DNA of 40,298 bases from Bacilli bacterium. GTDB lineage: Bacteria > Bacillota_I > Bacilli_A > RFN20 > CAG-826. Both the position numbers and the translations under genes were made by a program. The notes beneath the pieces were generated by a model that saw only the letters and a list, made by a program, of their open reading frames with translations, made no database searches and was not told the DNA's origin. Where the stretch lies: NCBI GenBank assembly GCA_017429285.1, contig JAFRPF010000001.1:1-40298 (forward strand). Direction: 5' to 3'. The stretch's first letter is position 1; each line of letters begins with the position of its first letter. Positions 1-40,298 of this stretch are shown piece after piece.

Positions 1-912
1 ACCACGCATAATATATTTTCTAAAAATTAAGAAGAAGATAAATAATGGGATGGTCGCGAATAACGAACCTGTCACTTTTGCAGGATCATCACTAACGAAT
101 TCAGAAGATTGGAATTTGCTCATCAAACCATTACTGACTAAATGCATATCATGGTTTTTAGCAGTACCAAAGTTCAACCATGGGTGAGTGCCTGACGCCA
201 CTAATTGTGGCCAAATGTAAGCGTTCCACGCACCCATTAAGGATAAGATCATAATTGTCACGATTGTGGGCATGGCAATTGGGATCATACATTTCCATAA
301 ATATTGGAAATGACCATAACCATCGACCTTCGCGGCTAGGAATAATTCATTCGGGATTTGTTGGAATGTTTGTCTTAAATAGAAGATATAGAAGACACTA
401 ACACCGTGAACAAAGATTAATGCTGCGAATGTATCTTTCCAACCTAAGGACATGGTGGTTTGGAAGTTTGTAATCATCATCATTTCACCAGGAATCATCA
501 TCGTTCCTAATAAGATGGTGAAGATTAAGTCTTTACCTTTGAAGTTAACTCTAGCGAAAGCGAAGGCTGCTAAAACCGAAGTTACTACTGTAAAGGCAGT
601 AGAAACGACTGCGGTATAAACAGTGTTTCCGTAGAATAAACCGAAGTCACCGGATTTACCCATGACTTTGCCATATTGTTCAAAGGAGAAGTTTTTATTA
701 GTTAACAATAGATTTAATTGTCCATTGGCAACTTCAAGATTGTAAGCATCGGTAGATTTAAATGATGTGATAATCATGTAATAGAAAGGAATGATAATGA
801 ATAAGCCCATGATTGTTAAGAAACCATATAAGAGCACTTGGGTGATGATTTTTTGTGCTTTATATCGTCTCATCTGAGCTTCACTAGCGAAATACATAAC
901 ATGTTCAGCCAT
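1..912 (-). CDS. Sugar ABC transporter permease, MalG-like (partial, runs off left edge)
   Basis: Inner subunit of a binding-protein-dependent importer of the carbohydrate (CUT1) type. The frame is open from the ATG at 912 to base 1, giving 304 residues with no stop, so only the last few residues are missing. Seen: a short cytoplasmic N-terminus, a first membrane helix near residues 30-50, several later helices, and the conserved EAA loop near residues 190-212 (LAAKVDGYGHFQYLWKCMIP), which docks on the ATPase. The start is set by AAAGGAG 8 nt before the ATG. It is 15 nt after the MalF-like gene and is cotranscribed with it. The substrate is not readable from the sequence; the binding protein probably lies to the left, outside the window. 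Confidence 0.9.
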   Translation of the reverse strand, partial: MAEHVMYFASEAQMRRYKAQKIITQVLLYGFLTIMGLFIIIPFYYMIITSFKSTDAYNLEVANGQLNLLLTNKNFSFEQYGKVMGKSGDFGLFYGNTVYTAVVSTAFTVVTSVLAAFAFARVNFKGKDLIFTILLGTMMIPGEMMMITNFQTTMSLGWKDTFAALIFVHGVSVFYIFYLRQTFQQIPNELFLAAKVDGYGHFQYLWKCMIPIAMPTIVTIMILSLMGAWNAYIWPQLVASGTHPWLNFGTAKNHDMHLVSNGLMSKFQSSEFVSDDPAKVTGSLFATIPLFIFFLIFRKYIMRG

Positions 913-927
913 ATTATTTTCTCCTTT

Positions 928-2022
928 CTAGTAATGGACCCTATTCTTACTAACACCGAATTGGATGAGAGTAAGTAATAAGATGACGATTAATAAGATA
1001 ACGGAACCAGCAGCCGCTCTACCGAGCGCGGATGCAGAGTTATCTTGCATATACTTATAAATGAAACCAACGATGGTAATCCATTTTGTACCATCAGTAC
1101 CACCAAAGTTAACTGGACCAGCACCGAACAAGGAAATAATTTGTGAATATGATTTCGCTGCTCCGATGAAGGATGTAACAGTGATATACAAAATCTGTGG
1201 TGATAATAATGGAACGGTAATACGGGAGAAGATTGTGAATTTAGAAGCACCATCGATTCTCGCCGCATCATAATATTGTTTATCAATTGTGGATAAGCCA
1301 CTCATAAAGACTAAGATCTTAAAAGCGATACCATTCCAAATTGAGTAGATGACGATAACGAAGAACATGCTCCATTTGCTCGCGGAAACACCTAACCAGT
1401 TAACTGGGTTAATGCCAAAGACATGTAAGAAGGTGTTAAATAATCCGCCAGGACCAGAGGAGAACATGACGTTAAAGACCATACCTAACGCAATAGCGTT
1501 AGTGACATAAGGGAGGAAGAACACTGTCTGATAGAAACCTTGTAAAGGCTTAATCGAATGCAAACAGACGGCGATAACTAAACCCACTAAGATGGTTAAC
1601 GGAACTTCGATAATAACGATTAAACCGGTATTGCCCATAGCTTGCCAGAATAATGGATCTGAGAAGACCTTGACATAGTTATCGAAACCGATTGATTGAA
1701 CAACACTACTTCTGGTATTTGACTGAGAAGCAATAAAGTTCACGATCGCTAATGAGGAGTTACTACCACCAACCCAATAGAAGTTATTGATGAAGGAGAT
1801 CATGAAGGAGTTGATGATCGGATAAATCATGAAGACGATCAAGAAGATAAGTGCTGGAATCAAAGCGATCCAACCCTTAGCCCACTCCGGCAAAATCCAC
1901 TTATGTTTTTTGACATCTAAGTAACCTTTATTAGTTACTGCATCAATATAAGGGGTGTTTAAAACCGCACTGCCGCTGGCATTGACGACGATAGTTTCAT
2001 TCCTTTCTACATTATTTGCCAT
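928..2022 (-). CDS. Sugar ABC transporter permease, MalF/UgpA-like
   Basis: First permease of the importer, 364 residues. The N-terminal ~45 residues are polar and cytoplasmic, helix 1 covers about 50-75, an extracytoplasmic stretch follows (about 80-125), and further helices continue to the C-terminus. The EAA loop is at about 252-275 (DAARIDGASKFTIFSRITVP), the coupling site for the ATPase. Length and layout fit the MalF/UgpA family, although the large periplasmic domain of E. coli MalF is absent, as usual in Firmicutes. It lies 26 nt after the ATPase gene and 15 nt before the second permease. The ATPase-permease-permease order resembles the putative sugar/glycerol-phosphate importer of mycoplasmas, but the substrate is unknown. 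Confidence 0.92.
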   Translation of the reverse strand: MANNVERNETIVVNASGSAVLNTPYIDAVTNKGYLDVKKHKWILPEWAKGWIALIPALIFLIVFMIYPIINSFMISFINNFYWVGGSNSSLAIVNFIASQSNTRSSVVQSIGFDNYVKVFSDPLFWQAMGNTGLIVIIEVPLTILVGLVIAVCLHSIKPLQGFYQTVFFLPYVTNAIALGMVFNVMFSSGPGGLFNTFLHVFGINPVNWLGVSASKWSMFFVIVIYSIWNGIAFKILVFMSGLSTIDKQYYDAARIDGASKFTIFSRITVPLLSPQILYITVTSFIGAAKSYSQIISLFGAGPVNFGGTDGTKWITIVGFIYKYMQDNSASALGRAAAGSVILLIVILLLTLIQFGVSKNRVHY

Positions 2023-2048
2023 AATTAATTAACCAAATAACTTAAAAG

Positions 2049-3545
2049 TTATTTAATCCTTTCTCCAGATTCTTCAAAGACGTAGAAACGTTTTGGAGCG
2101 AATCTGAGTTCTTCTTTGCCAACAACATCAGCCCAAGATTCACTTGGAATGATGATTTTCATACCTGATTCTTGGCCTTTTACACGACCGATAACGGAGA
2201 CGTCACGACCAACGTGTTGGACGAATTGAACGTCGATTGGTAATTTACCTTTCTTATCGTAAGTAAAGGCTTCTGGTCTAACACCAATTTTGACGGTGCG
2301 GTCTTTCTTGACCACTTCTTCATCTTCTCTAACGATTTCTAGTTCAGGATTTTCTAAAGCTTTGATTTGGCTCTTCTCTAAACCTTCAAGTCTTTCTGGA
2401 TGATCCGCTAAATCGGCTTGGTATTGTTCTAAGGTTTTTCTTGTACCTTTAACGAAGGTGTATTCGTGATGAATTACGCCACGATATTCCTCTTTGTATT
2501 TAGGATCGGTATCAAAGACTTCTCCAGCGACATATAATTTGCCATCTTTAATTTCACCATCAAAGATGTTGATAGCAGGAGAACCTAAGAATTTAGCGAC
2601 GAATAAGTTAATTGGCTCGTCATAAACTGTTTGAGGTTCATCGATTTGTTGGATGACACCAAAGTTCATGACAACGATAACATCGGAAATGGACATAGCT
2701 TCTTCTTGGTCATGGGTGACGAAGATTGTGGTAATACCAGTTTCCTTTTGAATACGTCTAATTTCTTCACGAGTTTGAAGTCTTAAACGAGCATCTAAGT
2801 TAGATAATGGTTCGTCAAGTAATAAGACACGTGGAGATTTAGCAAGAGCACGAGCGATAGCCACACGTTGTTGTTGACCACCAGAGAGCTCTTTTGGTTT
2901 TCTCTCTAAATAAGGTTCGATATCAACGAGTCTCGCCATCTTGTGAGCGATTTCGTCTTTCTCTTCCTTAGTTAATTTCTTCTTTGTTAATTTGGCGTAG
3001 CGTTCTGGATCATCCGCTTTAATCTGTTCGAGTTCAGCGGTGGCCTTTTGTAAGGCTTCGTTAGCAGCTTCGACTTCTTTTTGAGCCTCTTCCACTACCT
3101 TTTGTGCTTCGCCAACATCTCCGCCGTTTTTCGCAGCGGCTTCTAAGGCCTTATGAGCCTTCTTTAATGATGAGTTCGCTTCTTTCACTCTTGTCTTATA
3201 TCCATCAAGAGGATGTGGGAAACGAACGTTGTCAAGTGGGAAGGTGATATTCTGTTTCACAGAAAAATGAGGATATAAAGCGTAGTTTTGGAAAACTAGA
3301 CCAATACCCCTATTCTCTGGTGGAACGTTAGTAACATCTTCATCACCGAACCAAATGTGTCCGTCAGTTGGTTTGTGTAAACCCGCAATCATATAAAGGG
3401 TTGTTGATTTACCACAACCGGAAGGACCAAGTAAACCGACGAGTTTGCCATCAGGCACAACAAAAGACATGTCGTTAACGGCGGTAGTCTTGGAACCTTT
3501 CTTACCAACGAAAGTTTTGGTAAGATGTTCAATTCTTACTTCCAT
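2049..3545 (-). CDS. ABC importer ATPase, MalK/UgpC-like, with a coiled-coil insert
   Basis: Energises the two adjacent permeases. At 498 residues it is well above the usual ~365-380 of MalK/MsmK/UgpC. Seen: Walker A at 40-48 (GPSGCGKST), Q-loop Gln86, signature LSGGQ at 220-224, Walker B LLLDEP at 241-246, D-loop SNLD, switch His278, then a TOBE-like regulatory domain. The extra length is in two places: an Ala/Glu/Lys-rich, heptad-like segment at about 108-193 between the Q-loop and the signature, and a charged stretch at about 345-415 inside the C-terminal domain. The catalytic residues are intact, so it should be active. Enlarged ATPases of this kind are known in mycoplasma homologues. AAAGGAG precedes the ATG. 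It is the first gene of the operon. Confidence 0.93.
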   Translation of the reverse strand: MEVRIEHLTKTFVGKKGSKTTAVNDMSFVVPDGKLVGLLGPSGCGKSTTLYMIAGLHKPTDGHIWFGDEDVTNVPPENRGIGLVFQNYALYPHFSVKQNITFPLDNVRFPHPLDGYKTRVKEANSSLKKAHKALEAAAKNGGDVGEAQKVVEEAQKEVEAANEALQKATAELEQIKADDPERYAKLTKKKLTKEEKDEIAHKMARLVDIEPYLERKPKELSGGQQQRVAIARALAKSPRVLLLDEPLSNLDARLRLQTREEIRRIQKETGITTIFVTHDQEEAMSISDVIVVMNFGVIQQIDEPQTVYDEPINLFVAKFLGSPAINIFDGEIKDGKLYVAGEVFDTDPKYKEEYRGVIHHEYTFVKGTRKTLEQYQADLADHPERLEGLEKSQIKALENPELEIVREDEEVVKKDRTVKIGVRPEAFTYDKKGKLPIDVQFVQHVGRDVSVIGRVKGQESGMKIIIPSESWADVVGKEELRFAPKRFYVFEESGERIK

Positions 3546-3591
3546 AGAGATAACTCCTTTCGTTTATAGTATGGAAAATTTGTACAATTTG

Positions 3592-3620
3592 ATATTACCA
3601 CAAGTCGCCTTATTTTAAAA
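3592..3620 (-). promoter_or_regulatory. Candidate promoter of the ABC importer operon
   Basis: Read on the minus strand, an extended -10 TGGTAATAT lies at 3592-3600, with TTTTAA 17 nt upstream at 3615-3620. Transcription would start near 3585, giving a ~40-nt leader that includes AAAGGAG. The -35 is weak. I see no clear CcpA-type catabolite operator between here and the start codon. Confidence 0.4.
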
Positions 3621-3652
3621 ATAAAATCGTGCGCTATAGGTGTGCTAAAAAG

Positions 3653-3687
3653 ATAAAAAAAGATTAACCAGAATTAACTGATTAACC
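3653..3687 (-). terminator. Rho-independent terminator after the RDD gene
   Basis: On the minus strand the arms at 3678-3687 and 3662-3671 form a 10-bp stem (two or three G-U pairs) around the loop UUAAUU, followed by a run of seven U. The RDD stop codon lies inside the stem. Confidence 0.8.
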
Positions 3688-4917
3688 TTCTTTATCATCT
3701 TTCTTTTTGTTGAAGTTTTCATTGACGTATAAAACTGAGTCATCCTTTGGCATTTCTACATCATGAATGACAGATTGTACGGAATTAATTTCTTTTTTGA
3801 TTCTATCTTCCTGAGTGGCGTTTTCAAATATCTCAGAATGAACTTTATCCACTACTATAGTGCCAGCGATGTAGTCATGGATCGCTTTATGATCTTTTGT
3901 AAATATCGCAAGTCCATAGCTCACTAACGCTAAGAAGGTCACAATACCTAAGAACCAAATATTCGCGCCTAAGAATAAATATAAAGCGATAATAATTACC
4001 ATCATAAATAAGAAACGAGGTATAAGTTGTAAACGATTATATCGATAGCCAAGTTTATTTACTAAACATAGATGGAAGATTAATTTTCCTAATGTTTCAC
4101 CATTTTTAAAGATCATTGGGATAGCAAAGAAGAAGACTAACATGGAGAAAGAAAAGCAAAATATAATCGGTAAATTATAATAATGGTTCCACCAATTATC
4201 ATAAGCTTTAGAAACATGTTTCAAATTACCAACACTAATTGTCGCAATATGATAAATCGTTTCTTTATTCTCTTTATTATCCGCATCTGGGATATAGAAA
4301 TAACCAGTTAATTTCTGTTGATTTTCATTACTGATAACACCGGTAGTTTCATTATTTAAACATCTAGGGATAGCCACTTCATCATAGATGGGTTTATTAT
4401 CAGTGTCTAATTTATAAGTATATAATTCTAAACCAACGGTCTTAATTAAATCGTTTAATTTTTTGACATCGTTTTCATATAAATTTAAATCATCAGGTTG
4501 TCCTAAGATATGGACGTTAAACCAATAATTTTCTTTACCGTTATAATTAACACGAGATTCTTCTGGTGCTTTGTTCACTAAATAGTCTGTGTAATAGGAA
4601 TAAAACATATCTTCATAACCTTTATAATTTTCAAAAGTTTTTTGTTTTACTCCACCTTTTTCATAATCGTAATCGAATAACCCACTTTCGACATTATATT
4701 GATAATATTGTTCCTCATATTTTTTTGCGTAAGGTGCCGCGGGAACAATCACTCTTTGAACAAATATCAATAAGCCAAAAAAGACGAATGACATAATCGC
4801 TAAATCAACGATCACAGCGACAAATCTCGCAAATAATCCAGCGTGATTAATATTAGATAAACCATCGCTACTAGTACGGGCTACATTACTCGAATTTTGA
4901 TAAACATTTTCTTCCAT
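3682..4917 (-). CDS. RDD family membrane protein with a large extracytoplasmic insert
   Basis: 411 residues. RDD hallmarks are split along the chain: ARFVAVIVDLAIM in helix 1 (about 30-55), GETLGKLIFHL with following Arg residues (about 275-300), and HDYIAGTIVV near the C-terminal end of the domain (about 345-360). Between helix 1 and helix 2 there are about 190 residues rich in Tyr, Asp and Asn that must face the outside; RDD proteins normally have only a short loop there. The last ~50 residues are charged and cytoplasmic. Some RDD proteins act in ion or osmolyte transport, but none of that can be assigned here. Monocistronic, with its own terminator. No Shine-Dalgarno is visible; a -10 hexamer ends 7 nt before the ATG. 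Confidence 0.82.
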   Translation of the reverse strand: MEENVYQNSSNVARTSSDGLSNINHAGLFARFVAVIVDLAIMSFVFFGLLIFVQRVIVPAAPYAKKYEEQYYQYNVESGLFDYDYEKGGVKQKTFENYKGYEDMFYSYYTDYLVNKAPEESRVNYNGKENYWFNVHILGQPDDLNLYENDVKKLNDLIKTVGLELYTYKLDTDNKPIYDEVAIPRCLNNETTGVISNENQQKLTGYFYIPDADNKENKETIYHIATISVGNLKHVSKAYDNWWNHYYNLPIIFCFSFSMLVFFFAIPMIFKNGETLGKLIFHLCLVNKLGYRYNRLQLIPRFLFMMVIIIALYLFLGANIWFLGIVTFLALVSYGLAIFTKDHKAIHDYIAGTIVVDKVHSEIFENATQEDRIKKEINSVQSVIHDVEMPKDDSVLYVNENFNKKKDDKEG

Positions 4918-4924
4918 ATAGTAA

Positions 4925-4930
4925 ACTATA
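4925..4930 (-). promoter_or_regulatory. -10 element of the RDD gene; probable leaderless mRNA
   Basis: TATAGT on the minus strand, separated by only 7 nt from the ATG at 4917, so transcription should start at or within a base of the start codon. The -35 is poor. There is no ribosome binding site between them. Confidence 0.5.
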
Positions 4931-4975
4931 ACATATTTAAAATATTTAATATAACAATATCTTATTTAGATAAAA

Positions 4976-4998
4976 CAAAAACCCATCAAACGATGGGT
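4976..4998 (-). terminator. Terminator of the str operon (after tuf)
   Basis: Perfect 7-bp inverted repeat ACCCATC/GATGGGT around the loop AAAC (4981-4998), followed on the minus strand by TTTTTGTTTTA. It lies 26 nt after the tuf stop. Confidence 0.88.
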
Positions 4999-5024
4999 AG
5001 TTGTTATTAGTGATATTAAATAAA

Positions 5025-6209
5025 TTATTTAATAATTTCGCTAACTGTACCAGCACCAACGGTTCTGCCACCTTCACGGATGGAGAATTTGGTACCTTTT
5101 TCCATAGCGATTGGGTGAATTAATTCAACGGTTAATTCCACGTTATCGCCAGGCATAACCATGTCAACACCAGCAGGTAATGTAATGACACCGGTAACGT
5201 CTGTGGTACGGAAGTAGAATTGTGGACGATAGTTTGTTAAGAACGCTGTATGACGGCCACCTTCTTCTTTGGTTAAGACGTAAACTTGACCAGTGAATTT
5301 GCTGTGTGGTGTAACGGAACCTGGTTTCGCTAAGACTTGACCACGTTGGACTTGGTCACGGTTGATACCTCTTAATAAGACACCAACGTTGTCACCAGCT
5401 TCAGCGTAATCTAAGATCTTACGGAAGGATTCTAGACCGGTAATAACGGATTTTTGGGTTGGTTTAATACCAACGATTTCGACTTCATCACCTAATTTAG
5501 CTTGACCACGTTCGACACGGCCGGTAACGACGGTACCACGACCAGAGATGGTCATGACGTCTTCGATAGCTAATAAGAATGGTTTGTCGGTTTCACGAGC
5601 TGGAGCTGGGATATAGGTATCACAAGCTTCCATTAATTCGAGAATAGCTTTTTCAGCTTCTGGATCGCCATCTAAGGCTTTTCTAGCAGAACCACGGATG
5701 ACTGGGACGTCATCGCCTGGGAAGCCGTAGCTATTTAATAATTCACGGACATCCATTTCGACTAAGTCTAATAATTCTGGATCATCGACTAAGTCAGTCT
5801 TGTTGATGAAGACAACGATGTATGGAACACCGACTTGACGAGCAAGTAAGATGTGTTCACGTGTTTGTGGCATAACGCCATCAGTACCTGCGACAACAAG
5901 GATTGCACCATCCATTTGAGCAGCACCGGTGATCATGTTATTAACATAGTCAGCGTGCCCTGGGCAGTCGACGTGAGCATAGTGTCTCTTGTCTGTTTGA
6001 TATTCGATGTGGGCTGTGTTAATTGTAATACCACGAGCCTTTTCTTCTGGAGCGGAGTCGATTTGTGCATAATCGGTTTTGACAGCACCGCCCTTTTTAG
6101 CTAAGACAGAAGTGATAGCAGCGGTTAATGTGGTTTTACCGTGGTCAACGTGACCAATTGTACCGATATTAACGTGTTCTTTGGTTCTGTCAAAATGTTG
6201 TTTTGCCAT
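5025..6209 (-). CDS. tuf: Elongation factor Tu
   Basis: GTPase that brings aminoacyl-tRNA to the ribosomal A site. The full length of 394 residues is typical. Seen: P-loop GHVDHGKT at 19-26, switch [10 protein letters not shown] near 81-88, NKTD near 136-139 in the guanine-specificity loop, then domains II and III ending in SEIIK. Last gene of the str operon. The 108-nt gap after fusA holds a strong extra promoter and a hairpin leader, so tuf can be made in excess of EF-G. GGGAG precedes the ATG. No second tuf copy is in the window. Confidence 0.99.
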
Positions 6210-6230
6210 AAAATTGAAATCTCCCTTCTC

Positions 6231-6257
6231 TTTCGTATATGCAACTTTGCAACGAAA
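6231..6257 (-). other. Hairpin in the tuf 5' leader
   Basis: The transcript from the tuf promoter begins with a stem TTTCG/CGAAA that encloses a second pairing TGCAA/TTGCA. It ends a few bases before the Shine-Dalgarno and may stabilise the 5' end of the mRNA. There is no U-run directly after it, so it is not a terminator. Confidence 0.45.
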
Positions 6258-6259
6258 AC

Positions 6260-6288
6260 ATAATATAGCAATTGTTTTTTATTATCAA
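6260..6288 (-). promoter_or_regulatory. Internal tuf promoter
   Basis: TTGATA (6283-6288) and TATTAT (6260-6265) on the minus strand with a 17-bp spacer, close to the sigma-70/sigma-A consensus. Located in the fusA-tuf gap, about 50 bp before the tuf start. Confidence 0.75.
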
Positions 6289-6317
6289 TACCAATTTATT
6301 AGGTATTAGGTAATATT

Positions 6318-8399
6318 TTAGCGAGCGGACATCCCACTCTTTTTGATAATTTCTTCTTGAACGTATTTTGGACATTCGCCATAGCGATCGAATTGCATGA
6401 CGTAGTTACCACGACCTTGTGTCATAGAACGTAAGTCTGTGACGTAACCGAACATCTCGGAAAGTGGTACTTCTGCTTCAATAGTTTTCGCATTCGCTCT
6501 TTGGCTTTCACCGGTAATGTTACCTCTTCTACGAGAGATATCACCGATGACATCACCATAATATTGTTCAGGAACTGTAACTTCAATCTTCATGATTGGT
6601 TCTAAGATGACTGGGTTACATTTCTTAGCCGCTTCTTTAAGCGCTAAAGAGGCAGCGATCTTATAGGCGGCTTCGGATGAGTCGACATCATGGTAAGAAC
6701 CATCGAATAATGTGGCTTTAATATCCATGACTTCGAATCCCGCAACCATACCTCTTTTTAAGGAATCCACTAAACCATCTTGAGTTGGTTTAATATATTC
6801 TCTTGGGACAGAACCACCGACAATCGCATCGACGAATTCAAATCCTTTGCCTGGGTTTGGTTCAAATTTGATCCAGACGTGACCGTATTGACCACGACCA
6901 CCAGATTGTTTGATGTATTTACCTTCGCAATCCGCGGTTCCTTTAATGGTTTCTTTATATTCAACTTGAGGAGCACCGACGTTCACTTGAACGTTAAATT
7001 CTCTTCTCATACGATCAACGATAATGTCTAAGTGTAATTCACCGACACCAGCGATGATGGTTTGACCAGTTTCCGCATTAGTACGGACTCTGAAGGTTGG
7101 ATCTTCTTCCGCGAGTTTTTGTAAGGCGATAGACATCTTTTCTTGATCGGCTTTGGTTTTTGGTTCCACCGCTTCTTCGATAACTGGATCTGGGAATTCC
7201 ATCTTCTCTAAGATGACTTCATTCTTTTCATCACATAATGTATCGCCAGTAATTGTGGATTTTAAACCGACAACCGCACCGATATCACCAGCGTGTAATT
7301 CTTCGACTTCTTGTCTGTGGTTGGAGTGCATGAGAACGACACGGGCGATTCTTTCTTTAACACCTTTGGTGCTGTTCATGACATAGCTTCCGGCTTTTAA
7401 GACACCGCTATAGACACGAACATAAGCTAATCTACCAATGAATGGGTCAGTAGCAATCTTGAAGGCTAATGCGGCTAATGGAGCATCGTCTGTTGGTTTA
7501 CATGTGACCTCATTACCTCTATCATCTGTTCCTTTTGCAGGTGGGATATCAAGAGGGCTTGGTAGATAGTCGATAACGCCGTCTAATAATAATTGAATGT
7601 TCTTATTCTTATAAGCACTACCGCAGAAGACAGGATGGAATTCACCAGTTAAAACGGCTTTACGAATAACTTCTTTAGTCTTTTCAACGGATGGTTCTTT
7701 TCCTTCTAAGACGAGCATCAAGATTTCTTCATCGAAATTTGATAAGGCTTCGAATAATTTCGCTCTTAATTCAACGACTTTATCCTTATATTCTTCAGGG
7801 ATTGGCTCTTCATGTGGTTCTTCATGAATATCAGAGGAATAAACCCATGCTTTTTGTTCGATAATATCGATACATCCCTTAAGAGTAGATTCGATACCGA
7901 TTGGGTATTGGACAGCAGCAGCGTTAGCACCTAATCTGTCATATAATGAACGGACGCTCATTTCGAAGTCCGCACCGATCGCGTCAAGTTTATTGACGAA
8001 GACGATTCTAGGAACACCGTATTTGCTACCTTGTCTCCAAACGGTTTCTGTTTGTGGTTCAACACCGTTTTTACCATCTAAAACAGTGATCGCACCATCT
8101 AAGACACGAAGTGAACGTTCAACTTCAACGGTGAAGTCGACGTGCCCAGGAGTGTCGATAATGTTAATTCTATTGCCCTTCCAGTGAGCGGTTGTGGCCG
8201 CGGAGGTAATGGTGATACCTCTTTCCTGTTCTTGGGCCATCCAGTCCATCGTGGCCGCACCTTCGTGGGTTTCACCGATCTTATGGATTTTACCAGTGAA
8301 ATAAAGAATACGTTCTGTGGTTGTAGTTTTACCGGCATCGATATGGGCCATAATTCCGATATTACGGGTATGGGCTAAGTCAAATTCGCGATTTGCCAT
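6318..8399 (-). CDS. fusA: Elongation factor G
   Basis: Translocation GTPase of the ribosome, also used in ribosome recycling; 693 residues, the family length. Seen: P-loop AHIDAGKT at 18-25, DTPGHVDF in switch II, NKLD in the guanine loop, domain [14 protein letters not shown] region, and domain V to the end. It starts 18 nt after rpsG, with GGGGAGG before the ATG, in the standard str order. No truncation or odd substitution is visible in the GTPase motifs. Fusidic acid response cannot be judged by eye. Confidence 0.99.
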
Positions 8400-8417
8400 A
8401 TGTTTTTGCCTCCCCTA

Positions 8418-8885
8418 CTACCAACGATAATGGGCGTAAGCTTTGTTGGCTTCGGCCATCTTGTGTGTATCTTCTCTCTTTTTGACGGAAGCACCAGTGC
8501 CGTTAGCGGCATCGATGATTTCGTTAGCTAAACGTTCTTCCATGCTCTTTTCGTTTCTTAAACGTGAGTAGTTAACTAACCATCTTAATCCTAAGGTTAC
8601 TTTTCTATCTGGAGTAACTTCGGTAGGAACTTGGAAGTTAGAACCACCAACACGTCTCATTTTTAATTCGACAGTTGGCATGATGTTGTTTAAAGCTGTG
8701 GCGAAGACATCCATGGCTGGTTTTCCAGTTTTGTCTTCGATTTTCTTGAAGGCGGAATAGAGAATGTTTTGAGCGGTTCCCTTTTTACCATCAAGCATAA
8801 TTTTGTTAATTAAACGAGTGACTAACTTATTGTTATATATTGGATCTGGTAAGACGTCACGTTTTGTTGCATTTCCTTTACGCAT
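8418..8885 (-). CDS. rpsG: Ribosomal protein S7
   Basis: Primary 16S rRNA binder that nucleates the 3' domain of the 30S head. 155 residues, typical for bacteria; N-terminal [18 protein letters not shown] and C-terminal [15 protein letters not shown] are family hallmarks. GGAGGAAAAC precedes the ATG, and it follows rpsL by 19 nt. In E. coli S7 represses its own operon by binding the rpsL-rpsG gap; here that gap is too short for a comparable structure. Confidence 0.98.
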
Positions 8886-8904
8886 AATGTTTTCCTCCTC
8901 CTAA

Positions 8905-9324
8905 CTATTCAGCTTTCTTTGGCTTTTTAGTGCCATATAAGCTTCTGCCTTGACGGCGAGCTTCGATACCAGCGCAGTCTAAGGTACCACGAACGATGTG
9001 ATATCTAACACCTGGTAAATCCTTCACACGTCCACCTCTAATCATAACTGTGGAGTGTTCTTGTAAGTTGTGACCTTCACCACCGATATAGGCTGTGACT
9101 TCGTATCCGTTTGATAATCTAACACGGGCGTATTTTCTTAACGCAGAGTTAGGTTTTTTCGGAGTCATTGTACCGACACGGGTGCAGACACCACGTTTTT
9201 GTGATGAGGCTTGGTCGATGTTCTTTTTCTTTAAAGAGTTCCATCTAGTACCTAAGGCTGGAGCTTTGGTCTTCCAGGTCTTATTGTGACGGCCTTCACG
9301 AACTAATTGGTTAATGGTTGGCAT
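8905..9324 (-). CDS. rpsL: Ribosomal protein S12
   Basis: 30S decoding-centre protein, 139 residues from the start [15 protein letters not shown]. The frame is open further upstream (to 9378), but AAAGGAG sits 8 nt before the ATG at 9324 and the conserved N-terminus begins there. The 13-14 residue longer loop after KTKAPAL is the low-GC Gram-positive form. The TPKKPNS segment and the GHNLQEHS segment have the wild-type Lys and adjacent residues, so no classical streptomycin-resistance change is seen. First gene of the str operon. Confidence 0.98.
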
Positions 9325-9444
9325 ATAATTGCTCCTTTCGATAACTATTTTAATTTGGTAAATCTTTATCCACGCCACCAGGTGTATCGACCATCTTCTT
9401 TAAAAAATGGACCCACTCGGTCAGCGTAGTTTCAATTCACACGC
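9325..9444 (-). promoter_or_regulatory. Structured leader of the str operon
   Basis: About 120 nt between the predicted start of transcription and rpsL. It holds a short GACC-loop-GGTC stem (9410-9422) followed by six U, and a second GGTC at 9389-9392 that could pair with the same GACC instead. Alternative pairing before a U-run suggests attenuation, but the stems are only 4 bp. The CACCTGGTG palindrome follows. No known leader family is recognised. Confidence 0.4.
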
Positions 9445-9450
9445 TCATAT

Positions 9451-9479
9451 ATATTAAATAAATCGGTATTTTGACGCAA
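9451..9479 (-). promoter_or_regulatory. str operon promoter
   Basis: TTGCGT (9474-9479), 17-bp spacer, TAATAT (9451-9456) on the minus strand. The -35 is part of TTTTGCTTGCG (9475-9485), which is repeated exactly at the rplK promoter and nearly so at the rpmG promoter. Confidence 0.65.
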
Positions 9480-9542
9480 GCAAAAATTTATATTTTTCTT
9501 TACTTTTATGTTCAACATAGCCTGGTGTATCAAATATCCATA

Positions 9543-9572
9543 TAAAAAATCTGGAATCAATTGACCCCAGAT
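9543..9572 (-). terminator. Terminator between the 191-residue membrane protein gene and the str promoter
   Basis: On the minus strand, arms at 9563-9572 and 9549-9558 make a 10-bp stem (two G-U pairs) with loop AAUU, followed by six U. It ends the transcript of the gene at 9594-10169. Confidence 0.85.
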
Positions 9573-9593
9573 CCTTTATTTATCTAATTTAAA

Positions 9594-10169
9594 TTACTTT
9601 TCTTCTTTTTTGCCGACAAAGACTTTTTCTTTGACAACGCCTGGAACGATACAAAGCGCTAAGAACATCACTAAAGCGACGACGAGGAAAATGATTTGTA
9701 AACTAGGGTTTGATTTAGCAAATTCGAAATCATTTAATTTTAGATTTGTTAAAGCGGTTACAACTGCCAATGCGACGAAAGCTGGGATAATGGTAATAGC
9801 TAAGAAAGGAATGGTAAGTCCTCTTGCACCTTTAGGTGTTGGCATAAAGAATGAACCAACAACAGCTAAAGCATCAATGATTAAGATAACCATCATCATT
9901 GTGCCCATCGCACCGACTGTACCGTTAGTGATATCAAGAACAGATTGGATGGTTTGGCTATCCGCATCTTTTGCAATAACAGGGATGGAATAGACATATA
10001 CTGGATTAAATGGTTTACCAGATTGTAAACCTAAGATGGAACTTTTCGCGGTTAAACCGAGTAATGGACCATAATTCACAGTAATTGTGGTGACGAATGC
10101 TAAAAAGAAAAATAGCAAACATAAAAGTGCAATACCAGTGATCAAGCACTTCTTTAAGGTAATTCTCAT
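9594..10169 (-). CDS. Four-helix membrane protein of unknown function
   Basis: 191 residues, not recognised. Hydrophobic segments lie at about 10-32, 86-108, 118-143 and 158-180; between the first two is a ~50-residue extracytoplasmic loop. The C-terminus is Lys/Glu-rich (KEKVFVGKKEEK) and probably cytoplasmic. GGAGG is 9 nt before the ATG, which sets the start. It has its own promoter candidate and terminator, so it is probably transcribed alone. The layout (four helices, loop after helix 1) is claudin- or tetraspan-like in shape only; no function is proposed. Confidence 0.75.
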   Translation of the reverse strand: MRITLKKCLITGIALLCLLFFFLAFVTTITVNYGPLLGLTAKSSILGLQSGKPFNPVYVYSIPVIAKDADSQTIQSVLDITNGTVGAMGTMMMVILIIDALAVVGSFFMPTPKGARGLTIPFLAITIIPAFVALAVVTALTNLKLNDFEFAKSNPSLQIIFLVVALVMFLALCIVPGVVKEKVFVGKKEEK

Positions 10170-10199
10170 TATAAGTATCCTCCAAAAAACCTTATCTTT

Positions 10200-10230
10200 A
10201 TTATAAATTAATTTAATGAGATTTCATCAA
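10200..10230 (-). promoter_or_regulatory. Candidate promoter of the four-helix protein gene
   Basis: TTGATG (10225-10230) and TATAAT (10200-10205) on the minus strand. The 19-bp spacer is longer than ideal. It leaves a leader of about 25 nt containing GGAGG. Confidence 0.45.
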
Positions 10231-10234
10231 TATT

Positions 10235-11827
10235 TTATCTTGTAATAGAAATAGTAATCTCTTTAGTGGAGATCGCTTCCACTTTCAAAGTGAAGTTAGC
10301 TTTACTACCATCATTAAATGTAAAGTCTTTAAATGTGGTGATGCCAAAGTCATCACCTAATCTAAATAGAGTGTTATTATTCGAAGGGATACTATCTTTA
10401 AAGGTATTAGAACCACTACTTTCTAATAGATGATATAAAACTGGATAATCTTTATTAGCTTGTTCATCATTTATGGAATTATTATATGCATAATCTAAAG
10501 CCACACTTTTACCCTCGATCTTTTCCTTATAATTTGGATCATCCACTGTGGCTAATAAAGAGGAATTAATACTACCTAAAGTGTAATATCCAAGTGTCGC
10601 GTTAACATGATAAATCTTTAAGCCATGGTATTCAGGATAAGTATAAATACCTTTATTTCCGTTTTTATCCATATAGGAAAATTGACCAGAAAATCTATTT
10701 AGTACTTCAGGGATAAAATATTCCACTAATAAATATTCGCTAAATGGAGAATTATTATATTTCTTAGATGGTATTAATAAATAATCACCAGAAGATATAA
10801 ATGGTTTTAATTTATATTTAAAATTAACACCTTCTTTAACCACTAAAGGAGAGGACCAATTTAGTAAATATTTACTAAATGCGCTATGATCACCGATATT
10901 ATAATCCATCATATCGAATAATCCTAAAGGCTGATAATGATAATCTCTACCCCCATAATCATCATAGATATAATGGGTATTATAATAGTCGCTTAATCCT
11001 AGTAAATGACCTGTTTCATGGATTAAATAATTTGTATAAGAACGATTATCTTTTTGAATAATTGTTTCTACACTAGTCCAAGAATAATTATTTAAATAAG
11101 GAGCTTCATTGTTGTAGCCATTTTCTCCTTGATAAGTGTAATAGGTATAAGCCCAGAATAAATTATCTTCATTGCTCTTATTATTTGAGGAAACATATGG
11201 ATGATCATAGATTAGATAAACACCATCGATATTGTTATCATTATCTAAATCATATTTACTTAAAGTAATAGATTTATCTTCTTTAATTTTATCAATAGCT
11301 TTCTCAGCGATAATACTAGAAGCATTCATATAACTTGAAGATATCGATTTCCAGTTAGAAGAGTCCACTCCGATGTTATACCAAGGGGCGACTTCCCCTT
11401 TAATTCTTAAAGTGCCATAGCTAGATTTATTATAATAACCAGCGACTGAATCATAATTAGTCATCTTATGATCACCAAAGAAAGCATTTTCTATAAATAT
11501 CGTTTTCTTTTCTAATAAGGAAATATCACTATCAGTGAAATAAACTGGAACCACTAATAAGTTGATATCGCCTTTAGATAATAATGTCTCTCTTTTACGA
11601 CCGGTTTTATTATTTTCTAATAAATTAGAAATATTATTTATTTCCCCTATATCAGTGGTCACACTATTACTTTTGCTATATCTAATAAAATGTTCATCTT
11701 CATAATCAATAACATAGTTATGTTCTTCGATATATTTATCAATCGGAACAAATCTTAAATTAATCGCCCCTTGGCAACCACTTATTAATAAAGATAATAA
11801 AGATAAAGAAAATATTTTCTTTTTCAT
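10235..11827 (-). CDS. M6-type zinc metalloprotease lipoprotein
   Basis: Secreted peptidase anchored to the membrane. 530 residues with a signal peptide ending in the lipobox LISGC (lipidated Cys18). The zinc motif is HETGHLLGLSD (His270, Glu271, His274), followed by LFDMMDYN near 323-330, the Met-turn region seen in immune-inhibitor-A-like (M6) peptidases. LLVVPVYF (90-97) opens the catalytic domain. A DLDNDNNIDG loop near 194-203 looks like a calcium-binding EF-hand or dockerin loop. Only zinc-binding and fold motifs are visible; the substrate is unknown. No Shine-Dalgarno is seen before the ATG, and it is divergent from the alpha/beta hydrolase gene. Confidence 0.85.
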   Translation of the reverse strand: MKKKIFSLSLLSLLISGCQGAINLRFVPIDKYIEEHNYVIDYEDEHFIRYSKSNSVTTDIGEINNISNLLENNKTGRKRETLLSKGDINLLVVPVYFTDSDISLLEKKTIFIENAFFGDHKMTNYDSVAGYYNKSSYGTLRIKGEVAPWYNIGVDSSNWKSISSSYMNASSIIAEKAIDKIKEDKSITLSKYDLDNDNNIDGVYLIYDHPYVSSNNKSNEDNLFWAYTYYTYQGENGYNNEAPYLNNYSWTSVETIIQKDNRSYTNYLIHETGHLLGLSDYYNTHYIYDDYGGRDYHYQPLGLFDMMDYNIGDHSAFSKYLLNWSSPLVVKEGVNFKYKLKPFISSGDYLLIPSKKYNNSPFSEYLLVEYFIPEVLNRFSGQFSYMDKNGNKGIYTYPEYHGLKIYHVNATLGYYTLGSINSSLLATVDDPNYKEKIEGKSVALDYAYNNSINDEQANKDYPVLYHLLESSGSNTFKDSIPSNNNTLFRLGDDFGITTFKDFTFNDGSKANFTLKVEAISTKEITISITR

Positions 11828-11872
11828 ATCTATTATTTTGATATTTATCCTTATTTTTGTAAAGAATAGGGT

Positions 11873-11878
11873 TATAGT
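11873..11878 (+). promoter_or_regulatory. -10 element of the alpha/beta hydrolase gene; probable leaderless mRNA
   Basis: TATAGT followed by exactly 6 nt and the ATG at 11885. There is no Shine-Dalgarno in between. The -35 is not convincing. Confidence 0.5.
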
Positions 11879-11884
11879 TAATAT

Positions 11885-12919
11885 ATGGATAAAAAGAAAT
11901 TAATTGAAAATATTATTAATACTTCGAAAGTCTTAGCCCCGGCGATTATCGCGGAGAAGATATATGAAAAGATGTTTAATCATCATATCTATACCTTTAC
12001 TCCTCTATATTTTTCTAATGAAGATTTTCCAAATCTAGTGAATCATCGACATGAATTTAGAAGTGAAAATAAAAATTTACTCGTCGGTTATATATATAAA
12101 AGTATTAATAATAAGGATATAAAGGGACTATTTATCTTCTGTCATGGTTATGGGGGAGGTGGCCACCACTGCTATTTAGATTTAATAAATGCAATATGTG
12201 AACTCGGCTATTTAGTTTTTGCTTATGATATGACCGCTAATGACGAAAGCGAAGGTCATAATATGAAAGGCTTTAGCCAAGGTATGCTAGATTTAAATTC
12301 GGCGATCAAATATGTCGAATCCTTACCAGAATATCAAAATATGCCTTTATATTTATGTGGTCATTCTTTAGGTGCCTATAGTGTCACCACTAATCTAGGA
12401 TGGCATCCTAGTGTTAAAGGAGCGATCGCTTTTTCTGGTTTTAATACTTCTACTTCTCCTTTTAAATATAACGGAGAGTTATACGCGGGAGATAAAAGCC
12501 AAGAATTTCTACAATATGTTGATACTTTAGAACATTTAATATTTGGAGATATATGCAAAAGAGATTCTTTAACTTCTTTAAAAGAAAGCAAAGCTAAAGT
12601 AGTTATCGTTCATTCAGAAGATGATAATATCATCCCAATAAGTGCTGGATATGATATTTACTATAAAGAATTTAAAAATGATAAGCGCTTTAAATTCGTC
12701 AAATTATTAACTCATGGACATGGCACAGTCTATTACACCTTACAAGGTAAGCATTATTACGATAAGATAGGCCGTAATTTCCACGTTTTTTGTAAACGCA
12801 TGGAAAGATCTATAGAAGATAAAAAAGCTTATCTAGATAGCCAAATTGATCGAAATATCTATAACCACTTAGTGGATATAAAAGCTTTAAAGTCATATAT
12901 CGATTTCATAACTAAATAA
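11885..12919 (+). CDS. Alpha/beta hydrolase, serine-aminopeptidase (S33) type
   Basis: 344 residues, no signal peptide, so cytoplasmic. The oxyanion region FCHGYGGGG lies near 85-93, the nucleophile elbow GHSLGA puts the catalytic Ser at 161, an Asp in HSEDDNIIP (~240) and the His of LTHGHGT (~275) complete the triad. Similar proteins act as monoacylglycerol lipases or esterases; the substrate cannot be read from sequence. An N-terminal ~65-residue helical extension precedes the hydrolase core. It is transcribed alone and converges on rpoC with a shared terminator. Confidence 0.85.
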   Translation: MDKKKLIENIINTSKVLAPAIIAEKIYEKMFNHHIYTFTPLYFSNEDFPNLVNHRHEFRSENKNLLVGYIYKSINNKDIKGLFIFCHGYGGGGHHCYLDLINAICELGYLVFAYDMTANDESEGHNMKGFSQGMLDLNSAIKYVESLPEYQNMPLYLCGHSLGAYSVTTNLGWHPSVKGAIAFSGFNTSTSPFKYNGELYAGDKSQEFLQYVDTLEHLIFGDICKRDSLTSLKESKAKVVIVHSEDDNIIPISAGYDIYYKEFKNDKRFKFVKLLTHGHGTVYYTLQGKHYYDKIGRNFHVFCKRMERSIEDKKAYLDSQIDRNIYNHLVDIKALKSYIDFITK

Positions 12920-12920
12920 A

Positions 12921-12946
12921 AGGACCCACAAATTGAAGTGAGTCCT
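12921..12946. terminator. Bidirectional terminator between the hydrolase gene and rpoC
   Basis: AGGACCCAC (12921-12929) and GTGAGTCCT (12938-12946) pair over nine positions with one mismatch. The stem is flanked by TTTTATT on both outer sides when read in either direction, so it can stop both convergent transcripts. Confidence 0.85.
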
Positions 12947-12964
12947 ATTTTATTATTTTAGAAG

Positions 12965-15900
12965 TTATTTCTTCTCTTCCGTGGCTTTACGGATTTTTTC
13001 ATGAATTTCGTTAATGACACGATCATGTTCTTCAACGTATCTATCACTAACTTCTTTCATCTTTCCTTCAACGGAGAAATCTGCCACTAAAGCATCTTCA
13101 TCCTTGGCGGATAATAATCCACGGCCCGCAGGAATTAAGTGACCGGTAATAACATTTTCTTTTAAACCATGTAAATTATCGCGTTTGCACTTAATCGCCG
13201 CATCAGTAAGAACACGTGTTGTTTCTTGGAAGGAAGCAGCGGATAAGAAGGAATCGGTTTCTAAGGCCGCTTTAGTGATACCTAAGATAAGAGGTGAGAA
13301 GACAGCTGGACGTTTACCTTCTGCTAAAACTTTCGCGTTCTTGGCGGTAAAGGTTGTTAAGCTGACTCTTGTACCAGAGAGCATATCGGTGTCACCCGCA
13401 TCGACAACGAAGACTTTTCTTAACATTTGTCTAACGATAACTTCGATATGTTTATCGCTAATGCCGATGGATTGTTCACTATAAACTTTTTGAACTTCTT
13501 TTAAGATATAGTTCTCCACCGCTGTCACATCAGCGTTTTCTAATAATTGTTTTGGTGAGATAGCACCTTCGGTAATCTTACCACCGTTAGTAACTTTATC
13601 ACCTTTCTTGACTCTTAATCTCGCACCGAAATTGGTCTTATATTGTTTTTCTTCTAAATCGTTTCTGACAGTTACTAGATAGCAGCCACCTTCTTCTTTA
13701 ATATCGGTTACTGTACCAGTAATTTCACTAATTAAAGCTTCACCTTTAGGTGTACGAGCTTCAAATAATTCTTGAACACGAGGTAAACCTTGAGTAATAT
13801 CGCTACCCGCAACACCACCGGTGTGGAAGGTTCTCATTGTTAACTGAGTACCAGGTTCACCAATGGATTGGGCCGCCATAATACCGACAGCTTCACCAAT
13901 TTCCACTTTACGACCAGTTGCTAAGTTTCTACCATAGCAGTGGACACAGACACCATCTTTAGTTTCACAACCAAATAAGCTTCTAATTTCCACTTCTTTA
14001 ATACCAGCGTTAACGACCTCTTTAGCTTGGTCTTCATCAATTAAGGTATTGCCTTTAACGATGACTTCGCCAGTTTCTGGATTAACGATATCGTTAAGAG
14101 CGAATCTACCGACTAAACGGTCTTCTAATTTCACGATAACGGTATTTCTGGCGGAATCTCTAATTTCTTTAACTTTGAAGCCACGATCAGTGCCGCAGTC
14201 TTCTTCTCTAACGATCACATCTTGAGAGACATCGACTAATCTTCTTGTTAAATAACCAGAGTCAGCGGTCTTTAAGGCTGTATCCGCACCACCCTTACGA
14301 GCACCGTGGGTGGCAATAAAGAATTCGGAAACGGACATACCTTCACGGAAACAACGTTTAACTGGTAATTCGATGGCACCACCTGATGTCGAACCCATCA
14401 AGCCTCTCATACCTGCTAACTGTAAGATGTTAGAGATATTGCCACGAGCCCCAGAATCGCTCATCATGAAGATAGCGTTATTCTTATCTTTATTAAATTG
14501 TTCAGTTAATTTAGCTTGAACTTCGTTCTTCACATTTTCCCAAACGGAAACGACTTGTTTATGTCTTTCATCGTTAGTTAATAAGCCCATTTGATACATT
14601 TCTGTTAATTCATGAACTTTATTATCGCCTTCTTTTAAGATTTCTTCTTTACCTTGAACCATATGGATATCGCTTAAGGCAATGGATAATCCAGCGACTG
14701 TTGAATAATGGAAGCCTTGGTCTTTAATCTTATCTAAGACGGCGGAGGTCTTTGGATTACCTTGACGGTCATATCTTTGGAAGACCGCATCGATAATCTT
14801 ACCTAAGTCTTTCTTACCGAATGGTTTTAAGACAGGACGTTTAGCGATTTCCGCACGGACGTCTGTACCTTTTTTCACCACATATTTCGCAAATGTTTCT
14901 TTATTTCCAGTTAAGGAATTAGAGCTAATTTCGTTTAAATATGGGAAATCTGCAGGGAAAATGAGGTTGAAGATCACTTTACCAACAGAAGTGATGATGT
15001 AATTGTTATTTTCTTCTTCAGTGAAATGAGATTTAAGTAAAGCGCTACCTAAAATCGCAATTCTATTGTGTAAATGAATTTGTTTAGTTTGATAAGCCAA
15101 GATGACATCATCAACATTTCTAAACACTTTACCTTCACTCATCGCGAATAATTCGTATTTTTCCGCTTCTTCATTATCGCCCATTTCTCTTAATTCTTTG
15201 GCTTTCGCTAAGAATTCATCTTTGGTCTTTTCGCTAGTTAAATAATAGTTACCAATAACCATGTCTTGAGAAGGTGTAACGATTGGTTTACCGTCTTTAG
15301 GACCTAAGATGTTGTTGCTAGCTAACATTAAATCTAAAGCTTCTTCTTGAGCGGCTTTACTTAATGGGACGTGAACCGCCATCTGGTCACCATCGAAGTC
15401 AGCGTTAAATCCGGTACACACTAATGGGTGTAAACGGATAGCACGACCATCGACTAAGATTGGTTGGAAAGCTTGAATACCAAGTCTATGTAACGTTGGA
15501 GCACGGTTCAGTAAGACTGGGTGTTTAGAGATAATTTCTTCGACGATATCAAAGACGACATCTTCATATCTATCGATAATCTTATCAGCTTGTCTATGCG
15601 CGTTAGCTAATCCTCTTTTTAATAATTCACAAGCGATGAATGGTCTTAATAATTGGATCGCCATTTCTCTTGGTAAACCACATTGATACATCTTTAAGAA
15701 TGGACCAACAGCGATAACGGAACGACCAGAATAGTCGACACGTTTACCGAGTAAGTTTTGTCTGAAACGACCTTGTTTACCTTTAAGAGCGCTACTTAAG
15801 CTCTTTAGAGCTCTGCCACCAGGACCTTGGACTGGTTTATTTCTTCTACCGTTATCGATTAAAGCGTCAACGGCTTCTTGAAGCATACGTTTTTCATTCA

Positions 15901-16891
15901 TCAAAATAACTTCTGGTGAATTCATATCGATTAATTTCTTTAAACGATTATTTCTAGAAATAACTCTTCTATATAAATCGTTTAAGTCAGAAGTGGCAAA
16001 TCTACCACCATCTAATTGAAGCATTGGTCTTAAATCTGGTGGAATAACCGGGATGACATCAAGAACCATCCATTCTGGTTTATTCTTTGGATTTCTAAAA
16101 GCTTCAATAACTTCCAGTCTCTTGGTTAATTTTTGTCTAGATAATGGAGAAGTATCTTTCATCTTAGAAGAGATTTCTTCCGCTTCTTTATCTAGATCGA
16201 CTTCTTGTAATAAACGTTTAATCGCTGCCGCACCTTCGGAGAATTCACATCCGACATATTTCTTTAAGAAATTAGCGATGCTTTGGAAGTCAAAGACTTG
16301 AACAGGAGATTCTAAGTTTTCTAATAACTGAGCACTTCTATTCCAATCTTCACTACCTTCGATTAAACCCCACTCCTCACCATGTCTTTGAAGTTCTTTA
16401 ATGGCAGGAATAAAGATTTCTCTACCGTTTCTTTCATTGATGAATTCACGATAATATAAAACTTCACTCTTACCTGGATTTAAACAGATGTGAGCGGCGT
16501 AATAGACCACTTCTTCTAAGTGTTTAGGAGAAATATCTAAGACTAAGCCAATACGGCTTGGAATACCTTTTAAATACCAAATATGGGTACATGGAGAAGC
16601 GAGTTCAATATGACCCATTCTCTCACGTCTAACATCTTTGGTGGTAATTTCGACACCACAGTTTTCACAAACCACGCCAGCAAATCTAATCTTTTTATAT
16701 TTACCACAATAACATTCATAATCCTTACTAGGACCAAATATTTTTTGGCAGTATAAGCCATCTGGTTCTGGTTTTTGGCTGCGGTAATTAATTGTTTCTG
16801 GTTTTAAAACTTCACCATGCGACCAGCTACGAATCTTTTCAGGAGAAGCAAGCCCGACTTGAATTGCGGTTAATTTTTTAACATCAAACAT
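12965..16891 (-). CDS. rpoC: RNA polymerase beta' subunit
   Basis: 1308 residues, about 100 longer than in Bacillus subtilis but usual for Mollicutes and relatives. Seen: N-terminal zinc site Cys60, Cys62, Cys75, Cys78; the catalytic metal motif [12 protein letters not shown] at 496-507; the second zinc ligand set CGTDRG...[13 protein letters not shown]; and the trigger-loop [13 protein letters not shown] region. Starts 14 nt after rpoB with AAGGAGGAAAAA before the ATG. Last gene of the rplK-rpoC transcript. Confidence 0.99.
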
Positions 16892-16905
16892 CGTATTTTT
16901 CCTCC

Positions 16906-19900
16906 TTATTCTTCTTCGCTATAATCGCGAACATTCATGCCGAGAGCTTCGGCATCAACTGTGCTTTCTGGACCACTTTCACCAGTTAAGTTACGAATTG
17001 AAGAATTAATCTTTCTTTCTTCTTTTTGTGCTTCTTTAGCTAAAGCGTCCATATCGATGGAATTACCTTCACCATCGAGTAATGTGACATCCATGGATAG
17101 AGCTTGTAATTCTTTAACCAAGACTCTGAAGGCTTCTGGCATACCTGGTTTTGGTAATTCTTGGCCTTTGATGATGGCTTCGTAAGTTTTTCTACGACCG
17201 ACTCTATCATCGGATTTAACAGTAATAATTTCTTGTAAGACGTGCGCTGCGCCATAGGCTTCAAGAGCCCAGACTTCCATTTCACCAAATCTCTGACCAC
17301 CATTTTGGGCTTTACCACCTAAAGGTTGTTGTGTGACTAAGGAATATGGACCAGTAGCACGTGCGTGTAATTTATCATCGACCATGTGGACGAGTTTAAT
17401 CATATACATGACACCAACCGTGATTCTTTCATCGAATCTTTCACCGGTGGTTCCATCGTATAAGATGGTTTTACCATCTTTAGCCATCTTGGCTTTTTCC
17501 ATCATGTCGAAGATTTCTTCATTAGAGATGCCATCGAAAACTGGAGTGGCAATCTTATAACCGAGTTTCTTTAAAGCCATACCTAAATGGACTTCTAAGA
17601 TCTGACCGATGTTCATACGGGAAGGAACACCTAATGGGTTAAGCATAATATCCACTGGGGTACCATCTGGTAAGAATGGCATATCGGCTTCTGGTAAGAT
17701 ACGGGAAATAACACCCTTATTACCGTGACGACCAGACATCTTATCACCTTCGGAGATCTTTCTCTTTTGGACGATATAGACTCTGACGATTTCATTAACT
17801 CCTGGAGGGAATTCGCTGCTTCTGCCTTTACCTTCATTTTTGAAGATTTTGACATCTAATACGATACCTGCACCACCGTGAGGTACTCTTAAGGAAGCAT
17901 CTTTTCCTTCCACAGTCTTTTCACCGAAGATCGCCATCAATAATTTTTCTTCTGGGGTTGGTTCGGTTTGACCACGAGGAGTAATTTTACCGACTAAGAT
18001 GTCGCCTTCTTTCACTTCACTACCAGGGATGATGATACCTCTTTCATCTAAGAAAGCTTTCGCACTTTCCGAGACGTTAGGAATATCTCTTGTAATCTCT
18101 TCATCACCTAATTTAGGAATGGAACGACATTCTAAATCGTATTTTTCAATATGGATTGATGTATAAACATCATCTTTCACAAGTCTTTCGGACATGATGA
18201 CCGCGTCTTCATAGTTATAACCATTCCAGGTCATGAAGGCGATAGTGACGTTTTGTCCTAAAGCTAAATCACCATTTTGCATAGCTGGACCATCAGCGAT
18301 GATATCACCACGTTTAATCTTATCGCCGACTTTAACGATGCTAACTTGGTTGATACATGTACCTTGGTTACTACGTTCAAATTTTTGTAAGTGATAGACT
18401 CTTGGTTCTTTTTGACCTTTTTCTAACACTTTAATAGTTCTTGAATCACTATATGTGACCACACCATCATCGACAGCAACGACCGCTAAACCACTATCAC
18501 GAGCGACTTGATGCTCTAAACCAGTACCCACTAAAGGAGCGTGTGGTTTTAATAAAGGTAAGGCTTGACGTTGCATGTTACTACCCATAAGGGCACGCAT
18601 GGTGTCATCGTTTTCTAAAAATGGAATGCTACCAGCAGCGATCGAAACAATTTGTTTTGGGCTAACGTCAACATAGTCGACCTCTTCTTTAGGAGCCATG
18701 ATGTTTTCGCCTTTATATCTAGCGATAACTTGGTCGTCTAAAATTTCACCGTTAGGACCTAAATTGATGTTCGCTTCAGCGATACATTTATCCCATTCTT
18801 CATCCGCGGATAAATAGATAGAATCTTTCGCGTCGTTTAAAACACGGCAAGTTTTCTTGTCAACTTTACGATATGGAGTTTCGATAAATCCATATTTATT
18901 AATCTTCGCGTATGAGGCGAGGTTATTAATTAAACCGATGTTTTGACCTTCAGGGGTTTCAATAGGACAGATTCTACCATAGTGAGAAACGTGAACGTCA
19001 CGAACTTCAGTAGAGGCTCTATCACGTGTTAAACCGCCCGGGCCTAACGCGGATAATCTTCTTTTATTAGTTAATTCCGCGAGAGGGTTAGTTTGATCCA
19101 TGAACTGAGATAATTGAGAGGAAGCAAAGAATTCACGGATACTCGCTGTTAATGGACGAGTATTGATTAATGATTTTGGCTTCACATTACCTAAATCAGA
19201 AATGGACATCTTTTGTTGGACTGTCTTTACCATTTTGGCAAGTCCAATACGGAATTGATTTTGAATTAATTCACCGACACAGCGGATACGTCTATTACCT
19301 AAATGGTCGATATCATCAGTGGAACCAAATCCATCGATTAAATTTAAGAAATAGGAGAATCCCGCTAAGATGTCACTAATAGTGACAGTTTGTGCGGTGC
19401 TATTTAAATCAGTACCGACAATCTTACAGATTTTCTTATCTTTGTCGTTGTTATAGACTTTCACAATGTTAACTAAGTTGTGATTATCTAAACGCTCATT
19501 GATATTGAGCTTATGTAGATGCGCGCCTTTTTCAAAGAAATCTTCATCTCTTAAAGCGTCGACATCCGCCGCTGTTAGGGTATAACCACGTTTGAATCTA
19601 ATCTCGCCATCGGCAGAGACTAAATTTTCCGCTAATGTTCTACCCGCTAAACGGTTATAGACAGATAATTTCTTAATGTATTTATAACGCCCAGCACGTC
19701 CTAAGTCATTACGTTTATCATCGAAGAATTTTTGCACTAAGAAGTTATTTGTACCTTCTTCAGTGACTGGTTCACCAGGTTTCATCTTCTTAAAGATATC
19801 GATTAATGCCCCTTTGACGGTTTTTGTTTTGGCGTCGTTATCTTTCGCTAATGTTATTTCTAACGCTTCGTTTTTACCAAATAAGCTAATAATATCTTCA

Positions 19901-20511
19901 TCACTTTCGATACCTAAGGCACGAATTAAAGTGGTCGCATGCATCTTTCTTTGACGATCGATACGGACACTTAAGATGTCTTTATTATCACTTTCAAATT
20001 GTAACCATGTACCTCTTCCAGGAATAAGGTCACATTCATATAAATATTTTCCAGCTTTCATCTCTTTAGAGAGATAGGCACCAGGGGAACGGACTAATTG
20101 AGAAACGATAACTCTTTCCGCACCATTGACGATAAATGTTCCGCTACTAGTCATAAGTGGGAATTCACCCATATAGACTTCAGATTCATTGATCTCACCA
20201 GTCTCTTTATGTGTTAAACGTAAATTGACATGGATTGGGACACTATAGGTGAAATCCTGAGCTTTACATTCTAATAATGTGTGCTTTGGTTCACCAAATC
20301 TGACGGAGACATAGTCGATAGAGAGGGTTCCAGTATAGTTAACAATTGGGAACGCTTCTTTAAAAACTTCGTCTAAGCCTTTTTCCTTAAATTCCTCATA
20401 GGACTTTGTTTGAATTTCCACCAAGTTTGGGAGTGGTAAATCTCCGGAAAGATGGGAGTAATCATAACGTCCATTATTGAGTTGTTTCAAATCTTTAATA
20501 TTTCTTATCAT
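16906..20511 (-). CDS. rpoB: RNA polymerase beta subunit
   Basis: 1201 residues with all conserved blocks, including [10 protein letters not shown] (rifampicin cluster I), [12 protein letters not shown], and the C-terminal [18 protein letters not shown]. Aligning by eye on E. coli numbering, Asp516 is Asp472 and Ser531 is Ser487, but the residue at 526, usually His, is Asn482 (codon AAT at 19066-19068). This Asn is the natural residue linked to rifampicin insensitivity in Spiroplasma. AAGGAG precedes the ATG. It follows the methyltransferase gene by 21 nt. Confidence 0.99.
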
Positions 20512-20532
20512 TGAAATGGCTCCTTAAATCAA

Positions 20533-21144
20533 TTATTTACTTGTCATTTTCTCTGCGACATAGATGTAATAACCTTTATCTCTTTTTAAAAGAGTGATGT
20601 TTCCAAATAGATTTTCGATATATCTAGAAGCACTTGGACCACCTTGGTTTTTACGTATGACGATGAATAAATGACCGCCATCAATTAAGTGTGATAATGC
20701 CCCTTCATACATTGCGTAAGTAACGATTTTACCCGCGCGAATCGGGGGATTAACCACTATTGAATCATATTGTTTTCCTTCTAAATTTTTATAGACATCA
20801 CTTTGAAGGATAGTGACTCTATGGCTTAAACCTAATGATTCGGCGTTTTTCTTGCATAAATTAAGTGCGCGCGAATTAATATCAGCGAGATCCACTCTCG
20901 CTTTTGGACTAGTTAAGGCAATCGTTAAGCCAATAGGGCCATAACCGCATCCTAAATCTAAAATATTACCCGCGAGTCGAAGGGGGACAAGAACCTTTAA
21001 AAAGGCATACGTCCCCTCATCAATTTGACTCTTCGAGAATACACCGTTATCAGTTAATAAAGTTATGGTTTTCCCATCAATAAAGTAACTTATTTCTCTC
21101 TCATTTGACGCACTAGAGGGATTTAAATCGTAATAATGGGCCAT
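20533..21144 (-). CDS. Class I SAM-dependent methyltransferase, RsmC/YbxB-like
   Basis: 203 residues. Motif I LDLGCGYGPIG (about 63-73) binds S-adenosylmethionine; NPPIR (about 130-134) is the NPPY-type catalytic motif of guanine/adenine N-methyltransferases. The family includes RsmC (16S rRNA m2G1207), but a match to that target is inference. The rplL-methyltransferase-rpoB position is the same as ybxB in Bacillus subtilis, which supports a role in ribosome maturation. It lies 25 nt after rplL and 21 nt before rpoB, without a separate promoter. Confidence 0.88.
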   Translation of the reverse strand: MAHYYDLNPSSASNEREISYFIDGKTITLLTDNGVFSKSQIDEGTYAFLKVLVPLRLAGNILDLGCGYGPIGLTIALTSPKARVDLADINSRALNLCKKNAESLGLSHRVTILQSDVYKNLEGKQYDSIVVNPPIRAGKIVTYAMYEGALSHLIDGGHLFIVIRKNQGGPSASRYIENLFGNITLLKRDKGYYIYVAEKMTSK

Positions 21145-21169
21145 AGATAACGGATTTAACTAAAGTTAA

Positions 21170-21547
21170 TTATTTAACTTCGACTTCTGCACCAGCAGCT
21201 TCTAAAGCTTTCTTGTGTTCTTCAGCTTCAACTGGGGAGATGTGTTCTTTGACAGCGCATGGAGCACCATCGACTAATTTTTTAGCATCCATTAAGCCTA
21301 AGCCAGTGATCGCTTGAACAGCTTTGATGACTTGGACTTTGCTCATGCCAGCGCTCTTGATAAATAAAGAGACTTCAGTTGGGCCAGCGGCTGGTCCTTC
21401 TTCTTCGGCTGGAGCAGCAGCAGCTGCAACAGGAGCGGCGGCGGTAACACCGAATTCTTCTTCGACCGCTTTGACTAAATCATTTAATTCCATTACAGAC
21501 ATTTCTTTTAATGCTGCAACGATTTCTTCTTTTGTTAACTTTGCCAT
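21170..21547 (-). CDS. rplL: Ribosomal protein L7/L12
   Basis: Stalk protein that recruits translation GTPases. 125 residues: N-terminal dimerisation helices (1-33), an Ala/Pro/Glu-rich hinge (about 34-58), and the C-terminal factor-binding domain with [25 protein letters not shown] precedes the ATG. It follows rplJ by 22 nt, in the usual order. Confidence 0.98.
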
Positions 21548-21569
21548 TTTCTTTTCCTCCTAATTGGCG

Positions 21570-22055
21570 TTATTTTGCATCCGCCACAGCTTTAACTGTG
21601 CAAGCAAATTGACGGATTGGTGCTTGTAAGCACGATAAGAACATTGAAAGTAGTCCTTCTCTGCCAGGCATTTTTGCGACTTCTTTCATCTTGTCGGCAT
21701 CAGCGAATCTTCCTTCGACGACACCACCCTTGATTTTAAGAGTGTCACCAAATCTCTTGGCATATTTAGCGGTCACTTTCGCACCACCACTCACTTCTTT
21801 AGAGAAGATGATGGCGTTAGGTCCGCTCAAAACATCTTTAAGTTCATAACCGAGTTCTTCACTAGCTCTTTCCACTAATGAATTCTTATAGACGCATAAT
21901 TCAGATTCTTCTTTACGTAAAGCACGACGAAGTTCTTGAAGTTGAGCGACTGTTAAGCCACGGTATTCCGCAACGATAATGGTTGAAGAATTTTTCGCTT
22001 TATCAACGATTTCCTTAACGACACTTTGTTTTGCTGCTAAGACTTCTTTATTCAT
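21570..22055 (-). CDS. rplJ: Ribosomal protein L10
   Basis: Base of the L7/L12 stalk, 161 residues from MNKEVLAAKQSVV. The frame is open upstream to 22097, but that part lies in the L10 leader and AAAGGAGG sits just before the ATG at 22055, so the shorter start is chosen. Seen: VAEYRGLTVAQLQELR near 30-45 and the C-terminal L7/L12-binding helix. Autoregulated through the leader just upstream. Confidence 0.97.
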   Translation of the reverse strand: MNKEVLAAKQSVVKEIVDKAKNSSTIIVAEYRGLTVAQLQELRRALRKEESELCVYKNSLVERASEELGYELKDVLSGPNAIIFSKEVSGGAKVTAKYAKRFGDTLKIKGGVVEGRFADADKMKEVAKMPGREGLLSMFLSCLQAPIRQFACTVKAVADAK

Positions 22056-22094
22056 TATTCTTGACCTCCTTTTTCTAATTTGTTTTTGAGGCTC

Positions 22095-22183
22095 CAATAT
22101 ACTTGAGTTATTAGAAATATGTTTCTATGCCTCGGTAACATTATTAAGACTCACGACGTCCGTTACTGTCTTCGGTATATTGA
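22095..22183 (-). ncRNA. L10 leader (autoregulatory mRNA element)
   Basis: Between rplA and rplJ. On the minus strand the closing stem is CAATATAC (22176-22183) with GTATATTG (22095-22102), an exact 8-bp match; inside it GTAAC (22163-22167) pairs with GTTAC (22135-22139), next to the conserved ACCGAAGACAGTA and ACCGAGG segments. This is the architecture of the known L10 leader, to which L10(L12)4 binds to repress rplJ-rplL. Confidence 0.82.
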
Positions 22184-22195
22184 AATCTTTTTTAA

Positions 22196-22879
22196 TTAAC
22201 GACCATTAAATGTGAAGTTGATCGCTGGACCCATGGTCGTATGGATGACAGCGGTTTTAATGTAATTGCCTTTGATGGCAGCTGGACGAGCCTTTAAGAC
22301 GGCGTCGACTAAAGCTTGTAAGTTTTCAGCAATTTTCTTTTCGTCGAATGAAACTCTACCAATAGAGACGTGCATATTTGCTTCTTTATCAGTTCTATAT
22401 TCGACTTTACCGGCTTTGATTTCAGCAATTGCTTTGCTTAAGTCAGTAGTAACAGTACCAGTCTTTGGGTTAGGCATTAAACCTTTAGGACCTAAGATTC
22501 TGGCGATTCTACCGATTAAACCCATCATGTTTGGGGTCGCGACGATGACATCATATTCAAACCAGTTTTCACGTTGAATCTTTTCAATCATCTCTTGGCC
22601 ACCGTAGAAATCAGCACCAGCGGATTTAGCTTCTTCAACTTTATCTGTAATAGCTAAGACCTTTTTGGTTTTGCCATTGCCGTTAGGTAGGACGAGAGTT
22701 CCTCTAACTTGTTGATCAGCTTGTTTTGGATCGATGTTGAGTTTAAATGAGACATCAACTGTGGCGTCAAATTTCACAGTGGATGTTTCTTTGACTAATT
22801 TGCTAGCTTCTTCGATAGTGTAAAGTTTTTCAGCATCAACTTTTTCTAAAGCAGCGCGATATTTCTTACCGTATTTCAT
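22196..22879 (-). CDS. rplA: Ribosomal protein L1
   Basis: 50S protein at the tRNA exit (L1 stalk), 227 residues. Family blocks seen: [14 protein letters not shown] at the start, [11 protein letters not shown] near 134-144, and the C-terminal MGPAINF. It starts 10 nt after rplK with GGAGTAAC before the ATG. L1 is a translational repressor of rplK-rplA in other bacteria, and a structured leader is present before rplK here. Confidence 0.98.
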
Positions 22880-22889
22880 AAGTTACTCC

Positions 22890-23303
22890 TTAGTCCTTGA
22901 CGACAATGCCCATATTGTTGGCAGTGCCTTCGATGACTTTCATAGCAGCCTCAACATCATTGCTGTTTAAGTCAGGTAATTTGTACTCCGCGATTTGGCG
23001 AAGTTGTTCACGGGTAATGCTTCCAATAACAGTTTTTCTACCTAAAGCGTTACCTTTTTGTAATCCAGCAGCTTTTAAGATGAGACCTGCAGCTGGTGAG
23101 GTCTTGATGACGAAATCATAAGATTTGTCTTCATAAGCAGTGATAAGAACTGGAACGACTTCTCCACGTCTATCGGCGGTCTTGGCGTTAAAGTCTGTAC
23201 AGAATTTCGCCATATTGACACCGGCAGAAGCGAGTTTTGGACCTGGTTTAGCGTCGCCACCAGGAAGTTCCATCTTCACGACTTTTGCGATTTTTTTACT
23301 CAC
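22890..23303 (-). CDS. rplK: Ribosomal protein L11 (GTG start)
   Basis: Binds the GTPase-associated rRNA region; 137 residues. The start is GTG (23301-23303), 8 nt after AGGAGG, giving the usual N-terminus MSKKIAKVVKMELPGG. The PGPKLASAGVNMAKFC proline-rich region is present, so thiostrepton-type ligands have their usual binding face. First gene of the L11-rpoC operon; nusG does not directly precede it because a potassium transporter pair sits between them. Confidence 0.97.
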   Translation of the reverse strand: MSKKIAKVVKMELPGGDAKPGPKLASAGVNMAKFCTDFNAKTADRRGEVVPVLITAYEDKSYDFVIKTSPAAGLILKAAGLQKGNALGRKTVIGSITREQLRQIAEYKLPDLNSNDVEAAMKVIEGTANNMGIVVKD

Positions 23304-23418
23304 GTGACTATTCCTCCTATTTTAGATTTGTCCGTGCCGTGGTTAATGAGTGAATCGCCACCCTTCCACGATACTACTTACACGCGTATCACACCTCTCG
23401 TGTGTGAAGGCAACATGC
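23304..23418 (-). promoter_or_regulatory. Structured rplK leader, possible L1 target
   Basis: About 115 nt of mRNA before rplK. Visible pairings on the minus strand: CACAC with GTGTG around GAGAG, ATAC with GTAT, and CGTGG with CCACG closing a region with GGGTGGCGA. In other bacteria L1 represses this operon through such a leader; that it does so here is inference. Confidence 0.5.
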
Positions 23419-23424
23419 TTAAAT

Positions 23425-23454
23425 AATTTATCAAATGTGTATGAGTGAGCGCAA
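23425..23454 (-). promoter_or_regulatory. rplK operon promoter
   Basis: TTGCGC (23449-23454) and TAAATT (23425-23430) on the minus strand, 18-bp spacer. The -35 lies in TTTTGCTTGCG (23450-23460), the same 11-mer as at the rpsL promoter. Confidence 0.6.
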
Positions 23455-23535
23455 GCAAAATTTTTAATTTTTACTTAAGGTTATTCTCGTATATGAATAA
23501 AATTGCCTTTCAAATTATAAATAATTTGGTAAAAA

Positions 23536-23565
23536 TAGACTTTTATATCAGAAAAGTTGTATAAT
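23536..23565 (+). promoter_or_regulatory. Promoter of the potassium uptake pair
   Basis: TAGACT (23536-23541), 18-bp spacer and TATAAT (23560-23565). Transcription would start near 23572, leaving only about 3 nt before the ATG at 23575. No c-di-AMP riboswitch-like sequence is found between. Confidence 0.5.
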
Positions 23566-23574
23566 AAGGCGAAT

Positions 23575-24990
23575 ATGGCCAAATTACTAGACCTAAAACC
23601 CAAGAAAAAGATCTGGCAGATGAACCCTTATGTTCTTGTCATTCTTTCCTTTGCGTTTGTGATTTTAATCGGATCGGTACTTTTAACCTTTCCATTTTCT
23701 CAAGCTAATGGCAAATGGGGAAACTATATGGACTCCTTATTCTCCGCGGTATCCGCGACTTGTGTGACTGGTCTATGCACATACGGTCAAGGAATAGGAA
23801 ATCAACTAACGTTCTTTGGACAATTAGTGATCCTTATCATGATTCAAATCGGTGGTTTAGGATTTATTACTGTCTTAACCTTCTTTATTACATTATTTAG
23901 AAGTAAGTTGCAATTTAGGGATCGTTATTTAATCTCTCAGATGGTCGGCTCCACTTCTTTCGCTGATGTCGTGAAATTTGTCCGTCGATTAATCTTCATT
24001 TCCTTCACTGTTGAGGCTATTGGATTTCTAGTTGGACTACCTGTTTTCTTTGAAATGTTCCCAAATAATCCCTCTACGGCGATGTGGAATTCCTTATTTA
24101 CATCCGTCAGCGCCTTTAACAATGCGGGTTTTGATTTATTCGGTGGTACATCCTTAATTAGAGGGGTGGGAAACGAACTCATCGATTCTTTACCTACATG
24201 GGCATATTATTATTTATGTACTTATATCATGATTTTAATTGTCACAGGCGGTATTTCCTTCCTTGTTATCATCGATGTGTTTTCTTTTAAAAGACATAAA
24301 CAATGGAGAGCCTTTACTAAGATTGTCTTAGTGACCACTGGTGTCTTATTGTTATTAGGTTGGGGTATTTTCGTCTTAACTGAATGTTTTAAACCTGACG
24401 CAATGAATACCTTTGAAGCATTATTCCAAAGCGTCACCTTAAGAACAGCGGGATTCGCTAATTATGATCAAGATAGTTTATCGATGACCGGTAAAGCATT
24501 TAGCTGTTTCTTAATGTTTGTCGGTGGATCTCCATTATCCACAGCTGGTGGTATTAAAACCACGACTTTATTTATGATTACATTAGCGATGTTCTCCTAT
24601 TTTAAAGGATCTCAAGTAGCAGCCTTCAAACGTCGTTATTCCACAAATATGATTGTTAAAGCAATGTCATTAGTCTTTTTAGGAATTTCATTAGTTTTAC
24701 TTGGATTCTTAGTTATGGCGTCATTTGAAGCAAATAATTTAAGAGGAGATATTATCGTTAGTGAAAAGACTACCGCGATATTTTTCGAAGTATTCTCAGC
24801 CTTCGGAACAGTCGGAGTTTCTACAGGTATCACTCCATATATCACTATCGGTAGCAAAATTACCTTATGCATTTTAATGTTCTTTGGTAGATTAGGTCCT
24901 ATGACTTTCTTACAAATCTTCCAAGCGAACTTAGATAAAAAACAAAATATACATTATGACTATGTGGAAGAAGACTTCCTTATCGGTTAA
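23575..24990 (+). CDS. ktrB: Potassium uptake channel subunit, KtrB/TrkH-like
   Basis: Membrane pore of a potassium symporter, 471 residues from MAKLLDLKP. Four selectivity-filter loops are seen: CVTGLCT (63-69), NAGFD (near 184), TAGFA (near 293) and GTVGVSTG (near 415-422). The fold is four membrane-pore-membrane repeats. An in-frame ATG at 23557 overlaps the -10 hexamer, so the ATG at 23575 is chosen; AAGG is a weak binding site. It is paired with the RCK subunit 19 nt downstream. Ktr normally uses Na+ coupling, which would fit an Rnf-generated ion gradient; that link is inference. Confidence 0.93.
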   Translation: MAKLLDLKPKKKIWQMNPYVLVILSFAFVILIGSVLLTFPFSQANGKWGNYMDSLFSAVSATCVTGLCTYGQGIGNQLTFFGQLVILIMIQIGGLGFITVLTFFITLFRSKLQFRDRYLISQMVGSTSFADVVKFVRRLIFISFTVEAIGFLVGLPVFFEMFPNNPSTAMWNSLFTSVSAFNNAGFDLFGGTSLIRGVGNELIDSLPTWAYYYLCTYIMILIVTGGISFLVIIDVFSFKRHKQWRAFTKIVLVTTGVLLLLGWGIFVLTECFKPDAMNTFEALFQSVTLRTAGFANYDQDSLSMTGKAFSCFLMFVGGSPLSTAGGIKTTTLFMITLAMFSYFKGSQVAAFKRRYSTNMIVKAMSLVFLGISLVLLGFLVMASFEANNLRGDIIVSEKTTAIFFEVFSAFGTVGVSTGITPYITIGSKITLCILMFFGRLGPMTFLQIFQANLDKKQNIHYDYVEEDFLIG

Positions 24991-25009
24991 TATATAAAGG
25001 AGAAAAATT

Positions 25010-25687
25010 ATGGCAAAAAAATCATTTGCGGTTATTGGACTAGGTCAATTCGGACGCGCTGTCGTGGACGAACTTTTAGATAATGGTATGGACGTTATCG
25101 CCATCGATAACAATCGTGAAGCTATTGAAAAAGTAGCGAAATATTTACCAACTTCTTTCGTCGCTGATAGCACAAATGAACAAGCTTTAACAGAACTCGG
25201 TATTCGTGATGTTGATGCGGTTATCGTCGCTTTCGGTGATAACAAAGAAGCCTCTATTTTAACTACCGTTATCTTAAGAGAATTTGGTATTGAACAAATT
25301 ATTGTTCGTGTCGATGATGACTATTATGTACCAATTATGAAAAAACTCGGTGCTACCGATGTCATCACTCCTCAAAAAGCCGCTGGTGCTGCCTTAGCAA
25401 ATAGATTAGGTAACTCTGACTATAAAGACTTCTATCGTTTAGATAGTAAATACTCTATCATCTCAATTATCATCAATCCTGGCTTCATTCCAGTGACATT
25501 AAGAGAACTTAATTCCAAAGAAGTTTATGGTGTCTCTATCGTCTTAATTATTAGAAATAATAGATCATTTGTTCCTGGTGGTAATGACTCATTACTTCCT
25601 GATGACACTATTTACGTGGTTGGTACCACTAAAGAAATCAAAAGCTTCCGTGAAGAACTTAACGGTAATAGAAAGATTAAAAAATAG
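25010..25687 (+). CDS. ktrA: Potassium uptake regulatory subunit, KtrA/TrkA RCK protein
   Basis: Cytoplasmic gating ring of the channel, 225 residues. The nucleotide-binding RCK_N domain begins with IGLGQFGRAVVDELL (GxGxFG, about 9-23), acidic Asp residues at the end of strand 2 bind the ribose, and a C-terminal RCK_C domain (about 140-220) is the usual site for c-di-AMP in Firmicutes. AAAGGAG precedes the ATG. Cotranscribed with ktrB and ended by a strong hairpin. Confidence 0.94.
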   Translation: MAKKSFAVIGLGQFGRAVVDELLDNGMDVIAIDNNREAIEKVAKYLPTSFVADSTNEQALTELGIRDVDAVIVAFGDNKEASILTTVILREFGIEQIIVRVDDDYYVPIMKKLGATDVITPQKAAGAALANRLGNSDYKDFYRLDSKYSIISIIINPGFIPVTLRELNSKEVYGVSIVLIIRNNRSFVPGGNDSLLPDDTIYVVGTTKEIKSFREELNGNRKIKK

Positions 25688-25700
25688 TTTTTACAAAGTA

Positions 25701-25724
25701 AAAGACTGGCAATTGCCAGTCTTT
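25701..25724. terminator. Bidirectional terminator between ktrA and nusG
   Basis: Perfect 24-nt palindrome with 12-nt arms AAAGACTGGCAA/TTGCCAGTCTTT, flanked by T-runs in both directions. It serves both convergent transcripts. Confidence 0.93.
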
Positions 25725-25734
25725 TTCATTTCCA

Positions 25735-26361
25735 TTAGATCTTTTCGATTTCTGAGAAATCGACTTCCACTTTCGTACTTCTACCAAAGAAGATGGTTTC
25801 CACTTCGACCACACCGTTTTCGCGGTTGATACTAAGAATGTGACCTTCAGTGCCTTCAAGAGGACCATGAATAACTTTGATAAGGTCGCCTTCTTTATAA
25901 CGATCGTACATGCTTTCATCGACCATGCCCATTCTCTTAAGAACTGGTTCAACTTGTTCTCTTGGAACAGGGAATGGTTTTGTACCTTTACCAGAAGATC
26001 CGACGAAGCCGGTGACACCTGGAGTATTACGGACAACATACCAAGCATAGTCAGTCATAATCATTTCAACGAAGACATAGCCTGGGTATAAGTTTTTCAT
26101 TCTGGTTTTGCCACTTGGTAAACCAGTTTCTCTATCCATCACAGGAACTTCTTGCTCAGCGACAACAATTCTAAAAATTAATTCTTCTAATCCCATGGAT
26201 TCAACACGTCTTTTTAAGTTATCCGCAACTTTTCTTTCGTGTGTTGAATAGGTGTTAACGACATACCAAGCTTTTTCGCCTAATTTATCGCCCTTTCCAC
26301 TATCAGATTCTTCAGAGAAATCTGTCGTGGTATCTGTAAAACGATTTTCATCAATCATCAT
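25735..26361 (-). CDS. nusG: Transcription termination/antitermination factor NusG
   Basis: Elongation factor bound to RNA polymerase, 208 residues. A ~28-residue acidic N-terminal tail precedes the NGN domain (KAWYVVNTYSTHERKVADNL, then LYPGYVFVEM and NTPGVTGFVG), and a KOW domain lies at about 155-208 (EGDLIKVIHGPLEGTEGHI). It overlaps the secE stop by one base (TAATG) with GGAGGT before. Length is slightly above the common ~180 because of the tail. Confidence 0.97.
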   Translation of the reverse strand: MMIDENRFTDTTTDFSEESDSGKGDKLGEKAWYVVNTYSTHERKVADNLKRRVESMGLEELIFRIVVAEQEVPVMDRETGLPSGKTRMKNLYPGYVFVEMIMTDYAWYVVRNTPGVTGFVGSSGKGTKPFPVPREQVEPVLKRMGMVDESMYDRYKEGDLIKVIHGPLEGTEGHILSINRENGVVEVETIFFGRSTKVEVDFSEIEKI

Positions 26362-26564
26362 TAATTACCTCCGATATTTTTAAATGCATCTTTAAGGAGT
26401 GAGATTAATCTCGCACCCGCAGCATCTTCTGCGAATAGCAATAAACCCGCTACCACTGCGATAACAATGACAACGATAATGGATGGGATAAGAACATCCC
26501 TCTTCGGCCAACGAACACGTTTGCCTTCTTTGACGACACCTTTGGCATAACTTTTTAAACCCAT
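26361..26564 (-). CDS. secE: Preprotein translocase subunit SecE
   Basis: 67 residues, the short one-helix form found in Firmicutes. The cytoplasmic amphipathic segment EGKRVRWPKRDVL is followed by one membrane helix (about 28-46). It acts with SecY and SecG in the membrane. GGAGGAGA precedes the ATG. Located between rpmG and nusG, the conserved order. Confidence 0.95.
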   Translation of the reverse strand: MGLKSYAKGVVKEGKRVRWPKRDVLIPSIIVVIVIAVVAGLLLFAEDAAGARLISLLKDAFKNIGGN

Positions 26565-26576
26565 AATGTCTCCTCC

Positions 26577-26723
26577 TTATTTACTAATCTTGTGGAGCGT
26601 ATGCTTACCACATTTAGGACAATACTTTTTGATTTCGAGAGTTTTTGTGCGATCTTTGGTAATTGTTGTTTGATAATTACGAGATAGACAGTCTTGGCAA
26701 ATTAAAAGAACTTTTTCTCTCAT
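26577..26723 (-). CDS. rpmG: Ribosomal protein L33
   Basis: Found by reading the minus strand; 48 residues. Zinc-ribbon form with two pairs CQDC (9-12) and CPKC (36-39), so it is the zinc-containing (C+) type. GGGGAGGGG lies before the ATG at 26723, and its stop is 12 nt before secE, whose ribosome binding site overlaps the end of rpmG. First gene of the rpmG-secE-nusG transcript. Confidence 0.93.
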
Positions 26724-26760
26724 CTATTTGCCCCTCCCCGTATCTTAAGTTTGCTTAATG

Positions 26761-26789
26761 AATTTATCACAACATTTCGCGCTTGTAAA
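26761..26789 (-). promoter_or_regulatory. rpmG-secE-nusG promoter
   Basis: TTTACA (26784-26789), 17-bp spacer, TAAATT (26761-26766) on the minus strand. The element TTTTGCGTGCACTC (26790-26803) lies directly upstream of the -35 and matches the rplK promoter copy at 12 of 14 positions. Confidence 0.68.
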
Positions 26790-26831
26790 GAGTGCACGCA
26801 AAATAATAGTGTTCATACGCTATATTTCGGT

Positions 26832-26837
26832 TATGAT
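26832..26837 (+). promoter_or_regulatory. -10 element of the endonuclease lipoprotein gene; probable leaderless mRNA
   Basis: TATGAT followed by exactly 6 nt and the ATG at 26844. There is no Shine-Dalgarno between. The -35 is poor. Confidence 0.48.
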
Positions 26838-26843
26838 TAAAGC

Positions 26844-28136
26844 ATGAAAAAGAAACTATTATTTCTATTTGTGGGTGCTTTATCTTTAGGTGTATCTGGA
26901 TGTACATTAGGTACTGATGAAAGAAGCACAACTTCAATTAAACCAACATCTTCAACTTCCACTTCAGAAGAAGATGAAGGTGAGATCGATTGGGCTGGTG
27001 CGTTAATTATTAACGAACAAAATCCAAATGCCGTTGAATCATCAATTAAACAAGTCATCCAACATAACGGTACAACTGATAATAAAACAGTGCTTTATCG
27101 TATAGCAGGAACAGTAGAGTACCCCACTGATTATTCATATGGTAATTTTGACCTTGTTGATAAAACCGGAAATATCAATGTCTATGGCTTATCAAAATTA
27201 TCTAGTTCAATAACTTATAGCGGAGGAGAATATTCATTTCGCAATAAAGCTACATTTGGTTCACTAAATATTAAAGCGGGAGATCTCATCGAAATCGAAG
27301 GTATTTATAAATACTATTCATATTCAGGTGAAGGGGGAGTTCCAGAATTCCAAGGTTATCCTACTAAGCATTTGAAGAAAAATATCCCTGCAATCGAACC
27401 GGTATCATATACTCAAGCTGAACCAACTGATCAATCAGGTAGCTATTATTCATCCATTAGTTCATCTTTGAAAGGAGATTCTTTACTTGGTGAACTACAT
27501 AATTTAATGACAAATACCCATCAAAATTTCTTGGATTATTACGGATTAAGCAGCCATTTCAGATATTCTGATAATTATAATGGTTCATATTACCGTTGTT
27601 TCTATTCGGGAAGTAGATGCACTCAATTATCAAGAGAACATGTTTGGGCGCAATCCTTAAGCGGTGGATTATTCGGTAAAGAATATGCCGGAAGTGATTT
27701 ACACCACATAAGACCTTGTAATGAAGATATTAATAGCGAACGAAGTAACGCTCTATTCGGTATTGTTTATGGCCCTAAATCAGGAATGAATTCTTTTGCC
27801 TATGAAGGTGGAGATAAAGTTTATTACACAAGAGGGGTATTTGAACCTGATAATTCTATTAAAGGTGATATCGCAAGAATCATCATGTATGTTTATCTTC
27901 ATTACACAAAAAGAAGCGGAGACACACAAAGATATTATTCGGAATCCGCTTTAAAATTTGAAAACATTATGTCTCCAAGAACAAAAATAGAAGCTATTAA
28001 TCTATTAAGAAAATGGAATGCTGAAGATCCAGTAAGTTCTGCTGAAATATCAAGAAATAATTATGTTTATTCTGTACAAGGAAATAGAAACCCATTTATC
28101 GACCATCCAAAATATGCCGATATGATTTGGGGTTAA
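26844..28136 (+). CDS. Secreted endonuclease I-type lipoprotein
   Basis: Cell-surface nuclease, 430 residues. The signal peptide ends in VSGC (lipidated Cys20), followed by a Ser/Thr/Glu linker to about residue 50. An OB-fold-like domain lies at about 80-160 (YRIAGTVEY, GNFDLVDKTGNINVYG). The catalytic beta-beta-alpha-Me (EndA/NucM) domain has REHVWAQS (264-271, catalytic His266) and DLHHIRP (285-291), with Asn297 and Arg300 in the metal site. It probably degrades environmental DNA or RNA for nucleotide salvage; the substrate is inferred. Transcribed alone, convergent with the LRR gene, and they share a TTAA at their stops. Confidence 0.88.
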   Translation: MKKKLLFLFVGALSLGVSGCTLGTDERSTTSIKPTSSTSTSEEDEGEIDWAGALIINEQNPNAVESSIKQVIQHNGTTDNKTVLYRIAGTVEYPTDYSYGNFDLVDKTGNINVYGLSKLSSSITYSGGEYSFRNKATFGSLNIKAGDLIEIEGIYKYYSYSGEGGVPEFQGYPTKHLKKNIPAIEPVSYTQAEPTDQSGSYYSSISSSLKGDSLLGELHNLMTNTHQNFLDYYGLSSHFRYSDNYNGSYYRCFYSGSRCTQLSREHVWAQSLSGGLFGKEYAGSDLHHIRPCNEDINSERSNALFGIVYGPKSGMNSFAYEGGDKVYYTRGVFEPDNSIKGDIARIIMYVYLHYTKRSGDTQRYYSESALKFENIMSPRTKIEAINLLRKWNAEDPVSSAEISRNNYVYSVQGNRNPFIDHPKYADMIWG

Positions 28137-28861
28137 CCGATAAGATTCTTGGTTTTTAATAAATAGAATATAGTAATCGAAGTCATTCCTAAGACTGCGA
28201 TAAAAATAATTAATATAATTGCACCCGTTTGATTCCACTCATTGTTCTTTTTAGCCGGTTCTGGGTCTACAAAAACTCTCACTAGTTCTTTCATCGAGTC
28301 AGCAATTTTTGCTTTCGCAGAATCTTCATATTCATTCACTACCGCCAAATCTTCTTTAGAAAGAGAAGAATATAAGGAATATACTTCGTTAAAGGTCTTT
28401 TCGTTAATATCGCAAATATTAGCTTTTTCTACCGGTCTAATATTTTTATTCCAATAATTAATAAAACCTTCATCAACTGCGTAATAGGTAACATTAATAC
28501 TATTTAACTCAAGGTTTAAAGAATCAAATTCTTCTTTCGAACCTGTAAATCTAATATTTTTAATATTAGAACTATTAAAAGTATCACTGGAAACATGTGT
28601 GATAGAATTAGTTAAAACAAGGTTATTAACATCAAACCCATCGAAGGCGTTACTAGCGATTTCATCAATTAATAGATCATCGTATCGATAGAGGCGAAAT
28701 TCATTATCGTAATCAATATCATCGATAGATTCTAACGTGTAATTATTTCTTTCGTTTAAAGTAACGTGTAAGTGCTGCTTATAATCAAAAGATGGTCCAG
28801 CATTTTTAGGGCCTAAAAAAAATAAAGAGGCAAATAAAATAGGAAAGAAAGATTTTACCAT
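28133..28861 (-). CDS. Membrane-anchored BspA-type leucine-rich repeat protein
   Basis: 242 residues. A signal peptide or N-terminal helix covers about 1-18. One or two LRR_5/BspA repeats lie at about 62-100 (EIASNAFDGFDVNNLVLTNS, then SDTFNSSNIKNIRFTG). A helical region follows at about 140-195, and a C-terminal helix at about 212-235 ends in a short basic tail, so most of the protein faces outside. BspA repeats usually serve surface binding. GGAGG precedes the ATG and it overlaps the 63-residue gene by 7 nt, so it is the last gene of the operon. Function unknown. Confidence 0.7.
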   Translation of the reverse strand: MVKSFFPILFASLFFLGPKNAGPSFDYKQHLHVTLNERNNYTLESIDDIDYDNEFRLYRYDDLLIDEIASNAFDGFDVNNLVLTNSITHVSSDTFNSSNIKNIRFTGSKEEFDSLNLELNSINVTYYAVDEGFINYWNKNIRPVEKANICDINEKTFNEVYSLYSSLSKEDLAVVNEYEDSAKAKIADSMKELVRVFVDPEPAKKNNEWNQTGAIILIIFIAVLGMTSITIFYLLKTKNLIG

Positions 28862-29046
28862 TGATAAAACCCTCCATTACATAAAATGACAATGACACAG
28901 ACAATCATCAAAGTAACCACTATTCCTGTTAAGATTAGAAATCCTTTTAACGGGAATGAATAATGGTCAGTCATTGGCTCCCCTTCTTTAGCAGGAATGG
29001 TACCATCATCAATTTGTTCTCTTTCAATTTTTTCTTTTTCTTCCAT
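28855..29046 (-). CDS. Small single-helix membrane protein, unknown
   Basis: 63 residues. An acidic N-terminal half (MEEKEKIEREQIDDGT) is followed by one membrane helix at about 34-56 and a short tail. It is not recognised. Binding site TTAGGTC is weak but in place. It overlaps the LRR protein gene by 7 nt and lies 8 nt after the ECF gene, so translation is probably coupled. A partner role for the LRR protein is possible but unproven. Confidence 0.6.
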   Translation of the reverse strand: MEEKEKIEREQIDDGTIPAKEGEPMTDHYSFPLKGFLILTGIVVTLMIVCVIVILCNGGFYQW

Positions 29047-29054
29047 ATAATGAC

Positions 29055-29852
29055 CTAATTATAAAAAGTTTCGGGTTTATTGTAAAAACGATTAGTAATT
29101 CTAAGTAAAAGAATTAATAGCCAAGTGTTCAATGGAACATTTATAAATAAAACGATAATCTGCGTTAATAAAATCATTGGGTAAGTGGCAAAGCCAAAAG
29201 CAAAACCTTTCATTAGTGTTCCGAACAAGACCATGACTGTTACTTCAATAACAAAACAAGAAAAGGAAATATTAATTGGACTTATAATTAAATTCCATTT
29301 TTCGCTTTTTTTATCAAAAATAATCGAAGAAACAAATAACAACGATAATAAGAGGAATAAAACGATCGGAATAACAATCTTTTGCCACAACTGCACTTCA
29401 TAAGTAGAAGAATATAATTGAAGGTTAGTATTTAAACATAAATATAAAGTGATAAAGACCAATAGTCCAATAAAAGTCGCACCTTCAATAATAAGCATCA
29501 AAGTCTTGTTTTTAATGAGCTTAAACAATAAAAACACAAAATATGAAACTAGCCCTAAAACTGCATAAATAGCTGTGATTTGAGGGAAAAACGCATTTGC
29601 TTTTGGGTCAAATATAAAATAGCCAAGAATATCAGAGGCCGCTCCAATAAATAGGCCATAAATCGGACCTAAGAATAAGGACGAGAAAATAATTAATGCC
29701 GGTCCACCTAATGAAATTCTTAAAAACGGAACAATCGGAATGTAGTTTATCGCTAATATCTTTTGCAATATGATAACAACCGCTATCAATAAACCGGAAA
29801 AAGTGATCTTTTGTATGGGAGATATTTTGACATTTAAAAGCGGTTTAAACAT
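29055..29852 (-). CDS. ECF transporter S component, probably folate (FolT-like)
   Basis: Substrate-binding membrane subunit that works with a shared ECF ATPase/T module encoded elsewhere. 265 residues, about six or seven helices, with the S-component signature PFLRISLGGPALIIFSSLFL near 42-61 and GLFIGAASDILGY near 66-78. Folate is inferred from direct overlap with folC (stop/start TAATG) and the resemblance to folate-family S components; riboflavin or another vitamin is possible. An unusual extra helical stretch lies at about 110-200. Confidence 0.78.
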   Translation of the reverse strand: MFKPLLNVKISPIQKITFSGLLIAVVIILQKILAINYIPIVPFLRISLGGPALIIFSSLFLGPIYGLFIGAASDILGYFIFDPKANAFFPQITAIYAVLGLVSYFVFLLFKLIKNKTLMLIIEGATFIGLLVFITLYLCLNTNLQLYSSTYEVQLWQKIVIPIVLFLLLSLLFVSSIIFDKKSEKWNLIISPINISFSCFVIEVTVMVLFGTLMKGFAFGFATYPMILLTQIIVLFINVPLNTWLLILLLRITNRFYNKPETFYN

Positions 29853-31075
29853 TAAAAAGTTCCTTTATCAAATAATTCTTTCATATAAGCAGCAAAAGCT
29901 AATGAACCAGTAATTAAAATCGCATCATCTGGAAATTCATTCATCTTTGCCTTTAATAGTTCTTTTGCGTCACTAAAGAAAGGATAATCACCCATGAATA
30001 AGAAATATTCATCTTCAGTTCTAGCTCTAGGATGATCAAATGTTGTTAATGATATATCATTACTAACCGCCCCTAAAGAAGAAAACATGTTGCCTAAATT
30101 CTTATCTCTAAAGCAAGCAAATATGACATGTATTGGTTTATCTTTAGTAACTAAAAATAGTTGATTTGAGCAAAGCTTCTTCATGGCTTCTGGATTATGC
30201 GCACCATCAATAATGACTAATGGTTTTTTGCTAACTACATTCATGCGACAATCCATCACTACTTTTGCTAAGCCCTCTTTAACTTTGTTAACGTCATAGT
30301 TAAATCTATCTTTTAAGACTTTAATGGCTTCTAAAGCCATAGAAGCATCAGTCACACTATAATCAGCCACTGAAGTTAATTTCACATCGTTAAATTCACC
30401 ATAATCAAAACTATATCCAGTTTCAGAATAGGTCATATTAACATAATGGCCCATATAACAAATCTTTGAATTTGTTTCTTTGCTCTTTTTAACGATAACT
30501 GTAAGAGCATCTTCTGATAAATCACCAATCAAAACCGGAACTTCATCTTTAATAATGCCAGCTTTTTGAGTGGCGATTTCGGTAATTGAATAACCGAGAT
30601 ATTCCGTATGCTCTAAAGAGATTGTAGTAATAATTGATAACACAGGAGTAAAGATGTTAGTAGCATCCACTTCTCCTCCCATACCACATTCAATAACGCT
30701 GATATCGCAGTTATTATTTTTAAAATAAATAAAAGCGATGAAAGTTTGAACCTCAAAGGCGGATAATTTATATTTATCAATTTGTTTTTTGTATTGATTA
30801 TAAATTTCTAAGAATTCTTCATCTTTGATATTATTTCCATTAATGGAAATCATCTCATTAAATTCGTGTAAAAATGGGGATTTAAACAAACCAACTTTAT
30901 ATCCATTAGCGGTATAGGCACTGGCAATATAGCAGGCTGTACTACCTTTACCATTAGTGCCAGTAATATGGATGGAAGGAACTTCATAATGGAAATTTAC
31001 CGCGCTTAAAAAATCTTCAAAGTTGCTTCTTTGATAATCACCAGTTCTAAACTGATCAAAAAATGTTTTTTCCAT
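29852..31075 (-). CDS. folC: Folylpolyglutamate synthase/dihydrofolate synthase
   Basis: Adds glutamate to folates, retaining them in the cell. 407 residues; P-loop GTNGKGST near 40-47, Mur-ligase-like central domain, IDGAHNPEAM near 290-299 in the C-terminal domain. The start overlaps the smpB stop (TAATG). Whether it also has dihydrofolate synthase activity cannot be told. Its neighbour, the ECF S component, probably supplies the folate. Confidence 0.93.
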   Translation of the reverse strand: MEKTFFDQFRTGDYQRSNFEDFLSAVNFHYEVPSIHITGTNGKGSTACYIASAYTANGYKVGLFKSPFLHEFNEMISINGNNIKDEEFLEIYNQYKKQIDKYKLSAFEVQTFIAFIYFKNNNCDISVIECGMGGEVDATNIFTPVLSIITTISLEHTEYLGYSITEIATQKAGIIKDEVPVLIGDLSEDALTVIVKKSKETNSKICYMGHYVNMTYSETGYSFDYGEFNDVKLTSVADYSVTDASMALEAIKVLKDRFNYDVNKVKEGLAKVVMDCRMNVVSKKPLVIIDGAHNPEAMKKLCSNQLFLVTKDKPIHVIFACFRDKNLGNMFSSLGAVSNDISLTTFDHPRARTEDEYFLFMGDYPFFSDAKELLKAKMNEFPDDAILITGSLAFAAYMKELFDKGTF

Positions 31076-31536
31076 TAATACTCGTCCCCCTTTCTGAGTT
31101 TTCTTTCGACATCACGTTTTTTAATCGTTTCACGTTTATCGTAATTCTTCTTACCTTTACCTAAAGCAATCTCCACTTTGCATTTACCTTTTTTAAAATA
31201 AATCTTCGTGGGCACTATTGTGAAACCACCTTTTTTGACTTGTTCTTCAAACCATCTGATCTGCTTTTTATGTAATAAAAGCTTTCTAGTTCTTAACGGA
31301 TCTTGATTAAAGATATTTCCTTGTTCATAGGGATTAATATGCATATTAATAATTTCTGCTTCTTGATTACGGATAATGATATAAGCATCACCAATAGAAC
31401 AAGAATGAACACGTAAAGATTTAATTTCTGTTCCTTTTAAGACGATTCCACATTCCATAAAGTCACTTAAAAAATAATTAAATGAGGCTTTTTTGTTTGT
31501 GGCGATGATTTTAATTCCAGTTACTTCTTTAGCCAT
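31075..31536 (-). CDS. smpB: SsrA-binding protein SmpB
   Basis: Partner of tmRNA in rescue of stalled ribosomes. 153 residues: the oligonucleotide-binding barrel with GIVLKGTEIKSLRVHSCSIG near 32-51, ITMHINPYEQG-like NMHINPYEQGN, and the basic C-terminal tail GKKNYDKRETIKKRDVERKL that enters the ribosome. Overlaps the end of the upstream membrane protein gene by 8 nt. The tmRNA gene itself is not in the window. Confidence 0.96.
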   Translation of the reverse strand: MAKEVTGIKIIATNKKASFNYFLSDFMECGIVLKGTEIKSLRVHSCSIGDAYIIIRNQEAEIINMHINPYEQGNIFNQDPLRTRKLLLHKKQIRWFEEQVKKGGFTIVPTKIYFKKGKCKVEIALGKGKKNYDKRETIKKRDVERKLRKGDEY

Positions 31537-33610
31537 AATATTGTTCTCCTTTTATGACTAATTCTTTCTGATAATTAATCATCGTGTTATTTAATTTATT
31601 AAATACTTCTTTTCCTTGTTTCGATGGGAAGAAATATAACAAAGCGTAATAACCAGTAAAGGAAATAAATGGCACAAGAACATAAATAAACATGTTCATA
31701 TAACCAAGGTTTTCCATCACTAGATATGGAATCGCTCCAAAGAGTAAGCCACCTAATATAGCAATTTTATTAATATAGAAACCACCGACAAAGGTGATAT
31801 TCGCCCACTGTTTAATGCTTCCTTTTTTAATTAATGAATAGAAGATAACTTCTAATAGAAGCATACCGGTGATAATACTTGGAATTAAATATGGAATTAA
31901 ACTCTTTAGTTTAGGATCTCTATTAAAGAAGATGAAACAGAAGCTAACCGATAATCCCATTAATATGAAGTTAAATGCAAATCTTAAAATAAAGAATAAT
32001 TTATCACTGTTTTTATAATATAAAGCGATGAGATATGGGATGAATATTAAAGCGATGCTCGAACCGATGATGATATTTAATAATAAATATCTTAACCAAT
32101 TAGAATTATAAGAAATCGGAGACATAAACATAGTTCCGGTTATAACTATGACTGACATTATAACAACAGATAAAACTTTGCCTAATGAAATGTGGTCGAA
32201 CTCTTTACCAGTTACTTCACTATTTTTGATTTCTTCCACTTTCTTATAGTGGTTAACAAATTTAGCGTCTCTAATGACTGGCATAACAAATAAACAAGTC
32301 ATAAAGATTTCTTTAACACCGGCATCAAAATATGAACTGGATTCACAAAAGTTATATACTGCACAACTTAGACCTACGAATAAATAGATGAAAACAAAAT
32401 GGAATCTCTTCTCAAGAAGTAAACGAATAGAGCAATAAATGAAATAACTCACTAAGATAAGATGAATAAGAACTCCAAATAAACCGTATTCAAATAATAT
32501 TTGTAGATATCCGTTATGAGCGGTTCTCACTCCAGGAAGATTGTTATTATGCATCGCTCCTGTAATTCCTAAGATGGTTTTTTCAGAAATCATAAAACCA
32601 TGACCGAGAAATAAATGAGTAAAGTTATCAAAGCAATATGGGAAGACGCTCTTCCAGATATCAATACGACCACTGAAAGTCATAAAATTCTTCTTTTGAA
32701 ACATCTCTGTTAAATAAGCATCTAAACCAATAAAGCCGTCCCACATATGGGTCACACCATAGAAGAAAAGAATGACTAAAGCTAATACACAAATTATCGA
32801 AAACGTTGCAAAAAAGGAATATAACCACTTCTTTTTAATAGAAAAGCGGATGACTTCTTCAAATAAATAAATGAGCAAAGCAACAATAGAAATGATGGCT
32901 GGAAGCATAGAAGCAGATGCTAAAATTCCTAATGGGAAAATGACTGCTAATAAGAAGGTATAAAATCTTGGTTTATAGTAATTTGCGATAATACAAGATA
33001 GGAAACCAATAAATAATACACCACCATAATAATTCTTATTGCCATAGAAAGAATCAATCGATGCACCTGGATCAACCGTTCCTTTAAAAATGGAGATATA
33101 AACATCTTTTTCGGTGATTAAAGAATAAATTAACGATATTAAAGCGGCGCCCACTCCCACTAAAGCCAAAAATCTTATTTTCTTAGAAAATGGAGAGTTG
33201 ATATGTAATGAAAAAAACATTGCATAAGAAAATATTAAAAATACCCATAAAGTGATTGTGGCTTTAATCTTATCGTGATTAGAGATAATAACTTCGAAAG
33301 AACCACTACCATCAGCAAATGGATATTCACCACCCTTATTTAGCCAAATCGATAATGTGAAAATACCACCGACAATAATAAAAGCGGGAAGTAAAACCCA
33401 ATCTATCTTCATCTTATTGTTCTTGTGATTAATGAAATAGAACATAAAAAGAGATGCTAGACAAGCGAAAGTTAATAAAAATAAAGTTGGATAGTCAAAA
33501 CCAGCTTTAGGATTAGGTGTTAGATGGGCAAGGTTTTCAGTTAAAAAACAAACTAAAATCATCGCTACCCAAAACCAAATATTAACAAGTGTAAACTTTA
33601 GTTTTCCCAT
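31529..33610 (-). CDS. O-antigen ligase/Wzy-like polytopic membrane protein
   Basis: 693 residues with about 15-17 hydrophobic segments. The Wzy_C motif with RTAHNGYLQILFEYGLFGVL near 345-365 and an extracytoplasmic loop before it are typical of O-antigen ligases and polysaccharide polymerases. Residues after ~460 add a second set of helices that is longer than the family norm. In a Gram-positive it would polymerise or transfer a surface glycan; the substrate is unknown. Promoter TTGTTA-17-TATAAT lies just upstream, and the gene is first in the smpB-folC operon. Confidence 0.82.
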   Translation of the reverse strand: MGKLKFTLVNIWFWVAMILVCFLTENLAHLTPNPKAGFDYPTLFLLTFACLASLFMFYFINHKNNKMKIDWVLLPAFIIVGGIFTLSIWLNKGGEYPFADGSGSFEVIISNHDKIKATITLWVFLIFSYAMFFSLHINSPFSKKIRFLALVGVGAALISLIYSLITEKDVYISIFKGTVDPGASIDSFYGNKNYYGGVLFIGFLSCIIANYYKPRFYTFLLAVIFPLGILASASMLPAIISIVALLIYLFEEVIRFSIKKKWLYSFFATFSIICVLALVILFFYGVTHMWDGFIGLDAYLTEMFQKKNFMTFSGRIDIWKSVFPYCFDNFTHLFLGHGFMISEKTILGITGAMHNNNLPGVRTAHNGYLQILFEYGLFGVLIHLILVSYFIYCSIRLLLEKRFHFVFIYLFVGLSCAVYNFCESSSYFDAGVKEIFMTCLFVMPVIRDAKFVNHYKKVEEIKNSEVTGKEFDHISLGKVLSVVIMSVIVITGTMFMSPISYNSNWLRYLLLNIIIGSSIALIFIPYLIALYYKNSDKLFFILRFAFNFILMGLSVSFCFIFFNRDPKLKSLIPYLIPSIITGMLLLEVIFYSLIKKGSIKQWANITFVGGFYINKIAILGGLLFGAIPYLVMENLGYMNMFIYVLVPFISFTGYYALLYFFPSKQGKEVFNKLNNTMINYQKELVIKGEQYYG

Positions 33611-33621
33611 AATTCTTATAC

Positions 33622-33650
33622 ATTATAATTAGTGTTAAAACTAATAACAA
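33622..33650 (-). promoter_or_regulatory. Promoter of the O-antigen ligase-like/smpB/folC operon
   Basis: TTGTTA (33645-33650), 17-bp spacer, TATAAT (33622-33627) on the minus strand. Only 11 nt separate the -10 from the ATG, so the leader would be about 4-5 nt. Confidence 0.7.
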
Positions 33651-33730
33651 GAAAGAACTTTGTTCTTGTATTTTATTAAAGAAATTGCCCAATAAAGGAA
33701 AGATATATATCTTTAAATATCAAAAAAATA

Positions 33731-33736
33731 TATAAT
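33731..33736 (+). promoter_or_regulatory. -10 element of the sirtuin gene; probable leaderless mRNA
   Basis: Consensus TATAAT followed by exactly 6 nt and the ATG at 33743. No Shine-Dalgarno. The -35 region is A/T-rich and unclear. Confidence 0.6.
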
Positions 33737-33742
33737 AATGCC

Positions 33743-34468
33743 ATGAATAAATACGATGAATTAAAAAGAATTATTGATCATTCTTCCTCAATAGTAGTTT
33801 TTACTGGAGCAGGAATATCCACTCCATCAGGCATACCAGACTTCCGTAGTGCAGATGGTATTTATAGTCAAAAAAGAAAAGATAAATACACACCTGAAGA
33901 AATAATTTCGCACACTTTCTTTATGAATAATCCCGAATTATTTTATGAATTTTATAAAGAGAAAATGTGCTATCCAAACGCTAAACCAAATGCGGCGCAT
34001 AAATATTTCGCGGATTTAGAAAAGAAAGGTAAGAACGTTACGATCGTTACCCAAAACATCGATAATCTTCACCAAGAAGCTGGCTCAAATAGAGTTTATG
34101 AGTTACATGGCTCAGTTCATAGAAATTATTGCGAGAAATGTGGAAGATTATTTGGCCTTAAATATGTGCTATCTCATAAAGGAGTACCACTTTGTGATAA
34201 ATGTGGTGACATGATTAAACCAGATGTCGTTTTATATGAAGAACCTTTAGATGAACTAACTATCAATCTTGCTATATCCGCAATTATGACTTGTGACACC
34301 TTAATTATTGTAGGTACATCCTTAACAGTCTATCCTGCTGCCGGCTTTATCCGCTATTTCCGTGGATCAAATCTAGTCGTTATCAATAAAGATGCGACAA
34401 GTTATGACAACATGTGCGACTTAGTTTTTAATGAAGATATCATCAAAGTGATAGAAAATATAAAATGA
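33743..34468 (+). CDS. cobB: NAD-dependent protein deacylase (sirtuin)
   Basis: Removes acyl groups from lysine with NAD+ as co-substrate. 241 residues. Seen: GAGIS (22-26) and GIPDFRS in the NAD-binding fold, TQNID (103-107), catalytic His122 in ELHGS, and the zinc pairs Cys130/Cys133 and Cys151/Cys154. The tail end of the fold reads VLYEE rather than the common VVFFGE. Followed by the HAD gene with a 4-nt ATGA overlap, so the two are cotranscribed. Target proteins are unknown. Confidence 0.93.
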   Translation: MNKYDELKRIIDHSSSIVVFTGAGISTPSGIPDFRSADGIYSQKRKDKYTPEEIISHTFFMNNPELFYEFYKEKMCYPNAKPNAAHKYFADLEKKGKNVTIVTQNIDNLHQEAGSNRVYELHGSVHRNYCEKCGRLFGLKYVLSHKGVPLCDKCGDMIKPDVVLYEEPLDELTINLAISAIMTCDTLIIVGTSLTVYPAAGFIRYFRGSNLVVINKDATSYDNMCDLVFNEDIIKVIENIK

Positions 34469-35121
34469 AAAAAGTCATTGTTTTTGATTTAGATGGAACA
34501 TTAATCGACACTCTAATTGATTTAAGAAATGCGGTTAATTTTTCTATGCGTTATTTTAACTACCCAGAAAGATCTTTAGAACAGGTCAGAAAAGACATCG
34601 GTAACGGTGTCGCAAAACTAGTTGAAAGGTCCATTCCTAATGGGATTTACAACAAAAATTACCAGAAATGCTTAGAAATCTTTAAAAATGAATATCGCAA
34701 AAAATATGATGTTTTTACCTTGCCATATGAGGGTATGTATGAGCAACTTTTAAAACTACAAAAAGAAGGTTATATTGTTACTGTTGCCACAAATAAGATA
34801 ATCGATGTTGCAAAAATATTATTAGACCACCACTATCCGCATATTTTCGATTTTATTCAAGGCGATGCTATAGGCGTCAAAAAGAAACCGGATGCCAATA
34901 TGATTGAAAACATAATTAAACATTACAAAGTATCAAAAGAAGAAGTTTTATATATTGGCGACACGAATGTCGATGAAGAAACAGCACTTAACGCAAATGT
35001 CGATTATATGCTTGTCACATATGGTTATAGAACGATTGAAGAAATAAAAAGAACGTGCCAATGCACGAACCTTATATATTCAACAAAAGAAATATTCGAT
35101 AAAATTAGAAAACTTTTTTAG
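34465..35121 (+). CDS. HAD-family phosphatase, phosphoglycolate phosphatase-like
   Basis: 218 residues. Motif I DLDGT (nucleophile Asp8, general acid Asp10), motif II Thr in VATNK near 107-111, Lys near 138-139 (VKKKPD), and motif IV GDTNVDEETA near 167-176. An alpha-helical cap lies between motifs I and II (type C1, PGP/Gph-like). It may dephosphorylate phosphoglycolate or another small phosphate ester; the substrate is not assigned. Start ATG overlaps the sirtuin stop. Its last 17 bp overlap the end of the convergent CarD gene. Confidence 0.88.
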   Translation: MKKVIVFDLDGTLIDTLIDLRNAVNFSMRYFNYPERSLEQVRKDIGNGVAKLVERSIPNGIYNKNYQKCLEIFKNEYRKKYDVFTLPYEGMYEQLLKLQKEGYIVTVATNKIIDVAKILLDHHYPHIFDFIQGDAIGVKKKPDANMIENIIKHYKVSKEEVLYIGDTNVDEETALNANVDYMLVTYGYRTIEEIKRTCQCTNLIYSTKEIFDKIRKLF

Positions 35122-35587
35122 CGACGAATTCGTCAATTTTATCTCTATCAATTTTATAAACGATTGATAATTCATCAAGAAGATTTTTCGCTGCAAAATT
35201 TAACATATCAAGATCAACCGGTCCATATTTAATGGAACCATCATTATGATTCTTATAGAAATCTAATTGTTTATATAAAAACATAATGTCTTCGACATTT
35301 CCGGAAGATAATCTTCTTTTTAAAGCGTCTCTTCTCTGCTTAGTGTTGGAATTAAATTCAATACCAAAGGATTTTGCTTTTTCTAATAAAGCATCCGCTT
35401 CATTAATCGTTAATAAAGGTCTAATAATAACTTCCGCTCTTTCCACAGGAACATAAACATTTTCACCTTCACCACGAATTGTTTTGGCGAGGTAATATTC
35501 TTTATCCCCCATAAAAATTCTATCAATGATGACGGCTAAGCCATCACGACAATGGACAACTTGTTCACCCTTTTTATAATCCTTCAT
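35105..35587 (-). CDS. CarD-family transcriptional regulator
   Basis: RNA-polymerase-binding factor that stabilises open promoter complexes. 161 residues; the N-terminal CarD_CdnL_TRCF (Tudor-like) domain (KKGEQVVHCRDGLAVI, then VYVPVERAEVIIRPL) binds the beta subunit, followed by a helical DNA-binding half. The frame is open upstream to 35653, but the conserved domain begins at MKDYKKGEQ and the -10 hexamer stands 6 nt before this ATG, so 35587 is chosen. Convergent with the HAD gene, with a 17-bp overlap. Confidence 0.88.
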   Translation of the reverse strand: MKDYKKGEQVVHCRDGLAVIIDRIFMGDKEYYLAKTIRGEGENVYVPVERAEVIIRPLLTINEADALLEKAKSFGIEFNSNTKQRRDALKRRLSSGNVEDIMFLYKQLDFYKNHNDGSIKYGPVDLDMLNFAAKNLLDELSIVYKIDRDKIDEFVAKKVF

Positions 35588-35593
35588 GCCTAT

Positions 35594-35623
35594 ATTATCG
35601 CATTTTTTGACCTTTTTTGTAAG
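35594..35623 (-). promoter_or_regulatory. CarD gene promoter; probable leaderless mRNA
   Basis: CTTACA (35618-35623), 18-bp spacer, GATAAT (35594-35599) on the minus strand, then 6 nt to the ATG. It fits in the 37-bp gap after the Mbeg1-like gene stop at 35625. Confidence 0.55.
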
Positions 35624-35624
35624 T

Positions 35625-36758
35625 TTAGGATTGGTTTTCTGTCTTTTTTTCAATTTGTTTCACATCATTTTTATTCTTCATCAAGAATCTTTTTGGTGAA
35701 TAAGCAGTTAGATAATATCTTCCTAATGATTTAAAAATTTCTTTTGTCTTTTCTCTTCTTTTTACCGTATAAGATTTAAACTTTTTCTTGCCGTTACTAA
35801 TAATACGAGAAGCATTAAGTAATAAATCATAAATTGTTTTTGAATCACCTAAAACGTCAAATAGCACTTCGATCGCTAAACGTTTATCTTCATCGCTTTC
35901 ATTAGTGAGCCAGTTCATCATCGCTTCTTCACTTTTTCTGGAAGAAAATGATCTAGCTCTAGTATAGGAGAAAGTCATATTATGATAATTAACCATCCAT
36001 TTAAAAGGATCGTGCCCACCTAATAGAACACCTGTTGAATATACAATCTTCGCATTAGAAGCGTGATTATAAACCACACCGATAACATCATGAGTGGTTA
36101 AATACTTTTCTAATTTATCTTTAATACGATTAAACGAATCTAATTTTTCAACATCTTCTTTTAAACCTGGACCATCAAATGTATAAGCTTTAATTAATCT
36201 TTCTTCTAATTTTTCTCCCATAAATAAGACGGCGCACATGGCTAGATAGCCACCTTTAGAATGACCACCAACATAAAATTTACCTTTAAATAAAGTAGTG
36301 GCTGTTCTTATATATTCCACTGCTAAGTCTTTACTTGGCATTGCTTCTTCATAAACCAAAGATAATGATTCTTTCCACCCCAATAAAGAAGTATCCGTGC
36401 CACGATAAGCTATATAAGCAACATGATTAGGAAGGAGTAAAGTCATCGCAAAAAATTGCTTTCTACTTTCATGATTATTTAATAATTTACAATATCCAAT
36501 TTTTACATTTTGGTAGCGTTTAGATTTCATCATCGCTTCTAATAATTTCTTATTATTTTTCGCGTCAACACTGCCATAATAAAAAGCTTTGGAATCTTTA
36601 ATCTTTAAATCTTTGATTTTAATAAAATCAGTGGAGTCGATTTCTAGATCAAAATTAATATATGAAAGTTCAGAAAATATTAAAGAATCTATCTCGTTAA
36701 AAGGTAGTTCTTTAAATTCTTTGTTACCAAAACTTTTCACATATTGGGTAATATTCAT
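35625..36758 (-). CDS. Mbeg1-like (DUF2974) lipase-fold hydrolase
   Basis: 377 residues. The nucleophile elbow GGHSKGGYLAM (about 173-183) and the YIAYRGTDTSLLGWKE block (about 110-125) match the Mbeg1-like/DUF2974 group of lipase-class-3-like proteins. Basic C-terminal ~70 residues. Substrate unknown. No Shine-Dalgarno is seen; TATAAT stands 6 nt before the ATG. It is separated from the end of the Rnf operon by only 26 nt, with no clear terminator, so readthrough is possible. Confidence 0.82.
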   Translation of the reverse strand: MNITQYVKSFGNKEFKELPFNEIDSLIFSELSYINFDLEIDSTDFIKIKDLKIKDSKAFYYGSVDAKNNKKLLEAMMKSKRYQNVKIGYCKLLNNHESRKQFFAMTLLLPNHVAYIAYRGTDTSLLGWKESLSLVYEEAMPSKDLAVEYIRTATTLFKGKFYVGGHSKGGYLAMCAVLFMGEKLEERLIKAYTFDGPGLKEDVEKLDSFNRIKDKLEKYLTTHDVIGVVYNHASNAKIVYSTGVLLGGHDPFKWMVNYHNMTFSYTRARSFSSRKSEEAMMNWLTNESDEDKRLAIEVLFDVLGDSKTIYDLLLNASRIISNGKKKFKSYTVKRREKTKEIFKSLGRYYLTAYSPKRFLMKNKNDVKQIEKKTENQS

Positions 36759-36764
36759 ACTTCT

Positions 36765-36770
36765 ATTATA
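36765..36770 (-). promoter_or_regulatory. -10 element of the Mbeg1-like gene; probable leaderless mRNA
   Basis: Consensus TATAAT on the minus strand, exactly 6 nt before the ATG at 36758. It overlaps the end of the Rnf operon gap and has no clear -35. Confidence 0.58.
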
Positions 36771-36784
36771 TGAAACTTAATATA

Positions 36785-37303
36785 TTAAAAGTTATGCTTT
36801 TCTCTAATTTTTCTAATTGCCCCAGTTTTAATGATTAATGAGGCCACTATTCCCACAAATACACCGGTAATAATCGCTGATAAAGCAATGACAGGTAAAT
36901 AATAAATGACATATCCAGTTTCTAAAAATATCATCGCAATTAATATTTGACCGATGACATGTAATAATGATCCGATAACACTTACTCCAATAATGGAGAA
37001 TTTTTTAATTAATAGATAGAAAAGAATCATAATTCCTAAGGAAAATATCGCTCCAGTTAAAGACATTAAAAATCCCATAGTAAATAAAGATCCTCTTAAT
37101 AGGCCCACCAAAAAGACTCTTAAAAAATCAACAATAATAGCTTCCACAATACCTAACTCATAAAGAGTTAATATAATAACGATGTTTGCTAAACCTAATT
37201 TAATTCCTGGTATGCCGATACTTGGAATAAAAGATTCAATAATCGCAATGACTATGGCTCCAGCTGTTAATACACCTGTTAAGGCAATCTTATAAGTATT
37301 CAT
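36785..37303 (-). CDS. Gx transporter family membrane protein (Hpre_diP_synt_I)
   Basis: 172 residues from MNTYKIALTG, five or six helices, ECF-S-component-like. The frame is open to 37366, but GGAG before the ATG at 37303 and the domain start decide the shorter form. The signature GIKLGLANIVIILTLYELG (about 33-51) is typical of the family formerly called heptaprenyl diphosphate synthase component I. Last gene of the Rnf operon, one base after the NusG_II gene. The substrate is unknown; a link to electron carriers is suggested by context. Confidence 0.85.
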   Translation of the reverse strand: MNTYKIALTGVLTAGAIVIAIIESFIPSIGIPGIKLGLANIVIILTLYELGIVEAIIVDFLRVFLVGLLRGSLFTMGFLMSLTGAIFSLGIMILFYLLIKKFSIIGVSVIGSLLHVIGQILIAMIFLETGYVIYYLPVIALSAIITGVFVGIVASLIIKTGAIRKIREKHNF

Positions 37304-37304
37304 C

Positions 37305-37679
37305 TTATATCTCCACATCAACATTACTAGCGCCTTCGATGGCGATATAAACAGCGTTATAAGCACAAATTATTGGTTTATTGGTTTCATGAACATATCC
37401 CATTTTCACACAATCTTGATGCGGGCAATTAGATTCAACTATGGCAATCGCTCCATCTTTGGTGTGAACATGTAATTCACCATTTAATCCTTTAATAAAA
37501 TAATCATGTTCTTCCTTTTTGGATAAATCGATCGTCTCCACGACATTATTTTGAACAGATATTTTAGCAATCAAATTATTGGTTTTTCTTAACGATAAAA
37601 CTAGCGCTAAAGAAACCGCTGCTACGGTAATTAAAGAAAGGATAAGTATTAAATCATTTCTTAACGTTTTCTTATTCAT
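37305..37679 (-). CDS. NusG domain II-containing membrane-anchored protein
   Basis: 124 residues: N-terminal anchor helix (about 9-30), then an extracytoplasmic NusG_II domain with NCPHQDC (Cys85, Cys90) and Cys105 in PIICAYNAVYIAI, the usual spacing for this family. Despite the name it is unrelated to transcription. It overlaps the apbE stop by one base (TGATG). Such proteins commonly accompany Gx-type membrane proteins and ApbE; a role in maturing a redox protein outside the membrane is inferred. Confidence 0.85.
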   Translation of the reverse strand: MNKKTLRNDLILILSLITVAAVSLALVLSLRKTNNLIAKISVQNNVVETIDLSKKEEHDYFIKGLNGELHVHTKDGAIAIVESNCPHQDCVKMGYVHETNKPIICAYNAVYIAIEGASNVDVEI

Positions 37680-38629
37680 CAGCGGCTAAAAACCTCAATA
37701 CTTTCATTTTTATATTTTATTTCATTATCTTTGATAACTAATACTTTCACATCTTCATCTTTTTCGATTTGTTTAATCTCATCAATAGAAGAAAACATCA
37801 TCGATGTAGATAAGGCATCTCCTAAAGCCCCATTATTAGAAATTACAATAACAGCATCATATAAATTGATCGCTGATCCATCAAATGGATTAATGATATG
37901 AGAATAAGTAATATCACCAATTTTCACACCTTGCAAAGAAGTCGCAGATGTAGAGACAAAACAATTCTTCGCTTTGATATATTTATTATCCAAATCAGAA
38001 ATACCAATAGAGAATAAACCGTCTTTATTTTTCTTCTCTCCTAATAATAAAGAAGAGGAACCACCATTAACGAGATAACTTTTAATATTTTGACTTTTTA
38101 AATAATCTTTGGCCTTATCCAAAGCATATCCTTTAGCGATGCCGCCTAAATCAATTTCAGCCTCTCCATTTCTTTGAATAATATTATTTTCTTTAAAGTC
38201 TAAAGAAGATGAATTTATCTTCAAAATCTCTTCATTTTTGATGTTTTCATCAAGGATATGCTTGCTTTTTAAGCTTTCTTTCCATTTATTCGCTAATGAA
38301 CCACATAGAGGATTAAAGTATTTTGCGCCATGGTTTTTAACGTCAAAAGAAGTCTTTAATAAATCATATAATTCACTAGATACAGTGATCTCTTCATTGC
38401 TCCTATTAATCTTATAAACATTCACTAAATCGTTATCATTGTAGTTATCACTAATCTTGGAATAATAAGTAAAAGATTTTTCTAGTTCTAAAATATTGTC
38501 TTTATTACCTTCATAAAGGGAAGTAGAAATATAGGTATCAAAACAAAAAACCTTGCTCTCAATAACTTTTGACGCTTGGGAACAAGATACTAAAGATATA
38601 ACGAATAAAGATAAAATTTTTTTCTTCAT
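37679..38629 (-). CDS. apbE: FMN transferase ApbE, lipoprotein
   Basis: Attaches FMN covalently to Thr of flavoproteins outside the membrane, here most likely RnfG and RnfD (expected off the right edge). 316 residues; signal peptide with lipobox LVSC (lipidated Cys16). Family motifs: DLGGIAKGYALDKA near 157-170 (FAD-binding), YLVNGGSSSLLLG near 181-193, and STSATSLQG near 227-235. Only 1 nt follows rnfB. Confidence 0.92.
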   Translation of the reverse strand: MKKKILSLFVISLVSCSQASKVIESKVFCFDTYISTSLYEGNKDNILELEKSFTYYSKISDNYNDNDLVNVYKINRSNEEITVSSELYDLLKTSFDVKNHGAKYFNPLCGSLANKWKESLKSKHILDENIKNEEILKINSSSLDFKENNIIQRNGEAEIDLGGIAKGYALDKAKDYLKSQNIKSYLVNGGSSSLLLGEKKNKDGLFSIGISDLDNKYIKAKNCFVSTSATSLQGVKIGDITYSHIINPFDGSAINLYDAVIVISNNGALGDALSTSMMFSSIDEIKQIEKDEDVKVLVIKDNEIKYKNESIEVFSR

Positions 38630-38630
38630 G

Positions 38631-38948
38631 TTATAAATGAACTTTGACTTTACTACCGTCCTTATTGGGGTGTTTATCTAAATATTCGATAATCGGTTTG
38701 AAGTTAGTATCTTCTTTACCAGGTTTACATTTTCTTAAATTTTCTTCTTTGCCTGTAACAATGGCTTCCGCTAAAGATTTACAACCCGCATAGCCACAAC
38801 TACCACAGTTATAATTCGGAAGTTTCTTCGCCACTTCTTCAATTCTTTCATCTTCTTTAACATGTAAAACCTTCGCCGCTATCGCTAAGCCAAGACCTAA
38901 GATGAGTCCAATTCCTAATAAAATAAGAGCAGCCCATAATATTTCCAT
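38631..38948 (-). CDS. rnfB: RnfB, short form lacking the ferredoxin domains
   Basis: 105 residues instead of about 190-330. Seen: one N-terminal membrane helix (about 3-27) and the Fe-S domain with Cys48, Cys51, Cys56 and Cys74 (CGSCGYAGC and LRKC). After that it ends in a charged ~30-residue tail; the two 4Fe-4S ferredoxin domains of usual RnfB are absent. apbE starts 1 nt after the stop, leaving no room for a remnant, so no frameshift is suggested. Preceded by a small Cys-rich membrane gene. The protein that gives electrons to this centre is not identified. Confidence 0.85.
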   Translation of the reverse strand: MEILWAALILLGIGLILGLGLAIAAKVLHVKEDERIEEVAKKLPNYNCGSCGYAGCKSLAEAIVTGKEENLRKCKPGKEDTNFKPIIEYLDKHPNKDGSKVKVHL

Positions 38949-38950
38949 AA

Positions 38951-39145
38951 TTATTCTTGACCTTCTTTCTTATAAAAGGAACATTCACTATGTGAACAAC
39001 TAGCACATTTCTCTTCGCTAATCTTCATATCTTCGCATCCTTTAGGAGCGGGTGTTTTCACATATAAAACGAAAGAAACAATAAAAGTTATTAGTAATAA
39101 TACTAAAACAGATATTCCAATCACTAAATATATTTCTTTACTCAT
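38951..39145 (-). CDS. Small membrane protein with four-cysteine motif, Rnf-associated
   Basis: 64 residues: a membrane helix (about 5-29) and a short soluble tail with Cys37, Cys47, Cys50 and Cys55. CASCSHSEC has the same CX2CX4C spacing as the RnfB motif CGSCGYAGC just downstream, but with the fourth Cys placed 10 residues before rather than 18 after. ATGA overlap with rnfA and only 2 nt before rnfB, so it is translated with them. Family not recognised; an Fe-S or other metal site is inferred. Confidence 0.72.
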   Translation of the reverse strand: MSKEIYLVIGISVLVLLLITFIVSFVLYVKTPAPKGCEDMKISEEKCASCSHSECSFYKKEGQE

Positions 39146-39741
39146 AATTGAATACCTGAGAATAAGCCTTGTAAACCAATAAAGGCTAACGCCATAATCG
39201 CCGCGGTAATAAGAGCGATTGGTAAGCCTTTAAAAGCTTTTGGTGTATTAGCGCTTTCAAGTCTCACTCTGATACAAGAGAAGACCACGATAATGGCTAA
39301 AAAACCAACGGAAGTACCGATACCATTAGCTAAAGATTGAAGGAAAGTAAAACCTTGATCGGTATTACCTTGAGCGACACCTAAAACCGCACAGTTTGTG
39401 GTAATTAATGGTAGATAAATACCTAAGTTCTTATATAAAGTTGGTGAAAATTTCTTAATGAATAATCCCACTAATTGAACTAATGAAGCAATAACTAAGA
39501 TATAAGCCACCGTATCCATAAATGCGATACCAGCGGGCACTAAAATAAAGTTATATAAAGGCCAACAAATTAAAGTCGCTAAGATGATGACAAAGACAAC
39601 GGCAATACCCATGCCTAAAGAAGATTTCACTTTTTTAGAAACACCTAGGAATGGACAGATACCATAGAATCTAGATAAAACAACATTATCGATTAACATG
39701 CTAGAGATAATCGCTAAGATAAATGAAACAAAAATACTCAT
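39142..39741 (-). CDS. rnfA: Rnf complex subunit RnfA
   Basis: Ion-translocating membrane subunit, 199 residues, six helices. The family blocks are clear: IDNVVLSRFYGICPFLGVSK near 17-36 and LGIYLPLITTNCAVLGVAQG near 105-124, the latter with the conserved Cys of the membrane 2Fe-2S centre shared with RnfE. GGAGGTAATAA precedes the ATG, which overlaps the rnfE stop. Confidence 0.95.
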   Translation of the reverse strand: MSIFVSFILAIISSMLIDNVVLSRFYGICPFLGVSKKVKSSLGMGIAVVFVIILATLICWPLYNFILVPAGIAFMDTVAYILVIASLVQLVGLFIKKFSPTLYKNLGIYLPLITTNCAVLGVAQGNTDQGFTFLQSLANGIGTSVGFLAIIVVFSCIRVRLESANTPKAFKGLPIALITAAIMALAFIGLQGLFSGIQL

Positions 39742-40298
39742 TATTTATTACCTCCATCAGTGTTAGCTTGTTGAGCGGCTAAAGCTTCCTGCTGTTTTTT
39801 AATCTTTTCTTGTTTAACAAGATAAGCCTTATATTCATCTTTTCTATTCTTAATAAAAGCTAAGACCGCTAGGATCAAACCAAAGACGATAAAAGCACCA
39901 ACAGGATTAGAGAATAAACTGATTGTGTATGGAGCAGGAATAATCGTTAATTTAGCCTTTGGAATAAAGGTAAAGATTTGACCAATAGTAAAGCCACCTG
40001 TACCTAATAATTCTCTAAAGAAGGCCATCGATAATAAAGCTAAGGTATAACCAACGCCCATACCTAAAGCATCGATTAAGGAATCAAAGACTTTATTTTT
40101 GCTAGCGTAGGCTTCCGCTCTACCTAAAACGATACAGTTAACAACGATTAAAGAGATAAAGACACCTAATGATGAATATAATTCTGGTAAAAATGCATTA
40201 GTGAGCATCTTAACAATGGTGACGAATGTCGCGATTATAACAATATAAGCTGGAGTTCTAATTTCTTCAGGAATTAATTTTCTTAATAAAGAAACAAG
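39741..40298 (-). CDS. rnfE: Rnf complex subunit RnfE (partial, runs off right edge)
   Basis: Paired membrane subunit of RnfA. The frame is open to the last base, giving 185 residues; the start is outside the window, since reading upstream of the in-frame ATG at 40208 gives RnfE-like IPEEIRTPAYIVIIATFVT without a stop. The inverse-topology motif SSLGVFISLIVVNCIVLGRA (with the conserved Cys) and GMGVGYTLALLSMAFFRELLG are seen. A Gln/Ala-rich cytoplasmic tail ends the protein. The rest of the operon (rnfC, rnfD, rnfG) probably lies further right. Confidence 0.95.
   Translation of the reverse strand, partial: LVSLLRKLIPEEIRTPAYIVIIATFVTIVKMLTNAFLPELYSSLGVFISLIVVNCIVLGRAEAYASKNKVFDSLIDALGMGVGYTLALLSMAFFRELLGTGGFTIGQIFTFIPKAKLTIIPAPYTISLFSNPVGAFIVFGLILAVLAFIKNRKDEYKAYLVKQEKIKKQQEALAAQQANTDGGNK

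Follow-up and report, generated by a model that had tools for sequence, protein, structure and literature searches.

An Rnf operon of an uncultured Bacilli bacterium with a predicted flavin-supply cassette at its tail and a short RnfB accompanied by p64

The Rnf operon and its tail genes

The window, by which we mean the whole stretch of 40,298 nucleotides analysed here, is part of contig C3 in an assembly of 1.26 Mb, and its last genes belong to an Rnf operon (Table 1). ORFs on the contig past the window, to position 43423, complete RnfE (246 aa) and add RnfG (189 aa), RnfD (373 aa) and RnfC (433 aa), all upstream of RnfA. Window and contig ORFs together give the order C-D-G-E-A-p64-B-ApbE-EetA-EetB, with Rnf subunits A, B, C, D, E and G all within one operon. 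An earlier sequence-only reading had placed ApbE, a NusG_II protein (here EetA) and a Gx membrane protein (here EetB) contiguously after rnfB at the tail of an Rnf operon; the ORFs and Pfam matches agree with this placement, and rnfCDGEA-B is complete on the contig. The curated Pfam cut-offs were exceeded by ApbE (PF02424), NusG_II (PF07009) and Hpre_diP_synt_I (PF07456), and a six-frame search of the genome found one PF07009 place, the EetA gene of the window.

Table 1. Genes of the Rnf operon within the window (coordinates are window positions)
Feature	Coordinates	Strand	Basis and description
EetB/Gx-type membrane protein, 171 aa	36785..37300	minus	Pfam PF07456 8.6e-39, AlphaFold2 model and PDB matches; predicted ECF-S flavin (FAD) export subunit
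EetA-type protein, 124 aa	37305..37679	minus	PF07009 3.1e-22; N-terminal TM helix and extracytoplasmic NusG domain II with three Cys
ApbE flavin transferase, 316 aa	37679..38629	minus	PF02424 1.2e-42 and motifs
Short RnfB, 105 aa	38631..38948	minus	TIGR01944 partial match, 70.1 bits; TM and one C-x2-C-x4-C-x17-C cluster box
p64, 64 aa	38951..39145	minus	One TM, then P-x-G-C...C-x2-C-x4-C; homologues kept directly after rnfA
RnfA, 199 aa	39142..39741	minus	TIGR01943 4.8e-70, above cut-off
RnfE, 3' part	39741..40298	minus	PF02508 5.2e-42; runs on to contig position 40481

The tail genes had been described as joined by overlaps or 1-nt gaps, which is accurate for rnfB and ApbE (1-nt gap) and for ApbE and EetA (1-nt overlap), but EetA and EetB are separated by 4 nt. 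The ORF caller puts the start of EetB at a GTG at 37366; we prefer the ATG at 37300, from which the 4-nt gap follows, because it fits the homologues. The order RnfA/p64/RnfB/ApbE/EetA/EetB is repeated in relatives, and the arrangement is therefore not due to chance. An Mbeg1-like alpha/beta hydrolase gene (35625-36758) lies on the same strand 26 bases downstream of EetB and may be co-transcribed. A promoter and terminator scan returned promoters under the shuffle level and, among the terminators listed, no minus-strand one beyond EetB.

Probable flavin supply and attachment

EetB scored 133.3 bits against PF07456, for which the cut-off is 30. Its AlphaFold2 model, built from 33 sequences, had a mean pLDDT of 94.3 and a pTM of 0.87, and in a Foldseek comparison with the PDB the 13 best matches by E-value were all ECF S-components, RibU first (TM 0.54-0.72, prob 0.94-1.00, E 0.005-0.5). 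A single ECF-T place was found in the genome (PF02361, 7.8e-40). In a Listeria study, EetB, a PF07456 protein, was found to be similar to the substrate-binding subunits of ECF transporters; it pulls down FAD, and PplA flavinylation depends on it when external FAD is absent (PMC9973259). The window's EetB is thus most likely an ECF-S-type subunit, predicted by analogy to bind and export FAD. The sequence-only reading had given neither EetA nor EetB a settled role, a description which is still fair for the NusG_II protein but not for Gx, given the export role published for EetB; its suggestion of cofactor supply matches that published FAD-binding exporter subunit (PMC9973259), and nothing was found in favour of its suggestion of quinone-side chemistry. 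The family name of PF07456 would make Gx heptaprenyl diphosphate synthase component I, acting in quinone or prenyl synthesis beside Rnf. We consider this hardly credible: the model has an ECF-S fold, the published EetB, also a PF07456 protein, binds FAD and has an export phenotype (PMC9973259), and ApbE is present in 43 of 44 genomes with EetB.

This last figure comes from a phylum sample of 149 genomes, in which each listed genome belongs to the window's class or nearer. EetB was above cut-off in 44 genomes and ApbE in 44, counts which leave out G143 (EetB under cut-off) and G074, G132 and G159 (ApbE under cut-off), and EetA was found in 43 when tallied at E <= 0.001 (41 over cut-off). EetB and ApbE occurred together in 43 of the 149 (Fisher p 3.5e-35, with kinship ignored and many of the listed negatives being small genomes of two families). 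In 29 of these 43 genomes ApbE was at most 6 kb from EetB; in the other 14 it was not, and at least one of these (G058) seems to be interrupted by a contig break. EetA accompanied EetB in 42 of 44 genomes, at most 1 kb apart in 32 and away in 10. The proposed coupling to flavinylation or cofactor supply is supported by this comparison at the level of genomes, adjacency not being universal. Published counts point to the same partners: eetB was present in 4,214 of 31,910 genomes, with eetA nearby in 3,328 of the 4,214 and apbE nearby in 2,169, and Rnf was a frequent client beside eetB (572 Clostridia genomes) (PMC9973259).

The only genome with EetB and without ApbE was G164, where an open frame (L199 7945-8544) joins the start of RnfC in-frame to the end of EetB. 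This frame directly follows a serine hydroxymethyltransferase gene, which precedes rnfC in related loci, and from its make-up it looks like what remains after the operon was deleted in one block, or else like an assembly error with the same appearance. The EetA-EetB pair was therefore not as common without a flavinylating enzyme as with one: ApbE was present in 43 of 44 genomes with EetB, and the exception is an apparent deletion remnant. The cassette might still be a passenger, co-transcribed with Rnf by descent and with no functional coupling, since its placement relative to Rnf varies and EetA-EetB lie elsewhere in some genomes. ApbE, EetA and EetB are far apart in G120 and G137, and a search of G120 for an Rnf/Nqr A subunit found none; in several f20 genomes EetA-EetB are away from ApbE, and at the single scanned locus (L079) they sit among MatE, helicase and radical-SAM genes. 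We regard such a passenger as very improbable, given the near-perfect co-occurrence of EetB and ApbE, the loss of the G164 operon as one block, and the retention of the same partners in differing orders (EetA-EetB-ApbE in L045 and L048; ApbE-EetA-EetB ahead of RnfC in L133 and L134).

ApbE carries a lipobox-like LVSC near its N-terminus and the motifs DLGGIAKG and DALST, which we take to be those of ApbE flavin transferases. Acceptor-like D-x-x-x-G-A-T stretches are present in RnfG (DVKCGAT) and RnfD (DAAAGAT); the Thr is kept in both, and C and A stand at the position where the usual ApbE acceptor motif has S/T. The regular expression D..xGA[TS] matched 73 of 125 RnfG frames and 38 of 110 RnfD frames. 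Some RnfD frames, in L043, L048, L051 and others, measure 500-695 aa from stop to stop, compared to the usual ~370.

The EetA model, built from 32 sequences, had a pLDDT of 91.2 and consists of a helix (residues 3-29) followed by a beta domain, whose best PDB matches were Lin0431, the DUF1312 structures 4esn and 4obi, and NusG. Its three cysteines (NCPHQDCV...PIICAYN) lie in two loops. Their position in two loops, a weak Pfam Rieske match (E 0.046), and the retention of the second Cys by all 32 aligned EetA sequences and of the third by 31 would suit a redox-active extracytoplasmic protein, with thiol/disulfide or metal/Fe-S (Rieske-like) chemistry, in electron transfer at the outer side of Rnf. 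However, the Rieske match falls short of its cut-off, and the 50 PDB matches listed include no Rieske protein; the first Cys is replaced in several sequences, by Ser in several Acholeplasma-type rows, and Lin0431 and 4obi miss one or two of the three. Natural single-chain EetB-EetA fusions differ likewise: that at L144 8672-9658 keeps all three cysteines, and that at L081 7411-8403 keeps the third only, the first two being lost. The three cysteines noted in the sequence-only reading are thus present in the window but do not form a conserved set, and EetA is not defined by them, because they are lost in relatives and in the L081 fusion. A Rieske-like site was dropped as a defining feature in view of the Cys alignment and the listed PDB matches. 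Deletion of eetA left EET unchanged in the published work (PMC9973259), which also speaks against the redox proposal. We found no publications linking NusG_II with ApbE, or flavinylation with NusG. Because its cysteine set varies, EetA more probably serves the exporter as an accessory than takes part in redox reactions, which we judge unlikely.

Together, these data lead us to conclude, with a probability of roughly 0.85, that the three tail genes form a cassette which supplies flavin to this Rnf complex and attaches it. For our part we draw on gene identity and order, the folds of EetB and EetA, the presence of ECF-T, and co-occurrence; FAD binding and export by EetB, and flavinylation by ApbE, are taken from the Listeria work, and we infer transport and attachment in this organism from both. 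EetB would take up cytosolic FAD and, together with the ECF-T and presumed ATPases whose genes lie outside the operon, would move it to the outer membrane face. There ApbE, as an extracytoplasmic lipoprotein-like enzyme, would attach FMN from the exported FAD to a Thr of RnfG and RnfD. EetA, whose whole action we infer, would be a membrane-anchored outer-face accessory of EetB with dispensable cysteines, perhaps aiding assembly or the hand-over of flavin to ApbE. The mechanism is already published for relatives and in this respect the tail is ordinary; what the locus adds is an uncultured Bacilli genome in which a flavin exporter of the ECF type is encoded together with the Rnf pump that it is taken to serve, and a question narrowed to EetA.

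The short RnfB and p64

TIGR01944 matched the window's RnfB over model positions 4-92 of 190 only, and the protein contains no CxxCxxCxxxC motif and no C-terminal [4Fe-4S] ferredoxin domain. Every complete Bacilli-type RnfB examined was likewise without ferredoxin domains. A collection scan with the short RnfB, from which the best 80 of at least 578 confirmed matches were pooled with earlier loci, favours short RnfB by design; among the matches listed, the pooled set held 109 loci with RnfB, 104 of them non-identical, and these divided into 67 short and 37 long. The short ones (leaving out the cut L135) came from records titled Erysipelotrichaceae, Acholeplasmatales, Anaeroplasma, Bacilli, Bacillales etc., a few being titled 'bacterium' only, and the long ones from Clostridia, Spirochaetia, Omnitrophota, Planctomycetota and others. 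A pyruvate:ferredoxin oxidoreductase-type gene was found in the window's own genome, and reduced ferredoxin is therefore plausible. All eight Fer4_10 places in that genome fall within frames of at least 374 aa (small ferredoxins outside the Fer4_10 model could escape), so no separate protein stands out as a substitute for the missing RnfB domain.

The small gene between rnfA and rnfB, p64, was often found with the short RnfB. Among loci picked for a p64 homologue, p64 lay between RnfA and RnfB in 20 of 20 and RnfB was short in 19, the RnfB of the other (L033) being cut by the contig end. Loci selected by EetB (40 of 44) included nine with RnfB, which was short and accompanied by p64 in all nine. 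In the pooled set, among the matches listed, p64 was present at 60 of 67 short-RnfB loci and at 0 of 37 long-RnfB loci; without the three loci cut by contig ends (L033, L110 and L135), it was present at 59 of 64 complete short-RnfB loci. The five complete loci without it (L103, L104, L120, L124 and L126), together with a further locus sample in which 11 of 17 RnfB were short and had no adjacent p64, led us to drop the idea that short RnfB and p64 always go together. Because short RnfB without adjacent p64 exists, p64 is a frequent and not an obligate companion.

At the level of genomes, a p64 model found 40 places in 35 of 149, and in 33 of the 35 p64 lay -1 to +31 bases downstream of rnfA; G200 and G168 have a p64-like gene away from rnf genes. 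An RnfA/NqrE-type gene was present in 35 of 35 p64 genomes, and p64 was missing from 6 of 41 RnfA-type genomes (41 of the 42 listed were counted, G091 being left out for internal stops in its RnfA match). A proposed link of p64 to the conserved C-terminal tail of RnfB was dropped, as L174-L178 have the tail without p64 and some p64 loci are without the tail.

Some loci differed in other ways. In L177, an f14 Rnf cluster with a short RnfB and no adjacent p64, a [FeFe] hydrogenase large subunit (1639-3324) is encoded directly upstream of rnfC, and ORFs with ferredoxin motifs occupy the matching spot in L175 and L178. The Rnf-like clusters of L063, L071, L072, L073 and L074 are divergent: ApbE comes immediately after RnfA, and both RnfB and p64 are missing; a supposed NqrF-like gene upstream of these RnfB-less clusters is actually serine hydroxymethyltransferase.

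In searches of Pfam and NCBIfam, p64 had no match above cut-off. Its four cysteines are kept in 56, 59, 59 and 58 of 59 sequences. Aligned with RnfB profiles by hhalign (one-against-one E-value), p64 reached 92.9% over 62 columns, a span that takes in the helix and the C-x2-C-x4-C box. The other proteins of the operon did not exceed 31.6%, and the controls gave 2.5% (reversed) and up to 5% (shuffled). From this similarity we tentatively take p64 to be shortened and distantly related to the N-terminal part of RnfB; it may either carry its own Fe-S cluster or handle iron for the Rnf complex. The iron-handling reading fits a weak match to PF12669, a FeoB-associated Cys-rich membrane protein family, by 13 of 19 p64 homologues (best 8e-4), the window's p64 being unmatched. 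An association with FeoB found no support in the neighbours scanned: four orphan p64-like genes adjoin PAP2, tRNA synthetase, deaminase, DNA glycosylase or phosphoglucomutase genes and not FeoB; the single neighbours of two further orphan p64-like genes, L184 and L188, had no family match.

NqrM (DUF539), the maturation factor of the NqrD/E [2Fe-2S] cluster, is also a small, Cys-rich membrane protein encoded in its operon. Its family, PF04400, was absent from the best 25 of 31 families for 19 p64 members (E <= 10), and p64 is missing both from the RnfB-less L063 and L071-L074 and from the Nqr-like clusters L193, L194 and L198, which need the same [2Fe-2S] cluster. We therefore rejected the identification of p64 with NqrM. 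From its distribution, p64 appears to track RnfB-type Rnf and not every RnfA/E-type pair.

RnfB ferredoxin domains are regarded as the electron entry of Rnf, yet they are missing in this class sample, and p64 is mostly kept with the complex. We tentatively propose, as a possibility somewhat short of even odds, that Bacilli have a distinct Rnf entry module, in which RnfB would be a helix with a one-cluster domain and p64 a miniature RnfB-like protein, binding its own Fe-S cluster (or delivering iron or clusters) beside RnfA/E, so that soluble ferredoxin would feed the pump directly, without a multi-cluster RnfB wire. No description of p64 or the short Bacilli RnfB was found in the open-access literature covered by our searches, and it is this entry module, not the tail, that looks to be the new part. 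Should p64 prove to be a subunit or an assembly factor, a second form would have to be added to models of electron entry into Rnf, and annotation pipelines would be overlooking a subunit.

Comparison with known systems

In a review, RnfB is described with a C-terminal domain of two to seven [4Fe-4S] clusters (PMC12174285). The window's RnfB resembles that of the structurally studied Rnf in its TM helix and small, flexible one-cluster domain, and differs in the absence of the multi-cluster C-terminal domain (PMC12174285). In Clostridia Rnf operons with ApbE-EetA-EetB, RnfB is long (270-312 aa), with three ferredoxin motifs and without p64 (L131, L133, L134, L138, L147, L153 and L159), whereas that of the window, at 105 aa, has none and is accompanied by p64.

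The tail is closest to the Listeria EET locus (eetA-eetB, fmnB = ApbE, and fmnA), which has an EetB of the same Pfam family with an ECF-S fold, an EetA partner, and an ApbE that consumes the exported FAD (PMC9973259). The client here, in contrast, is Rnf, the operon is without ECF-T, and flavin export is predicted. The same ApbE-EetA-EetB cassette stands beside Rnf in Clostridia Rnf operons, as it does here.
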